Translations under genes and position numbers: made by a program
The notes under the pieces: generated by a model
Told to the model about the DNA's origin: nothing
Database searches by the model: none
The model's input: the letters and a program-made list of their open reading frames with translations, nothing else
Source of the DNA: Vicinamibacterales bacterium
GTDB lineage: Bacteria > Acidobacteriota > Vicinamibacteria > Vicinamibacterales > Fen-181
Length of the DNA: 64,000 bases
Assembly (NCBI GenBank): GCA_036504215.1
Contig: DASXVO010000021.1
Coordinates: forward strand, 1-64,000
Reading direction: 5' to 3'
Shown here: positions 1 to 64,000 of the stretch, piece by piece
How positions within the stretch are numbered: the first letter of the stretch is position 1
How the letters are laid out: the number at the start of each line of letters is the position of its first letter

Positions 1-912
1 GATGACAACCTGATCGGCAGCCCGACGCGCGCCAAGGACCTGCTGCGGGCGATGATCCCCTGGATGGAGCAGCGCGGCTACCCGTTCGAGCTGAATACCC
101 AGGTCTCGGTGAATCTCGCAGCCGACGCGGAACTCCTCGACCTGATGATCCGAGCCGGGTTCCAGCGCGTGTTCGTCGGGATCGAGAGCACCGATGCGGC
201 GTCGCTCGAATTGAGCGGCAAGCGGCAGAACCTGGCGATCGATCTGAACGACGCGTGCGGAATCCTCACGAGGGCGGGCCTGCAGGTCATCGCCGGATGC
301 ATCATCGGGTTCGACCACGAGGAGCCCGGCGTGGACCAGCGGCTGATCGACTTCGCCGCACGGAACCAGATCCCGGAGATGTTCGTCACGCCGCTGCAGG
401 TCGGGCCGGGCACACGCCTGTGGGAGAGGCTCGAGCGGGAGGGGCGGTGGCTTCCCACCGCGTGGAGCGATGACTTGGGAAGCCAGACGGGGTCGATCAA
501 CTTCGAGACGACGAGACCGCTCGAAGAGATCAACGCCGAATTGGCTCACGTCTACGAAGCCCTGTACGAGCCCGGCGCGTACATCGAGCGTGCGTTCGGC
601 CAGTTCGCCCGCATGCGCCCGCCGACGTTCCAGAGGGCGTTCCTCATGCCGACCGCCAGCGAACTCCGTGCGCTCGCGATCATGCTCTTCCGCCAGACGG
701 TGTTGTACCGGTCGCGTTGGACGTTCCTGCGCCGGCTCGCTCAGGCGCTGGCGCGGTTCCCGGAACGGGTGCCGGCGTACCTCGCGGCGTGCGTGATTGG
801 CGAACACTACTTCGAGTACCGGCACACCGTGTCCGGGCAGCTGGCCGGAGCCGCCAGCCGCTGGACGCACGAGCGTGGCCCGCGCGAAGCCAGCACACCC
901 GCCGCTCCCTGA
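1..912 (+). CDS. Radical SAM protein (B12-binding/DUF4070 type), C-terminal part
   Basis: The frame is open from base 1, so the start and the CxxxCxxC cluster motif lie outside the window. The visible part begins with DDNLIGSP, the strand typical of B12-binding radical SAM enzymes just after the cluster site. It continues with the barrel motifs VFVGIES and IIGFDHE. The rest matches the layout of the DUF4070 extension (QIPEMFVTPLQVGPGTRL, then a helical tail). Such enzymes carry out radical methylations or rearrangements in lipid and cofactor pathways. The substrate cannot be told from this fragment. It converges on the DUF6599 remnant. The family call is fairly secure; the specific role is unknown. 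Confidence 0.8.
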   Translation, partial: DDNLIGSPTRAKDLLRAMIPWMEQRGYPFELNTQVSVNLAADAELLDLMIRAGFQRVFVGIESTDAASLELSGKRQNLAIDLNDACGILTRAGLQVIAGCIIGFDHEEPGVDQRLIDFAARNQIPEMFVTPLQVGPGTRLWERLEREGRWLPTAWSDDLGSQTGSINFETTRPLEEINAELAHVYEALYEPGAYIERAFGQFARMRPPTFQRAFLMPTASELRALAIMLFRQTVLYRSRWTFLRRLAQALARFPERVPAYLAACVIGEHYFEYRHTVSGQLAGAASRWTHERGPREASTPAAP

Positions 913-1018
913 CCTGCGCTGCCGGACCACTTCTCACGGCCGGATCCAGCTTTCTGCCGGCGATCCGCCCGGTCGTCGATCGGCGTGGACATCTGAGCGA
1001 TGACCTCCGGCCGAGCGC

Positions 1019-1327
1019 GAGCCTCGCGTAGCAGGACCCGCTCCACAGGTTCACCGCCGTGCCGCTCAGATAGCCCTCGGCGCCAACCGGCAGGAACTCC
1101 GCCGACGGGCTCGTCTCCCGGGCGAACATGCCGACGGCCCCGCGGGGGCTGGCCATCAGGTAGCGATCGACGGTGACCTTCAGACCGTGTGTTGCGTGAG
1201 TGAAATCGACCGTCAGCAGTTCCTGGAAGTCGAATCCCAGGTAGGCCTCGGCGCCACCGTCGATGTACTCCCAGAGGTTGGCCAACCCGAAGTGGCGAGG
1301 TGTGGTGGTGCGCGTCCAGCCCGGCAC
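1019..1327 (-). pseudogene. DUF6599-like protein remnant
   Basis: About 100 codons starting at a GTG read like the core of the DUF6599 family: LANLWEYIDGGAEAYLGF, then YLMASPRGAVGMFARE, then NLWSGSCYARL. There is no signal peptide, because an in-frame TGA lies shortly upstream. After the last motif the frame becomes compositionally meaningless Arg/Ser-rich sequence, while a second minus-strand frame (near 950-1046) reads more protein-like (RPEVIAQMSTPIDD). This suggests truncation at the 5' end and a frameshift near 1020. Intact members are usually exported proteins of about 200-300 residues. The family call is from memory of motifs; the decay is inferred. Confidence 0.45.
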
Positions 1328-1500
1328 AGCATTGTCCTCGGGCAGCTTTGGCTCACTGCGCGTGGAGCAGCCTCACACTTCTTCTGCCGTCGCGCACTCA
1401 TGCTAGGATCGGACCGTTCCGAAAGAGGCTAGCCCTGAGCGAAGGCCAGGAGTGCTGTCGGCCGGCATGGGATCCGCGCGCGGGATCGAAAGGAACTGGC

Positions 1501-3039
1501 GTGCGCCTCGACGAGCTCTTCGTCAGAACCGCGAAGCGGTACGAGAAGAAGGTGGCGATCGTCGACCGCGCCACCAACCAGCGCGTGTCGTACAAGGCCG
1601 CCCTGCTTCGCTCGCTGATCCTCGCCGAGAAGCTCAAGTCGTTCGACGAGGGGTTCGTCGGCATCATGGTGCCGACCAGCGGCGGCTGCATCTACGCGAT
1701 GCTGGCCGTGCTCCTGAGCGGCCGCACGCCGGTGATGATCAACTACTCGACCGGCGCCGCCGACAACTGCCTGGACGCCCAGCGTCGCCTCGCCTTCCGG
1801 ACGATTCTCACGTCACGAACACTGCTGGATCGGATCAAGTGTCCGGTCGTGGACGGGATGGTGTGCCTGGAGGATCTGGCCCGGAACGTCTCGGTCCTCG
1901 ACAAGGTGCGGGGCGCCCTCCGCGCGTCGGCGTCCGCCGACCGCATCGTCGCCCGGCTGCGCCGGCGCAGGGAGGACGAGAATGCGGTCATCCTGTTCAC
2001 GAGCGGCAGCGAGAAGGAGCCAAAGGCCGTCCCGCTGACGCACGGCAACATCGCGGCCAACCTGACGGCAATCGCCCAGGTGCTCGATTTCGGCGCCGAC
2101 GATGTGATGCTGGCGAACCTGCCGCTGTTCCACGTCTTCGGCCTCACCGTCAACCTGTGGCTGCCGGTCGAGCGGGGCATGACGATCGTCACGTGCCCCA
2201 ACCCGCTCGAGTTCAAGTCCGTCTGCGGCGCCATCCGCGACGAGGCCGTGACCGTGATGGTCGGCACGCCGGCGTTCCTCGCGGGGTACCTCCAGAAGTC
2301 CGATCCCGGCGACTTCCGAACCGTCCGCCTCATGATAGCGGGCGCCGACAAGTGCCCCGAGCCGCTCCGACGCGGCTACTGGGACAAACACCGCATCATC
2401 CTGCTCGAGGGCTATGGGGCGACCGAGACGAGCCCGGTCATCTCGGTGAATACACCGCAGCACAACCGGCCCGGGTCGGTCGGCAAGCCGCTGCCCAACG
2501 TCGAGGTCCGGTTGGAACACTACGACACGGGCGAGACGTGCGCGGTCAATCAGATCGGCAAGGTGCTCGTCAAGGGCCCGAGCGTGATGAAGGGGTACTT
2601 CGACGACTTCGAGGCGACGGCCCTTCACATCCGCCACGGGTGGTACGACACGGGCGACATGGGCTACCAGGATGATGACGGCTACCTGTGGCACGTCGGG
2701 CGCCTGCGCCGCTTCCTGAAGGTGGCGGGCGAGATGGTGTCGCTCGTCAAGGTGGAGGACGTGCTGGAGAAGTTCCTGCCCGACGACTGCGCGTGCTGCG
2801 TCGTCGAGGTGCCAGACGCCCTTCGCGGCGCGCGGATCGTGGCGGCCGTGACGGCACAGGTGGACGAGCGGAGCGTCCTGTCCCAGATGACCGAATCGTT
2901 GCCCCGGATTGCCATTCCCAAGCAGTTCGTCATACTGCCCGAGTTGCCGAAGATGAGCAGCGGGAAGCTGGACTTCCGCAGGATCACGGAGATGGTGCGG
3001 GATCTCGTCCAAAAGCGCGAGCCTCACGCGAGCGCCTGA
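1501..3039 (+). CDS. AMP-forming acyl-CoA / acyl-ACP synthetase
   Basis: This is a 512-residue adenylate-forming enzyme that activates a carboxylic acid, probably a fatty acid, with ATP before transfer to CoA or ACP. The ATP loop FTSGSEKEPKAVPLTHGN lies near residue 165, followed by GYGATETSPV (A5 motif) and YDTGDMGY (A7). The C-terminal lysine motif MSSGKLDF is also present. The sequence resembles the synthetase half of 2-acyl-GPE acyltransferase/acyl-ACP synthetase (Aas) more than classical FadD, but the acyltransferase half is absent. The frame is open back to about 1300. I chose the GTG at 1501 because a GAAAGGA ribosome site precedes it and the family N-terminus (LDELFVRTAKRY) begins there. 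Class confidence is high; the acceptor (CoA or ACP) is undecided. Confidence 0.85.
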   Translation: MRLDELFVRTAKRYEKKVAIVDRATNQRVSYKAALLRSLILAEKLKSFDEGFVGIMVPTSGGCIYAMLAVLLSGRTPVMINYSTGAADNCLDAQRRLAFRTILTSRTLLDRIKCPVVDGMVCLEDLARNVSVLDKVRGALRASASADRIVARLRRRREDENAVILFTSGSEKEPKAVPLTHGNIAANLTAIAQVLDFGADDVMLANLPLFHVFGLTVNLWLPVERGMTIVTCPNPLEFKSVCGAIRDEAVTVMVGTPAFLAGYLQKSDPGDFRTVRLMIAGADKCPEPLRRGYWDKHRIILLEGYGATETSPVISVNTPQHNRPGSVGKPLPNVEVRLEHYDTGETCAVNQIGKVLVKGPSVMKGYFDDFEATALHIRHGWYDTGDMGYQDDDGYLWHVGRLRRFLKVAGEMVSLVKVEDVLEKFLPDDCACCVVEVPDALRGARIVAAVTAQVDERSVLSQMTESLPRIAIPKQFVILPELPKMSSGKLDFRRITEMVRDLVQKREPHASA

Positions 3040-3198
3040 CGCTCCGCCCCTCACCTCATCAGCGGGGCGCGCTCCGTACCCCGCGACAACGCCTCGATCG
3101 TCGCGCGGATGGCGCGCGGCGCCGCCGGAGCCGCCGCGACAGTGGGCATTCGTGGGCGGGAGTCGAGGGCGACCACAACTGGTGTATAACCTGAGGGC

Positions 3199-3849
3199 AT
3201 GTTCCTGACCACAGCTGAAGCCGATGCCATCGACGCGGCGGTGGCCCGCGTCGAATCGCGGACCGGCGTGCAGGTCGTCACGGCCATCGTGGGCAAGTCG
3301 GACGCCTACGTCGAACTGCCCTGGAAAGCGTTCGCACTGGGCGCATCACTCGCCGCTTGCGCCGTGGTCATCGCCGACGCGACCTCCCCCGAGTGGATCA
3401 CGGCCCGCACGGCGCTCCTCCATGCCGTGACGATCCTTGGCATCGCCGCCGCATGTGCGCTGCTGGCCGTGTTCGTCCCGCCGTTCGGGCGGCTCTTCCT
3501 GCGCAAGACGCGGCGGGACGTCGAGGTGCGCCAGTACGCGGAATCGCTGTTTCTGAAGCACGAGATGTTTGGCACGCGCCGACGCACCAGCGTGCTCGTC
3601 TTCATCAGCCTGTTCGAGCGCCGGATCGAGGTCCTGCCCGACGTCGGACTTCACGAGCGCGTGAGCGAGGCGGACTGGCGCGCCCTCGTCGGCCGCATAA
3701 CCCCGCTCCTCCGGCGGGCCCGAACGTCTGACGCGCTGCAGGAAGGGCTGACCGCGCTCGAATCGCTGCTCGTCGAGAAGGGATGCTGCGCGACCGAGGC
3801 CGGCCCGAACGAACTGCCCAACCTGCCCATCGAGGAGGCCGGCGCATGA
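3199..3849 (+). CDS. TPM-domain membrane protein
   Basis: This 216-residue protein has a TPM (TLP18.3/Psb32/MOLO-1) fold split by two membrane segments. The N-terminal part, from TTAEADAIDAAVARVESRTG, contains the TVQVVTAIVG-type strand. Two hydrophobic helices follow at about residues 48-65 and 75-95. The C-terminal part has the motif VFISLFERRIEVLPDVGLHE. TPM proteins act at membranes in various repair or chaperone-like roles and the exact function here is unknown. Its stop overlaps the next gene's start (ATGA at 3846-3849), so the two TPM genes are probably translated together. LemA, which often accompanies this pair, is not seen here. Confidence 0.75.
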   Translation: MFLTTAEADAIDAAVARVESRTGVQVVTAIVGKSDAYVELPWKAFALGASLAACAVVIADATSPEWITARTALLHAVTILGIAAACALLAVFVPPFGRLFLRKTRRDVEVRQYAESLFLKHEMFGTRRRTSVLVFISLFERRIEVLPDVGLHERVSEADWRALVGRITPLLRRARTSDALQEGLTALESLLVEKGCCATEAGPNELPNLPIEEAGA

Positions 3850-4799
3850 GGCAGACTCCGCGACACCCGGCGTGGTTGGCGCTGCTGCTCTTGTGCGCCA
3901 CACCAACAGCAGCATGGGCCGCGATCGACGTCCCCTACCTGACGGGCCGTGTCGTCGACAACGCCAACATCATCGAGGCGTACACCCGCGGGCGGCTGTC
4001 GGAGCGCCTCAAGGCGCACGAGCAGGCGACCGGCAACCAGATCGTGGTCCTGACGGTGCCGACCATCCAGTCCGTCAGCATCGAAGAGTACGCGGTGAAG
4101 GTGTTCGAAGGCTGGAAGCTCGGGCAGCAGGGAAAGGACAACGGCGTGCTGGTCGTTGTCGTGCCTCAGGATCGGAAGATGCGCATCGAGGTCGGGTACG
4201 GCCTCGAGCCCACGTTGACCGATGGGATGTGCGGCCAGATCATCCGCAACGTGATGACGCCGCAGTTCAAGACGGGCAACTACGATCGCGGCATCGAAGA
4301 GGGCGTGGGTGTTCTCATCGCGCGGCTCGAGGGAACGGGCGAGGTCCCGAATGCGCCTCCATCCGAGGCGGCGGCGTCGAGTCGGGATCTGTTCAAGGGG
4401 CCGGACCTGCCCTGGACCCAGCGTCTCCTCATTGGCGCGTTCATCTTCGGGATCATCGGGCTGTTCACGGTGATCGGGGTGCTGACGCCGGGCGTCGGGT
4501 GGTTCCTGTACTTCTTCCTGATCCCGTTCTGGGCGATGTTCCCGATCGTGGTCGTCGGCGTCAACGGGACGGTCGGTCTGCTGGCTGCCTACCTCATCGG
4601 CTATCCGGCTACCAAGATCCTGCTGGCCCGAACGGAGTGGTACAAGAAGGCCGCCAAGGACCTGAAGAGCAAGGGGACCGCGAGCATCGGCGGCTTCACC
4701 ATCAGCGGCTCGGGCGGATCGTCGGGCTTTTCATCGGGCGGCGGTTTCTCGGGCGGCGGTGGGAGCTCGGGGGGCGGTGGCAGTTCGGGAAGTTGGTGA
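3846..4799 (+). CDS. YgcG-family TPM-domain protein with Gly/Ser-rich tail
   Basis: This 317-residue exported protein starts at the ATG that overlaps the upstream stop. A signal peptide (LLLLCATPTAAWAA) is followed by a TPM domain at about residues 30-155 (VVDNANIIEA, NQIVVLTVPTIQ, MRIEVGYGLEPTLTD). Two close hydrophobic segments lie at about 195-265. The tail is low complexity, built of SGGGFSGGGG-type repeats, which is characteristic of YgcG-like proteins. The family is envelope-located and poorly characterised. It pairs with the TPM membrane protein just upstream and converges on the helicase gene 13 bases downstream. Confidence 0.8.
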   Translation: MRQTPRHPAWLALLLLCATPTAAWAAIDVPYLTGRVVDNANIIEAYTRGRLSERLKAHEQATGNQIVVLTVPTIQSVSIEEYAVKVFEGWKLGQQGKDNGVLVVVVPQDRKMRIEVGYGLEPTLTDGMCGQIIRNVMTPQFKTGNYDRGIEEGVGVLIARLEGTGEVPNAPPSEAAASSRDLFKGPDLPWTQRLLIGAFIFGIIGLFTVIGVLTPGVGWFLYFFLIPFWAMFPIVVVGVNGTVGLLAAYLIGYPATKILLARTEWYKKAAKDLKSKGTASIGGFTISGSGGSSGFSSGGGFSGGGGSSGGGGSSGSW

Positions 4800-4812
4800 A
4801 GGCGTCAGTCGG

Positions 4813-7398
4813 CTACTTCGTCACGGCACCGGCGTCGGCCAGAACGCCGATACGGCGCAGCCTCACGACCGGTCGCGCCGCGTCTCGCGACGCGGCCAGG
4901 TCCACGTCGAATTCGGCCACCCAGTCGTTCTCCATCTCCGGGTCCACGAGCATCTGCTGCACGCGCAAGGTCTGACCGCCGCCGGCGGGCTCGACGTAGG
5001 TGTGGCGGATGTTCCGCGCTTCCGGATCGAGGCGGAGCAACTGGTGCTCGGTCCGGTAGGCCTCGATCGCGGTACGCAGCCGCTCGGGCGTCCACGGCTC
5101 TCCCGCCGCGTCCTCCGGGCTCGCGAGTGCGTCCAGCGCCGCCTGGTGGCTCCCGATCGACCACGCACGCAGGAACGTGAACACCGAGGTTCGGATCGCC
5201 GCCGTGAACTGCTTGGTGTCGCGCGTGATGTCGCGATCCGCCTCCGCGGCGCCCGGCGGCCGGAGGTCCTGGCCGCGCGGCCCGGTCGGCTCGTACGGCC
5301 GGTAGTCCGGGTCGCGCATCTTCTCCCACTCGTCGGCCAGGCTCGAGTCGACCTGCTGGATCAGCGTGCGCAGGTACAGTTCCATCTCGAACACCTGGTC
5401 GGTCTTCACACCATCGGGCACCGTCTGGCTCAGCGCCTTGTAGACGCTGTTCAGGTGCCGCAGCAGCAGGCCCTCGGCGCGCTCGAGGTCGTAGTCGAGC
5501 ACGTACTCCGCGAACGATCGGAACTGTTCGAACATCTCGCGTGCAATCGACTTGGGTCGGATGTTCTCCTCGCCCACCCACGGATGCCGGTCGGCGAACG
5601 CGTTGAACGTCGTGTAGACGAACTCGCGCAGCGGCTTGGGGTACTCGAGTTTCTCGAGTTCCTCCATGCGCTTGTCGTACTCGACGCCGTCGGCTTTCAT
5701 CTGCGCGACCGCGCGGTCCTTGATCTTGTCCAGTTGCCGCCTGAGGATGAGTTCGGGATTCTCGAGGATCGATTCAACCAGCGTCACCAGGTCGAGCGCG
5801 TATTCCGGCGAGTCCGGGTCGAGCAGCGGGATGGTCTCGAGCAGGTAGAGTGACAGCGTCTGGTCCATCGAGAAGTCGTCCTGCAGATCGACGTTGACCT
5901 GCAAGGTCGATCCCTCGGGCGTTCTCGGAATGAACTCCACGATGTGGCGCGTGACCAGCGCACGGAACAACTGCCACGCCCGACGCGTGTGCGCCTTCTT
6001 CGCGGCGGCGGTCTCGTGACAGTCGCGGATCATGTGTCGCATCGCGCGGCAGCCGTCGCCGCGGCGGCTGAGCACGTTGAGCAGCATGCCGTGCGACACG
6101 TGGAACCGCGAGACGAGCTGCTCGGGTTGGGCGGCCATGAGCCGCTTGAAGGTCGCCAGGTCCCAGTTGACGAAGTTGTGGTCGGGCGGCCGGCGCTTGA
6201 CGACCTTCTTGCCGTCCCGGGCCGCCTTCTCGCTGAGCTTGATGTTCTCGATCACGTGCTCCGGCGCCTGCACGACCACGAAGCCGCGCGTGTCGAAGCC
6301 CTTGCGTCCGGCCCGCCCCGCGATCTGGTGGAAGTCGCGAGCGCTGAGATGCGCGGTCTTCTGCCCGTCGAACTTGCACAGCCGCGTGAACAGCACCGTG
6401 CGGATGGGCACGTTGATGCCGACGCCGAGCGTGTCGGTGCCGCAGATGATCTTCAGAAATCCGCGCTGCGCGAGCTGTTCGACGAGCACCCGGTACTTGG
6501 GAAGCAGACCTGCGTGGTGCAGGCCGATGCCGTGCCTGAGCCACTTGCGAATCTCCGAACCGTACGGACTCGTGAAGGCGAAGTCCTTGATGATCTCGGC
6601 AATCGCCGCCTTCTCTTCCCGCGTGCAGATCTTCAGGCTCGTGAAGTCCTGCGCGCTGCCTGCCGCGTCGGCTTGCGTGAAGTGCACGACGTAGACCGGG
6701 GTCTTGCCCTCGTCGGCGAGTTTCTCCAGCGTGTGCGCCAGCGGAATCTCGGCGTAGGCGAACTCGAGTGGCACGGGACGGTCGGTGGACTTCACCGTCA
6801 CCGTCGGCCGCCCGTTGATCGTGGTGAGGGCCTGCTCGAAGAACGTCGTGTCGCCGAGCGTCGCCGACATCAGCAGGAACCGCGCCTGGGGCAGCGTCAG
6901 CAGCGGCGTCTGCCACGCCACGCCGCGATCGCGATCGGCGTACCAGTGGAACTCGTCCATCACCACGTCGTCGATCCAGGCGTCGGCGCCTTCTCGGAGC
7001 GCGATATTGCCCAGGACTTCCGCGGTGCAGCAGAGAATGGGCGCGTCGCGATTGACGGTGGCATCCCCGGTCGACAGACCCACCTGCTCGGGTCCGAATT
7101 CGCGGCAGAGCGCCATCCACTTCTCGTTCACCAGCGCCTTGATCGGACACGTGTAGACCGCACGTTGGCCCCGCGCCAGCGCCGCGAACAACATCGCCGA
7201 CGCGACCAGTGATTTCCCCGATCCGGTCGGCGTGTTCAGGATGACGTTCTTGTCCTCGAGTAGTTCGAGGACCGCAGCCTCCTGCGCGGGATAGAGCGTG
7301 AGGTTCTTGCCGGCAATGTAGTCGAGAAAGCGTCCGAGCAGCCCGTCACTCGACTCATCGCCATTGTCAGGAAGGAAATCGCCCAGCGGTGCCGCCAT
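4813..7398 (-). CDS. Ski2-like DEAD/DEAH-box helicase with DUF3516
   Basis: This superfamily 2 helicase has 861 residues from the chosen ATG. It carries the Q-like motif [10 protein letters not shown], Walker A TPTGSGKS (residues 56-63), and motif II DEFH at 148-151 in place of DEAD. Motif III is SATLGDT, and the RecA2 motif is [14 protein letters not shown]. The C-terminal half is the helical DUF3516 region typical of a bacterial group of presumed RNA helicases. A TTG start at 7422 would add eight residues, but the ATG at 7398 fits the usual N-terminus better. The gene is monocistronic by appearance. RNA unwinding or turnover is inferred from the Ski2/Mtr4 relationship and not shown here. 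Confidence 0.85.
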
Positions 7399-7509
7399 GA
7401 CACTCAGTTGTACCTCGAACAACCCTCAAACGGAAACAGGCTGTCGCCGGAACGGTACTGGTTCCGGCGATTCCCATCACGACAGCGGCGCGACCGGAGG
7501 AGCAGGCGC

Positions 7510-8076
7510 TCACCCGTTCACCATGCCGTTGAACGACGACCCGAACTCCGGCAGAACGCGCGAACGAATGGGCTCGTCTTCTCGAAACGAGTGCCGGTCG
7601 GCGATTTGGCGATCCTCGAATGCGATCACCTCGATCCGGCGTTCGTCCTGGAGGACCAGCCAGCACTCGAGCACTCCGTACCGCGCGAACCAGGTCAGGC
7701 GCTCTCCAAGATCCCCGATTCTCGGGTGCGGGGACAACACCTCGACGACGAGATCCGGCGCCCCCCAGATCCGATCCCGGACAATCCCGAGATTCGGGAT
7801 GGTCACGTACACCAGGTCCGGCTGGATGACCAGGTCGTCCCGGCGGTCGAGCACCACGTCCACCGGCGAGAACCAGATCTGGCCGTTCGGGAACTCGCGC
7901 AAGTGGAGCATCAGGGCCAGGCCGATGTCCCTCAGGATCGCCTGGTGCCTGGGCGTCGGCGCCTCGGCCAACCGCACCGCGCCGAAGATCAGCTCCTCCG
8001 GCAGGACGGTTTCCGGCATTTGGAAGTACTCGGACACGGTCATCCGCGGTGCTGGTGCCACAACCACTCCTCTCAT
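7510..8076 (-). CDS. Uma2-family (DUF820) putative PD-(D/E)xK nuclease
   Basis: This 188-residue protein has the features of the Uma2/DUF820 family: MTVSEYFQMP near the start, ELIFGAVRLAEAPTPRHQ, and then the nuclease core VIQPDLVYV and APDLVVEVLSPHPRIGDL. It ends in LTWFARYGVLECWLV. Asp and Glu of PDLVYV and VVEVLSP are the expected metal-binding residues of the PD-(D/E)xK fold. Uma2 proteins are abundant in cyanobacteria and some acidobacteria, and their role is not settled. The frame is open further upstream, but an AGGAAGG ribosome site lies 8 bases before the ATG at 8076. A 17-bp palindrome lies just upstream (8104-8120). Confidence 0.8.
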   Translation of the reverse strand: MRGVVVAPAPRMTVSEYFQMPETVLPEELIFGAVRLAEAPTPRHQAILRDIGLALMLHLREFPNGQIWFSPVDVVLDRRDDLVIQPDLVYVTIPNLGIVRDRIWGAPDLVVEVLSPHPRIGDLGERLTWFARYGVLECWLVLQDERRIEVIAFEDRQIADRHSFREDEPIRSRVLPEFGSSFNGMVNG

Positions 8077-8103
8077 CGCGATTGCCTTCCTCGACCCCGA
8101 CGA

Positions 8104-8120
8104 CGACGATGCCATCGTCG
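8104..8120. promoter_or_regulatory. 17-bp palindrome upstream of the Uma2 gene
   Basis: The arms CGACGATG and CATCGTCG are perfect reverse complements around a single C. They lie 28 bases before the chosen Uma2 start codon. This could be an operator or a hairpin in the leader. It might also be chance in GC-rich DNA, as no second copy was noticed. Confidence 0.25.
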
Positions 8121-8587
8121 ACCGAGAAGATGCAAGCACGGGTTGAACCGTGTGCTTCCGCCCCACCCCCGCGAAGGGTCAGACGTCGCGGCGAGCTCCT
8201 GGGATCCACGAATGCGGGCCTCGTGCATCGACCGGCTCCTGCACCGAGACGCCTCCGTCTGCGGCCCGGCGCCCGCCGTCTGTGATCTCGGTCACGTCCG
8301 AAGGGGCGGTGGCACAGTGGAAGGTGAGAGGTGCTGATGACGACTTTCCGCTCGATGACCCGCGTTCCGGTCGCCACGGGCGCCGCCATGCCGGCTCCGT
8401 CGTACGGCTACGCCTGGTGGATCGGTCAGGCTGGCGCGGGCGAGGCAGGGGCAGCGGATCTTCGACATCGTCACAACGCGCATCGTCCCGGCCGTTAACA
8501 GCCCGTGGTGAAAGTCCCGCCGGCATTCGGCCGACGCTGCATCCCACCCGGCTGCGTTGCTCCTCCCTCGAATATGGCCCGATATTC
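8121..8587. other. Non-coding stretch between the Uma2 and metallopeptidase genes
   Basis: No convincing gene was seen on either strand. An imperfect hairpin lies at about 8135-8156 (AGCACGGGTT against AACCGTGTGCT). Near 8497-8520 there is a 24-base segment that reappears inverted, with three mismatches, inside the 3' end of the neighbouring metallopeptidase gene (about 8638-8661). Confidence 0.5.
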
Positions 8588-9412
8588 TCAGTCGTCGCGC
8601 CTGGCCGGCTGGGCGCATCGTCGCCCTCGGTGCTGCGCCGCGACTTCCACCACGGGCTGTTCGCGCAGGTACTTCTCCGTCACAAACGCATACCATCGCT
8701 GCTCGAACTCGGCCGCCGTCAGGCCGACGGTACCCGAGAGGTCGCCGTTGGCCTGAATGAGACGAATCAGTCCGTCCCTTCCCCACGTCGCCACGATGAA
8801 CTCGCCCAGCACAAAACCGACGTCGTAGATCTGCAGGCTGGAGGCGTAGTCGCCGCTCAGCTGGGCCAGTGTTGGATAGTTGCCGTTTTGCATGTAGGGG
8901 AGCGTCCGCGGGTCCACGCGCTCGCCGTTCTCGTAGAGCGCCACCGCTTCCCACAGCCACCGGGGGTTGTTGCCGAGCCGGGGGTTCACCCGCAGCGAAA
9001 CACAGTGTGCCAGTTCGTGCGTGGTTCGTCCGGCAGCATTGGCACCGTCGAGGATGGTCACGTTGGTCGGGCCAACCACATACCCGGTCGCGCCGACGAC
9101 GCGACGGCCGATGCTCGCCGCCATGTCGGCGTGGAAGGACTCGGTGTCGCTCCACACCTCCACCGTCGTGACGGGCAGGTCCGCGACGCCCAGGTCGGCG
9201 GACAGGCGGGGGAACTCGGTCTCGAGACGCTCGGCAATCTGAGTCGTCGTCGTCGCCGTCGCGTGATTCGCCCACACGCGGAAGTGCGCCGTCTCGAGCC
9301 GGAGGGAGAGCACCTCGAGTGGGACGCTTGGGCTGACGGCAGATGCTTGTCCGCCGCAGCCGCAAACAGCGACCAGCCCCGACACCACCAACGCGCATCG
9401 GGTTCGGTGCAT
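8588..9412 (-). CDS. Exported HExxH metallopeptidase (peptidase MA-like)
   Basis: This 274-residue protein has a hydrophobic N-terminus ending in cysteines (VAVCGCGG), suggesting a lipoprotein or secretion signal. The zinc motif HELAH is at residues 132-136. WEAVALYENGE follows, with Glu155 placed 19 residues after the second His as in gluzincins. These features match the 'peptidase MA' group of putative zinc peptidases. The substrate is unknown. It lies 19 bases downstream of the truncated LytTR gene on the same strand, so the two are probably co-transcribed. The last 20 residues (from REQPVVEVAA) carry the short segment repeated in inverted form downstream. Confidence 0.7.
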   Translation of the reverse strand: MHRTRCALVVSGLVAVCGCGGQASAVSPSVPLEVLSLRLETAHFRVWANHATATTTTQIAERLETEFPRLSADLGVADLPVTTVEVWSDTESFHADMAASIGRRVVGATGYVVGPTNVTILDGANAAGRTTHELAHCVSLRVNPRLGNNPRWLWEAVALYENGERVDPRTLPYMQNGNYPTLAQLSGDYASSLQIYDVGFVLGEFIVATWGRDGLIRLIQANGDLSGTVGLTAAEFEQRWYAFVTEKYLREQPVVEVAAQHRGRRCAQPARRDD

Positions 9413-9431
9413 GGTAGACCCCGATGACCGG

Positions 9432-9860
9432 CTACAGCCGGTCGCCGAGCAGTTGCTCGAGTCTCTCCCGGTAGTTGCGCGTGAGTTTCAGGTCGATGCC
9501 CCCCGTGAGGCGCACGAAGTGTTCGCCCCGTGACGCGGGCACCAACTCCTGAACTCGCTCGAGGTTCACGATGGCCAGCAGGAACACGTTCCACACCGGC
9601 GCGGGCCCGATCCGGCCGCGTTCGAACGGGACGAGCCGAACACCCCAGACCACCAACGGCGTCAGGAGGGCGTTCAGTCCCCAGTTCCCTGCAACACCCA
9701 GGAGGGCGTTGGGCCAATCGTGGTAACCCTTGTACGAGACGTCCACGAGGCCGCGGACAACCAGCAGTGAGCTCCCAACGAGCAGCCAGGACGCCATCAG
9801 CACCAGGGTGAACCTGGCCCAGTGCTGCGTGCGCGACGGGCCGTCCTGCCTGGTCGTCAT
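9432..9860 (-). CDS. Membrane protein with partial LytTR DNA-binding domain
   Basis: This 142-residue protein starts at an ATG preceded by GGGAGG. Two membrane helices (about residues 16-38 and 52-76) resemble the N-terminal sensor of membrane LytTR regulators. The sequence then passes, after only a short stretch, to what looks like the last 45 residues of a LytTR domain (VNLERVQELVPASRG, then VRLTGGIDLKLTRNYRERL). The first half of LytTR and at least one further membrane segment appear to be missing with the frame kept. Full LytTR domains are about 95-100 residues, so DNA binding is doubtful. It is likely co-transcribed with the metallopeptidase. Confidence 0.6.
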   Translation of the reverse strand: MTTRQDGPSRTQHWARFTLVLMASWLLVGSSLLVVRGLVDVSYKGYHDWPNALLGVAGNWGLNALLTPLVVWGVRLVPFERGRIGPAPVWNVFLLAIVNLERVQELVPASRGEHFVRLTGGIDLKLTRNYRERLEQLLGDRL

Positions 9861-9953
9861 CGTCGAGCCTCCCTCGCGTTCCCAGCGGACGGCCATCATT
9901 GTCTGCGTTGTGCGGCCTGGCGGTCCTCTCGGTCGAGGCCGCCGCGGGGGCTA

Positions 9954-11021
9954 CTAGGGGTTCTGTCGCAAGCGGACCTGCTGTGCGTCGGCGAGGTGCT
10001 CCAGGATCCGGGCGGTGTCTTCGATGGAGATGCAGGCGTCCGTGATGCTCTGACCGTAGACGAGATCGCGACCAGCCTCGTAGTCCTGCCGCCCCTCGAC
10101 CAACTGGCTCTCGATCATCACACCGCAGATCTGTCGCGATCCCGACGCCACCTGCCGGCACACATCCTCCGCAACCACTCCCTGCCGGCGATGGTCGCGC
10201 TGGCTGTTCCCGTGCGAGCAGTCCACCATGACCATGCCTGGCAGTCCCCGCCCCGTCAACTGCGCGCACACCGAGTCGACCGTGGTGGCATCGTAGTTCG
10301 GCCCGGTCTGGGCCCCGCCGCGCAGGATCACGTGGCAGGCGTCGTTGCCGGTCGTCTGGAGAATGGCGGAGACGCCCTGCTTGGTCACGCCAGGGAACCA
10401 GTGCTGGTGCCGGGCCGTCACGAGGGCGTCGATCGCCACTTGCGTGTCCCCGTCCGTGCCGTTCTTGAAGCCGACCGGCATCGACAGGCCGGACGCGAGC
10501 TCGCGGTGGACCTGGCTCTCCGCGGTGCGGGCGCCAATCGCGCCCCACGACGTCAGGTCGGCGATGTGCTGTGGGATCTGCGTGTCGAGAAATTCCGAGC
10601 CGGTCGGCAGGCCGAGTTCGTTCACGTCGAGCAGCAGCCGCCGCGCCAGGCGCAGCCCCTTGTTGATCCGGTAGCTGCCGTCGAGATCGGGGTCGTTGAT
10701 CAGACCTTTCCATCCGACCACGGTCCGCGGCTTTTCGAAGTAGGCCCGCATCACGACCACGAGGCTGTCGCCGAGCGGTCTCGCGATGGCCATCAGGCGA
10801 CCGGCGTATTCGAGCGCGGCCGCGGTGTCGTGGATCGAGCACGGACCGACGACGACGATCAAGCGCGGATCGGCACCATGGAGGACGCTCGTGATGGCGG
10901 CGCGAGCCTCGGCCACCACATTCGACGCCTGCTCGCCGAGCGGAAGCTCCTCGAGCAGAATCGCCGGCGGGATCAAGGGCCGGACGTCGCGAATTCGGAG
11001 ATCGTCGGTCGGCCTGAGCAT
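9954..11021 (-). CDS. 3-deoxy-7-phosphoheptulonate (DAHP) synthase, class I
   Basis: This 355-residue enzyme condenses phosphoenolpyruvate and erythrose 4-phosphate, the first step of the shikimate pathway. It has the class I (AroF/G/H) features LIVVVGPCSIHD, the active-site stretch RAYFEKPRTVVGWKG, and NDPDLDGSYRINKG. It also has the lysine/metal strand MPVGFKNGTDGD and VMVDCSHGNSQ. The length matches the family. I chose the ATG at 11021 because the frame upstream is a low-complexity spacer. TrpB2 is encoded 97 bases upstream on the same strand, linking both genes to aromatic amino acid synthesis. I cannot tell which amino acid, if any, inhibits it. Confidence 0.93.
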   Translation of the reverse strand: MLRPTDDLRIRDVRPLIPPAILLEELPLGEQASNVVAEARAAITSVLHGADPRLIVVVGPCSIHDTAAALEYAGRLMAIARPLGDSLVVVMRAYFEKPRTVVGWKGLINDPDLDGSYRINKGLRLARRLLLDVNELGLPTGSEFLDTQIPQHIADLTSWGAIGARTAESQVHRELASGLSMPVGFKNGTDGDTQVAIDALVTARHQHWFPGVTKQGVSAILQTTGNDACHVILRGGAQTGPNYDATTVDSVCAQLTGRGLPGMVMVDCSHGNSQRDHRRQGVVAEDVCRQVASGSRQICGVMIESQLVEGRQDYEAGRDLVYGQSITDACISIEDTARILEHLADAQQVRLRQNP

Positions 11022-11030
11022 GCCATCAGT

Positions 11031-11062
11031 CTCCGTTCCTCGTTCCTCGTTCCTCGTTCTCC
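11031..11062. repeat. Heptad pyrimidine repeat in the aroF-like/trpB2 spacer
   Basis: About four to five copies of a 7-base unit, CGTTCCT, lie between the TrpB2 and DAHP synthase genes. The given strand is pyrimidine-rich and the flanking genes are on the minus strand. The same 7-base periodicity is seen in other spacers of this window. Confidence 0.75.
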
Positions 11063-11118
11063 GTGCACCGTTCGACGTCGTTCGTTCCCCGCCCACGTCG
11101 GCATCGTTTCGTGGCCTG

Positions 11119-12417
11119 CTACAGTCGTCCGCCGAGGAACGCCTCGTACGCGGCCAGATCGAACAGCCCGTGCCCGGACAGGTTGAACACGATAACCCGA
11201 CGCTCGCCCGCCTCGCGCGCCTCGAGCGCGTGACGGACGGCGCTGTGGATGGCATGCGCCGACTCGGGCGCCGGGATGGTGCCTTCCGAGCGGGCGAACT
11301 TCACCGCGCTCTCGAACACCTCCCGCTGGTCGTACGCTTCGGCTTGCACGACGCCCGCGGCCAGCAGGTGGCTGACGATCGGGGAGGAGCCGTGGTAGCG
11401 CAGGCCGCCCGCATGCACCGGCGCGGGCATGAACCGGTGTCCGAGCGTGTGCATCATCATGAGCGGCGTGGTCCCGGCGGTGTCGCCAAAATCGTACTCG
11501 CGCGTACCACGCGTCAGGCTCGGGCACGAAGTCGGTTCCACCGCGATGGCGCGCAATTCCGGGCGCGCACCCGACAGCTTGTCTTTCAGGAACGGGAACA
11601 CGAGGCCGCCGAAGTTGCTGCCGCCGCCGTGACACCCGATCAGGATGTCCGGGTAATCGCCCGCCAGTTCCATCTGTTTCTTCGCTTCCTGCCCGATGAT
11701 GGTCTGGTGGAGCAGCACGTGGTTCAGCACGCTGCCGAGCGCGTATTTCGTGTCGTCCCTCTGGGCGGCGTCCTCCACCGCCTCGGAGATCGCGAGGCCG
11801 AGGCTGCCCGGCGAGCTCGGATCCTCGGCGAGCATCGCGCGCCCGGCCGCCGTCAGGTTCGAGGGACTCGCGACGATCTCGGCGCCATAGGTCTTCATCA
11901 TGATGCGGCGGTACGGCTTCTGGTCGTAGCTGATGCGCACCATGTAGACCATGCACTCCAGGCCAATCAGCCGACAGGCGCAGGAGAGCGCACTGCCCCA
12001 CTGCCCCGCCCCGGTTTCGGTGGCCAGGCGGCGCACCCCTTCCTGCTTGTTCACGTACGCCTGCATGATCGCGGTGTTGAGCTTGTGGCTGCCCACCGGG
12101 CTCACGTGTTCCGACTTGTAGTAGATGCGCGCCGGCGTGTCGAGCGCCTCCTCGAAGGCACGGGCACGGAACATCGGGGTCGGCCGGTAGAGCCGGTAGA
12201 TGTCGCGCACCTCGTCAGGAATCTCGACCATCGGCTCCTGCGACATCTCCTGCGCGATGAGCCCTGACGGGAAGATCGGCGCGAGGGCCTCCGGGCCGAT
12301 CGGTTCACGCGTGACCGGATGGAGCGGCGGCAGCAGGGGCGTCGGCAGATCGGGCGCGATGTTGTAGAAGTGGGTCGGGATTTCGTTTTCGGGCAGCGTA
12401 ATCTTCGTGTCGGTCAC
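11119..12417 (-). CDS. Tryptophan synthase beta-like protein (TrpB2)
   Basis: This 432-residue PLP enzyme of the TrpB2 group converts indole and serine to tryptophan without a tight TrpA partner. The PLP lysine lies in GSHKLNTA (Lys112). [10 protein letters not shown] and the phosphate loop [11 protein letters not shown] are present. The extra N-terminal region ([15 protein letters not shown]) and the length above 400 distinguish TrpB2 from TrpB1. I chose the GTG at 12417 because GAGGGG precedes it. The frame extends further upstream, but the region is shared with the divergent MFS gene. No trpA or other trp gene is nearby. Confidence 0.9.
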
Positions 12418-12525
12418 AACAGCCCCTCGGGGGATTGATTGGAGCCCGGCGAACCGGGCGTCGAACGGGAACGCAAGGTGGGGGAGGTCGAAGGATACCA
12501 CGCCTGGGGCGGGTGATAGGATCCA

Positions 12526-13779
12526 GTGGTGACCTCGCCTCCGCCCGTCGCGCCCGACAGACGGCCCGCCCCATTGGTGCCCTTGCGCTGGATCGTCACC
12601 AGTGTGCTCGTGCTCTCAACCGCGCTCAGCTTCCTCGACCGACAGGTGCTCGCCGCACTGGCGCCGGTTCTCAAAGAGCAGTTTCATCTTTCCAACGAGG
12701 GCTACGGCTACATCGTCTCGGCGTTCTCGCTGACGTACGCCGTCTTCGCGCCTGGCGCCGGACTGTTGATCGACCGCGTCGGACTGGGTCGAGGCATCGC
12801 AGCGGTCGTTGGCCTGTGGTCGGCGGCTGCCGCTGCAACCGGACTGGTTGGCGGCCTCGCGGGACTGCTGGCGTGCCGAGCAGCGCTCGGCGCGGCCGAA
12901 TCGGGCGGCATTGCGGGCACGGCCAAAGGGTTCGCCGTGTACCTGGAACCCGGCGAGCGTGCGATGGGCACGGCGCTGAACCAGGTGGGCATCACCCTCG
13001 GCATGGTGGCCGCCCCGCTCTTCGTCGGGTGGCTGGCGGCTTCCTACGGATGGCGTGCGGCCTTCGTCGCCACCGGCCTCGTCGGCTTCGCGTGGATTCC
13101 CCTCTGGGTCCTGACGGTTCGACGCGTGCCGTTGCCGACGACCGCGACCGGCGACACCCCGAGGGCGACGGCGAGCGACCTGGCGCACGACTGGCGGCTG
13201 TGGGGCCTGGCGGTCGCGAACATTCTGATGATGATGGTCTACAGTCTCTGGATGAACTGGACGACCGTCTTCCTCGTGTCCGCCCATCACCTCTCGCCGG
13301 CTGACGCCAATCGCCGCTTCGCGTGGATCCCACCCGTGTTCGCGTCGCTCGGCGGGCTCTTCGGCGGCTGGTACTCGATGCGTCGGGCGCGTGCAGGCAA
13401 CCAGCTCTACGCCGCCCGGCTGCGGGTCTGCGTCGTCAGCGCTGTGCTGCTCACCTGCACCGTCGCGGTGCCGTGGGTGCCAAATGTCTCGGTGGCGACG
13501 GCGCTCATTGGCGCGAGCTTCTTCATGGCTGTCGCCATGAGCGCAAACATCTACGCGATGCCGCTCGACCTGTTCGGCGCGGACCACGCCGCATTCGCCG
13601 TGTCGGTCCTCACCGCATCGTACGGCCTGATGCAAACCGTCGCGTCGCCGCTTTTCGGCAGGCTGATCGACGGGTATGGGTTCGGTCCCGTCTGCGTGGG
13701 GTGCGGCGTCCTGCCGCTCGCGTCCGTGGCGGTGCTGGTTCTCGTGGGCCGTCAGCCGATCCAAGCCGAGCGGGCTTGA
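12526..13779 (+). CDS. MFS transporter (ACS/hexuronate-transporter-like)
   Basis: This 417-residue protein has about 12 hydrophobic helices. The N-terminal helix [17 protein letters not shown] and the loop [10 protein letters not shown] (MFS motif A position) are typical of the anion:cation symporter (ACS) group. So is [15 protein letters not shown] in helix 4, which acts on sugar acids and organic anions. Two adjacent GTG codons (12526 and 12529) could start translation. It is divergent from TrpB2 with about 108 bases between. The substrate is not predictable from sequence alone. Confidence 0.82.
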
Positions 13780-13884
13780 TCCGCCCGATTCCATCCCGGG
13801 GCTCCGTCGGTGAAGTCGAAGGGGGCGACCAACGGGGAATGGCGGACAGACGGCAGAGCGGATCGGCTGGCCGCGCCGATTCGG

Positions 13885-14520
13885 CTAGGGCAGGATCGCG
13901 ACCGCCCGCACTGGTGACCCATCCGCCGCTTCGAACTTCAACGGAAGACACGAGAAGAGGAACGTCCTCCCGATGAGCGCGTCGAGGCCGGTCAGGTTCT
14001 CGACGAGGATCATCCCCGCCCGGAAGAACGCGAGGTGATTCCCAAATTCGTCGGCTCCCACTGGGTCGGCCGAAATGGCGTCGAAGCCGACACCGAGAAG
14101 GCCCTGGTCGACGAGCCAGCGCGCGGCGTCGGCAGACAATACCGCGAACCCCGAGAAGTACTGGTCCTGCCCCCAGTAGCGTGACCAGCCGGTGTGAAGG
14201 AGCGCGAACGAACAGCCGGCGACGAGGTCTGCATGCCGGGTGAGCGTCGAGGCTTCGATGGTCGTGTGGCCCGATACGTCGATCACGCACGCCCGGCCGA
14301 CAAAGTGGTCCACGCCGAGCCGGTCGAGCGTCGGAGCGTTCCCCAGCATGTGCGCCGGTGCATCGACGTGCGTCCCGGTGTGCGAGTACATGCTCAGCAG
14401 CGTCTCGGCAAACCCGTTGCGCTCCACGGTGTTCGCCTGGCGGAGCACAGGGGGCTCGGTTCCCGGATAGACAGGCATCGCGGGCCCGATCGTCTGCGTC
14501 AGATCCAGAACGGTCTGCAT
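13885..14520 (-). CDS. Cyclase-family metal hydrolase (kynurenine-formamidase-like)
   Basis: This 211-residue protein has the signature HTGTHVDAPAH (His47, His51, Asp53, His57), the metal site of the cyclase/arylformamidase (KynB) superfamily. The N-terminus DLTQTIGPAMPVYPGTEPP is equally typical. Members hydrolyse N-formylkynurenine or related amides and lactones. No kynurenine pathway genes are nearby, so the substrate is open. It converges on the MFS gene. The next gene upstream ends 25 bases before its start on the same strand. Confidence 0.85.
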   Translation of the reverse strand: MQTVLDLTQTIGPAMPVYPGTEPPVLRQANTVERNGFAETLLSMYSHTGTHVDAPAHMLGNAPTLDRLGVDHFVGRACVIDVSGHTTIEASTLTRHADLVAGCSFALLHTGWSRYWGQDQYFSGFAVLSADAARWLVDQGLLGVGFDAISADPVGADEFGNHLAFFRAGMILVENLTGLDALIGRTFLFSCLPLKFEAADGSPVRAVAILP

Positions 14521-14545
14521 CCCCCCATGGTACGACAGGGTTCGA

Positions 14546-15400
14546 TTACGCCGCCAGTTCGCAGAGCACGTCGACGTCGAACAGCGAAATCGACGAGTGC
14601 CGATAGCCGTCCAGCAGACGAGAAATCCCGGTCAGGTGGGTGGCGCCGACGATCGCGACGCACCGATCCTGCGGCTTGCGATGGCGCAGCACTTTGATCT
14701 GCTCGGTCATGTAGGGCTCGCGCCTCGGATCGTAGACGGCCCGGCGGTAGTGGTCGTTGACCGGGAAACGGTCCCAGTTCGCGACGTTCTCCTCGTATCT
14801 CTCCCGGAGCACGCCGCCCGATTCGTCGTAGTATCCGTCTTGCAGGGCGCGCAGCAGTGCCACGAAACCGCGGAGTCCGTAGTCGAGGGCCGGCTGGTTC
14901 CCGGCAAAGAAGCGGAGGTTCTGGATGGGCGGACGCCCGGCCTCCGGTGAAATCGCCTGTCGGATCGGGTCGATGTTCTCCTCGGGCAAGTCGATGTGGC
15001 ACACCTCCGTACGGGGATGCCGCTCGGCGTACTTCATCGCCACCTTGAGCTCGAAGCCGTAGCAGGCGTTCAGCAGGTGCGCGCCGGCCTCCATCGCCGC
15101 GATGTGCTTGACCGCCCAATCGACGGGGAGCCCCGCGTAGCGCTGCTTGGCCGCTTCGAATGCTGCTGGATCCGCCAGATACTTCTCGGCAGTCCGGACG
15201 TACCTTTCCTGTGCATCCCGGTAGATCGAGTCGGGGTCGAAGTCGAACTGCCCTTCGAAGAGCTTCGCGCGTGCTGCGCTTGTTTCGACGGCAATGATCG
15301 ACGGCTGCAGAGCCTGCAGCACGGTGGCGAGCCGGCTGAAACCATCGAGATCGGCGTGGACGGTGCCGACCAGAACGAGTTCGTTGACATGGACCAACAT
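14546..15400 (-). CDS. TraB/TIKI-like hypothetical protein
   Basis: This 284-residue soluble protein opens with VLVGTVHADLDGFSRL and then PSIIAVETSAARAKLFEG. It ends with CVAIVGATHLTGISRLLDG. The GTVH start, the 'P..IAVE' strand and the final 'H..G' turn are the pattern of the TraB/PrgY and TIKI superfamily, thought to include metallopeptidase-like folds. No membrane segments are visible. The call rests on motif layout, and a structure-based search would be needed to confirm it. It lies just upstream of the cyclase-family gene and may share its transcript. Confidence 0.5.
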   Translation of the reverse strand: MLVHVNELVLVGTVHADLDGFSRLATVLQALQPSIIAVETSAARAKLFEGQFDFDPDSIYRDAQERYVRTAEKYLADPAAFEAAKQRYAGLPVDWAVKHIAAMEAGAHLLNACYGFELKVAMKYAERHPRTEVCHIDLPEENIDPIRQAISPEAGRPPIQNLRFFAGNQPALDYGLRGFVALLRALQDGYYDESGGVLRERYEENVANWDRFPVNDHYRRAVYDPRREPYMTEQIKVLRHRKPQDRCVAIVGATHLTGISRLLDGYRHSSISLFDVDVLCELAA

Positions 15401-15737
15401 ACGCGATCGCCTCCGGCGATCTCCTGGCTGGCCTGACCCAGGCGGTCAACCGGCGGCCAGCTCAGCATTTTCTGCCTGCCGGCCGCCACGGTCTGACACT
15501 GCAATCCCGGCACCAGCGGCGACCTTCTGTTGGCGAAAGGAAATCCCGCGGAAACTGGCTCATGTGTCGGCTGGCCGTCGCCCATTTACGGAAATTGGTG
15601 TCGCTTTGTCGCCTTCGCTGGCACCGACGACGATTGAATGGAGACCGGAACTCGGAGACCAGCTCATCGGGGGATTCGGGAACGTGGGACCGCCCGAGTT
15701 GACGAGCTGGGGCGGCGACGCCGGGAGGCCGCGAGGC
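15401..15737. other. Gap between the TraB-like and hotdog genes
   Basis: About 340 bases. I see no credible gene, RNA or clear terminator. It must contain the promoter of the minus-strand gene that starts at 15400 and the end of the M16/hotdog operon. Confidence 0.45.
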
Positions 15738-16172
15738 TCAGCGCCCGCCCAGCGTCAGGGCGCCGGCTGCCACTACGCGGCCGTCGGCCGTGACCTCACC
15801 CTCGATCTTGACGAGGCCGCCCATCCGGCCGGCGACGCGGGCGGTTGCCTCGAGTACGGCACCGGGTCCGGCGGGTGCTGGAAACTTGAAGCCGCCAAAC
15901 GCGGCGACGCGGAGGCCGCCCGGCTGCGACGCCTGTCCGGCGCATGCGGCCACGCCGCCGGTCTGGGCGAGCAACTCCACCAGGATGATGGCGGGGACGA
16001 CAGGCTGGCCCGGGAAGTGGCCCTGGAAGTACCAGTCCTCGGCATGCGCGACGCGGCGTCCGGTCGCCGACCGACCCGGGACGAGCGCCGTCACGGCCTC
16101 GACCAGACGCATCGGAGGCTCGTGCGGCAGAGCGGCCAGCGCGGCGTCCTCGGGTGTGAGGTCCGGCGTCAT
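15738..16172 (-). CDS. FabZ-like hotdog dehydratase
   Basis: This 144-residue single-hotdog protein has the FabZ active-site segment GHFPGQPVVPAIILVELLAQ. His52 and Glu66 sit at the catalytic positions of 3-hydroxyacyl-ACP dehydratases. The strand FGGFKFPAPAGPGAVLE also fits. Its start codon shares one base with the stop of the M16 gene (TGATG at 16170-16174), so translation is coupled. The frame runs on upstream as a shadow, and this start is fixed by the overlap and the family N-terminus. A role in fatty acid or lipid A chemistry is usual for the family. Its attachment to a peptidase pair is odd and makes the substrate uncertain. Confidence 0.78.
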   Translation of the reverse strand: MTPDLTPEDAALAALPHEPPMRLVEAVTALVPGRSATGRRVAHAEDWYFQGHFPGQPVVPAIILVELLAQTGGVAACAGQASQPGGLRVAAFGGFKFPAPAGPGAVLEATARVAGRMGGLVKIEGEVTADGRVVAAGALTLGGR

Positions 16173-17563
16173 CACCAGTCCGCGTCGAGGTCCGTTCGTT
16201 CGAGCACGAGCGGTTCGCCGAGCCCGAGTTCTGCCAATCCAGGTTCGACCTGGGCGCGGTCGCCCACCAGTGCCACCGTCATCCGATCCGGGTCGAGACG
16301 CTGCGCAGCCGTCGTCACCGCGGCGGCGTCCACCGCGTGGATCGAGGGAATGAACTGCTCGAACGTCTCGGCGGGCAGGTCGAACAGCGCGAGCTGCGCC
16401 AGACCACGTGCCACCTGACCGGCCGTCTCGAACCCGCGAGGATACCCGCGGGTCAGCGACGACCGTGCCAGCGACATTTCCTGCTCGGTGGCAGGCCGGC
16501 ATCCGGCGATCTCGACGATCTCCTTCATCGCTTCGCGGACGGCGGCGGCGGTGACCTTTGTCTGCACCGCCGCCTGCACCGCGAACGGCCCGGCGGCCCG
16601 CCTGAACTCGAAGCCGCTGCGCGCTCCGTAGGTATAGCCCTTGTCCTCTCGGAGGTTCATGTTCAGCCGGCTGACGAACTGGCCGCCGAGGATCGCGTTC
16701 AGCACGAGCAGTGCGTGATAGTCGGGCGTCTGTCGCGGCACGGCCACCTGGGCGATCCGGACTTCGGACTGGGCGGCCCCCGGGCGGTTCACGATCACCA
16801 GCCTGGCGGCCGGTCGGTCCGGAGGTGGTGGCAACTCGGGCACGGTGGGATGCGCGGGAGTGGCCGCTCCCGGCGACCAGGACCCAAACGCGCGCTCGAC
16901 CGCGTCGTACATCTCCTGGTGGGTCGCGTCCCCCACTGCAACGAGCGTGACCGCCGGCGGGCGCCACATGGTCGCGTGGAACGCGGCGACCTCCTCGGGG
17001 CGAAGGCCCTGCAGCGAGCGGGTCGTGCCGAGCGGCAGGTGGCCGTACGGATGGTCGGGATACAGCACGCGGATGAGGGTGCGGTCGGCCACAGCCGGGG
17101 CCAGGTCGCGGAGCTGCATCAGACGGGTGAGCCGCAGGTCGCGCACGCGATCGACGTCGGCGGCAGCCAGCCGCGGCCGGCACACGATCTCGGCCAGCAG
17201 ATCGAGGGCCGCGTCCTTGAAGCGCGAAAGTGTCAGCAGCGACAACACCGTCGCATCCGACCCCACCTCGGTCTCGAGCTGCGCGCCCAGTCGCGACAGC
17301 GCGTCCTCGATCTCGAGCGCCGATCGCGTCCCGCTGCCCTCGTCGAGCAGATCGGCCGTCAGGGACGCCAGGCCCGGCCGGTCGGCCGGATCGCTCGCCG
17401 CGCCGGACGACAGCATCAGCAGGAACGAAAGAACCGGCACCTCGCGCTGCTCGACCGTCCACACGTGCATGCCGGTGGACAGACGGCGCCGGGAAACGAC
17501 GGGAAAATGGAAATCTGGATCCGGGCCAGGCTCCGGCAGGCGCGAACGATCGACGATGGTCAC
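16172..17563 (-). CDS. M16 peptidase-like protein, inactive partner
   Basis: This 463-residue M16 (pitrilysin/processing peptidase) family protein lacks the HxxEH zinc motif. The corresponding place reads RPGLASLTADLLDEGS. It keeps the family's C-terminal signature NMNLREDKGYTYGARSGF. Bacterial M16 peptidases often work as pairs, one catalytic and one that only helps close the chamber, and this is the second kind. It starts at a GTG whose bases overlap the stop of the catalytic gene (GTGA at 17560-17563). It ends overlapping the FabZ-like gene, making a tight three-gene operon. Confidence 0.85.
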   Translation of the reverse strand: MTIVDRSRLPEPGPDPDFHFPVVSRRRLSTGMHVWTVEQREVPVLSFLLMLSSGAASDPADRPGLASLTADLLDEGSGTRSALEIEDALSRLGAQLETEVGSDATVLSLLTLSRFKDAALDLLAEIVCRPRLAAADVDRVRDLRLTRLMQLRDLAPAVADRTLIRVLYPDHPYGHLPLGTTRSLQGLRPEEVAAFHATMWRPPAVTLVAVGDATHQEMYDAVERAFGSWSPGAATPAHPTVPELPPPPDRPAARLVIVNRPGAAQSEVRIAQVAVPRQTPDYHALLVLNAILGGQFVSRLNMNLREDKGYTYGARSGFEFRRAAGPFAVQAAVQTKVTAAAVREAMKEIVEIAGCRPATEQEMSLARSSLTRGYPRGFETAGQVARGLAQLALFDLPAETFEQFIPSIHAVDAAAVTTAAQRLDPDRMTVALVGDRAQVEPGLAELGLGEPLVLERTDLDADW

Positions 17564-18864
17564 GAGCACACCACCTTGGTGGAACCGGCCAGCGCCAGAT
17601 CGAGGCGGCCGCGAGGGACGACGCTCACCGCCACGCGCGGTGCGCGGACGAGGAAACTCGATACGGCCTCTGCCACCGTCGCCGGTGTGGCCGAGCGGTA
17701 GCGCGCGAGATCGCGGTCGAAGAAGCCGGGGTCGCCAACAAAGATGTTGTACTGATTGAGCTGATCCGACTTGCCGCCGAAGCCGCCAACCGTCTGCACC
17801 CGATAGATGAACTGCGCTTCCGCCTGTGCAAGGCTGCGCTCGAGTTCTGAGGCGCTCGGACCATCGGCGGCGACGCGTGCGAGTCCCGCCGTGATCATCT
17901 CGTCGAGTTCCGTGAGCGTGTGGCCCGGCGCGGCGGTCGAGACGAGTTGGAAGAAGCCCGACAGCTCGCGCGACTGTTGCAGGGCCGCCACGTCGGTGGC
18001 AAACCGCTTCCTGTAGACCATCTCTTCGTAGAGGCGCGAGCTCTTGCCCTCGGCCAGGACGTCGGCCGCGAGATCGAGGTCTGCGTCGCCCGGCGCGAAG
18101 ATGGACGGAGACAGCCACGTGAGGTAGAGGCGTGGCAACTCGACCGCGTCTTCGAGGACGACACGGATCTCCGAGACCAGGCCGGCCGTGCACGAGATCG
18201 GCCCGGCCGCCGGGCCCGCGGGAATCGATCCGAAGTAGCCGTCGGCGAGGCGGAGAGCCTCCGCAGTGTCGATGTCGCCCGCCAGCACCAGCGAGGCGTT
18301 GGCCGGGTGGTAGTACCGCGCGAAGAACGCGCGGACATCGTCGAGACTGGCGGCGCGCAGATCCTCCGGGCTGCCGATGGTGAGCCAGTGGTACGGATGG
18401 TCCGGCGGGAACAACGCGGCGACGATCGCCATCGAGGCCATGCCGTACGGACGGTTCTCGTAGTTCTGGCGCCGCTCGTTCAACACGACATCGCGCTGGT
18501 TGCGGAACTTCTCCTCCGTCAGCGCCGGCAGCAGAAACCCCATCCGGTCCGACTCCATCCACAGCGCCAGCTCGAGGCTGCTCGTCGGCACGACCTCCCA
18601 GTAGTTGGTGCGGTCCGTGTTCGTCGAGCCATTCAGCACGGCCCCCGCCTGCTGGAGCGGCTGGAAGAACCCGTGGTCGTAGTGCTCGGACCCCTCGAAC
18701 ATCAGGTGCTCGAACAGATGCGCGAACCCCGTGCGCCCCGGCTGCTCGTTCTTCGAGCCAACGTGATACCACAGGTTGACCGCCACGATTGGACAGCGGT
18801 GGTCTTCGTGTGTCACCACCGAGAGGCCGTTGCCAAGGACGTGTTTCTCAAAGGGAATCTGCAT
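17560..18864 (-). CDS. M16 zinc peptidase, catalytic partner
   Basis: This 434-residue M16 peptidase has the inverted zinc motif HLFEH at residues 49-53 (His49, Glu52, His53). The third ligand Glu130 (in NERRQNYENRPYG) is 77 residues after the catalytic Glu, as expected. The start ATG is preceded by GGGGAG. No signal peptide is evident, so a cytoplasmic or non-classically exported enzyme is possible. It is the first gene of an overlapping trio with the inactive M16 partner and a FabZ-like protein. The substrate is likely small peptides or protein fragments; this is inferred from the family. Confidence 0.9.
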   Translation of the reverse strand: MQIPFEKHVLGNGLSVVTHEDHRCPIVAVNLWYHVGSKNEQPGRTGFAHLFEHLMFEGSEHYDHGFFQPLQQAGAVLNGSTNTDRTNYWEVVPTSSLELALWMESDRMGFLLPALTEEKFRNQRDVVLNERRQNYENRPYGMASMAIVAALFPPDHPYHWLTIGSPEDLRAASLDDVRAFFARYYHPANASLVLAGDIDTAEALRLADGYFGSIPAGPAAGPISCTAGLVSEIRVVLEDAVELPRLYLTWLSPSIFAPGDADLDLAADVLAEGKSSRLYEEMVYRKRFATDVAALQQSRELSGFFQLVSTAAPGHTLTELDEMITAGLARVAADGPSASELERSLAQAEAQFIYRVQTVGGFGGKSDQLNQYNIFVGDPGFFDRDLARYRSATPATVAEAVSSFLVRAPRVAVSVVPRGRLDLALAGSTKVVCS

Positions 18865-18968
18865 CGAGGTCTCCCCTCAACGCTATCACAGTCGGCAGGC
18901 GGCGGCAGATCCCGATCTGCAAATGCAGACTCGCGAAGGAAGAGGGGAGAAGGCAGGCCCCACATCCG

Positions 18969-19003
18969 GCGTTTTTCGTTTTCGATTTCTCCGTTTCCAT
19001 TTA
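18969..19003. repeat. Short pyrimidine-rich heptad-like tract
   Basis: A T/C-rich tract with about five units of a loose 7-base period (TCGTTTT, CGATTTC, TCCGTTT type). It lies between the divergent M16 operon and the MFS gene. It supports placing the MFS start downstream of this tract. Confidence 0.45.
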
Positions 19004-19045
19004 GGATGCATCATCGCGTTCTGCCTCCAGAAAGTTGATTCCCGC

Positions 19046-20278
19046 TTGGCCGACATCCCGAACGGTGGCGCCGCGCGCGCCGGTTCCATCTCTCCATGGC
19101 TCGTGCTCGCCCTGCTGGCGCTTGGCGAGTTCCTCGGCATGACGCTCTGGTTCTCGGCAACCGCCGTGACCGGCGCGCTGGTGGGCGAGTTCCGTCTCTC
19201 GGCCGGCCAGACCGCGTGGCTGACGATGGCCGTGCAGGGCGGGTTCGTGGCGGGCACGCTGGTGAGCGCGGTGTTGAACCTGCCCGATCTGATCGCCACC
19301 CGGCGTCTGTTCGCGCTCGGCTGCTTCTGCGGTGCCGTCGTCACCTCGGCGATCACGTTGACCCACGGCGCGACCCCCGCCATCGCGCTGCGGTTCGCGA
19401 CAGGCGTCGCGCTCGCATTGGTCTACCCGACCGGAATGAAGATCGTCTCCGGCTGGTTCAGGGATCGGCGCGGCACGGCGCTGGCCGTGCTCGTCGCCGC
19501 GCTCACCGTCGGGCAGGCGTTCCCGTATCTGCTCGCGTCGCTCGTCGGCTCCGCAAGCTGGCGGACGCAGATGCTCGTCACCGCCGGCCTGGCGGTCGTC
19601 GGCGGGTTGATCGTGTTGCTGTTCGTCCATGAGGGGCCCTACGATGCGCCGGCCGAACGCTTCGATCCCCACGCCGCGGTCCGCGTCTACATCGACCGCC
19701 GCACCCGCTTCGCGGTGTTCGGCTACCTCGGACACCAGTGGGAGTTGTATGCGATGTGGACGTGGATTGGCACCTTCGCCGGCGCAAGCCTCGCAGCGCA
19801 CGGCCAGACCGAGGTGGCGCGCGCGGCGTCCGCCGTGGCGTTCATCGGCGTCGGAGCCGGGGCGATCGGGTGCCTCATGGCCGGCTTCGCCGGCGATCGC
19901 CTCGGCAAGGCGCGGGTCGCTGGCCTGGCGCTGCGGGTCTCGGGGTGCTGCGCACTCCTGTCGGGCCTGGTCTACGGCCGCCATCCCCTCCTGCTCTTCC
20001 TCTTCGTGGCCGTCTGGGGCACCGCCGTCGTCGCCGACTCGGCGCAATTCTCTGCGCTCGTGGCCGACAACAGCCGTCCGGAGTACGTGGGCACCGCGCT
20101 CACGGTCGAAACCTGCAGCGGCTATCTGCTGACGATGCTCACCATCCGCCTCGTCCCGACGCTCGCGGGGTTCTTTGGCTGGCAGTGGGTGTTCCTCGCG
20201 CTCGTGCCCGGGCCGGTGTTTGGGGCGTGGGCGGTACGACGGATACAAGTCGGAACTGACGGTCTCAGTCGAGACTGA
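19046..20278 (+). CDS. MFS transporter
   Basis: About 410 residues with some 12 membrane helices, opening with LALLALGEFLGMTLWFSATAV, a sequence seen in MFS permeases of the NarK/CynX-like type. YPTGMKIVSGWFRDRRGTALAVL is the MFS loop and helix 5 region. The frame is open back to 18776, but the intervening stretch is a low-complexity spacer. A TTG at 19046 is the best start just before the first helix, with only a weak ribosome site, so the start is uncertain. The last codons and stop (VGTDGLSRD) lie inside a 19-bp tandem repeat. The substrate is unknown. Confidence 0.72.
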   Translation: MADIPNGGAARAGSISPWLVLALLALGEFLGMTLWFSATAVTGALVGEFRLSAGQTAWLTMAVQGGFVAGTLVSAVLNLPDLIATRRLFALGCFCGAVVTSAITLTHGATPAIALRFATGVALALVYPTGMKIVSGWFRDRRGTALAVLVAALTVGQAFPYLLASLVGSASWRTQMLVTAGLAVVGGLIVLLFVHEGPYDAPAERFDPHAAVRVYIDRRTRFAVFGYLGHQWELYAMWTWIGTFAGASLAAHGQTEVARAASAVAFIGVGAGAIGCLMAGFAGDRLGKARVAGLALRVSGCCALLSGLVYGRHPLLLFLFVAVWGTAVVADSAQFSALVADNSRPEYVGTALTVETCSGYLLTMLTIRLVPTLAGFFGWQWVFLALVPGPVFGAWAVRRIQVGTDGLSRD

Positions 20279-20358
20279 CGCACTCAGTCGGACGACGAGC
20301 CTGCCAGTCGGGGCTGACGATGTCAGTCGGAGCTGACGATGCCAGTCGGGGCGGGCCT
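20248..20358. repeat. 19-bp tandem repeat over the MFS stop codon
   Basis: Five to six imperfect copies of a 19-base unit, consensus AGTCGGRRCTGACGNTGTC, begin before the MFS stop codon and run into the spacer. Each unit with its neighbour can form a small GTCAG/CTGAC stem. A further GCGGGC/GCCCGC stem closes the array (20351-20368). A related single unit lies at the stop codon of the giant RCC1 gene, 12.3 kb away. Confidence 0.8.
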
Positions 20359-20765
20359 GCGCGCCCGCAGCGCCAGCGATGACCCGAAAACGAGCAGGCA
20401 GTTGGCAGGCCAGCGACCGGCCCCACAGTTCCTCGACATGGCGATCGCGTCCGAACTCAAGAAGGCGGGAAAGGTCGCGGGGTCAGCCAAGAGGCAGCGG
20501 CTGGTCGTCATCGGACCTGGCCTCACCCGCCCGCATGGATGCCGCCGCTCCAGTCGCTCGATGACACAGCCAGTTGTCGCCTTTCTGATATAACGACTTT
20601 ACGCAGGGCCAGCTCCACGAGGTGTGGTATAAGGCGCTGTCGATCTCGTGTTCCGCTGTGGCGCCGTCGCCGTTCAAACCCACACAAGTTCTCACCGCGT
20701 CACGCAGAACGAGGCTCGCGGATTCGCTCCGAATCGCGCCCTTCATCCAGTTGGGAGAAGTCGGC
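20359..20765 (+). promoter_or_regulatory. Leader region of the giant RCC1 gene
   Basis: This is a 400-base gap without a convincing gene. TATAAC (20589-20594) and TATAAG (20628-20633) are possible -10 boxes, but neither has a good -35 at 17 bases. A ribosome site, GGGAGAAG, lies just before the ATG at 20766. Confidence 0.3.
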
Positions 20766-23700
20766 ATGCGGCAAAAACCCGTCGTGCTCGTTGGCCTGGT
20801 CGCGGTCATCGCGTTGTGCGCAGCCGGCGTCCAGGTCTGGGCGACGGGAGCAGTTCAGGGGCGGCCAGCACTGTCCGGAGGAGCCGGCGCGGCGGCAACC
20901 GACGCGACAGCCATTGGCCCGGCGCCCGCGCCGGAAGCCAAACCCATGGGCGCCACGATCGTGGCGCCGACCGTCGGGGGGAACATCGACCCTGCCGCAC
21001 TCGAGAGCGATTCCGCGGGGCGCAACCAGGCGACACCCGTCGCAGCCGGCGAACCACCGATCCCGGCGAGTTTCCCAACCTCAATCGGTGCGATGCGCAG
21101 CAACCCACCCGAGGCGCGGGGCCCGTCGGACGCGCCGCCCCGCCTGCCCGAATCCGGTCCGAACTCGGTGGTAGCGGTCGCCACCGCGTCCTATCCCTGG
21201 TCGTCGCCGACATCGAACTACCACACCTGTGCCCTGACGGCCGCGGGCGCGGTGAAGTGCTGGGGCCCGAACGAGAGCGGGCAGTTGGGCAACAGCACGT
21301 ACGCCGATTCCACGACGCCGGTCGATGTCAGCACGCTCTCGAGCGGTGTGGCGAGCATCGTGACAGGCGCGAACCACAGTTGCGCGTTGACGACGGCGGG
21401 CGGCGTGAAGTGCTGGGGATCCAACAGCTGGGGGCAGATCGGCGACGGCACCTGGAACTGGCGCTCGGCGCCCGTGGACGTCACCGGCCTCACGAGCGGG
21501 GTTCTGGCGGTGACGGCTGGCGCCTACCATACATGCGCACTGATCACCGGCGGTGCCCTGAAGTGCTGGGGCTACAACACCTACGGCCAGTTGGGTGACG
21601 GCACCACATCCAACCGCAATGCGCCGGTCGATGTCACGAACGCGAGCAACGGCTTCGCGGGGATTTCCGCCGGCGGCGTGCACACCTGCGCGGTGACGTC
21701 TGGCGGCGGCGTGAAGTGCTGGGGCTACAACTCATACGGCCAGGTTGGCGACGGCACGACGACGAGCCGAAGCGTGGCAACCGACGTGAGCGGCGCTGCC
21801 AGCGGCTTCAGTGTCGTGGCGTCCGGTGGTCTGAGTACATGCGCCATCACCACGGGCGGCGGGCTCAAGTGCTGGGGCTACAACAACTACGGCCAACTGG
21901 GCGACACCACCACCTTCCAGCGCACCTCGCCGGTCCCCGTCTCCGGGCTTGTGAGCGGTGTCATCTCCGTCAGTCTCGGCTCGAACCATACGTGCGCCAC
22001 ACTGACCGGCGGCGCCTTGAAGTGCTGGGGAAGCAACTCGAGTGGCCAGATCGGTGATGGAACGACGACTACGCGCAGCACGCCAACAACAGTGAGCGGC
22101 CTGTCGAGTGTCGCCGTCGTCGCCGCCGGCGATGTCCATTCGTGCGCGGCAACCACAGACGGTCGGCTCCACTGCTGGGGAGGCGACGGGCTCGGTCAGT
22201 TGGGTGATACGCCGACGACCGGCCGGCTGTTGCCGGGCGGCGTGCAGGGGGTGGAAGCGGCCACGCTCGCGACCAGCGCGGCCGCACACACCTGCGTGGC
22301 GACGGGCACCGGCATGCAGTGCTGGGGGCTCAACTCGAACGGTCAGCTGGGCAACGGCACCATGACGAACCGGACCACGCCCGGCGATGTGCCAGGCATC
22401 GGTCCGGGCGTGGCGGCGATCGGCGCGAGGAATCAGTTCACCTGCACGCTGACGTCGGCCGGCGGCGTGAAGTGCTGGGGATACAACGGCTCGGGCCAGC
22501 TGGGCGACGGCACCACCACGGCGAAGACCACGCCGGCCGATGTCGCCGGCCTCGCCAGCGGTGTGACCGCGCTGGCCGTCGGCCCGGAGTTCGCCTGCGC
22601 CCTGACCACCGCTGGCGGCGTGAAATGCTGGGGAGGGAACTGGAATGGAGAGTTGGGCGACGGCACCACCACCAGTCGCAGCGTGCCAGGCGATGTGACC
22701 GGCCTCACGAGCGGGGTCGTCGCGATCGGCGCCGGCGGCAACCACGGCTGCGCCGTCATGACTGCCGGCACCATCAAGTGCTGGGGCTGGAACGGAAGCG
22801 GACAACTCGGCGACAGCACCACCACGCGTCCGGCGGCGCCAGTCGACGTGGTCGGCATCTCCAGCGGAACCAAGTCGCTCGCGCTGGGCTCGAACCACTC
22901 CTGCGCCCTGGCAACGGCGGGAACCGTCAAGTGCTGGGGCTCGAACTGGGCCGGACAGCTTGGGGACGGAACCTGGACGCAGCGAACGACTCCAGTCGAC
23001 GTTGTTGGCCTCGGCGGCGTGGCGACGCTGACAGCAGGCTCGTCACACACCTGCGGCATCACGAGTGGGGGCAACCTCCAGTGCTGGGGCTGGAACCAGT
23101 ACGGTCAACTCGGCGACGGGACGACCTCGGCCCGCTGGGCCCCAACCGCCATCACCGGTCTCGCCGGTGCCGCAGCGGCTATCGGTGCTGGCGACCGCCA
23201 CACGTGCGCGGTCCTCACTTCCGGCGCGGTGCAGTGCTGGGGTTCCGACGCCAACGGCCAACTCGGCTCGGGCCGCGCGCTCTTCCGGCCGTTCCCGGCG
23301 GAGCTCGGCGGTTTCGGTAGCGCTCTCGCGACGGTGACGCCGGGCAACTCGGTTCAGATCTACGACGGCACCGCGAAGGCCACGACGGTGGCGACCACGC
23401 CGCCGGGTCTTGCCGTCACGACCACGTACACCGGCATCGGCGACACGACCTACGCGCAGAACGTGACGGCACCGAGCGCGGCGGGCACCTACCTGGTCGT
23501 GGCGGTGGTGAGCGACGCGGCCTATGTCGGCTCCGGCAGCGGCACCCTGGTGATCAACAATGCCGCCCCCACCGTGGCCTCCATCAGCCCGTCATCCGCG
23601 CCGGACTACTCCTTCACGCCGGTCACTATCACCGGCACGAACTTCATGCCTGGAGTGTCGGTCCGTCTGAACGGCGCGCTGCTGCCATCGACGTTCGTGA

Positions 23701-26700
23701 ACAGCACCACGCTGACGGCGGTCGTGCCGCCAGGCGCGGCGGGCGTCGCCGCGGTCTTCGTGCGCAACCCCGAACCGACGTCCGGTAACGCGGCCTCGAA
23801 CTTTGCGTACCTCGCCTATCCGCGCATCACATCGCTGGCGCCCGCGTCAGGTCCGGCCGGCACGTCGGTGACGATCACCGGCACGAACTTCAGCGACACC
23901 GATGCGGCGGTGTCGTTCGGCGGCCAGGCGGCGGCGGTGACGAGCCGCTCGGCCACGCAGATCGTGGCGACGGTGCCCGGCGGCACCGCCAGCGGCCTCG
24001 TCGATGTCACGGTCACGAACGTCGCGCTGGGCCGGAGCCGGACGTACACACGCGCCTATTCGGTCGGGACGGCGCGGCCTGGCGTGGCCGGCGCCATCGC
24101 CGCGGGTGGAGCGTTCTCGTGCGCGGTCACGAGCACGGGCGGCGTGCAGTGCTGGGGATCGAACGGGGCGAATGAGCTTGGCGACGGGACGACCGTCAGC
24201 CGGTCGGTGCCAGCCGCCGTGTCCGGGCTCACGAGCGGGATGGCCGGCGTCACGGCCGGCAGTTCGGGCTCCCACGGGTGTGCGCTCACGACCGGCGGCG
24301 GTGTGAAGTGCTGGGGCCAGAACGGCTACGGCCAGCTCGGTGACGGCACGACGACGAGCCGGTCGATGCCGGTCGATGTCGTGAGCCTGCCGAGCGGCAT
24401 CGTGGCGGTGACCGCCAGCGGGTCCCACACCTGCGCCCTGACGATGAACGGCGGCGTGAAGTGCTGGGGGCGGAATATGTATGGAGAGGTCGGCGACAAC
24501 ACCACGACCGACCGCTCGAGCCCGACGGACGTCGTCGGCCTGGCAAACGGCGTGCGCGCGATCGGCGTGGGCCTCTACCACTCGTGCGCGGTGCTCACCG
24601 ATGGCAACGCCAGGTGCTGGGGCCGGAACAACTACGGTCAGCTCGGCGACGGGACGACGACCGATCGTCCGACGCCCGTCGTCGTCCAGGGCTGGTCGGG
24701 CGGCGCGGCGGTCGTCGTGGGCGGCTACTACCACACCTGCGCGATTACCTCGAGCGGGGTCAGTTGTTGGGGCTACAACAGCTCCGGCCAACTGGGCGAC
24801 GGGAGCACGACGAACCGGACGGCGCCCGGTGCCGTGTCCGGCTTGGCGGCCGGCGTGACAGCGCTCGCTGCGGGCGGAAACCATACGTGTGCCGTGGCGA
24901 CCGACGGCACGGCGAGATGCTGGGGCTCCAACCCCGCCGGCCAACTCGGCGACGGGACCACGACGAATCGGTCAACACCGGTCAGCGTCTCCGGCCTCGC
25001 CGCGAGCGCGAGCGCCGTCGCCGGCGGCTCCGATCACACCTGCGCGCTCCTCGCCGACGGCGGCGTGCAGTGCTGGGGCAATGACGTCCTGGGCGGAACG
25101 GGCTCTGGCACGACGGTCTTACGCACGGTCCCGGGCGATGTGTCCACGCTGGCGACGGGGGGCCTCGACCTCACAGCCGGGATGTATCATGCCTGCGCGC
25201 TGACGTCTGGAGGCGTGGTCAAGTGCTGGGGCAGCAACATCAGCGGCCAACTCGGCGATGGCACGACGGTCAGCCGAGCCCTGCCGGCCGCCGTGATTGG
25301 CCTGCAGGCCGGGATCAGAGGCGTCGCCGCCGGGATGTCGCATGCCTGCGCCATCACGAGCGGCGGCGGCGTGAAGTGCTGGGGCCAGAACTCCAACGGT
25401 CAACTCGGCGATGGCACGACGACGATGCGATTTACGCAAGCGGACGTGACAGGACTGACGAGCGGCGTCTCGGCGGTCACCGCCGGGTCTTACCACACCT
25501 GCGCACTGACATCCTCCGGCGGCGTGAAGTGCTGGGGCTCCAACTCGTCCGGCCAGCTCGGTGACAACACCACCACGCAGCGCTCGGCTCCTGTTGACGT
25601 CTCCGGTCTGACGAGCGGCGTCATCGGCCTCACGGCGGGCTACTCCCACACGTGCGCCCTGATGGGCGCGGGCGGCATGAAGTGCTGGGGCTCCAACTCG
25701 TACGGCCAGCTTGGCGATGGCACGACCACGCAGCGTCTCGCGCCCGTCGACGTCAGCGGCCTCGCTGCCGGCGTCGGTGGTGTCGCAGCGGGCGCGGGGG
25801 CCAATCACACCTGCGCGTGGACGACTGGCGGCGCGCTCAAGTGCTGGGGCGCGAACTCCTACGCCCAGGTCGGCGACGGAAGCTACACGAACCGAACCGC
25901 ACCCGTCGATGTGACCGGCCTGTCGAACGGCGTCAGCGCTGTCGCAGCAAGCGCCTATCACACCTGCGCACTGACAAGCGGGGGTGGCGTCAAGTGCTGG
26001 GGGAGCGGCCAGTACGGCGCGGTCGGCGACGGCAGCACGACGACCCGTCTCACCCCGGTCGATGTCGTCAACCTGTCGAGCGGCGTCACCTCCATCGCGG
26101 CAGGGTCCAGCTACAGCTGTGCCGTGACGGGCAGCGGCGGCATCCAGTGCTGGGGCGACAACTCGATGGGTCAACTCGGCGATGGCCGGCCGCTGATCCG
26201 GCTGTACCCCTCCAACGCCAGCGGCTACGGCGCCATCGTGATCCTGGGCAACCTCGATCAGACCTACGACGGCACGCCCAAGGCGGTCACGGCAGCCACC
26301 GTGCCCCCGGGCCTGGCCGTGACGATAACGTATCGCGGAACCGGAACGACCACGTACGGGCCCACCACCGCAGCGCCGACAGATCCGGGCTGGTACGTCG
26401 TAGTGGCCACCGTCAACGACTCGACCATCGCCGGCTCCGGATCGGCGGGCGCCACGCTCACGATCAACAACGCCGTGCCGGTGGTGTCGTCGGTCGCCCC
26501 GCCCTCTGGCCCAGACTTCGGCGGCACTCTCATCACGGTGTCGGGAACCGGCTTTAGGCCTGGCGCGACGGTGCAGATTAACGGTCTCGCGGCAGCGGGC
26601 GTCTACGTCAACGCGACGACCATGACGGCCGTGACGCCGTCCTCGGCCGCCGCCGGCGCGGCGACGGTCACGGTTCGCAATCCGGACCCGACGCCGGGCG

Positions 26701-29700
26701 CCGCGACGACCACCTTCACCTACCTGGCCTATCCGGCCGTGACCGGCATCGCGCCGGCGTCCGGGACAGCCGGAACGGCCGTCACGATCACCGGGAGGAA
26801 CTTCGCCAGCGACGTGGCGACCGTGTTCGGGTCGAGCACCGGCCCCGTGACCAACGCGTCGGCCACCCAGATTGTCGCGACCGTGCCGAGCGGCCTGTCG
26901 CCAGGGCCCGTTGATCTCACCGTGGTCAACGTCACGCTGGGGCAAAGCCGGACGTACCAGCGGGCGTTCACGATCGGCACCGTGCTGGCGGGCACCGCGA
27001 ATACCGTGGCCGGAGGCGGCTCGTTCACGTGCGCGGTCACGAGCACCGGCGGCGTGCAGTGCTGGGGCGACAACTCCTCCGGCCAACTCGGCGACGGCAC
27101 GACCATGCCGCGCGGCACGCCAACCGACGTCCCCGGCCTCACGGCCGGGATGAAAGCCGTCGTTGCGGGCTACAGACACAGTTGCGCGCTCACCAGCGGG
27201 GGCGGCGTCCTGTGTTGGGGCGACAACAATTACGGCCAGCTCGGCGACGGCACGACGAAGAATCGGGTTACCCCGGTGGACGTTGCCGGTCTCGGAGGCG
27301 GCGTCGTTGCGCTCGCCGGCGGCTCCAACCACACCTGCGCGATCACGAATGGCGGCGGCGTCAAGTGCTGGGGCTCCAACAGCTATGGGCAGCTCGGGGA
27401 TGGCACGACGACGCAGCGCATGCTCCCGGTGGATGTGCCCGCGCTCCTTGCCGGCATCACGGGACTGACGGCGGGCACGTCCCATACCTGCGCTGTCACC
27501 GGCGCAGGCGCGGTCCAATGCTGGGGCTACAACAACTACGGCCAACTTGGGGACGGGACGACGACGAACCGAAGCACCCCGGTCGGTGTGGTTGGCCTGG
27601 CCACGGGCGTGACGGCGGTGGCGGGCGGCAACTACCACAGCTGCGCGCTCGCCGGCAGCGGCGCCGTGATGTGCTGGGGCCAGAACTTCTCCGGTCAACT
27701 CGGCGACGGCACGACCACCGGCGCCGTCAGCCCGGTGGCCGTGGCCGGCCTGGCGAGTGATGTGGCGGGATTGACCGCCGGCAGTTCCCACACCTGTGCC
27801 TTCACGGCCGGCGGAGCGGTGCAGTGCTGGGGCAGCAACACGTCTGGACAGCTAGGCGATTCCACCCTGACGAACCGACCGACGCCGGTCACCGTGGTCA
27901 ACCTCGCCGGAGCCGTTGCGGCACTCGACGCCGGCGACTCGCACACGTGTGCCACCATCCGGGGCGGCGGCGTCCAGTGCTGGGGCTCGAACGCTTACGG
28001 CCAGCTCGGGGATTCGTCGGTCGTGGTTCGGACGGCGCCGGCCGATGTGGCGACCTCGGTGGCCGCGAGCGCGCTGGCGGTTGGCGGTTCCCACGCGTGC
28101 CGCCTCGTGACTGGCGGCGTGCAGTGCTGGGGGTTGAACTCGAGCGGCCAACTCGGAGACTACACGACGATCAGCCGATCGCTGCCGGCCAATGTCGTCG
28201 GTATGACCGGCGCCTCCGGCATCGCCGCGGGGGGATCGCATTCCTGCGCGACGACCGCCAGCGGTGGCGTGAAGTGCTGGGGTAGTAACAGCTACGGCCA
28301 GGTGGGAATCGGATCTACCGGAGGCAGCCGCTCCACCCCAAGCGATGTCGTCGGCCTGAGCGATGCGGCGCTGGTCGGAGCCGGCTCGAACCACACGTGC
28401 GCGCTGACAGCCAGTGGCGCGGTGACGTGCTGGGGCTACAACAACTACGGCCAACTGGGAGACGGATCCGCGACGAATCGTTCCACGCCGGTAGCCGTAT
28501 CGGGTCTCGCGAGCGGCGCGACCGCGCTCGCCGCGGGCGGCAGCCACACGTGCGCCGTCACCGCCGGAGGCGGCGTGAAGTGCTGGGGCTACAACTCCAG
28601 CGGCCAGCTGGGAGACGCGTCCACCACGAGCCGAAGCACGCCCGTGGATGTCACCGGGCTGGCCAGCGGCGTGGTTGGCCTGGCGGCAGGCTACTCCCAC
28701 ACGTGCGCGCTGACGAGCAGCGGCGGTGTGAAGTGCTGGGGCTCCAACTACTATGGTCAACTCGGTGACGGATCGACCACGACGCGCACCACGCCAGTCG
28801 ATGTGACGAGCCTGGCGAGCGGGGTCACCGCCATCGGCGCCGGCTACTACCACACGTGCGCGATCACGACCGGCGGCGGGGCGCAGTGCTGGGGCCAGAA
28901 TTCGAGCGGGCAACTGGGCGACGGCTCGCTGGTGAATCGCTCCACGCCCGTCGATGCCACGGGCCTGACGAGTGGCGTCCTGTCTATCGGTGGTGGGAGC
29001 AGCCATTCGTGCGCGCTGGTGACCGGAGGCGGGGTCAAGTGCTGGGGCAACGATTCGACCGGGCAACTGGGCAGCGGCCGGGCGCTCCTCCAGCCCGCGC
29101 CAGCCGATGCGGCCGGGTACGGCGCCAGCGTCACGCTGTCGAATCTAGTACAGACGTATGACGGCACGCCGAAATCCGCGGCTGTCGGCACCACGCCGAC
29201 CGGCCTGACGGTGGCGGTCACCTACCTCGGCATCGACGGGACGATGTACGGCCCGACCACGACACCACCGACGGACGGAGGCACCTACCTCGTGATGGCG
29301 AAGGTTGCCGACGCGGTGTACAGCGGATCCGGCAGCGCCACGCTGATCGTCTACAACCCGATCCCCGCCATCGCCACGCTCACCCCGTCGTCGGGACCCG
29401 ACGCGGGCGGAACGACGATCACGATCTCCGGCGCGGGCTTCCGGCCGGGGGTGCTGGTGCAGATCGGCGGCCTCACGGCGGCGGGTGTCTACGTCAACGA
29501 CACGACGATGACGGCTACGGCGCCCTCGTCCGCGCTTGCGGGCATTGTCGACGTGTTCGTCAGAAACGCCGAGCCCGCGCTGCCAGGGCGGGCGTCGAGC
29601 ACCTTCACGTATCTCGCGTACCCCCGAATCACCTCGCTCTTGCCGGGCTTCGGCATCGCAGGCACCGTCGTGACGATCACGGGCGCGAACTTCAGCAACA

Positions 29701-32597
29701 CCGATGCGGCGGTCACGTTCGGATCGATCCAGGCGGCCGTCTCGAGTCGGTCGGTCACGCAGGTCGTGGTGACCGTCCCGTCCGGCCTCCCGCTGGGACC
29801 TGCCGACGTCACGATCGCGAACGTGGCGCAGGGGCGGGGCCGCACCTATGCGCGACTGTTCACGGTCGGCCCGACACCCGTCCGCCTCGTCAACACGGTG
29901 GCGGTTGGTACCGGTCACGTGTGTGCGACCAGTGCGAGCGGCGTGAAGTGCTGGGGCGACAACGACTACGGCCAATTGGGCGATGGGACGACAACGACCC
30001 CGGCGGCGCCGGTGGACGTCGTGGGCCTCGGAGGAGGCGTCACGGCGGTGGCGGCAGGCGGCGACCACACGTGCGCGCTGACGAGCGGCGGCGGTGTGAG
30101 GTGTTGGGGGTACAACTACTATGGCCAACTCGGCAACGGCACGACGACGAACCAGAGCCTTCCGGTGGACGTTGTCGGACTCTCGAGCGGCGTGGTGGCC
30201 ATTGCCGCCGGGTACTCCCACACCTGCGCGCTGACGAGCGGCGGAGCGGTCAAGTGCTGGGGCTATAACTCCTACGGCCAACTGGGCGACGGCAGCCTGT
30301 CGGATCGGAGCGTGCCGGCCGACGTGGCGGGGCTGACGGTTGGCGCGGTCGGGGTGACCGCGGGCTACTATCACAACTGCGCGGTGACGGGCGCCGGGGC
30401 CGTGAAGTGCTGGGGCAACAACACGAACGGACAGCTGGGAGATGGGACCGCCACCCGGGCCACGATACCGGTGGCGGTGCTCGGTCTGACGGGTGGAGTC
30501 CGGGCCGCAGCCGCCGGGTACTATCACACGTGCGCCATCACGGACACCGGTGGCAAGTGCTGGGGCGACAACACGTACGGCCAGGTCGGTGACGGAACGA
30601 CGGTCAACCGATGGGCCCCCGTGGACGTGCCCGGGCTGGCCGGCGGTCTCGCCGGCGTGGCCGCCGGCTACTATCACACGTGCGTGCTCGCGAGCACCGG
30701 CGGAGTTCAGTGCTGGGGCCGGAATCAGGCCGGCCAACTGGGCGACGGCACGACGACGGATCGTGGGACACCCGGGGGCGTAAGCGGCGTCAGCGGTGCC
30801 AGCATGGTGGCCGCCGGGTACTACAACACCTGCGTCGCAATCGGAACGGGAACCGTGAGGTGCTGGGGCGGCAATTCCTACAGGCAACTGGCCGACGGGT
30901 CCCCGACGATGCGCCTCACTCCGAGCCCGGTCGCTGGTGTGTCGAATGCCACGTCGAAGATCGCGAGCGGCTACTCCAGTTCGTGCGTGATCACGGGCGC
31001 GGGTGCGGTGCAGTGCTGGGGCGCGAACAACTACGGTCAGCTGGGAAACGGCACGTTCACGGACTGCAGCACGGCTGCAACCGTCACGGGGATCTCCAGC
31101 GGCGCAAGTGCGATCGCGGCCGGCGGGTACCGCGCGTGCGCGGTGACGGGCGCGGGCGGCGCCAAGTGCTGGGGCTCGAATACCTGGGGCGCGCTGGGAA
31201 CTGGCGTGCTCCCGCCCACGGCCGGACCCGTGCCATCGCCCGCGGACGTCGTGGGCCTGACCAGCGGCGTGGTGTCGTTGGCCGCGGGCTCCTACCACAC
31301 TTGCGCCCTGACGCAGACTGGCGGGGTCAAGTGCTGGGGCCGCAACACGTCTGGCGAGGTGGACGCCACGACGTCCACGAGGTACACACCAGTTGACGTC
31401 GCGGGGTTGACGAGTGGCGTCGTCGCACTGGCCGCCGGCTACTCACACGTGTGCGCCATCATGAACGGCGGCGCCGTAAAGTGCTGGGGCTCCAACGGAC
31501 ACGGCGAACTGGGAAACGGCGCGACCACCAACTCCAGTTCACCAGTGGCCGTTTCCGGCCTGTCGAATGGAGTCACGGCACTCGTTGCAGGGGACTACCA
31601 CACCTGCGCGCTCACCACCGGAGGAGGGGTGAAGTGCTGGGGCGCCAACGCCGAGGGCGAACTCGGTGACGGCACGAACGTCGGCCGTCTCACGCCGGCC
31701 GATGTGGTTGGCTTGGACTCCGGCGTCACCGCGATCGGGAGTCGCTACGAACACACGTGCGCCGTCCGCAACGGCGGCACCCTCTGCTGGGGCTACAACA
31801 ACCATGGCCAGCTCGGAGACGGGACGACCACCGACAGCTGGATACCGGTGAGTGTCGCCGGCCTGTCCGGCGGAGTGGTCGGGGTTACGTGCGGCATGTA
31901 CCATTCGTGCGCGGTCAAGGACGACGGTACGGCCATGTGCTGGGGCTACGACGCCAACGGTCAGCTTGGCGACGGCCGGCTGGTCTACAGTGCCGTGCCG
32001 CTCGAGATAGCGGGCCTTGGGAAGACTGCGGCCACGGTCGCTCTCGACAACCTCACCCAGGTCTTCGACGGATCATCGAAGGCCGCGACGGTAACGACGA
32101 CGCCGGCCGGCCTGGCGGTGATCGTCACCTACACGGGGGTCGGCGGCACGACCTACGGACGGACGTCGGCACCGCCGACGCTCGTGGGCACCTACTCCGT
32201 GGTGGCCATGATTGACGATGCGAACTACTCCGGATCGGCTGGGGGCACGCTGACGATCGGCCTCGGGAGCGCGCCCGCCATCACCGACGATCCGCTGCTG
32301 GCGCGGACGGCGCGTGTGAAGGCGATTCACTTCAACGAGCTGCGGACGGCGATCGACAAGCTGCGTGCGGGGCACGGCCTGTCCGCGGCGGCCTGGACGG
32401 ACCAGCCGCTCGTCGGCGGTGTGACGCCGGTGAAGGCCATCCACCTGGCGGAGCTGCGGACGGCGCTGGCGGAGGTGTACACTGCGGCGGGCCGCGAGGC
32501 GCCGGCCTGGAACCCGACGACGATCACCGCCCGCGCGACGGTGATCACGGCGGCGCAGATCACCGAGGTGCGGCAGGCGGTGATGGGGATTTGGTAG
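20766..32597 (+). CDS. Giant exported RCC1-repeat protein, 3,943 residues
   Basis: The ATG at 20766 follows GGGAGAAG. A signal peptide (VVLVGLVAVIALCAAGVQVWA) is followed by about 120 residues of Pro/Ala-rich linker. Then come four tandem modules, each with exactly 14 RCC1 units of about 51 residues (core HTCALT..GGVKCWG, then YGQLGDGTTT). Each module is followed by an MBG-like domain (YDGTxK), and modules 1-3 also by two IPT/TIG domains. The tail (about 3838-3943) has three xHxxELR-type repeats. RCC1 units form seven-bladed propellers, so each module could be two propellers. Almost every unit carries a Cys-x9-Cys pair. A surface adhesion or ligand-binding role is a guess. No enzyme motif is seen. 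It stands alone, converging on the Mrp gene. Confidence 0.85.
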   Translation: MRQKPVVLVGLVAVIALCAAGVQVWATGAVQGRPALSGGAGAAATDATAIGPAPAPEAKPMGATIVAPTVGGNIDPAALESDSAGRNQATPVAAGEPPIPASFPTSIGAMRSNPPEARGPSDAPPRLPESGPNSVVAVATASYPWSSPTSNYHTCALTAAGAVKCWGPNESGQLGNSTYADSTTPVDVSTLSSGVASIVTGANHSCALTTAGGVKCWGSNSWGQIGDGTWNWRSAPVDVTGLTSGVLAVTAGAYHTCALITGGALKCWGYNTYGQLGDGTTSNRNAPVDVTNASNGFAGISAGGVHTCAVTSGGGVKCWGYNSYGQVGDGTTTSRSVATDVSGAASGFSVVASGGLSTCAITTGGGLKCWGYNNYGQLGDTTTFQRTSPVPVSGLVSGVISVSLGSNHTCATLTGGALKCWGSNSSGQIGDGTTTTRSTPTTVSGLSSVAVVAAGDVHSCAATTDGRLHCWGGDGLGQLGDTPTTGRLLPGGVQGVEAATLATSAAAHTCVATGTGMQCWGLNSNGQLGNGTMTNRTTPGDVPGIGPGVAAIGARNQFTCTLTSAGGVKCWGYNGSGQLGDGTTTAKTTPADVAGLASGVTALAVGPEFACALTTAGGVKCWGGNWNGELGDGTTTSRSVPGDVTGLTSGVVAIGAGGNHGCAVMTAGTIKCWGWNGSGQLGDSTTTRPAAPVDVVGISSGTKSLALGSNHSCALATAGTVKCWGSNWAGQLGDGTWTQRTTPVDVVGLGGVATLTAGSSHTCGITSGGNLQCWGWNQYGQLGDGTTSARWAPTAITGLAGAAAAIGAGDRHTCAVLTSGAVQCWGSDANGQLGSGRALFRPFPAELGGFGSALATVTPGNSVQIYDGTAKATTVATTPPGLAVTTTYTGIGDTTYAQNVTAPSAAGTYLVVAVVSDAAYVGSGSGTLVINNAAPTVASISPSSAPDYSFTPVTITGTNFMPGVSVRLNGALLPSTFVNSTTLTAVVPPGAAGVAAVFVRNPEPTSGNAASNFAYLAYPRITSLAPASGPAGTSVTITGTNFSDTDAAVSFGGQAAAVTSRSATQIVATVPGGTASGLVDVTVTNVALGRSRTYTRAYSVGTARPGVAGAIAAGGAFSCAVTSTGGVQCWGSNGANELGDGTTVSRSVPAAVSGLTSGMAGVTAGSSGSHGCALTTGGGVKCWGQNGYGQLGDGTTTSRSMPVDVVSLPSGIVAVTASGSHTCALTMNGGVKCWGRNMYGEVGDNTTTDRSSPTDVVGLANGVRAIGVGLYHSCAVLTDGNARCWGRNNYGQLGDGTTTDRPTPVVVQGWSGGAAVVVGGYYHTCAITSSGVSCWGYNSSGQLGDGSTTNRTAPGAVSGLAAGVTALAAGGNHTCAVATDGTARCWGSNPAGQLGDGTTTNRSTPVSVSGLAASASAVAGGSDHTCALLADGGVQCWGNDVLGGTGSGTTVLRTVPGDVSTLATGGLDLTAGMYHACALTSGGVVKCWGSNISGQLGDGTTVSRALPAAVIGLQAGIRGVAAGMSHACAITSGGGVKCWGQNSNGQLGDGTTTMRFTQADVTGLTSGVSAVTAGSYHTCALTSSGGVKCWGSNSSGQLGDNTTTQRSAPVDVSGLTSGVIGLTAGYSHTCALMGAGGMKCWGSNSYGQLGDGTTTQRLAPVDVSGLAAGVGGVAAGAGANHTCAWTTGGALKCWGANSYAQVGDGSYTNRTAPVDVTGLSNGVSAVAASAYHTCALTSGGGVKCWGSGQYGAVGDGSTTTRLTPVDVVNLSSGVTSIAAGSSYSCAVTGSGGIQCWGDNSMGQLGDGRPLIRLYPSNASGYGAIVILGNLDQTYDGTPKAVTAATVPPGLAVTITYRGTGTTTYGPTTAAPTDPGWYVVVATVNDSTIAGSGSAGATLTINNAVPVVSSVAPPSGPDFGGTLITVSGTGFRPGATVQINGLAAAGVYVNATTMTAVTPSSAAAGAATVTVRNPDPTPGAATTTFTYLAYPAVTGIAPASGTAGTAVTITGRNFASDVATVFGSSTGPVTNASATQIVATVPSGLSPGPVDLTVVNVTLGQSRTYQRAFTIGTVLAGTANTVAGGGSFTCAVTSTGGVQCWGDNSSGQLGDGTTMPRGTPTDVPGLTAGMKAVVAGYRHSCALTSGGGVLCWGDNNYGQLGDGTTKNRVTPVDVAGLGGGVVALAGGSNHTCAITNGGGVKCWGSNSYGQLGDGTTTQRMLPVDVPALLAGITGLTAGTSHTCAVTGAGAVQCWGYNNYGQLGDGTTTNRSTPVGVVGLATGVTAVAGGNYHSCALAGSGAVMCWGQNFSGQLGDGTTTGAVSPVAVAGLASDVAGLTAGSSHTCAFTAGGAVQCWGSNTSGQLGDSTLTNRPTPVTVVNLAGAVAALDAGDSHTCATIRGGGVQCWGSNAYGQLGDSSVVVRTAPADVATSVAASALAVGGSHACRLVTGGVQCWGLNSSGQLGDYTTISRSLPANVVGMTGASGIAAGGSHSCATTASGGVKCWGSNSYGQVGIGSTGGSRSTPSDVVGLSDAALVGAGSNHTCALTASGAVTCWGYNNYGQLGDGSATNRSTPVAVSGLASGATALAAGGSHTCAVTAGGGVKCWGYNSSGQLGDASTTSRSTPVDVTGLASGVVGLAAGYSHTCALTSSGGVKCWGSNYYGQLGDGSTTTRTTPVDVTSLASGVTAIGAGYYHTCAITTGGGAQCWGQNSSGQLGDGSLVNRSTPVDATGLTSGVLSIGGGSSHSCALVTGGGVKCWGNDSTGQLGSGRALLQPAPADAAGYGASVTLSNLVQTYDGTPKSAAVGTTPTGLTVAVTYLGIDGTMYGPTTTPPTDGGTYLVMAKVADAVYSGSGSATLIVYNPIPAIATLTPSSGPDAGGTTITISGAGFRPGVLVQIGGLTAAGVYVNDTTMTATAPSSALAGIVDVFVRNAEPALPGRASSTFTYLAYPRITSLLPGFGIAGTVVTITGANFSNTDAAVTFGSIQAAVSSRSVTQVVVTVPSGLPLGPADVTIANVAQGRGRTYARLFTVGPTPVRLVNTVAVGTGHVCATSASGVKCWGDNDYGQLGDGTTTTPAAPVDVVGLGGGVTAVAAGGDHTCALTSGGGVRCWGYNYYGQLGNGTTTNQSLPVDVVGLSSGVVAIAAGYSHTCALTSGGAVKCWGYNSYGQLGDGSLSDRSVPADVAGLTVGAVGVTAGYYHNCAVTGAGAVKCWGNNTNGQLGDGTATRATIPVAVLGLTGGVRAAAAGYYHTCAITDTGGKCWGDNTYGQVGDGTTVNRWAPVDVPGLAGGLAGVAAGYYHTCVLASTGGVQCWGRNQAGQLGDGTTTDRGTPGGVSGVSGASMVAAGYYNTCVAIGTGTVRCWGGNSYRQLADGSPTMRLTPSPVAGVSNATSKIASGYSSSCVITGAGAVQCWGANNYGQLGNGTFTDCSTAATVTGISSGASAIAAGGYRACAVTGAGGAKCWGSNTWGALGTGVLPPTAGPVPSPADVVGLTSGVVSLAAGSYHTCALTQTGGVKCWGRNTSGEVDATTSTRYTPVDVAGLTSGVVALAAGYSHVCAIMNGGAVKCWGSNGHGELGNGATTNSSSPVAVSGLSNGVTALVAGDYHTCALTTGGGVKCWGANAEGELGDGTNVGRLTPADVVGLDSGVTAIGSRYEHTCAVRNGGTLCWGYNNHGQLGDGTTTDSWIPVSVAGLSGGVVGVTCGMYHSCAVKDDGTAMCWGYDANGQLGDGRLVYSAVPLEIAGLGKTAATVALDNLTQVFDGSSKAATVTTTPAGLAVIVTYTGVGGTTYGRTSAPPTLVGTYSVVAMIDDANYSGSAGGTLTIGLGSAPAITDDPLLARTARVKAIHFNELRTAIDKLRAGHGLSAAAWTDQPLVGGVTPVKAIHLAELRTALAEVYTAAGREAPAWNPTTITARATVITAAQITEVRQAVMGIW
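21220..24070 (+). repeat. RCC1 module 1 (14 units, MBG, two IPT/TIG)
   Basis: Fourteen CWG-marked RCC1 units (about residues 150-850) are followed by an MBG-like domain (about 857-932, IYDGTAKATTVATTPPGL). Two IPT/TIG domains follow (about 933-1099, PTVASISPSSAPDYSFTPVT and ITSLAPASGPAGTSVTI). Confidence 0.8.
24085..26975 (+). repeat. RCC1 module 2 (14 units, MBG, two IPT/TIG)
   Basis: This repeats the order of module 1 at a spacing of about 2.9 kb. There are fourteen CWG units, then TYDGTPKAVTAATVPPGL, then two IPT/TIG domains (VSSVAPPSGPDFGGTLIT and VTGIAPASGTAGTAVTI). Confidence 0.8.
27000..29870 (+). repeat. RCC1 module 3 (14 units, MBG, two IPT/TIG)
   Basis: Fourteen CWG units, then TYDGTPKSAAVGTTPTGL, then two IPT/TIG domains (IATLTPSSGPDAGGTTIT and ITSLLPGFGIAGTVVTI). 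Many 20-base stretches are nearly identical to those of the other modules. Confidence 0.8.
29885..32265 (+). repeat. RCC1 module 4 (14 units, MBG only)
   Basis: Fourteen CWG units and an MBG-like domain (VFDGSSKAATVTTTPAGL), without the IPT/TIG pair. This is the most divergent module: units 7-10 are irregular and unit 9 is longer, with an inserted PPTAGPVPS. Confidence 0.8.
32278..32594 (+). repeat. C-terminal ELR repeat domain of the giant protein
   Basis: Three units in about 105 residues: VKAIHFNELRTAIDKLR, VKAIHLAELRTALAEVY and ITAAQITEVRQAV. I recall similar tails on other acidobacterial exported proteins, which would make it a possible surface or sorting domain. That recollection is unchecked. 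Confidence 0.65.
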
Positions 32598-32706
32598 TCG
32601 GAACTGGCGCTGTCAGCACCGCACGTGCTGTACCCTCAGCACCCGTGGCACCGCCAGCACTGGAACCTTCAGCACCTTGAGCACCCCCAGCACCCTTCGC
32701 ACCTGA
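32596..32706. repeat. 19-bp unit plus GCACCNNNN tandem repeat after the giant gene
   Basis: One copy of the 19-base unit seen at 20248 (16 of 19 bases match its first copy) starts inside the giant gene's stop codon. It is followed by a perfect CAGCAC/GTGCTG hairpin (32614-32630), which may act as a terminator. A run of 9-base GCACCNNNN units follows. No gene lies here. Confidence 0.65.
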
Positions 32707-32714
32707 CCCTGTCG

Positions 32715-33800
32715 TTATCTCGCAACCTCCGTGACCGGGATGACCGGCTTCCGGTAGCTTGCGATCGACACCTGGGCCGCCAGTTGCTCGGCGGCGGACA
32801 TGAAGGCGCGTGTCGCGGGCGCGTCGGGCTCGGCGATGACGAGCGGCTGCCCTGCGTCGCCGCCGCGGCGGATCGGCTCGTAGATCGGGATCCGGCCCAG
32901 GAACGGCACGTTCATCGCCTCCGCCGTCCGCTCCCCGCCGCCCCGCCCGAAGATGTCGCTCTCGTGCTCACAATTCGGGCACACGAAGTAGCTCATGTTC
33001 TCGATGATCCCGAGCACCGGGATGTTGAGCTTCTCGTACATCCGCACGGCACGGCGGCTGTCCGCGAGCGACACCTCCTGCGGCGTCGTCACGACGATCG
33101 CGCCTGCGACCGGCACGGTCTGGCTGAGGCTCAGCGCGACGTCGCCGGTCCCCGGCGGCATGTCGATGATCAGATAGTCCAGTTCGCCCCACTTCACCTC
33201 GTGAAAGAACTGCTTGACGACGCTGTGCAGCATCGGCCCGCGCCAGATGACGGGCGCGTCGTCGTTGGTCAGGAACCCCATCGACACGACCTTGATGCCG
33301 TGCTTCTCGGCCGGCAGGATCTTCTCGTCCTCGGCCATCAACTGACCCTGGATGCCGAGCATCATCGGCACGTTCGGTCCGTAGATGTCGCCGTCGATCA
33401 TGCCGACCCGGCTGCCGAGTTTCGCGAGCGCCACGGCCAGGTTCACCGCGAGCGTCGTCTTGCCGACGCCGCCCTTCCCCGCCCCGATGGCGACGATGTT
33501 CTTGACCCCGGGGATCGGCGCCTGCGCCGAGCCGACATTGTGCGCGGCACGAACCTGGGCGGTCATGGTCACGTCAACGCTGGTGACGCCAGCTATCCGC
33601 GACACCGCTGCGCGCGCCTGATCGCGCATTGCGTCCTTGACCGGGCACGCGGGGGTGGTGAGTTCGATGGTGAACGCAACGGCTCCGCCGTCGATCGTGA
33701 GACCCTTCACGAAGCCGAGCGACACGATGTCCTTGTGGAGGTCGGGATCCTTGACGGCGCGAAGCGCGTTGAGAACGGCAGTCTGGTCGAGAGCGGACAT
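32715..33800 (-). CDS. Mrp/NBP35-family Fe-S carrier ATPase
   Basis: This 361-residue P-loop ATPase is of the type that carries and delivers Fe-S clusters. An N-terminal MIP18-like domain (about residues 5-80, VKDPDLHKDIVSLGFV) precedes the deviant Walker A GKGGVGKTT (108-116). IDMPPGTGD and the cluster-binding CPNC pair (Cys274, Cys277) follow. The ATG at 33800 has a good GAGGAG site. An ATG at 33836, overlapping the upstream stop as ATGA, would add 12 residues and is also possible. The overlap with a large Fe-S flavoprotein gene suggests it may service that enzyme. Confidence 0.9.
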   Translation of the reverse strand: MSALDQTAVLNALRAVKDPDLHKDIVSLGFVKGLTIDGGAVAFTIELTTPACPVKDAMRDQARAAVSRIAGVTSVDVTMTAQVRAAHNVGSAQAPIPGVKNIVAIGAGKGGVGKTTLAVNLAVALAKLGSRVGMIDGDIYGPNVPMMLGIQGQLMAEDEKILPAEKHGIKVVSMGFLTNDDAPVIWRGPMLHSVVKQFFHEVKWGELDYLIIDMPPGTGDVALSLSQTVPVAGAIVVTTPQEVSLADSRRAVRMYEKLNIPVLGIIENMSYFVCPNCEHESDIFGRGGGERTAEAMNVPFLGRIPIYEPIRRGGDAGQPLVIAEPDAPATRAFMSAAEQLAAQVSIASYRKPVIPVTEVAR

Positions 33801-33832
33801 GTTCTGGAACTCCTCGAAGGGAATCGAAGTCG

Positions 33833-36800
33833 TCATGCGTGAGCGAGCCCGGCGCGGCGCAGGACCTGCTCGAGCCACTGGTTGGTGAGTTTCTCCTGGA
33901 CAGTATTCTGGCGCAGGCGGGCGTTCAGGTTGAAGAAATCGACGCGGTCCATCAGCTGGTCCTGGTTGAAGCACGAGAATATGATCGTCTCCTGACCGGT
34001 CGCCGGGTCCACGTGCTTCTGCAGGCACTGCGCGCACACCTCTTTCATCATGCACTGCATCGGCGAGTTGACGCTCGCAATCGCCACGTGCCCCCGCTTG
34101 AGGTAGGGAGCCAGGACGGCATGCCGCGCCCCCTTCATCGCCGCCATCATCCGGTCCGATCCAATCACGATCATCCGATCCACGCCGTCGAGCGGCACGC
34201 GGATCTGACCCAACTCTCCCCTCGCGTACGCCACCAGCGACTCGACGATGTTGCCGCGGAAGTGAGCATCCTGCGGCCGGTGTGGCTCGATTGGCGCGCC
34301 CGTGTCGGTGCTCCAGATCACCTGGTCTGTCGCCGCCTCGATCTCCTCGCGCTTGAAGAGGTCCTCCCCCTTCTTGTAGCCGGCGAAGTAGACGACGCGG
34401 TTGCCGCGCTCGCGCATCGCGCGGGCAATCGAGAAGAGAACGGCGTTGCCCAGCCCCCCGCCGGCCAGCAACACGGACTCGCCCTCCGGGATCTCCGTCG
34501 GCGCCCCCGTCGGCCCCATCACGACGACGCGCTGACCGGGGGTCAGATACGCGCACAGCCGGCTCGAGACACCGAGCTCGAGCGCAATCATCGACAGCAG
34601 GCCTCGTTCGCGATCGACCCACGCGCCCGTCAGCGCGATGCCCTCCATCACCAGCTTCACCCGGGCCCCGCCGATGCCGGCCATGACGGCGTCCGACTCG
34701 AAGTTTTGAAGGCGGTAGAACTGCCCCGGATGGAAGTGGCGCGCGGCGGCCGGGGCGTGCACCACCACCTCGATAATCGTCGGCGTCAGGCGCCTCACCT
34801 CGACGACGGTCGCCGACAGATCGGCGTCGAGCGCCGAGACGAGCGTCCACCACGACCGATCGCGCGTCTCCTGCGACGCCGGGTCCAGCGTGGCCACGCG
34901 GTCTGCGAACAGGCGCACCACCTCGCGGTAGCCATGCTTGGCCGACGCCATCGCCTTGACGACATTGCCGGCGTAGCGCGGGTGGTTGTCGCCGTAATAG
35001 CTGATGAAGAGGTCGGATGCCGCCGCGTCACGCCGGTGGTACGACGTGAAGAACCCCTGCGGATCGGGCACCAGGCACGATGTGCCCTTCTCGTCGTGCT
35101 CGACCCGGTGCGGCTCGAAGAACCGCCCGTGCGGATCCAGTTGCAGCGTGCCGGGATATTCCTTCTCGTAGGTGACGTTCGGCGAGGTGCCGGCCGCGAC
35201 GAGCAGCGCACGCGCGGGAAGCTCCACTGTCAGCCCGATCTCGCCGGCGTCCGACGCCTGACGCCTGAATCGCACCGCCTTCACGTGGCCGAACTGGTCG
35301 GGGACGGCCTCTTCCGGATCGAGGTGTTCGATGAACCGGATCCCCTCCTCGAGCGCCTTGATGATCTCCTCGTGATTCAACCGGTAGGCCGGCGAATCGA
35401 CCATGCGTTTTCGGTAGACGACCGCGACGCCACCCCATCCCTGCAGCAGCGGCACGAAGTCCGGCGCCTCCCCTGAGGCCTCCGCCCGTGCGCGCTCGGC
35501 ACGCAGTTCGCGCCCGTGACACAGGAACTCCGCGAGCTGGGCCAGTTCCTCCTGGTCGTAGGCCGCGCGCGCGGTCGCCTCGCCGACGATGGCGGTCACC
35601 TGCTCGTACCGCTGGAGGATCTTCTCGACCTGCTGCGGGTAGTACGCGAGCAGCTCCGTGGCCGTGTCGATCGCGGTGAGGCCGCCCCCAATCACGAGCG
35701 CGGGCAGCCGGACCTGGAGATTCGCGAGCGACTCGTGCTTGAACGCACCCGTCAGCTGCAGAGCCATCAGGAAGTCGCTGGCCTTCCTGACCCCGCGGAT
35801 CAGGTTGTTCTTCATGTCGATGATCGTGGGCCGGCCGGCGCCCGCCGCAATCGCCACGTGCGCGAATCCATGCGCCCACGCATCCTCGATGGGCAGCGTC
35901 CCGCCGAACCGGATGCCGCCGTACGCGCGGAAGCGCTCGCGCCGCGACAGCAGCAGGTGGAGCAGCGTGAGGAAGTTCTTGTCCCACCGAACGGTGATGC
36001 CGTATTCCGACACGCCGCCGAACCCCTCCAGCACGCGCTCGTCCAGCGGGCGGTGGATCTGGCTCCAGTCACGGAGCGGCGTGGGCGGCTGACCGGGCGC
36101 GCCGGTCAGCGATTCCGGCAGCGGCTCGATCTTCAGCCCGTCCACGCCCACCACGCCGAAGCCTTCGTTGAGAAGGTAGTGCGACAGCGTGTAGCCCGCC
36201 GGGCCGAGACCGACCACCAGGATGTTGATGCCGTTGTAGGGCAGCGGATAGGGCCGGCGGACGTTGAGCGGGTTCCAGCGCGTGAGCAGGCCGTAGATCT
36301 CGACGCCCCAGGGCAGGCCCAGCACGTCGGTGAGCACGCCCGTCTCGGCCTGCGGGATGTTCACCGGGTCCTGCTTCTGGAAGATGCAGGCCTTCATGCA
36401 GTCGTTGCAGATCCGGTGGCCCGTGCCGGCGCACATCGGGTTGTCGAGCGTGACGAGCGCCAGCGCGCCGATCGCATCGCCGCTCTTCCGCGCGAGATGC
36501 ATCTCGGAGATCTTCTCGTCGAGCGGACACCCGGCCAGCGGGATGCCAAGCGCGTTGGTCGAGAGGGTCCCACCCTTTGCGTGGATACCCTTCGAACAGG
36601 AATCCTTGTCGCGCTCGTGGCAGATGACACAGTAGTTGATCTCGGACAGCACCTCCCGCGCGTTCATGCGCGCATCGGTGAGCGTGAAGCCGTCGCGGCG
36701 CCGGTGCGCGTCCCGGCCGGCCAGGGCCTCGGGCAGACTGGCGTCCGGTCGCTCGAACTCGACGAGGCGCAGCGGATCGATGGCACGAGGGAACCGGAAG

Positions 36801-37405
36801 ATCACCCAGTCGCGATAGGCGGGATCGTCGATGCGGCGGGCACACCAGCGTTTCAGCGCGTCGAGTTGTGCGGCCACAGCGGCTCGCGCCGTCTCGTCGC
36901 CGGTCTTCGCCAGAACGGCCTCGCGGTCGAGGAGCGCGCAGCCGGCCAGCGCCAGCGCACGCTCGGGATCCTCGTGCCCGACGAGGCTCGCCAGCGCCTC
37001 CACCGTGGCGTCCTCGCCCGCGTCCGAACCCGCGGGCCCGCCCTTCGTCAGCGGCAGCGCGCGACGCCTGACGAAGTCCACCTTGAAACGGAAGATCGGA
37101 TCCTGCGCGAGCGCGGCCTCGCGCAGGGAGGCCAACTCGCGCTCGACGCCGAACAGCCGGCCCACGAACGCGCTGATGTGACCCGACATGCGGACCAGCA
37201 GCCACGAGATCTCGGTGGCAGGCCGCACGGCGTCGGGTTCCTGCCGATACGCCTCCCACGCCTCCCACAGCGCGGGGTTCTCACGCGCGACCTCACGACA
37301 GAACACGTCGTGGAGGTCGCGCAGCCGGTCAGGCCGCTGCAGGTCGACGAACGAGAACCCGGAAACGCCGAGCGTCAGATCGGGTGCGACGGAGAGCGTA
37401 TCCAT
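33833..37405 (-). CDS. Multi-cluster Fe-S/FAD oxidoreductase with PyrK-like C-terminus
   Basis: This is a 1,190-residue fusion. Residues 1-270 are helical and not recognised. About 275-370 form a cysteine-rich segment (INYCVICHERDKDSC, ICNDCMKACIF) resembling the Fe-S domain of glutamate synthase small subunits. About 390-880 are an FAD/NAD(P) disulfide-reductase-like unit (VVGLGPAG and VIGGGLTAID). The last 300 residues are an FNR/PyrK-type reductase with GGGLGNAVLFSIA and a cluster motif CMMKEVCAQC with a distal Cys in FSCFNQ. It should pass electrons between NAD(P)H, flavins and an unknown acceptor. The Mrp Fe-S carrier gene overlaps its 3' end. The physiological acceptor cannot be read from the sequence. 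Confidence 0.8.
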   Translation of the reverse strand: MDTLSVAPDLTLGVSGFSFVDLQRPDRLRDLHDVFCREVARENPALWEAWEAYRQEPDAVRPATEISWLLVRMSGHISAFVGRLFGVERELASLREAALAQDPIFRFKVDFVRRRALPLTKGGPAGSDAGEDATVEALASLVGHEDPERALALAGCALLDREAVLAKTGDETARAAVAAQLDALKRWCARRIDDPAYRDWVIFRFPRAIDPLRLVEFERPDASLPEALAGRDAHRRRDGFTLTDARMNAREVLSEINYCVICHERDKDSCSKGIHAKGGTLSTNALGIPLAGCPLDEKISEMHLARKSGDAIGALALVTLDNPMCAGTGHRICNDCMKACIFQKQDPVNIPQAETGVLTDVLGLPWGVEIYGLLTRWNPLNVRRPYPLPYNGINILVVGLGPAGYTLSHYLLNEGFGVVGVDGLKIEPLPESLTGAPGQPPTPLRDWSQIHRPLDERVLEGFGGVSEYGITVRWDKNFLTLLHLLLSRRERFRAYGGIRFGGTLPIEDAWAHGFAHVAIAAGAGRPTIIDMKNNLIRGVRKASDFLMALQLTGAFKHESLANLQVRLPALVIGGGLTAIDTATELLAYYPQQVEKILQRYEQVTAIVGEATARAAYDQEELAQLAEFLCHGRELRAERARAEASGEAPDFVPLLQGWGGVAVVYRKRMVDSPAYRLNHEEIIKALEEGIRFIEHLDPEEAVPDQFGHVKAVRFRRQASDAGEIGLTVELPARALLVAAGTSPNVTYEKEYPGTLQLDPHGRFFEPHRVEHDEKGTSCLVPDPQGFFTSYHRRDAAASDLFISYYGDNHPRYAGNVVKAMASAKHGYREVVRLFADRVATLDPASQETRDRSWWTLVSALDADLSATVVEVRRLTPTIIEVVVHAPAAARHFHPGQFYRLQNFESDAVMAGIGGARVKLVMEGIALTGAWVDRERGLLSMIALELGVSSRLCAYLTPGQRVVVMGPTGAPTEIPEGESVLLAGGGLGNAVLFSIARAMRERGNRVVYFAGYKKGEDLFKREEIEAATDQVIWSTDTGAPIEPHRPQDAHFRGNIVESLVAYARGELGQIRVPLDGVDRMIVIGSDRMMAAMKGARHAVLAPYLKRGHVAIASVNSPMQCMMKEVCAQCLQKHVDPATGQETIIFSCFNQDQLMDRVDFFNLNARLRQNTVQEKLTNQWLEQVLRRAGLAHA

Positions 37406-37429
37406 AAGGGTGAGGGTGAGGTCCCACCT

Positions 37430-37547
37430 TTCATTCTACATTCTCCCTCCAGTATTCTTCACGTCCCGCTTGCTGCTTCTCGACCTTCTCGATCCTCGGT
37501 TCTCGCTTCTCACTTCTCCATTCTGAATTCCGACTTCCAGCTCCTGG
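37430..37547. repeat. Heptad pyrimidine repeat upstream of the flavoprotein gene
   Basis: A T/C-rich spacer with a clear 7-base period (TTCTCGA, TCCTCGG, TTCTCGC, TTCTCAC, TTCTCCA, TTCTGAA and so on). It lies between the S9 peptidase stop and the flavoprotein start, both on the minus strand. Confidence 0.7.
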
Positions 37548-39581
37548 CTACTTCTTCAGATACCGGTCCCACCACGCCAGGTAGCGTGTCAGTCGATCGC
37601 GCACGTAGCTGGGCATCCTGATGCCGTGGTGCTGGCCGGGGTAGATGATGAGTTGGGTGTCGACGTTCAGGGTCCGCAGCGCCTGGTACATCTGCTCCAC
37701 CCCGGCAATCGGCACGTTGAAATCGACCTGGCCGCAGAGGAACAGGGTCGGCGTCTTGATCCGATCCGCGTGGAAGAACGGGTACGAGACCTTCAGCCAG
37801 GTCTCCTGGCTCGTCCACGGCGGACCCAATTCGTTGTCGTACTGCGCGATGTACTGGTCGATCCCGTACATCGTCAACTGCAGCGCGCTGCTGGCGCCGC
37901 TGACCGCCGCCTTGAACCGGCCGTCGCTGGCGATCGTGTAGTCCGTGAGAATCCCGCCGTAGCTCCAGCCGCCAATCCCGAGCCGGTCGGGATCCGCAAT
38001 GCCGCTGGCCACCGCGTAATCGACGCCGGCGAGCAGGTCCATCACTTCCTTGTTGCCCCAGTCGGCGAAAATCGCCTTCTGGTACGCCGATCCCCGGCCC
38101 GCTCCGCCGCGATAGTTCACGGCCAGCACCACGTAGCCGTTGGCGGCGAACAACTCGCGCTCGACGCTGAAACCGAATTCGTCCTGGCCGTTCGGGCCGC
38201 CGTGAATGTACAGGAGCGTCGGGTATCTCTTCCCCGCGATGAAGCCGGCCGGCTTCACCATCAGCCCGTTGACCACCGTGCCGTCCTTCGACTTGCAGGT
38301 GAAGCCCTCGGTGGTCGCCAACTGCAGCTCGTCGAGCCACGCGTCGTTCTGGTGCGTCACCCGTCGCAGGGCGCCGTTCTCGAGAACGTGCACTTCGCCG
38401 ATCTCCGTGGCCGTGCTGGCGATGACGGCGAGCGCCCCGTCGCCCTTCGGCGAGAGCGACGACACCACGCGCTGTCCGCTGGTCAGCTTGTCGACGGCCC
38501 CCGTCCTCACGCTGACGGTGGCGACGTACTCGGTGCGGTCGTCCGCGACGACGCCACGGAGAGTCTGTCCATCGGCCGACCAGAGAATCGGGCCCGACAT
38601 CGCGCGGTCGAGCACCGCGGTCAACACCTTCGGCGCGCCGCCGGCAGCCGGGATGATCGCGAGCTTCGCCTGGTTGTATGCGGAGTACTTCGTCTCGTCA
38701 CCCTGGAGGTACGCGAGCCACTTCCCGTCCGGACTCCACGCGGGCCGCCCATCGTCGCGCCCTGGATAGGTCGTCAGTTGACGGGGCTTGGCGCCGGCCT
38801 TCGCCTCGATGACATAGACGTTGGTGTCATCGACCCGATCGGGATCGGGCGCACGGTTGCTGACGAAGGCGATCTGCGTCCCGTCCGGCGACCAGGACGG
38901 CGTCAGATCGTCGAACACGCCGGACGTCAGAACCTCCGACTTCCTGGTCTCGACGTCGAACAGCGCCAGATGGCTGTAGAGGCGGGTGAGGTAGCCGGCT
39001 CCGTCCGACTTGAAGTGATATCGGTCGATGACGATCGGCGGCTGGGTCTTGCGTTTCCAGCTTTCCTTCTTCTCCGGATCGGAGTTGGGATCGAAGTCGT
39101 CGACGACGAGCACCAGGCGTTTGCCGTCTGGTGACCAGGCGAGGTCCGAGACGCCGCCCTTGATGTCCGTGAGTTGCTGCGCCTCGCCACCCGCCCGGTT
39201 GAGCAGCCACACCTGGGCGCCGCGCTTCTTCGCGTCCTCGTCGCCGCGCGACGTGAGGAACGCGAGGTACCGGTTGTCGGGGCTCCAGCGCGGCGTGCTT
39301 TCGCTGCTGTCGGTGGTGGCCGTCAGGCGAATCTGTTGCGCGCCGTCCCAGCCGGCCATCCACAAGTCGGTGTCGCGCTTGTCCTTCTCCGCGTCGATCG
39401 TGCCCACTGTGTAGGCGATCCACCTGCCGTCGGGCGACACCTGCGGGTCGCCAACGGTCCGAATTCTCGCCAGATCGTCGAGGCCGACCGCCCGCTTCGC
39501 TGGCTGGCCGGCGACGGCTGACGAGACGGTCACGACGAGGAGCGCGGTCAAGGTCGAGAGGGTTGCCACCAGTCTCCGCAT
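37548..39581 (-). CDS. Exported S9 family (prolyl oligopeptidase-type) peptidase
   Basis: This 677-residue protein has a signal peptide (LVATLSTLTALLVVTVSSAVA). A beta-propeller region of TolB/PD40-like repeats (PQVSPDGRWIAYTV, PAWSPDGKWLAYL) covers about residues 25-400. The C-terminal alpha/beta hydrolase has the triad Ser540 (GWSYGG), Asp620 (GQVDFNVPI) and His652 (GQHHGI). This is the layout of dipeptidyl or acylaminoacyl peptidases, which cleave short peptides, here in the periplasm. The ATG at 39581 has GGAG upstream, and the longer frame would hide the signal peptide. It is divergent from the Oar-like receptor. Confidence 0.92.
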   Translation of the reverse strand: MRRLVATLSTLTALLVVTVSSAVAGQPAKRAVGLDDLARIRTVGDPQVSPDGRWIAYTVGTIDAEKDKRDTDLWMAGWDGAQQIRLTATTDSSESTPRWSPDNRYLAFLTSRGDEDAKKRGAQVWLLNRAGGEAQQLTDIKGGVSDLAWSPDGKRLVLVVDDFDPNSDPEKKESWKRKTQPPIVIDRYHFKSDGAGYLTRLYSHLALFDVETRKSEVLTSGVFDDLTPSWSPDGTQIAFVSNRAPDPDRVDDTNVYVIEAKAGAKPRQLTTYPGRDDGRPAWSPDGKWLAYLQGDETKYSAYNQAKLAIIPAAGGAPKVLTAVLDRAMSGPILWSADGQTLRGVVADDRTEYVATVSVRTGAVDKLTSGQRVVSSLSPKGDGALAVIASTATEIGEVHVLENGALRRVTHQNDAWLDELQLATTEGFTCKSKDGTVVNGLMVKPAGFIAGKRYPTLLYIHGGPNGQDEFGFSVERELFAANGYVVLAVNYRGGAGRGSAYQKAIFADWGNKEVMDLLAGVDYAVASGIADPDRLGIGGWSYGGILTDYTIASDGRFKAAVSGASSALQLTMYGIDQYIAQYDNELGPPWTSQETWLKVSYPFFHADRIKTPTLFLCGQVDFNVPIAGVEQMYQALRTLNVDTQLIIYPGQHHGIRMPSYVRDRLTRYLAWWDRYLKK

Positions 39582-39773
39582 AGTCGATGCTCCGTGAGGT
39601 TTCGGCCCGGGCGATGTCGAACCCGGGCACGGCGTGGCGGACGCCGAAACCGGATGGTACCACCGCTGGAAACTCAACCGCTAATTGGGATACTCTGTGC
39701 CGTGCATTCGGTCTATTTTCTCCCCCCATCGTTCGCGGCGCCTCGGTTGAGGGGGACTGCAGAGGAGCCATTC

Positions 39774-42700
39774 ATGGTCAAGAGAACCGTCCTCGCGCTG
39801 TTGCTGCTGACTGCGCTCTGCCTGAGCGCAGTGCCGGCCGTCGCGCAAGAGACGACCGGCACGATCGTCGGCACGGTGACCGACGAATCGGGCGCCGTCG
39901 TCCCGGGTGTTGCCGTTGTCGCCAAGAACATCAATACCGGCCGAACGACGGAGGTGGTGTCCACCTCGACGGGGATCTACCGGATTCCGCTGCTGCCGCC
40001 AGGGGTGTACGACCTCACGTTCCAGCTCAGCGGCTTCCAGCCGGTTACGATCCGCGGGATCGCGCTGCACGTCAATGACCGCCTGGACGTGAACGGGAAG
40101 CTGTCGGTGGGTGGTGTGGCCGAGGTCGTCGAGGTGACGGCCGCCCAGCAGTTCGTCCAGCCGACGGCCGCCCTCCAGAACCTGGTCGATGCCACGCAGG
40201 TCCAGGAGCTTCCGCTCAACAACCGCAACTTCGTCCAGCTCGCAACACTCGCGCCGGGTGTCTCGAGCGACCTGCCCGACGAGGTGGGCGTCGGGTTGAC
40301 GAGCACGGTGAGCATCTCGGTCAACGGCTCGCGGCGCAACGCCGTGAACTGGCTGGTGGACGGCGTGTCGAACGTGGACGTCGGCTCGAACATCACGCTG
40401 CTGTCCACGCCGACGCTGGAGTCGATCGAAGAGTTCAAGATCATCACGAACGGCTACGCGGCGGAGTGGCCGCGCAGCGGCGGCGGCGTGGTGAACGTCG
40501 TCACCAAGTCCGGCACGAGCAGGTTCAAGGGCAGCGCGTACGAGTTCTACCGGAGCGACAAGCTCAACGCGAACTCCTGGTTCAGGAACCAGAGCCCCAA
40601 CCCGGATCTTCGCAAGCCGCCCGCATTGCGGTACAACAACTTCGGCTACACGGCCGGCGGACCGGTCCTGAAGAACAAGATGTTCTTCTTCTGGTCGCAG
40701 GAATGGCGGCGGATCCAACGTGCTCCGGCGTCGCTCATCGGCAACGTGCCGAACCCCGCGTGGTTGTCGGATCCCACGAACTCGAACTACGTGGCACCCG
40801 AGAAGCGAGATGCCAACGCGGTCAAGTTCCTCACTGCGTATCCGGCCCCGAACCTGCCACCAACGTCGAGCAACGGTCCCAGCCGGTACGCCGTGTCGTC
40901 GCCGAACATCAACAACACCCGCCAGGAGGTCATCCGGATCGATTACGACCTGAGCCCGAAATGGCGCCTGACCGGCCGGTATACGCATGACCTCAGCGAG
41001 ACCCAGGAACTCGGGGGACTCTGGCTCGGCTACGCCATTCCGAACATCGCGACGACCATGACGACCGTGCCCGGCCAGGTGCTGGCGCTCGGCGTGAAGA
41101 CGATTTTCGGAAGCAATGCGCTCAACGAGTTCCAGTACCAGCGGTCGAGCAACGCGATCTCGTGGATCAATCCGGATGGGACGAAGAACAAGCGGTCCGA
41201 CTACGGCATCAACATTCCCGAGATCTTCCCCGAGAACACCGGCAGGATGATCCCGACGATCGCCGTGAGCGGCCTGTCGTCGTTCGGCACGAACCAGCTG
41301 TACAAGAACAACTACGTCAACCAGACGATCACGGACAACTTCTCCTGGCAGAAGGGCAACCACGCGTTCAAGTTCGGCGGCCTCGTGACGTTCGAGGAGA
41401 AGAACGAGAACGCGCTCGCCAATTCGCAGGGCAGTTTCTCGTTCGTCGCCAGCACCGGGCGAACGGCCTTCCAGAACTTCCTGCTGGGAAACGCCGACGG
41501 GCAGTGCGCGTCCTGCAGCTACAGCGAAGCCGAGAAGGACATCATCGTCGGCCTCAGGTTCAACCGCCTCGAGCTGTACGCCCAGGATTCGTGGAAGGTC
41601 AGGCCGAACCTCACAATCGACCTTGGCCTCCGGTACTCGCTGTATCCGCCGATCAGGGAGGCCAACAACGCGCTGACCACCTTCGATCCGTCGTTCTACA
41701 AGGCGGCCAATGCGCCGAAGTTCACGACGGCAACCGGCGCCCTCATCGACAAGACCACGGGTAGCCTGACGAACGGCATCATCATCGCCGGTCAGAACTC
41801 GCCCTACGGCGACAGCATCTACCCGATGGTGAAGGACAGCATCCAGCCGCGGTTCGGCTTCTCGTGGGATCCGAAGAGCACCGGAAGCACGATTGTCCGC
41901 GGGTCGTTTGGCATCTACTACGATCAGCCGCTCGTCGGCATCTTCGAGTGGAACGCGTTCTACAACCCGCCATTCAACAACAGCTCGAGCATCACCGGAG
42001 CGAGCCTGAGCAACCCGACGGCGGGCACCACGGTGAAGACCAGCGGCGTGCCGACGATCTGGGCGACGTCCACGGACTTCAAGAACCCACGGACCACGCA
42101 GTGGAACATCGGCGTGACCCGGCAGCTCTTCAAGAACGCGGTCATCGAGGTGAGCTACGTCGGATCGCGCGGCGACAACCTCATCCGGCCGATCGACATC
42201 AACTACCCGATGCCGGCCGACGTCATCGCGCTCCAGACTGCGACGAATAGCACGAGCGCAGTCAACCCGGCTCGGCCCTATCTGGGCTACGGCACGTTCC
42301 GGTATCACGAGACGACCGCGACGAGCCGGTACCAAGGCCTGCTGACCGGTTTCCGTTACCAGGGCGGCAAGCACGGTACGATGACCGTCAACTACACGCT
42401 GAGCCGCAACCAGACGGATTCGACGAACGACCGCGACACCATCGACGTCCCGCAGAACCCACGCGACCCGATGGCCGATTTCGCGGACGCCCGCACGGAC
42501 CGTCGGCACATCCTCACCGCGTCGTACGTCTACGAGGTCCCGTTCTTCAAGGAGTCCAAGAATCCGATACTCCGGACGGCAATCAGCGGCTGGCAGGTCG
42601 CGGGAATCACCTACGCGAACTCGGGCCAGCCGGTGCCGCGCATCTCGGTACTCACCAACACCTTCCGTCGCGGCGGCTTCGCTGATCTCGTCGGCGATCC

Positions 42701-43067
42701 CAATCCGCAGCTGACATTCGTCAACGGTGTTCCGTACTGGTTCGACCCGACGGCCTTCGCGCCGCCGGCCGATGGCAAGTTCGGCAACTCCGGCCGTGCG
42801 CCGTTCCGCCAGCCGGGGTTCTACAAGTGGGACTTCACGTTGTCGAAGAACTTCTACCTGCCGCGGAACATGCGTCTCCAGTTCCGGGCCGACCTGATCA
42901 ACGCGTTCAACCAGGTGAACTGGGCGTCTGATCCGGCCGCGACCGGGCTGGACAACACCTGCTCGACCAGCCTCACGTCGTGCACGGTGTCCACGGACAC
43001 CTTCGGCCAGCTGATAGCCGTGCGCGCTGCGCGCGAGATTCAGTTCGGGCTGAAACTGTACTGGTAG
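39774..43067 (+). CDS. Oar-like TonB-dependent receptor
   Basis: This 1,097-residue outer-membrane protein starts at an ATG with AGAGGAG upstream. A signal peptide (LALLLLTALCLSAVPAVAQ) precedes a carboxypeptidase-regulatory domain at about 26-110 (GTIVGTVTDESGAVVPGV, GVYDLTFQLSGFQ). A plug follows at about 115-240 (ELPLNNRNFVQLATLAPGV, VNGSRRNAVNWLVDGV). The rest reads as a 22-strand barrel ending in an aromatic residue (FGLKLYW). Such receptors are multiplied in acidobacteria and are thought to import or bind oligomeric substrates with TonB energy. An intrinsic terminator follows 26 bases after the stop. Confidence 0.92.
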   Translation: MVKRTVLALLLLTALCLSAVPAVAQETTGTIVGTVTDESGAVVPGVAVVAKNINTGRTTEVVSTSTGIYRIPLLPPGVYDLTFQLSGFQPVTIRGIALHVNDRLDVNGKLSVGGVAEVVEVTAAQQFVQPTAALQNLVDATQVQELPLNNRNFVQLATLAPGVSSDLPDEVGVGLTSTVSISVNGSRRNAVNWLVDGVSNVDVGSNITLLSTPTLESIEEFKIITNGYAAEWPRSGGGVVNVVTKSGTSRFKGSAYEFYRSDKLNANSWFRNQSPNPDLRKPPALRYNNFGYTAGGPVLKNKMFFFWSQEWRRIQRAPASLIGNVPNPAWLSDPTNSNYVAPEKRDANAVKFLTAYPAPNLPPTSSNGPSRYAVSSPNINNTRQEVIRIDYDLSPKWRLTGRYTHDLSETQELGGLWLGYAIPNIATTMTTVPGQVLALGVKTIFGSNALNEFQYQRSSNAISWINPDGTKNKRSDYGINIPEIFPENTGRMIPTIAVSGLSSFGTNQLYKNNYVNQTITDNFSWQKGNHAFKFGGLVTFEEKNENALANSQGSFSFVASTGRTAFQNFLLGNADGQCASCSYSEAEKDIIVGLRFNRLELYAQDSWKVRPNLTIDLGLRYSLYPPIREANNALTTFDPSFYKAANAPKFTTATGALIDKTTGSLTNGIIIAGQNSPYGDSIYPMVKDSIQPRFGFSWDPKSTGSTIVRGSFGIYYDQPLVGIFEWNAFYNPPFNNSSSITGASLSNPTAGTTVKTSGVPTIWATSTDFKNPRTTQWNIGVTRQLFKNAVIEVSYVGSRGDNLIRPIDINYPMPADVIALQTATNSTSAVNPARPYLGYGTFRYHETTATSRYQGLLTGFRYQGGKHGTMTVNYTLSRNQTDSTNDRDTIDVPQNPRDPMADFADARTDRRHILTASYVYEVPFFKESKNPILRTAISGWQVAGITYANSGQPVPRISVLTNTFRRGGFADLVGDPNPQLTFVNGVPYWFDPTAFAPPADGKFGNSGRAPFRQPGFYKWDFTLSKNFYLPRNMRLQFRADLINAFNQVNWASDPAATGLDNTCSTSLTSCTVSTDTFGQLIAVRAAREIQFGLKLYW

Positions 43068-43092
43068 ACCGACGGCTGCAACACCGTCAGGC

Positions 43093-43124
43093 ATGGCCGG
43101 GCGATCCGCTGGTCGCCCGGCCAT
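43093..43124 (+). terminator. Intrinsic terminator after the Oar-like gene
   Basis: A perfect 12-bp stem, ATGGCCGGGCGA paired with TCGCCCGGCCAT, has an 8-base loop and is followed by TTTCTGT. It lies 26 bases past the receptor's stop codon. Confidence 0.8.
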
Positions 43125-43191
43125 TTCTGTCTCCGCCAACGGGAGTGACGTATCATGCTGAGGCGCGTCGCCTGATGCCAAACGCCCAATT

Positions 43192-46149
43192 ATGACCCCT
43201 CGGACCGCGCTCCCGTGCTTGGTCGCTCTCGTCCTCGTGACCCTGGGACCGTCCTCACGCCAGGCCGACGCCGGGCCGCTGCCGCGCCTCTGGGTCTCGC
43301 TGCCGCGCGAGGTCGCGGTCGGCGATGTCGTTCGCGCGCTGCAGGCCGCCGGACTGCGCGACGCTCGGGTCGTCATGCCCGCGGTCCACGCGCGGGTCGG
43401 AGGGCTGCCGGCAGGAGGGGAGGCACCGGCCGACGTCCAGGCCGCTGACGTACCCGGTGCGGCCGGCGACATCCAGATCCTCGCCCGTGTCACCCTCGAG
43501 ATTGGCGCGGTCCCCGGGACCGGGCGCGAGCGCGAGACGGCCGTCGAGCGCGACGTCACCGCGCTCGTCAACCGCCTGATGCTCGACCGGCCGAACCTGC
43601 ACGGACTGGTCCTCGACGTTCTCGTGGGCGACGCGACGCCCGAGGTCGTGCAGTTCGCGCTCGCCGCCCTGGCAGTCAAAGCCAAGGCCGTCAGACCGGC
43701 GCTGCAGGTCGTGCTTGCGTTGGCCGCAGCCCAGTCACAACCGACAGCCGCTGGCCTCCGTGCCCGCGATGCTGCCACGACCCGGCTGCTCGCCTACGCC
43801 GACGCGGTCGTCGTCCCGGCTGTCCGCGGCAACGAGTGGGAGGCCGTCTCCACTGCCGCCGCCGGCAAACCAATCACCGTGAGGACGGCGGTCACAGCGG
43901 ATGTCCCGGCCGTGGCTTCCGCCACCTTGCTGGACGTCCTCATGACTCCCGGCATCGGTCGGGCCGAGGCCGTCTGGATCGAACTGCCGACGCTGGGGTC
44001 GCTCGGTGCCCTCTGTGGAACCATGCGGTTTCTCGGGCGGACATTGAGCGGAGGCCTGGAGATGACCGCGCCGGAGCGAGCGCCCGCGGCGGTGTCAGTG
44101 GACGGCCAGCCGGCATCGCCCGCCGTCGCATTTGTCGGGAGCCGGACCGCGGATGTCGCCCTGCTGCTCAAGACCGGCGCATCACGCGAGGCCCCGCGCG
44201 CGCTGACGCTCACCGCCCCCGGCAAGCCGCCGCAGGTCACGTGCTTCGACGCGACCGATGGCAGCAGCCTGACTGCGCAGGCGACCGATTGCCGCGCGAC
44301 TGCAGACTACGTGTTGCTCTTCGCGCGCGGCGAGGCTGGACACGACCGGCTGTTCGAATCGGTCAGCGTGACCGGTCGATCGGGTCTCCGCGTCGAAGAG
44401 GTAATCGCCCGCTGGCAGGCCTCGCGCGAGCGTGAGCGGCAGGCGCTCGACAACTACTCGGTGCCGGTCTTCCTCAGCATTCACTTCGAGGCAACCAACC
44501 TGACGATTGGCGTCGACGTCGCGCTCGAATTGCAGCAGTTCGTGGATCGAGGCGGCACCGAGGACTGGGTCCAGACGGGCTTTCTCGTGAACGGTGTCCG
44601 GCTGAAGAAGGGACGTGAGTTTCCGCTGCCCCAGCTGGAGCCGGAGAAAGTCGTCACGCGGCCGCTCGAGCTGCGCCTCGACGAGAAGTACATCTACCGC
44701 CTCGACGGCACCGACACGGTGAACGGGCGCGTCTGCTACGTCGTGGACATCGAGCCGTCACAGACCACTGAGGCCCTCTACGCGGGCCGCGTGTGGATCG
44801 ATGGCGTCGACTTCCGGCAGGCGCGCATCCGCCTCGAACAGCGGAACGGCAGGAACAACGTCGCCTCGCACGTCGAGACGCAGGACTTCGACCGGGTGAA
44901 GGACATACGCGAACGCGACTTCACCCTCGTCCGCGCCATCTACGCGGTCGACATCGTCAACCTGGCCGGCCGGTCCATCACGGTCGAGAAGCGGTATCGC
45001 TTCGGCGATTACACGCTCAACGCAGCCGACTTCAACAGCCGCCTCGAGACGGCGCGCGGCACCGATTCCCCGATGTTCCGCGAAACCGACGAGGGCATGC
45101 GAGCGCTTCGCAAGGACAAGGCCACCCAGACGCGCGTCGTCGAACCGTCGAGCGGCAAGCGAATCCGCGCGCTCCTCGGCGGCGTGCTCTACCAGGGCGA
45201 CTACAACGTCCCCGTTCCCCTGGCCGGCCTGACGTGGGTGGATTTCGACTTCCGCGGGACGGGCAGGCAGTTGTCCGCGTTCTTCGCCGGCCCGCTGCTG
45301 ACGCTCAACCTCTCGCGCCAACACAGCAAGAGCCTGCGGTGGGGGCTGGATCTCTCGCTCTCGGCCCTGCCGACGACGTTCAAGACGTACCAGCGGAGCG
45401 CGGAATTGAAGGGCCAGCGGGTTCGCCAGTTCGAGCAGAGCGTTGGCGGACTCGTGAACTGGCAGCCGAGCTCGTCGATCACGCTCTCCGCGCAGGGGCA
45501 TCTCTACCACGATCTCTACGCGACAACGAGCGATACCGATTCGATGTACCGGATTCCGGCGAGCGGTTTCTCGTTGAACGCCTACGGTGAGGCGAAATAC
45601 ACGCGCGGAAGCCTGAGCCTCACCGCCACCCTGGAGGAGACGAGTCGACTCGGCTGGCAGGACTTCGGCTATGCAGACGCCAGCCACGGGCCGTTGTACT
45701 CGAACTCCACCCGCTACTCCGGGGAGGTCAGGCAGCACATCTTCGTCGGAAAGCTGACGCGTGGCGGCGTCTCGGCCGCCTACTTCGGCGGAGTGAACCT
45801 CGACCGGTTCTCGCGATTCAGCCCGGGATTCTTCATGCGGCCCGCCGTCCATGGCCTGCCGAGCGGCGTTGACTCGTTCGACGACATCGCGGACATCAGC
45901 GCCTATTACGGGTTCAACGTGATGGATCTGATGAAGCTCGAGGGGGCGTACAGCCATTCATGGACGCGCAACAAGGACGAGGGGACGGCCTGGCGGCAGT
46001 TCGACGGCCTCGACTTCACCATCGGCATGGCCGGTCCGTTCGGCACGTTCGTGCAGGGCAGCGTGAGCGTTGCGCTCCGGGGAAACCTCGAGCGATACAA
46101 GTCGAGGTGGGGCACGTACCTGCTCTTTCTGAAGCCGCTCAAGAGGTGA
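43192..46149 (+). CDS. Exported three-part hypothetical protein with outer-membrane-like C-terminus
   Basis: This 985-residue protein is of no family I recognise as a whole. A signal peptide (CLVALVLVTLGPSSRQADA) leads into a 350-residue alpha/beta region with alternating strands and helices (GLVLDVLVGDATPEVVQFAL, ADAVVVPAV) that could be a TIM-barrel-like fold without visible catalytic residues. The middle (about 415-600) has the pattern of LolA/LolB-type lipoprotein-sorting folds (VCYVVDIEPS, YAGRVWIDGVDFRQARIRL). From about 660 onward amphipathic strands suggest a beta-barrel ending near LLFLKPL. The domain guesses are mine. The neighbouring receptor and DUF5916 protein support an outer-membrane location. 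The ribosome site is weak. Confidence 0.55.
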   Translation: MTPRTALPCLVALVLVTLGPSSRQADAGPLPRLWVSLPREVAVGDVVRALQAAGLRDARVVMPAVHARVGGLPAGGEAPADVQAADVPGAAGDIQILARVTLEIGAVPGTGRERETAVERDVTALVNRLMLDRPNLHGLVLDVLVGDATPEVVQFALAALAVKAKAVRPALQVVLALAAAQSQPTAAGLRARDAATTRLLAYADAVVVPAVRGNEWEAVSTAAAGKPITVRTAVTADVPAVASATLLDVLMTPGIGRAEAVWIELPTLGSLGALCGTMRFLGRTLSGGLEMTAPERAPAAVSVDGQPASPAVAFVGSRTADVALLLKTGASREAPRALTLTAPGKPPQVTCFDATDGSSLTAQATDCRATADYVLLFARGEAGHDRLFESVSVTGRSGLRVEEVIARWQASRERERQALDNYSVPVFLSIHFEATNLTIGVDVALELQQFVDRGGTEDWVQTGFLVNGVRLKKGREFPLPQLEPEKVVTRPLELRLDEKYIYRLDGTDTVNGRVCYVVDIEPSQTTEALYAGRVWIDGVDFRQARIRLEQRNGRNNVASHVETQDFDRVKDIRERDFTLVRAIYAVDIVNLAGRSITVEKRYRFGDYTLNAADFNSRLETARGTDSPMFRETDEGMRALRKDKATQTRVVEPSSGKRIRALLGGVLYQGDYNVPVPLAGLTWVDFDFRGTGRQLSAFFAGPLLTLNLSRQHSKSLRWGLDLSLSALPTTFKTYQRSAELKGQRVRQFEQSVGGLVNWQPSSSITLSAQGHLYHDLYATTSDTDSMYRIPASGFSLNAYGEAKYTRGSLSLTATLEETSRLGWQDFGYADASHGPLYSNSTRYSGEVRQHIFVGKLTRGGVSAAYFGGVNLDRFSRFSPGFFMRPAVHGLPSGVDSFDDIADISAYYGFNVMDLMKLEGAYSHSWTRNKDEGTAWRQFDGLDFTIGMAGPFGTFVQGSVSVALRGNLERYKSRWGTYLLFLKPLKR

Positions 46150-46173
46150 CGGGGCGTTTGTGCCGTCCCTCAC

Positions 46174-48831
46174 CTACCGTCCGAGCCAATAGGAGAACTT
46201 CACAAGGAAGACATCGTCTGGCGTCGCGTGGAAGAGGGAGCGTGTGTCGGGGCCGAGGGTGAATTCGCCGGGGCGTGCGAGGTCCTGGCGGTTCTCGGTC
46301 CAGACCACGTAGAGCGTGGAGCCGGGTCGGTACTCCCAGCGGAAGATCGCGTTCAGCCGGAGCGACTTGAAGTTGAACGACGGGTCGTCGAGGCGGAACG
46401 AGGGCGCCGGGCCCGGTCCGTCGGGATCGACGATGAAGCGCCGTTCGCCTGGCACGGGGGTGATGGTCGTCCCCTCCTCGCCGTAGCTGCGGAAGGCGAA
46501 GGCACGAGGGCGGGTGAGCTCTTTGAAGTTCCAGTACCGTCCGGTGGACAGCAGCGGTTGCATGTAGACCTGGAGCGACACCGTCGGCTTGAAGACGATG
46601 TTCAGCCGGGTCGTCATCGACACTTCCGTCTGGTCGATGTCGGAGAAGATGTACCGCGCGCCGAAGGTGACTGGCGCGCTCGGATCGGTGACCGTGTTCA
46701 CGTACTGGGCGATTGCGTGGCTCCTGTAGACGCCCGGTCCGACCGACACGTCGACGGTCGGCGTCGGCTTGACTCTCACGGAGAGCTCGACGCCATCCCC
46801 GAAGCCGCCGAATTCGTTCCAGGCGTAGTTCCCCCACAGCCCGACGGTCACCGTCTTCCGGTCGTCGCTGTTGATCGACAGGGACGTGCTGCCCCCGGCC
46901 GGCGTCCGCATGCTCGGACCGCCGCGGGTGAGCCGGTCGTCCAACGTCGAGCGGTGGTAGCCGAACTGGCTCACCAGGCCCCAGTAGTTCTTGAACGTCA
47001 CGCTTCCGGCGGAGTAGACACCGTCCTCCTGAAGTTCGCGATTGAAGTTCCAGTTCCAGTACTTGCCGATCCAGAACATGCGGCTGCGCGACAGTCGGTC
47101 GGGGGTCGGCTTGCGCAACAGGAACACGCCGTGCCCTCCCGCAACGTCACCCTGCGTGTGGAACCCGAGGTCGTTCGACTCGAACCCCGGGCTGACGCCC
47201 CAGAGCGCGGCGTTCACCGTCCAAGTGCCGCTGTTGCGATTCAGATTCACCCGGCCGGACCAGCCGGACAGCGATGTGCTGTTCGGATTGAGCCGAACCT
47301 GCGGCGCGTCGGGCCGCTGGTAGTAGCGTTGCGGCGCGCGCTGGAGACGGAGAATCGCCGCCTGGCTGCCGCTGACTTCGCTGCCGCTGATGCCGCCGGT
47401 CACGACCCAGGCGCGCTTGGCGTCGAGGAACACGTATCCGTCGCCGCCCGCGACGTAGGCGCGGTTCACCAGCAGGTCGCCCAGCGACTGGGTTCGCAAT
47501 CGCCGCTCGACGCTCGTCACGAGGAAGCCGTAGCCCATTCGGGGCTGGTCGCGCTTCACGCGCGCAACCAGGTAGTTGGTTGGCGGTTCCACCTCCTCGT
47601 TCCGTTCCAGGCGCCCGTCGGACAGGCGAGCCGACTCGGGGGCCGTGAACGCGTCCAGCAGGCCGATGCTCCAGCCGGTCGTCGTCTTCCCGGTGAGCTT
47701 CCCTGCGCCGACGATCGTCGTCGTGCCCGGTTGATCGACGAAGTCGCCCCCGGCGGAGCCCTGAGGGGCGCGGCCAATCCGCCTCGAGTAGAACAACGTC
47801 GGCTCCGAGTTGTTGAAGCCGAAGAACGAGTTCGCCCCACCGCGACCGAAGTTCGAGAAGGTCTGCGCGCCTTCGATGAAGAACGGACGCTTCTCCTCGT
47901 AGAACGTCTCGAACGCCGTCAGGTTGACCACCGCCGGATCCACCTCGACCTGGCCGAAGTCTGGATTGACCGTGGCGTCGAGCGTCGCGTTGCTCGTCAG
48001 GCCCCATTTCAGATCGACGCCCGCGCCACCGGCGAGCCGCGATCCGTCGTTGAACGGGTCGCCGCCCTTCGGCGGCGTGATGAACTCGCCGCGGCTCGTC
48101 GCGTACGGCAGCCACTCGACGTGGCGAGACGTGGGAATCCCATCGAGGCCGGTCAGGTGCGCCATCCGCGACGCGAGGCCGTTCTCTTTCTTCGGCACGA
48201 GCACCAGCCAGGAGTACTCGTTCTTCCTCTGGACGAATCGCTGGACGTTGATGCCCCAGGTCAGCGACGGTGCCGCGGAGTAGCGCAGTTGCGAGAACGG
48301 GATCCTGAACTCAGCCATCCACCCGGTGTCGTCCATCGACACGGCGGAACTCCACACCGCGTCCCACGACTCGGCTCGGCCGGTGTCGTTGTAGATGACG
48401 GCGTCGTATTGCCCGCCGGCCGCACTCGAGGCGAACTCGAACCCGGTGAAGTGATCGTGCCGGGGATCCAGGCAGACCATCACCCAGTCGGCGTCGGGGA
48501 CGGTGTCACGGCGGGCGAGACGACGGGTGATCCGGGAAGGGCTCGAGTCGAACAGGTGGAGGCCGACGTAGAGCGCACGGTCGTCGTAGAGCACGCGGAC
48601 CTCGGTGCGCTCGGTCGCCGGCTTTCCTTCATCGGGATCGCGCTGGAGAAAGCCGCCGACCAAGGGCGCCGTCTTCCAGGCCTCTTCGGAGAGGCGGCCG
48701 TCGATCGTGATGCCCGTCGCACGAACGGCGCGGACCTCCGGGAGTGGCGGGACCTGCGTGGATGCGGCACCGATGGTGGCCCGCGCCACGCCGATACCGA
48801 TCACGACGAAAACAGACGCGGTGCGGATCAT
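46174..48831 (-). CDS. CBM9-like/DUF5916 outer-membrane protein
   Basis: This 885-residue exported protein has a CBM9-like domain at about 35-215 (ITIDGRLSEEAWKTAPLVGGF, RVLYDDRALYVGLHLFD, WMAEFRIPFSQLRY). The rest is a long DUF5916 beta-barrel region (NPDFGQVEVDPAVVNLTAFE, EKRPFFIEGA). The domain order and length match the DUF5916 family common in Bacteroidota and acidobacteria, whose function is unknown but which sits in the outer membrane. It ends in FLVKFSYWLGR, a barrel-like terminus with an aromatic strand. It converges with the 985-residue protein gene, with 24 bases between the stops. Confidence 0.88.
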   Translation of the reverse strand: MIRTASVFVVIGIGVARATIGAASTQVPPLPEVRAVRATGITIDGRLSEEAWKTAPLVGGFLQRDPDEGKPATERTEVRVLYDDRALYVGLHLFDSSPSRITRRLARRDTVPDADWVMVCLDPRHDHFTGFEFASSAAGGQYDAVIYNDTGRAESWDAVWSSAVSMDDTGWMAEFRIPFSQLRYSAAPSLTWGINVQRFVQRKNEYSWLVLVPKKENGLASRMAHLTGLDGIPTSRHVEWLPYATSRGEFITPPKGGDPFNDGSRLAGGAGVDLKWGLTSNATLDATVNPDFGQVEVDPAVVNLTAFETFYEEKRPFFIEGAQTFSNFGRGGANSFFGFNNSEPTLFYSRRIGRAPQGSAGGDFVDQPGTTTIVGAGKLTGKTTTGWSIGLLDAFTAPESARLSDGRLERNEEVEPPTNYLVARVKRDQPRMGYGFLVTSVERRLRTQSLGDLLVNRAYVAGGDGYVFLDAKRAWVVTGGISGSEVSGSQAAILRLQRAPQRYYQRPDAPQVRLNPNSTSLSGWSGRVNLNRNSGTWTVNAALWGVSPGFESNDLGFHTQGDVAGGHGVFLLRKPTPDRLSRSRMFWIGKYWNWNFNRELQEDGVYSAGSVTFKNYWGLVSQFGYHRSTLDDRLTRGGPSMRTPAGGSTSLSINSDDRKTVTVGLWGNYAWNEFGGFGDGVELSVRVKPTPTVDVSVGPGVYRSHAIAQYVNTVTDPSAPVTFGARYIFSDIDQTEVSMTTRLNIVFKPTVSLQVYMQPLLSTGRYWNFKELTRPRAFAFRSYGEEGTTITPVPGERRFIVDPDGPGPAPSFRLDDPSFNFKSLRLNAIFRWEYRPGSTLYVVWTENRQDLARPGEFTLGPDTRSLFHATPDDVFLVKFSYWLGR

Positions 48832-48990
48832 TCGGGATCTTTAGACGTGGGGGACCGTTGCTCGGTTGGACACCGGAGCCTGGGAAAGGCTCCATCGGGT
48901 GGTCGTGGGGGCTGGTCTGCTATCGATGGGGGCGGGCCGTCGGCCAGCGGGGGTGTGACTCCGTGTCCGCCCAGCTTGGACTGCGCCCGC

Positions 48991-49254
48991 TCACGCTCGG
49001 CGCGCCGAGAGCTCGGCGACGCGACGTTCGATCTCGGCCATGGCCTGTGCGAGCTGCTCGCGCCGGACCGGGTGTGACGTGGCGTTCGATTGGCGCTCGA
49101 GCTCGGTATGCGCGAGCCGGAGCGATTCGAGCTTCTGCTCGCGCTCGGGATCCGTCACGACCCGGCGGCGCCCGTTGCGGCGCTGCTCCAGTTCGTCCAA
49201 ACGATCCTGGATGCGCGCCTGAGCATCCACCAATCCTTCCGCGCCGTCCCCCAT
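48991..49254 (-). CDS. Small coiled-coil protein
   Basis: This 87-residue, highly charged, almost entirely helical sequence is rich in Glu, Arg and Leu (ARIQDRLDELEQRR, REQLAQAMAEIERRVAEL), indicating a coiled coil. A strong GAGAGGAG ribosome site lies just before the ATG, and TATACT about 48 bases upstream could be a -10 box, supporting a real gene. I do not recognise the family. It lies between the DUF5916 gene and the periplasmic helical protein on the same strand. Confidence 0.6.
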   Translation of the reverse strand: MGDGAEGLVDAQARIQDRLDELEQRRNGRRRVVTDPEREQKLESLRLAHTELERQSNATSHPVRREQLAQAMAEIERRVAELSARRA

Positions 49255-49301
49255 AATCTCCTCTCAGCCCCGCCACCGTACCCGTCATCGACCAGAATCT
49301 C

Positions 49302-49307
49302 AGTATA
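49302..49307 (-). promoter_or_regulatory. Possible -10 box for the coiled-coil gene
   Basis: TATACT on the minus strand, 48 bases before the start codon, stands out in this GC-rich region. No clear -35 is seen. Confidence 0.3.
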
Positions 49308-49449
49308 GCATCGCCTTCGTTCCCGTCTCCGCGCGATCACCTTCGGAAGGACGGGCTTTCCGAACCGGGTCGCCAAGCCGGAGCCGACGCCCTCGGCTGG
49401 GTGCAGCAAGTTGTGACGTCAGAAGCGGGAAGGATGTTCCGCGCGGACC

Positions 49450-50175
49450 TCAGCCTCGCGCGATCGACACGGCGAGCAGCAAGTCGTAGTAGGTCGTCTT
49501 GAGGCGGTCGGCGCCGTGGGCGATCGCCGTGCGGTCTTTCGCGGCGAGCGCCTTTGCCATCTGCGCGAGCGCCGCACTCGCCTGGGCCGCCGCCGCCTTC
49601 CACGTGGCGGACGCGGCAATCGGACCGGCGAGGCCCTGAGCCGCGCGCCAGGCCTGCAGTGCGGACTGCAGATCCTCGTTGATGTCGTCGAAATCCCTTC
49701 CTGTAAGACGGATCTCGTTGCGGCCCACGACGTGCCCGGCGACACGCTCGACGGCTTCGTGATAGTCGGAGAGATGATCGTCGAACGTCGCCAGCTGGTG
49801 GCGTTCCCGAACCTCACGGAGCACCTGGCGCACCTCTTCGAGGTCCGCGTGCGCACCCGACATGTCCCGGCGGCGCGCCGCGGCGCGGGCCTCCGCGATG
49901 AGCGTCGTCACACGATCGACCGCCACGGGCCATTCCGGGTCCTGGCCGATCTCGGCGGGCGGAGTCGTGCGGACCTCGCGTGAGGCGCTCGCCCACCGAG
50001 ACGCGAACAGGATGAGCTGACGGTTGGTGGCGTCGATGTTGCCCCGGGAGCTGGCAACGAGCGCCGCGTAGTACGGGCCGAGCGCGTGCTCGATCACACC
50101 GTTGGCATCGGCCGCCAGTGCGGGCGAGGCACTCAGCAGGACCGTCAGCGCGCAGAGGAGGCTCCTGGATCGCAT
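49450..50175 (-). CDS. Exported helical hypothetical protein
   Basis: This 241-residue protein begins with a signal peptide (MRSRSLLCALTVLLSASPALA). The mature part is helical and rich in Ala, with a pattern of long helices (DLEEVRQVLREVRERHQ, ASATWKAAAAQASAALAQM). No cysteines or metal motifs are seen. I do not recognise the family; a periplasmic helical bundle is the most that can be said. The frame continues ten codons upstream of the chosen ATG. It lies 52 bases downstream of the malic enzyme gene on the same strand. Confidence 0.65.
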   Translation of the reverse strand: MRSRSLLCALTVLLSASPALAADANGVIEHALGPYYAALVASSRGNIDATNRQLILFASRWASASREVRTTPPAEIGQDPEWPVAVDRVTTLIAEARAAARRRDMSGAHADLEEVRQVLREVRERHQLATFDDHLSDYHEAVERVAGHVVGRNEIRLTGRDFDDINEDLQSALQAWRAAQGLAGPIAASATWKAAAAQASAALAQMAKALAAKDRTAIAHGADRLKTTYYDLLLAVSIARG

Positions 50176-50227
50176 GGTCCACGTCCGAGAGGAAACCTGA
50201 AACAAACGGAGATGCCCGCTCCTTCTT

Positions 50228-51685
50228 CTACTTCGTCACGAGCGCGACCGCCTTGTCAATCGCGTCCTGCAGCATCGAGGGATCCGGGGCATCGATGAAC
50301 TTCTCGCGCATCAGCAGATCGATGATCGCGCGAGCCTCCTTGATGTCGGCGAGCGTCCCGTTGTAGACCGCCTCGCGGGTCGGGGTGATGCGCGCCACCC
50401 CGTTGGCGATCGCCGTCATCGCGACGTCGGCCGCTTCCTCGGCAAACATCTCGGTCTCGTCCATCGTCGGCATGATGTAGTCGGGGCTGAGGCCCTTCTT
50501 CTGCGCGAAGTTGGCGACCGAGTACGCCGCGGCGATCGCCATCTCGTCGGTGATCTTCCGCGCACGGACGAGCAGCGCCCCCTTGAGGATCCCCGGGAAG
50601 CCCATCGAGTTGTTGACCTGGTTGGGGAAGTCGCCGCGGCCGGTGGCCACGATGTACGCGCCGGCCTCCTTCGCCGCATACGGGTAAATCTCAGGCACCG
50701 GGTTGGCGCACGCGAAGACGATCGGCTTGGCCGCCATCTGGCGGATCCACGCCGGCTTCACGGTGTCCGGGCCCGGCTTGCTCAGCGCGATCAGGACATC
50801 CGCGCCCTTGAGCGCCTCTTCGATGTCGTTCACGCGGCCGGGATTCGTCTTCTCGCACAGTTCCCACTTCCGGTAGAACGCGGCGTCCGCCTTCACGTCG
50901 TCGCGCCCCTTGTGCAGGCCGCCCTTGGTGTCGAAGAGGATCATCTTCTCCGGATCGCCGCCAGCCATCAGGATCAGCCGCGCAATCGTCGTGTTCGACG
51001 CGCCCGCGCCGTAGTTCACGATGCGAACCTTGCCGATGTCCTTGTTGACGATCCGCAATGCGTTGATCAGGCCGGCCAGCGTCACGCTGCCGGTTCCCTG
51101 CGCGTCGTCGTGCCACACCGGGATGTCGCACTCCTCTCGGAGGGTGTCGAGCACCTTGTAGCAGTTCGGCTGCGAGATGTCTTCGAGGTTCACCGCGCCG
51201 AAGCTCGGCTCCAGCATCTTCACGAACTCGATGATCTTGTCCGGGTCGTGCTTGCCGGCCTTGTTGTAGCTGTTGACGCACAGCGCCACGCCGTCCACGC
51301 CGCCCAGGTACTTCATCAGGAAGGCCTTGCCCTCCATCACTCCGAGCCCACCAGACGGCGAGCAGTCGCCGTCGCCCAGCACCCGCGTCGAATCGGAGAC
51401 GACCGCCACCAGGTTGCCCCGATTCGACAGCTCGAACGAGGTGTCGTGGTTGTCGCGAATGGTCGTGGAGATCGCCGAGACGCCCGGCGTGTACCAGACG
51501 TTGAACCAGTTGAAGCCATAGATGCCGGCCTTCGGCATCGTCACCATCTTGCCACCGTAGAAACGATGCGCCGACAGCGACAGCTCCTTGAGGAAGGCCG
51601 TCTTCGCCTTCGCCAGTTGCTCCTGGGTGAAGGTCGGCGGGAACAACTCGTTCAGTTTCGAGAGCGTCAGGTCGATCGTCTTCAT
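50228..51685 (-). CDS. NAD(P)-dependent malic enzyme
   Basis: This 485-residue enzyme decarboxylates malate to pyruvate with NAD(P)+ reduction. It has the malic-enzyme features VVSDSTRVLGDGD, NLEDISQPNCYKVL and VWHDDAQGTGSVTLAGLINAL. The Rossmann loop VNYGAGASNTTIARLI and the C-terminal GRGDFPNQVNNSMGFPG are also present. The phosphotransacetylase domain of MaeB-type enzymes is absent. The ATG at 51685 has GGAG upstream, and the frame's extra 25 codons look non-coding. The enzyme links the TCA cycle to pyruvate and NADPH supply. Confidence 0.93.
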   Translation of the reverse strand: MKTIDLTLSKLNELFPPTFTQEQLAKAKTAFLKELSLSAHRFYGGKMVTMPKAGIYGFNWFNVWYTPGVSAISTTIRDNHDTSFELSNRGNLVAVVSDSTRVLGDGDCSPSGGLGVMEGKAFLMKYLGGVDGVALCVNSYNKAGKHDPDKIIEFVKMLEPSFGAVNLEDISQPNCYKVLDTLREECDIPVWHDDAQGTGSVTLAGLINALRIVNKDIGKVRIVNYGAGASNTTIARLILMAGGDPEKMILFDTKGGLHKGRDDVKADAAFYRKWELCEKTNPGRVNDIEEALKGADVLIALSKPGPDTVKPAWIRQMAAKPIVFACANPVPEIYPYAAKEAGAYIVATGRGDFPNQVNNSMGFPGILKGALLVRARKITDEMAIAAAYSVANFAQKKGLSPDYIMPTMDETEMFAEEAADVAMTAIANGVARITPTREAVYNGTLADIKEARAIIDLLMREKFIDAPDPSMLQDAIDKAVALVTK

Positions 51686-51897
51686 CGTGGTCTCCGGGAA
51701 ATCAGGTGAATGGCGCATGAACGGGATAACTCGGCGGAGAATAGCACATCGGCGCCGCACAACACACCGTTCGGCGTGAGCCAGTGCCCGCAGGTCCTTC
51801 GGGGCCTCGGCGAACCAACGCCAGCTCAGCCGATGTGTAAATGAGGCGCTGGTTGGGTCAATGATTGGTCAGTCGCCAGACGGTGTCAACCGGCACA

Positions 51898-52785
51898 TCA
51901 CACGGACGGGCGGGGCGGGCGCCTGATGATACCTTTCAGGTCGTCCCGGCGGCGGCCGGCCAGCACGAACGTTCGGAGGGAGAGACTGCCATACCGGAAT
52001 CCCTCGTAGATGTCGTACAGCCGATCGCCGGTCGCCGCAGCGCCGACGACGAACAGGAGCGGCTCGAAGTGCTCGGGCGTCGGCACCGATTCGAGCGCAT
52101 GCGGCGCGCGGCGCCGATACGCCGTCAACGCGGCCACATCGAGCCGGCCCGCCTGGTCGCGCGCCCACTCATCGAAGCCAAGCGCCCACGGATCCGGCAC
52201 TTCGGTCTCGACGCTGAACCGCAGGCGATGGAGATTGTGGACCATGCCCCCGCTGCCGACGAGGAGAATGCCGCGTTCGCGCAGCGGTGTCAGACATCGG
52301 CCCATCTGGACGATCTCGTCGGGTTCCGCCGGCACCGGCAGGGACACCTGCACCACCGGGACGCGGGCGCTGGGGTACGCGATCGACACCGGCATCCAGG
52401 CGCCGTGGTCGAGGCCGCGGGTCTCGTCGGGCACGGCCTTGATCCCGGCCCGCTCGAACAGCGCCAACACCTCGTCGGCGAGCGTGACGCTTCCCGGGCA
52501 GGGATAGACGACCCGCTCGATCCTCGCCGGCATGCCGGTGAAGTCGTAGAGCAACTCGGGCCGCGGGTTGCGGGTGACACGGATCGGATGGAGCGACTCC
52601 CAGTGCGCCGAGACCACGACGATGCCATCCACGCGGCCCTGTGTGCACGCAAATCGGCGCAGGGCGTTGCCGTAGTCGTCGTCGAACAGTGTATTCGGGG
52701 CCCCGTGCGAGACGAACATGGCGGGCACGCGGCCAGTCGGAGACCGCCGACGCTCGGGTCCCGGATAGGCCTGGGTGTCCGTCAT
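51898..52785 (-). CDS. LigB/DODA-type extradiol dioxygenase family protein (YgiD-like)
   Basis: This 295-residue protein has the DODA (4,5-DOPA dioxygenase-like) metal site: His27 (FVSHGAP), His61 (VSAHWES), His183 (GMVHNL) and His239 (EHFEPL), with LDHGAWMP between. Members open aromatic rings or have lost that activity, and the natural substrate is usually unknown. Its start codon overlaps the stop of the large hybrid kinase by four bases (ATGA at 52782-52785), so it is translated with the kinase. That is an unusual partner. Confidence 0.87.
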   Translation of the reverse strand: MTDTQAYPGPERRRSPTGRVPAMFVSHGAPNTLFDDDYGNALRRFACTQGRVDGIVVVSAHWESLHPIRVTRNPRPELLYDFTGMPARIERVVYPCPGSVTLADEVLALFERAGIKAVPDETRGLDHGAWMPVSIAYPSARVPVVQVSLPVPAEPDEIVQMGRCLTPLRERGILLVGSGGMVHNLHRLRFSVETEVPDPWALGFDEWARDQAGRLDVAALTAYRRRAPHALESVPTPEHFEPLLFVVGAAATGDRLYDIYEGFRYGSLSLRTFVLAGRRRDDLKGIIRRPPRPSV

Positions 52786-55700
52786 CCCAGATTCTCCCGC
52801 ACCATCCAGCCCATCATGGTCTCCCGAACCGCGGCGAAGGCCTCCTTCACTGGCGCGAGCAGGGCGGCGGCAGCCACGAGATCGCCGCTGGCGGCCGCCT
52901 GCTCGAGGTCGAACGCGACCTGCTGCAGCCCGGTCGCGCCCGCCGTTCCCGACGACCCCTTGAGCGAGTGGGCGAGACGGCGCAGCGTCGGGCCGTCACC
53001 TCCGGCAAGCGCCTCGTCCATCGCCACAAACTGCCTCGGGGTGTCGTCGAGGAAGATCTGGAGCACTTCGACGAAGATCTCCACGTCGCCGCCGACCCGC
53101 GCGAGCAACGCGCCGCGATCGAGTTCCGTCGCGGGCCGGACCGGGACGGCCGCCAGCGTGGGCGCCTCTGCCGGAGCGACCGTCGCGCCCTGCGCCTCGG
53201 GCTGAGGATCCGTCGTCGTCCACCGCGCGATGGCGGCGGCCAGTTCGTCCGATTTGATTGGCTTCGACACGTAATCGTCCATACCCGACTCGAGACAGCG
53301 CTCGCGATCGCCTTTCATCGTGTGAGCCGTCATCGCAATGATGGGAATGCGCGGGTTGCGGACGCCACCGTGACCCAGACGGATCTGTCTTGTCGCCTCG
53401 AAGCCGTCCATCTCCGGCATCTGGACGTCCATCAGCACGAGATCATACGGCATCGTGCCCAGCGCCTTGAGCGCCTCGGCACCATTCGCCACCGCATCGA
53501 CGCGGTGCCCCATCTTCTCGAGAACCTTGGTCGCCACCTTCTGGTTGGTGATGTTGTCCTCGGCGAGCAGCAACCGGATCTTGCGGCGGGCGGCCTCGGC
53601 CAGCGTGAAGCGGGTGACGATCGGCTCGCCGTCAACCGGACCTTCCTCCTGGCGGCCCGCCAGCGTTCTGAGCAACGCCAGGAGCTGCGAGGCCTTGACC
53701 GGCTTGGTCAGGTAGCCGGAGAAACCGATTTCCTCGAGCCTGCTGACTTCGCCGCGCCGGCCCGCCGACGTCATCATGACCAGGGCGGTGTCCTTGATCA
53801 GCGGGTCTGCTTTGATCCGGCGCCCCAGTTCGTCACCCGCGACGCGGGGCATCACCATGTCGAGGATGGCGACGCGGTAGGGATCCGTGTCGTGCGCCGC
53901 CTGCCTCAGGAGGGCGATCGCCGATTCCCAGCCATCCACCTCGTCGTGCCGGCAATGCCAGGATTCGAGCAGCCCAGCCAGCACGCGTCGATTCGTGCCG
54001 TTGTCGTCCACGCCGAGGACGCGAAGTCCTTCGATCTCGGCCAGGGGCGGAGGGTGCCGGCGCGCGGCGAGGGGTTGAACCGCGAACCGGGCGGTGAACC
54101 AGAAACTCGAACCCGCACCCGCCTCGCTTTCCACTCCCACCTGGCCACCCATGAGCTCCGCGAGCCGGCGTGAGATCGAGAGGCCCAGCCCGGTGCCGCC
54201 GAAGCGGCGCGTGGTGGAACTGTCGACCTGCGTGAATGGTTGGAACAGCGTGCCGAGCTTGTCGGCAGGAATGCCAATCCCGGTGTCGTGGACGACGAAC
54301 CGCAGGAGCACGTCCTCGCCGCTCACCTCGTCCGCGCTGATGCTGAGCGTGACCTCGCCGACCTCGGTGAACTTGATCGCGTTGCCGACCAGGTTGGTGA
54401 CGACCTGGCGCAGCCGGCCCGGATCGCCGCGGAGAGACATCGGCACGTCGGGCGCCACCAGGCACGCCAACTCGAGCCCCTTCTCGTGTGCCCGGATCGC
54501 CAGGATGTCGATCATGTCCTCGAGCGTCGTCCCGAGGTCGAAGTCGAGGACTTCGAGGCCCAGCTTGCCGGCTTCGATCTTCGAGAAATCGAGGACCTCG
54601 TTGATGATGGACAGCAGCGAGTCGGCGCAGTGACGGACGGTGTCGGTGAACTCCTGCTGCTCGGCGGTGAGGCGCGTATCGAGGAGCAGCCCCGTCATGC
54701 CGATGATGCCGTTCATCGGCGTCCGGATCTCGTGGCTCATGTTGGCGAGGAACTCGCTCTTCGCGGCATTCGCCACGGCCGCTTCCTCCGCGAGACGGTT
54801 GGCGCGCTCGACCGATCGCTGGAGTTCGCTGTTGGCCGCCTCGGTTTCCTCCTTGGCCTTCCACAACGCCTCGTCCACCTTGAGCCGTTCGGTGATGTCG
54901 CGGATGATCCCGACCGCGTGCCACCGGTCGCGCAGCCGCACGGCCGAGGCTGACAGTTCGACCGGGATCTTGCTGCCGTCCTTGTGGCGGGCGTGGATCT
55001 GCTGCCCTGACCCGATGAAGGGGCCCTCGCCCGTCATGCGGAACTGCGCGAATCCAGACAGGAACGGTGTCTCGTGTTCCTCGGGAATGATGAGTGCGTA
55101 GAGCGGTTGCCCCTCGGCCTCGTCGCGCGTGTAGCCGAACAGCCGTTCCGCCGCGTCGTTCCAGACCGTGACGCGCGAGTCCTGATCGATCATGATGATC
55201 GCGTCTTCGGCCGCCGCGCTGATGCTGCTGAAGATCTCCTCCCGCTCGCGCAGCGCCTCCTCGGCTCGCGTCCGCGCCGTCATGTCGATCGCCACGGCGA
55301 GCAGGAAGCGCTGTCCCGCCAACTCGAATCCGTCCATCGACAGCGCGACATCCCGGATCTCGCCCGAACCCGTCCGGAACTGCATCTCGAAGTCGCGCAT
55401 CGTCGCGCGGCCGGTCAGCGCCTGTTCGACTGCCTCCCGTGCGGTGGTATCGACGATCAGCTCGAGATCATCAACGCTGCGGCCGACGACATCCCCGCGG
55501 CCGTTGCCGACCAGTCCCAGCCACGCGTCGTTCACCTCCACGATTTGGCGGTTGTCCGTCCAGAAGATCGCCATCGGCGCCGGATTGGACTGGAAGGCCT
55601 TTTGAAACCGCTGCTCGCTCTCGCGCAGCGCCTCCTCCGCCTGCTTGCGCGCCTGCGCATTCGACAGGACATCCGCGACGATTCGCAGCAGCGTGACCTC

Positions 55701-57875
55701 GTCCTCGGGCCAGTCGCGGTGGCGCTCGAGGACCTCGAGAACCAGGAACCCGGTGACGATGCCACGGTGGTGCACCGCCACGCAGAGAAACGCGCCGATC
55801 CCCTGCTCGAGCATCGATGCCCGTTCGATGGCCGCCGTCTCCGGCATGAGCTCGACGCGCGGGACCATCACCACGCCGCTCTTCTCGATCGTGGACCAGA
55901 GCCACGGGTAGTCGGCGAGCGACGCGTCCTGCAGCGTCGCCAGGTGGGATCCGGCCGACGGCGCACACCACTCGTGGGTCAGGCTGAACCGTGTGCGATC
56001 GGGCCTGAGGTGGAAGAGTTGCGTCCGATCCACCTCCAGGAACATGCCAACCTCTCGCAGCGCCTCGCGCGTCGCGGCGTCCACGCGTTCGGTCCGCAGG
56101 CCGAGAAAGCGCGCGGAGATGCCGAGGATGACCTGCGTGAAGCGATGTCCGCGTTCGAGCGCCAGTTGCGTGCGCTGGCGGTCAGTGATGTTGGTGGCGA
56201 TGCCGACCATGTGCGTCAGGCGACCGTCACCGTCGATGACCGGATTGAGCACGACCTCGATGATCGAGCCCAGGCCGTCGCCGCGCACGTAGCGCGTTTC
56301 GACCGACGCGCATTCACCCTGCCGGCAGCGGCGGGTGACCGCCTCGATCGGGCCCCGCTCGTCGGGCGGCCACAGGTCCGCCAGTCGGCGTCCGGTGATC
56401 TCGGATTCCTTCAGCCCGAACACCTCCAGGCCGTGTCCGTTGATCGTCAGGCACCGCTCGTCGTGGTCGAGCAGCATGATGCCGTTTGGCGAGCCTTCGA
56501 CCAGACTCCGATATTGGCGTTCCGACGCGGCGGTGCGCGCGCTCGATTCGGCCATCTTGCGCTTTGCGACGAAATACGCGAGCAGGAGCGCGCTGGCGAG
56601 GCCCGTCACCACCATCGGTGCGAGACGCGCCCGCGCCACGCCGCGCCGCCAGTCGGACGGGCGCACCTGCAGGTCGAGCGCGGAAGTCAATCTCCCGTCG
56701 GCCGGGCTCCGGATGGGGACGAGCGTGGAGATCGTCGTGGCGTAGTCGTGCACCTGCGGGAGGTTCCGCTCGCCGAGGAAGAGGCCGACCGGGCCCACGT
56801 CCGGCAGCAGGTATCGATCGCCCGGAACCGCCGGCTGGTCCGGACCTCCCGTTCGACCGCTGGCCGTTGCCTGCACGAGATAGAAGAACGCGCCGCCCCG
56901 AAGGCCGATGAGCGAAGCCGCCTGCACGTCGGAGTCTTGTTGACACACCGCGGCAAGCCCGCGGTGCAACACCTGGTACGTCTCCGTGACCGTGTCGGCC
57001 GACGAACCCGAGAGTTGTTCGAGAAGGGTGACCGGCAACATGGCGGCTACCGTGGACGCCCGCGAGACGAGCGTCCGACGTTGCTCTCTCGCCTGGACCG
57101 AGCCGACGGCCTGCGTCGCGATCCACCCGCCCACGAGCACGAGGACGATGGTCGATGTCAGCCCGTGTCGGTGGCGCATCCAGGGAGATGGCGCTGCCGT
57201 CGACATCGTCCCCCCCCGGACTCGACAGAGGTGCAGCCACAACGAAACCGTGACGCCGGCAGCCAGAATCGCTCGCAGGTACTGCAGGGGCACGCCGACC
57301 GTCCAGCGGTAGACCTCGGCGTCGAGAATGGTCGCGGGCAGGGCCGGGCGCCCCGTCGAGAGCATGGAGGCAAGGCCGAAGAGGGCCAGGCCGCAGCCCG
57401 CGACACGCAGAGGCCGTCCGAGGTCGCCCCGGGCCCGCGCCGCGCCAATCAGGGACCAGGCGGCCCAGACACTGGCTGGCGCCGCCAGCACATAGCCGAG
57501 AGCGGTTTGCGCGCCGTCCAGTCCCCATTGCCACCCACTCAGTGCGAGGGCGACCGCAGCCGCCGCTGGCCAGAGGCGGGATCGCGCCAAGCGCCCCGGA
57601 GACCCCTGCCGGGCGAACTCCAGGAGGCAGGCATATGCCCCCGCCAGGCCCACAAGCCTGGCCACGTCGAGAACGCTCGAGCCACCGACCACCGGGCCAA
57701 GGATCTCCATGCCCTCGACGAGCCCGAGGACAACGCCGAACAGACCCAGCCACGACCAGACAGCCTTCCCCCGGCCATCCGCCGCCAGCGCACCCGCGGT
57801 GGCGGCCAGGAGGACGAAGGCCAGCCCGCAGGAGAAGTGGACGTAATCGAGCTGCTGGGCGAGAAATTCGATCAT
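52782..57875 (-). CDS. BarA-type hybrid sensor histidine kinase, 1,697 residues
   Basis: Seven or so N-terminal membrane helices (1-220) are followed by a helix near 235, an extracytoplasmic sensor (about 255-400) and another helix. Three PAS domains and one GAF domain lie between about 430 and 985. Next are HisKA with the phospho-acceptor His1048 (SHEIRTP) and an HATPase with DTGIGIP and [10 protein letters not shown]. There are two receiver domains (Asp1339 in ILDMVMP, Asp1483 in [11 protein letters not shown]) and an HPt with His1636 (AHSLKGSSG). The full phosphorelay is thus in one chain, but no DNA-binding output is encoded nearby. The GAF domain also suggests soluble ligand sensing. It is the first gene of a coupled pair with the DODA-type dioxygenase. 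Confidence 0.93.
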
Positions 57876-58273
57876 TGAGTCCCGGGCAGGGGAATACCGC
57901 GTAGGTACGGCACACCCCTACACCATTCTTTCGGCTTTGTCCTCAACTTCAACAGTCCGTAGGTCATCCGGCCGAAAGACGGAGTTCGCTGCAAGGGGTT
58001 CGGGCGGGGCGTGGAATCAGGGAATTAAGTCCGCCCCCGGGGTGAATTAGTCTCCGATTTAGACCCCCGTGGTCCATAACACAGCCATATCGATGATGGC
58101 ATGAGTCTCGCTTACCTCCGTGACGACCCATTCCAACCCCCGTTGTGGGAGCCCCCAAGCCTTCGCCCCGACGACAGAGACAAGGTGACGCGTTCCATTT
58201 CGCGACATGGGAGGCGTGACCGTTTGAGCGTGGCCCCCATTGCGGCGGTCCAGCCCTCGGACCGCCGCAACCA
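57876..58273. other. Gap upstream of the hybrid kinase gene
   Basis: About 400 bases with no convincing gene. The segment 58017-58056 has two similar GAATTA-containing stretches flanking a CCCCCGGGG core. Weak minus-strand frames (58059-58295) do not look like proteins. Confidence 0.45.
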
Positions 58274-58439
58274 CTTTCTTCCTTCCGCCTTCCACCTTCC
58301 ACCTTCCGCCTTCATCCTTCCTCCTTCCGCCTTCATCCTTCCTCCTTCCGCCTTCATCCTTCCGCCTTCATCCTTCCTCCTTCCGCCTTCATCCTTCCTC
58401 TTTCCTCCTTCCTCCTTCATCGTTCCTCCTTTCTCCTGC
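58274..58439. repeat. Long heptad pyrimidine repeat (CTTCCNN/CTTCATC)
   Basis: More than 20 units of a 7-base repeat (CTTCCGC, CTTCATC, CTTCCTC) fill the spacer directly before the RDD gene. Frames through it translate to repetitive PPSSF- or KAEGGRM-like strings that should not be taken as genes. Confidence 0.9.
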
Positions 58440-58452
58440 TATCCTGTCGCCC

Positions 58453-59226
58453 ATGCGCCGACTGGCGGCTGAACCGCTTCATGTCCTGCCGGACTTCGTC
58501 GGGCGCCCGATTGCGTCGCCCGGGCGACGCCTGGTGGCGTTTGCCATCGACACCGTGCTGCTCGTGATTCCAACAGCCCTCGCCGGTGTGGTGGTCGCCG
58601 GGATGATCCTCTACGCCACCGATCGACCGGCCTACCATGCGCTCACGCGGATCAAGAGCGGAGGTGCCAGGGATCCCTCGGCCACCCGAGCGACCCTGCG
58701 CGACCTCGCGCCGCTCCTGGTGCGCCTGGAAGCACCTGGCCTTCCGGCGGCAGCCATCGAGGCCACGGAAGCCGGTGAACTCGACAAGGCCGCCGCTCTG
58801 TTGGGCGAGTTCAATTACGTCTTGTCGCTGAAACTGACTGAAGGCGAGAACACCAAACCGCTGCCGCCAAAGACGATTCGCATCGACGTCGAACGGATCA
58901 TTCCCCCGGTGGCGCGTGGGATCGCGCTGTTCGCCGTGCCCGCCTTGTACTTCACGCTCTTCACGTGCTCCTCGCGCGGGGCGACCCCCGGCAAGCGTCT
59001 CGCCGGAATCCGCGTCGTCCGGCTCGACGGCGAGCGCTTGTCGTGGCTCGAAGGCCTCGAGCGGTTCATCGGCTACGTGCACATCCCCGCCACCCTGTGC
59101 CTCAGCGTGCTGGATCTCTGGCGCGATCCGAACCGTCGCCTCCCGCACGACCGCACGGTCCACACCGCCGTCATCGCCGTCCGGTCGCGGGCGGCGACGC
59201 GGGCGACGCAGCCCGCGGCGGTCTGA
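58453..59226 (+). CDS. RDD family membrane protein
   Basis: This 257-residue protein has the RDD signature PGRRLVAFAIDTVLLV (first helix, about 27-50). A second pair of helices follows near 155-180, and then TPGKRLAGIRVVRLDG and NRRLPHDRTVHTAVI. An Ala-rich helical insert separates the helices. RDD proteins are small membrane proteins, some implicated in ion transport. The ATG at 58453 is the first after the long heptad repeat. Its stop overlaps the next gene's start by one base (TGATG), so the two are coupled. Confidence 0.82.
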   Translation: MRRLAAEPLHVLPDFVGRPIASPGRRLVAFAIDTVLLVIPTALAGVVVAGMILYATDRPAYHALTRIKSGGARDPSATRATLRDLAPLLVRLEAPGLPAAAIEATEAGELDKAAALLGEFNYVLSLKLTEGENTKPLPPKTIRIDVERIIPPVARGIALFAVPALYFTLFTCSSRGATPGKRLAGIRVVRLDGERLSWLEGLERFIGYVHIPATLCLSVLDLWRDPNRRLPHDRTVHTAVIAVRSRAATRATQPAAV

Positions 59227-60554
59227 TGGCTCCCGCGCCGGCGACGCCGACACTCCGCGTCAGGACCATCCTCGGGTTCTGGACTCCCCTGGCCGCCACG
59301 TGGTTGATGATGGCGATCGAGGGTCCGTACGTTGCGGCCATCATCGCCAGGCTGGCCGATCCGGTCCGCAACCTCGCCGCCTACGGCGTCGCCTTCTCGT
59401 TTGCGTTCATGGCCGAAGCGCCCATCATCATGATGATGACGGCGGCCAACGCGCTCGTCGCCGATCGGGAGTCGCTCGTCGCACTGCGCCGTTTCATGAT
59501 CCGATTGAACACGGCGTTGACCGTGGCCATGCTCGTCGGTCTCTTCCCGCCCGTCTTCCGTTTCGTCACGGATCGTCTGATTGGGCTCCCCCCTGACGTC
59601 GCGCAGCTCACGCACGTCGCCACGTCGTTCCTCGTCCTCTGGCCGGCCGCGATCGGGTATCGCCGCTTCTACCAGGGGATCCTCGTGCGGCACCGCATGC
59701 CGCGCCGGGTGGCCTATGGGACGGTCATCCGCCTGGGAACGATGTCGGTCGTCGGGGGAGGGCTGGCGATTGCCACGACGCTGCCCGGCGCCTACGTCGG
59801 TTCGCTCGCGCTCGGCACAGGAGTGATTGCCGAAGCCGCCGCCAGTCGCTGGATGGCCCGGGCCATTGTCGAGCGGTTGCTGCACGAGGTGCCGAAGCCC
59901 GGCGCACCACGGCTGACGATGGGTGAGATCGCACGATTCTACGTGCCGCTCGCGCTGACCTCGTTGCTGGTCATCGTGGTCAACCCGTTCGTCACGTTCT
60001 TCCTCGGCCGCAGTCGCTCGCCCATCGAATCGCTGGCCGTGCTGCCTGTGGTGACTGGCTTCGTGTTCATCTTCCGCAGCGGGGCCATCGCCTACCAGGA
60101 GGTTGGAGTGGCCCTGACGGGCGCGAATCGTGAGCACGAGGGCCCGGTCGGCCGGGTGGCACTCGGCCTCGCGTCGGTCTCGACCGCGGCCATCGGCCTC
60201 GTGCTGTTCACGCCGCTCGGCCCCGCCTGGTTCGAACGCGTGTCCGGCCTGTCGCCGCAACTGTCGGCCTTCGCCCTGTGGCCCGCACGCGTCCTCACGA
60301 TCGTGCCTGCGCTCGACTATCTTCTCAGCGTGCAGCGGGCGCTGCTCGTACTCGCGCGGCGTACTCGGGTCATCAGCGTGGCGACCGCCGCTGAGGCTGC
60401 CACCATCCTCATCGTCCTTGCCGGCGGCATCGCCGGTCTCGACATGGTCGGCGCGATTGTCGCCAGCGCCGCCATCGCGCTCGGGCGCCTGGCCGGCAAT
60501 CTGTTCCTGCTCGCGTCGGCGCTCGGGTCGGGCCGACGGCCGGTCGCGACCTGA
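59226..60554 (+). CDS. MATE/ANKH-like multi-pass transporter
   Basis: This 442-residue protein has about 12 hydrophobic segments. The opening WTPLAATWLMMAIEGPYVAAI and then DPVRNLAAYGVAFSFAF and EAPIIMMMTAANALVADRES is the pattern of a MATE/MurJ-like flippase superfamily group related to the progressive ankylosis (ANKH) proteins. The substrate is unknown. It is translationally coupled to the RDD protein, hinting at a joint membrane role. The superfamily call is from pattern memory and moderately sure. Confidence 0.6.
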   Translation: MAPAPATPTLRVRTILGFWTPLAATWLMMAIEGPYVAAIIARLADPVRNLAAYGVAFSFAFMAEAPIIMMMTAANALVADRESLVALRRFMIRLNTALTVAMLVGLFPPVFRFVTDRLIGLPPDVAQLTHVATSFLVLWPAAIGYRRFYQGILVRHRMPRRVAYGTVIRLGTMSVVGGGLAIATTLPGAYVGSLALGTGVIAEAAASRWMARAIVERLLHEVPKPGAPRLTMGEIARFYVPLALTSLLVIVVNPFVTFFLGRSRSPIESLAVLPVVTGFVFIFRSGAIAYQEVGVALTGANREHEGPVGRVALGLASVSTAAIGLVLFTPLGPAWFERVSGLSPQLSAFALWPARVLTIVPALDYLLSVQRALLVLARRTRVISVATAAEAATILIVLAGGIAGLDMVGAIVASAAIALGRLAGNLFLLASALGSGRRPVAT

Positions 60555-60692
60555 CCGTGGATGTGAGCGAGGCCGGCGGGCGGCTCTCCCGCTCAGCTTT
60601 CGTTCCTCACTGCCCACCATCCTCCCCTATCGCCATGGCCTTGTCTTGACGAGAAATCAATAAGCAGGGATACCAGACATCGAGGGCGTGCT

Positions 60693-62786
60693 ATGTCGAT
60701 GCGTCGAAGGGCGATCGGACTGGTCCTCGTCGGGCTCGCGGCTGCCGCCGTGGCGGCAACCATGTGGCTCCACGCTCGCCAGACGCCGCCCGCGACCGTC
60801 CGCGTGGGTTACCGCCACTCTCCTCCTTCCTACCTCGCTCCCGAGGGAGCGCCGCCCGGAGGTATCGCCGTCGACACCATCGCCGCGGCGGCCGCCCGCG
60901 GCGGCGTCACGATCAAGTGGACGCGGATCTCCGGCGATGCTCTGGCGCCGCTCCAGAGCGGGATCATCGACGTCTGGCCCACTCTCCCGCTGGGCATCGA
61001 CACCATGGGCCTGCACGTCACCGAACCCTGGCTGCAGAGCACCTTCGTGCTGATCACGCGCGAGGGCAGCCATATCACCAGCGCGCGCACCGCGGCCGGA
61101 CGACGGGTGGCGCATCTCCCGAGCCGACGCGGCCTCGAGGACGAGATCTTGCGGCGCGCGGTGCCCGGTGCCACCTATCTCGCCGTCGAGGACGCGGCGG
61201 TGCTTCCGGCCGTCTGTTCCGGGACTGCGGACGCCGGCTTCATCGAGGGACGCCTGGCCCAGTGGCTGCTGCTGAACCGACCGCCCGCTTGCGCGGATAT
61301 TCCTCTGGCGTTTGTCGCGCTCGAGGGCGCCGGACTGTCGTACGCCATCGGCTCCACAGTCGCTGCCGGCCCCGTGGCCGACCGGCTCCGGGCTGAGATC
61401 GCACGCATGGCGGAGGACGGCACCCTCGCGTCGATCCAGTCCAGGTGGTCGATGGCCGCACCGAACGAAACCGGCCTCGCGACGGCTCTCGAGCGCGCCA
61501 GGCAGCGCGCCCGCTGGTCTCTGTACGGCGGCGCCGCTCTGGCCGTGGCGCTGCTGCTGTCGCTCTGGCAGATCCGACGGAGCGTCCAGGCCGCGCAACT
61601 GGCCGAGCAGGCGTCGCGGGCGATGAAGGACTACGCGTCGCAGCAGGAGCGCTATCGTCTGCTGTTCGAGCGAAACCTGGCTGGCGTCTTCCGGTCAACG
61701 GTTGATGGCCAGGTACTGGAGTGCAACGACGCGTTCGCGCGCATGCTCGGGTACTCCTCCCCGGCCGAGGTCGTGGCTCAGCCGGCCCTCACCCTCTATC
61801 CCGGCCCGGCCGATCGGCAGCGATTCGTGTCGCGGGTTCTCTTGAACGGCAGCGTGACCAACGTCGAGAACCAGGTACGTCGACGGGACGGGTCGGCGGG
61901 ATGGCTGCTCGAGAACGTCAGCGTGTTCCGACAGGGCAACGGGCACGCGACGGTGCTCGAGGGGACGTGCATCGACATCACGGAACAACGACGCCTGGAA
62001 GAACAGTACCGCCAGGCGCAGAAACTCGAGAGCGTCGGCCGTCTGGCCGGCGGCGTCGCGCACGACTTCAACAACCTCCTGACTGCAATAACCGGTCACA
62101 CCGAGTTGCTCCTGGCGGACGTCGGCGAGACGAGCCCGTACCGCGTGTCGCTCCAGGAGATTCGGAAAGCCAGCCACCGTGCCGCATCTTTGACGCAGCA
62201 GTTGCTCGCCTTCAGCAGGAAGCAGATCCTCCAGCCCGTGGTGCTGAGTATCAACGACGTCGTCGACGACACCTGCCGGCTCCTGACGCGCGTCATCGGC
62301 GAAGACATCGAGCTGACCACGCGCCTGGACCCTGGGGCCGGCACCGTTCGCGCCGATCCCGATCAACTCGCCCAGGTGTTGATGAACCTCGCGGTCAACG
62401 CGCGGGATGCCATGCCAGGCGGGGGCCAGCTCACCTTCGAAACCCGCCCGGTGCTGGTGACTCCGGCCGACGTGCAGGACGATGCAGACGCGGTGGTCGG
62501 TGCCTGCGTGCGCATCACGGTATCGGACACTGGCCACGGGATGGACGCCGAAACCCAGCGCCGCCTCTTCGAACCCTTCTTTACGACGAAGGAGCAGGGA
62601 AAGGGCACCGGGCTCGGGCTCTCCACCGTCTATGGCATCGTCAAGCAGAGCGGCGGCCACATCCGGCTTCGGAGCGAAGTCGGGAAAGGAACGCGATTCG
62701 AGATCGACCTGCCGAGCGCTCCGACGGTGGCGGACGGGAACGGCTCGACTGCGCCCAGTCAACACGGATCCGGGGAGAGCCGGTAG
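60693..62786 (+). CDS. Sensor histidine kinase with periplasmic SBP_bac_3 and PAS domains
   Basis: This 697-residue membrane kinase has a helix at about 9-27. An extracytoplasmic family-3 solute-binding domain covers about 34-265 (VRVGYRHSPPSYLAPEG, DVWPTLPLG, ADAGFIEGRLAQWLL), followed by a second helix at about 283-303. A PAS domain lies at about 325-435. HisKA carries His457 (GVAHDFNNLLTA), and the HATPase has NLAVNARDAM, DTGHGMD and GTGLGLSTV. It probably senses a small ligand such as an amino acid. There is no receiver domain and no response regulator gene in the visible neighbourhood. Confidence 0.9.
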   Translation: MSMRRRAIGLVLVGLAAAAVAATMWLHARQTPPATVRVGYRHSPPSYLAPEGAPPGGIAVDTIAAAAARGGVTIKWTRISGDALAPLQSGIIDVWPTLPLGIDTMGLHVTEPWLQSTFVLITREGSHITSARTAAGRRVAHLPSRRGLEDEILRRAVPGATYLAVEDAAVLPAVCSGTADAGFIEGRLAQWLLLNRPPACADIPLAFVALEGAGLSYAIGSTVAAGPVADRLRAEIARMAEDGTLASIQSRWSMAAPNETGLATALERARQRARWSLYGGAALAVALLLSLWQIRRSVQAAQLAEQASRAMKDYASQQERYRLLFERNLAGVFRSTVDGQVLECNDAFARMLGYSSPAEVVAQPALTLYPGPADRQRFVSRVLLNGSVTNVENQVRRRDGSAGWLLENVSVFRQGNGHATVLEGTCIDITEQRRLEEQYRQAQKLESVGRLAGGVAHDFNNLLTAITGHTELLLADVGETSPYRVSLQEIRKASHRAASLTQQLLAFSRKQILQPVVLSINDVVDDTCRLLTRVIGEDIELTTRLDPGAGTVRADPDQLAQVLMNLAVNARDAMPGGGQLTFETRPVLVTPADVQDDADAVVGACVRITVSDTGHGMDAETQRRLFEPFFTTKEQGKGTGLGLSTVYGIVKQSGGHIRLRSEVGKGTRFEIDLPSAPTVADGNGSTAPSQHGSGESR

Positions 62787-62841
62787 GACCGCGGTTCAAG
62801 GTCCGGCTCGACCGGCCGAATATCTAGACGAGAGGTTTGCC

Positions 62842-63039
62842 ATGGCGGATGAGTTCGCGAGCGTCACCTTCACGGTCAACCGGACGAACCGGGACCTGCC
62901 GCGCCGGGATCCCCAGCAGCAGGACTCGCGCCGGCGTCCACCCAAACACTCACCTCCAGCGGCCGACCCTGCCGTTTCGGCGGCTGTACCGGGAGACGAG
63001 GCCCCGACGGTTGGCTCTCACCTGAACGTCCGCGCCTGA
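62842..63039 (+). CDS. Small hypothetical protein, 65 residues
   Basis: This ORF has an AGAGG ribosome site seven bases before its ATG. The sequence starts MADEFASVTFTVNRTNRDLP, is Pro/Arg/Gln-rich and probably disordered in the middle, and ends GSHLNVRA. No family is recognised. It lies 55 bases after the SBP_bac_3 kinase gene and could be in its transcript. It may be real but rests on little. Confidence 0.4.
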   Translation: MADEFASVTFTVNRTNRDLPRRDPQQQDSRRRPPKHSPPAADPAVSAAVPGDEAPTVGSHLNVRA

Positions 63040-63054
63040 ACCGCCTCGCGGCCA

Positions 63055-63150
63055 TCTTCCTTCCTGCTGTCCGCGCCTCGTTCTCGGCCTTCCGTTTCCC
63101 GTTCCCCGTTCATCGATCGCCGTCGTCATTTTCCATTTCTCACCTTCGGT
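63055..63150. repeat. Heptad pyrimidine tract before the Sel1 gene
   Basis: A degenerate 7-base period (GTTCTCG, GCCTTCC, GTTTCCC, GTTCCCC, GTTCATC) lies between two plus-strand genes. It belongs to the same family as the other heptad spacers. Confidence 0.6.
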
Positions 63151-63186
63151 CTTGCACCATAATTGCAGTGGATATGGAGGACGACC

Positions 63187-63963
63187 ATGTCGCTCGTTCG
63201 CTCCCGCCGTTCGGAGATCCCGATGGCCCTCGTGCTCGCGATCCTCATTGCGGCGCTGGCGGCCTGCAGCCAGAACTCCCGCCTGAAGGCCCGATGCATG
63301 TCGGGCGACGTCACCGTCTGCACCCAACTCGGCGACATGTTCGCCACGGGAAAGGGCGTGCCACGCGACATGGGGCGCGCCGCGGAGATGTACGAAAGGG
63401 CCTGCGGCGGCGGGGCGGCGGATGTGTGCAATACGCTCGGTGAGATCTACGAGAAGAGCGGGGCGATCGAAGGAGGCGTGGAGCGGTCCACGCAGATGTT
63501 CCAGCGCGGGTGCGATGGGGGCAGTTCGGCAGGCTGCCTCAACCTGGGTCTTGCGTTTGCCGCCCGTGAGGACAAGGTACGGGCCGCCGGGCTCTACGAG
63601 AAGTCGTGCAGCGGCGGCTGGGCGCCAGGCTGTCATCAACTGGCAGTCAGCTACGAGCAGGGGGAAGGCGTGGCAAAGGACGTCACCCGCGCCATCGGGT
63701 TCTATACCCAGGCGTGCGACGGAGAGCACGTGGAGAGTTGCCTGGCCATCGGCAATCTGTACGCAGCGGGTGAGCTGGTGCCGAGAGACATGGCGGCTGC
63801 GATCCGGATGTACGGCAAGGCACTCGCACTCCACGAGCAGTCGTGCGCCGCGGGCAGCCAGAACGACTGCACGGAGCGCGATCGCATCCGCAACCGCATC
63901 ATGATCCTGTCGGCCGCGCCGCCCGCGTCACCCGGCGCGACCAAAGAAGGCGGAGTCCGCTGA
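63187..63963 (+). CDS. Cysteine-paired Sel1-repeat lipoprotein (Hcp-like)
   Basis: This 258-residue protein has a lipobox (IAALAAC, Cys near residue 27). The mature part is built of Sel1-like repeats of about 36 residues (CTQLGDMFATGKGVPRD, CHQLAVSYEQGEGVAKD). Six Cys-x7-Cys pairs recur once per repeat, as in the disulfide-bonded helical repeats of Helicobacter cysteine-rich (Hcp) proteins. Such repeats bind proteins or peptides. The ATG at 63187 is chosen for the lipoprotein signal and a nearby GGAGG. A frame eight codons longer exists. Confidence 0.85.
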   Translation: MSLVRSRRSEIPMALVLAILIAALAACSQNSRLKARCMSGDVTVCTQLGDMFATGKGVPRDMGRAAEMYERACGGGAADVCNTLGEIYEKSGAIEGGVERSTQMFQRGCDGGSSAGCLNLGLAFAAREDKVRAAGLYEKSCSGGWAPGCHQLAVSYEQGEGVAKDVTRAIGFYTQACDGEHVESCLAIGNLYAAGELVPRDMAAAIRMYGKALALHEQSCAAGSQNDCTERDRIRNRIMILSAAPPASPGATKEGGVR

Positions 63964-64000
63964 AGGGCTGGCGCTCGCGGGGCTCGTCGCACGCGATGGC

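Follow-up and report, generated by a model that had tools for sequence, protein, structure and literature searches.

The window analysed here is a stretch of 64,000 nucleotides from a Vicinamibacterales bacterium (Acidobacteriota; contig DASXVO010000021.1), and it carries a gene encoding a giant protein of 3,943 residues (Table 1). We found that the ATG at 20,766 lies inside an open frame on the forward strand (20,622–32,597) and is preceded, at a distance of 5 nt, by the AG-rich stretch GGGAGAAG. The most hydrophobic 19-residue windows of the protein all fall within residues 1–30, and the Sec-type signal sequence predicted at its N-terminus (MRQKPVVLVGLVAVIALCAAGVQVWA) supports the preliminary description of the product as exported. 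The upstream neighbors of the gene encode an MFS transporter and an M16 peptidase, while downstream there are genes for a prolyl oligopeptidase, an outer-membrane beta-barrel protein and a DUF5916 protein. No obvious operon or partner was recognized among these neighbors, no Rfam element was found between 20,000 and 33,200, and no sigma-70-like promoter was seen upstream of the gene. Three repeat tracts were also noted in the window: shortly before the gene (20,248–20,352), a degenerate tandem repeat of about 19 or 39 nt (AGTCGGAGCTGACGATGCC...); CAGCACC-rich imperfect repeats directly past its stop codon (32,630–32,720); and the heptamer TTCCTCC repeated 23 times with an 80% match (58,276–58,437), a simple repeat of the length-variable kind.

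The protein contains 56 CWG motifs, split 14/14/14/14. Within the sets the CWG-to-CWG distance is mostly 51 residues (range 49–55), the sets are separated by three gaps of 303–305 residues each, and the starts of consecutive modules are 964, 970, and 963 residues apart, which corresponds to 2.89–2.91 kb. Pfam recognized 56 stretches of RCC1_2 (PF13540, 1287 bits, E = 0), and PF25390 scored 1782 bits; both profiles exceed their curated cut-offs, so that the units belong by profile to the RCC1 superfamily. MBG_3 was detected four times (E = 1e-62) and IPT/TIG six times (E = 1e-67), with one IPT/TIG pair following each of sets 1–3. The length and the count of 56 units in four sets of 14, the four MBG domains with three IPT/TIG pairs, and the module spacing of about 2.9 kb, all given in the preliminary description, were thereby borne out.

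Table 1. Features of the RCC1 multi-propeller gene and of its C-terminal domain (positions in the window; propeller assignments are predicted).
Feature	Position	Strand	Basis or remark
Gene of RCC1 multi-propeller protein	20766..32597	+	3,943 residues; CWG motif count, Pfam
Sec-type signal sequence, predicted	20766..20846	+	Sequence and hydropathy
Module 1, propeller 1 (units 1–7)	21216..22277	+	CWG count, unit-consensus seam
Module 1, propeller 2 (units 8–14)	22278..23345	+	CWG count, unit-consensus seam
Spacer 1: MBG_3 + IPT/TIG + IPT/TIG	23343..24068	+	Pfam, spacer identity
Module 2, propeller 3 (units 1–7)	24108..25181	+	CWG count, unit-consensus seam
Module 2, propeller 4 (units 8–14)	25182..26246	+	CWG count, unit-consensus seam
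Spacer 2: MBG_3 + IPT/TIG + IPT/TIG	26247..26978	+	Pfam; 57% identity to spacer 1
Module 3, propeller 5 (units 1–7)	27018..28082	+	CWG count, seam, PDB matches
Module 3, propeller 6 (units 8–14)	28083..29141	+	CWG count, seam, PDB matches
Spacer 3: MBG_3 + IPT/TIG + IPT/TIG	29142..29870	+	Pfam; 56% identity to spacer 1
Module 4, propeller 7 (units 1–7)	29907..30971	+	CWG count, unit-consensus seam
Module 4, propeller 8 (units 8–14)	30972..32048	+	CWG count, unit-consensus seam
Last MBG_3 domain, without IPT/TIG pair	32049..32282	+	Pfam, spacer identity
C-terminal domain, three loop + helix repeats, motif [VI]KAxHxxELRxAx	32268..32594	+	Family not in Pfam/NCBIfam
Tail loci	window 32268–32594, L017–L023, L070–L102		Acidobacteriota, Rokubacteria

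As for the number 14, we found that units 7 and 14 show the two lowest identities to the unit consensus in all four modules (0.43–0.51 and 0.37–0.47, with every other unit at 0.53 or above; in module 4, unit 9 scores low too with one profile). Their departure is mainly in the C-terminal half, where identity falls to 0.33 and 0.23 versus 0.50–0.68. The low score of unit 14 is partly explained by its adjoining another domain, which is not the case for unit 7, and the dip at unit 7 is significant upon permutation of interior units (P = 1.5e-4). A dip near the 7/8 boundary also occurs in 12 other 14-unit arrays of related genomes (P = 0.003). In RCC1-type propellers whose structures are known, the ring has seven blades. 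Of 83 complete arrays from relatives, the giant protein left out, 52 have seven units and 14 have 14, which makes 66 arrays of either size in a sample drawn from the stronger RCC1 matches, whose arrays are not independent of each other; a binomial P on these counts is therefore to be read with reserve, although the pattern itself is plain. Both halves of module 3 find their best PDB matches in the UVR8, HERC2, and RCC1 structures (E down to 1e-72), as local alignments that do not fix the ring boundary. The AlphaFold model of this module, computed with the four modules as alignment, was poor (mean pLDDT of 54, about 45 in the RCC1 part) and was not used. In long WD40 arrays, blade numbers have maxima at 7 and 14 (PMC9218822), and there, too, 14 blades are expected to form two rings; the giant protein differs in being of RCC1 lineage and in repeating the 7+7 arrangement four times per chain.

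Each 14-unit set is best read as a seam-marked 7+7, i.e., as two seven-bladed rings, and the whole protein probably consists of eight seven-bladed propellers of the RCC1/BLIP-II type, arranged in four tandem pairs with Ig-like spacers. There would be 14 units per module because two complete rings of seven are present, and no further constraint is needed. The strong structural constraint that had been suggested from the fixed count is supported insofar as most arrays of relatives have 7 or 14 units, but it does not set this protein apart: it is that of the familiar seven-bladed propeller, which most of the phylum's RCC1 arrays included here share. The rule that RCC1 arrays come in sevens offers a means of segmenting giant bacterial proteins made of repeats. 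A single 14-bladed ring per set would agree with the lack of an inserted linker at the 7/8 boundary, across which the distance is 49–51 residues, nearly as elsewhere in the array; however, the seam at unit 7 in four of four modules and the prevalence of seven as array size in relatives make such a ring very improbable, and the largest propellers known are 12-bladed, formed by oligomerization, while a WD40 stretch of 15 blades is predicted as 7+8 (PMC9218822). An assembly artefact behind the repeat number deserves next to no credence. The genome is a draft of 90 contigs, but no direct repeat in the DNA of the gene is exact over more than 33 nt and the units are only about 50% identical to each other at the protein level; with exact repeats this short, the collapse or expansion of repeats by mis-assembly, which the preliminary description named as a finding that would refute it, is unlikely.

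The three MBG-IPT-IPT spacers share 56–57% mutual identity across 241 residues. Elsewhere, among 396 genomes of the phylum, the closest counterpart of a spacer is a partial match that reaches 48% identity. This supports an origin of the modules by duplication within the lineage of the giant protein itself; the whole-module duplication proposed in the preliminary description is upheld, as an old event rather than a recent one. Units with the same index in different modules are barely more alike than other pairs (identity of 0.53 vs. 0.50), so the units appear to have diverged or exchanged since the duplication. We also compared the first propellers with the second for signs of separate descent, and the difference was too small to claim (0.53 vs. 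0.52). The GxGRxL motif marks the terminal unit of all four modules and of L128, and L131 and L132 have close variants of it, but it occurs in none of 51 seven-unit arrays. This distribution gives a hint that some 14-unit pairs were inherited as one unit.

A further property of the units is a pair of cysteines, the first within HTC and the second within CWG, which are separated by about nine to ten residues and lie on neighboring strands. Both are found in all 56 units of the giant protein and account for 112 of its 115 cysteines. Among the 288 units that align at both cysteine positions (56 of them from the giant protein), 177 have both cysteines, 110 neither, one the first only, and none the second only. 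Proteins are wholly with or wholly without the pair; thus, the difference lies between lineages, but the pairing is strict. VKOR and DsbA-family genes are present in the same genome. The simplest reading is one disulfide in each blade, and such strictly paired cysteines in one lineage of bacterial RCC1 propellers make a testable case. A shorter type of blade was observed at L058 (G099 contig 438) and L067, where several proteins carry 13–14 RCC1-like units that are only 37 residues long, each again with this cysteine pair.

The C-terminal tail of the giant protein (residues 3835–3943, i.e., 109 residues) is built of three repeats with the motif [VI]KAxHxxELRxA. AlphaFold predicts three helices (mean pLDDT of 86), giving an all-helical domain of 3 x ~38 residues. 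Among 32 members no Pfam family was assigned, with only scattered sub-threshold matches, and no NCBIfam match was obtained for the tail. A profile search of the PDB yielded no significant match (keratin coiled coils only, E of 0.016), and neither did Foldseek or VIA-align searches with the tail model (best E of 1.6, best Z of 4.1), whose best chains, Csm6 and calponin-homology, are uninformative either way. We found the tail at or beside the C-terminus of seven other proteins of the same genome with unrelated bodies, several of them with visible signal sequences: two carboxypeptidase-regulatory arrays of 3,807 and 3,908 residues, a kelch/lipase-like protein, a C10 peptidase with inhibitor propeptide, a Vps10/BNR protein, a subtilase, and a beta-helix protein. 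Of 32 loci in other genomes (Rokubacteria, Acidobacteria, and a few other groups), 27 have the tail no more than 10 residues before the stop and the remaining 5 have it internally. It is present in only 19 of 149 relatives, with up to 31 copies listed for one of them; a fuller search of what its match positions show to be the same genome (G506/G072) gave 53. Copy numbers thus range from 8 to 53 in the genome of the giant protein and some of its relatives.

As a small domain ending many unrelated exported proteins, the tail resembles the T9SS CTD (Por_Secre_tail), SLH, and dockerin domains, and it shares with SLH the presence of three repeats; it differs from them in lacking a Pfam match and in being predicted as all-helical. 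At E values of 1 or below, none of the 32 tail sequences matched the Por_Secre_tail profile or SLH (PF00395), and there were neither PF00404 matches in these sequences nor paired calcium loops of the DxNxDG type characteristic for dockerins in the tail alignments. The tail is probably undescribed, and it is a more original finding than the propeller protein. This widespread tail without a database family may be the hallmark of a group of surface proteins found in Acidobacteriota and Rokubacteria.

The features of the giant protein suggest how it might act. Sec would export it to the extracellular space or the cell surface, the disulfide in each blade would form after export, and the tail, judging from its distribution, may sort or retain the protein at the surface. 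The eight propellers could then offer multivalent binding faces along a rod of Ig-like spacers, for one or several proteins or glycans as ligands; other RCC1 propellers bind proteins, and BLIP-II, secreted by soil bacteria, is a protein binder (PMC9218822). We give this binding-scaffold function, taken alone, slightly less than even weight. Alternatively, the RCC1 units might be a repetitive stalk or decoy projecting another part, with a surface of little weight and a regular count that reflects merely what folds. Pfam finds no enzyme or known binding domain in the giant protein, IPT and MBG spacers are typical stalk domains, and the contents of E (0.6%) and K (1.2%) are very low, all of which would suit such a role; yet neither end has a distal effector domain to project, and eight wide discs would be a costly stalk, so that we consider it unlikely.

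With regard to the tail, its extreme C-terminal position, unrelated bodies, and many copies lead us to propose, tentatively, that it is an unrecognized domain by which diderm bacteria (Acidobacteriota, Rokubacteria, and others) sort or anchor proteins. Up to dozens of exported proteins with unrelated bodies would use it in a single genome, which would imply an unknown receptor or secretion route, and the giant protein, its 56 blades each stabilized by a disulfide, would be one of the tail's clients. The internal position in some loci and the lack of an identified dedicated partner gene would rather fit an ordinary interaction or dimerization domain without such a role. We regard this as somewhat unlikely, since sorting or anchoring tails show just this distribution, with a mostly terminal domain on very different bodies in many copies per genome.

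The giant protein adds a member of very large size to a known superfamily. It shares with RCC1/BLIP-II proteins (PF00415, PF13540, PF25390) the 51-residue units of the HTxALTxxGxVxxWGxNxxGQLGDGT type and their occurrence in sevens, but differs in its eight predicted propellers per chain, arranged in pairs, in the cysteine pair of each unit, and in having no apparent link to Ran, ubiquitin, or UV-B signaling. We see no reason to expect eukaryotic RCC1 functions such as Ran exchange and UV-B sensing in an exported bacterial protein. In the open-access literature we found no description of this architecture or of the tail. The preliminary description spoke of an unusual surface or secreted system, which is only partly right: the protein is the longest among those examined, but long multi-propeller RCC1 proteins, with up to 35 units in the set examined, are also encoded by relatives. 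In these, e.g., L116 (5 x 7 units, 3,173 residues) and L117, the sevens are likewise split by other domains, which in L041, L042, L045, and L048 are CHB_HEX_C_1/Fn3_assoc; in contrast to the giant protein, their sevens stand singly and mostly lack cysteines, and both the spacers and the C-terminus are different. The second RCC1 protein of the giant protein's own genome, a 3,156-residue frame (L030, 7,069–16,536), has laminin-G, BACON, and CHB_HEX domains besides a single cysteine-free propeller of seven units.
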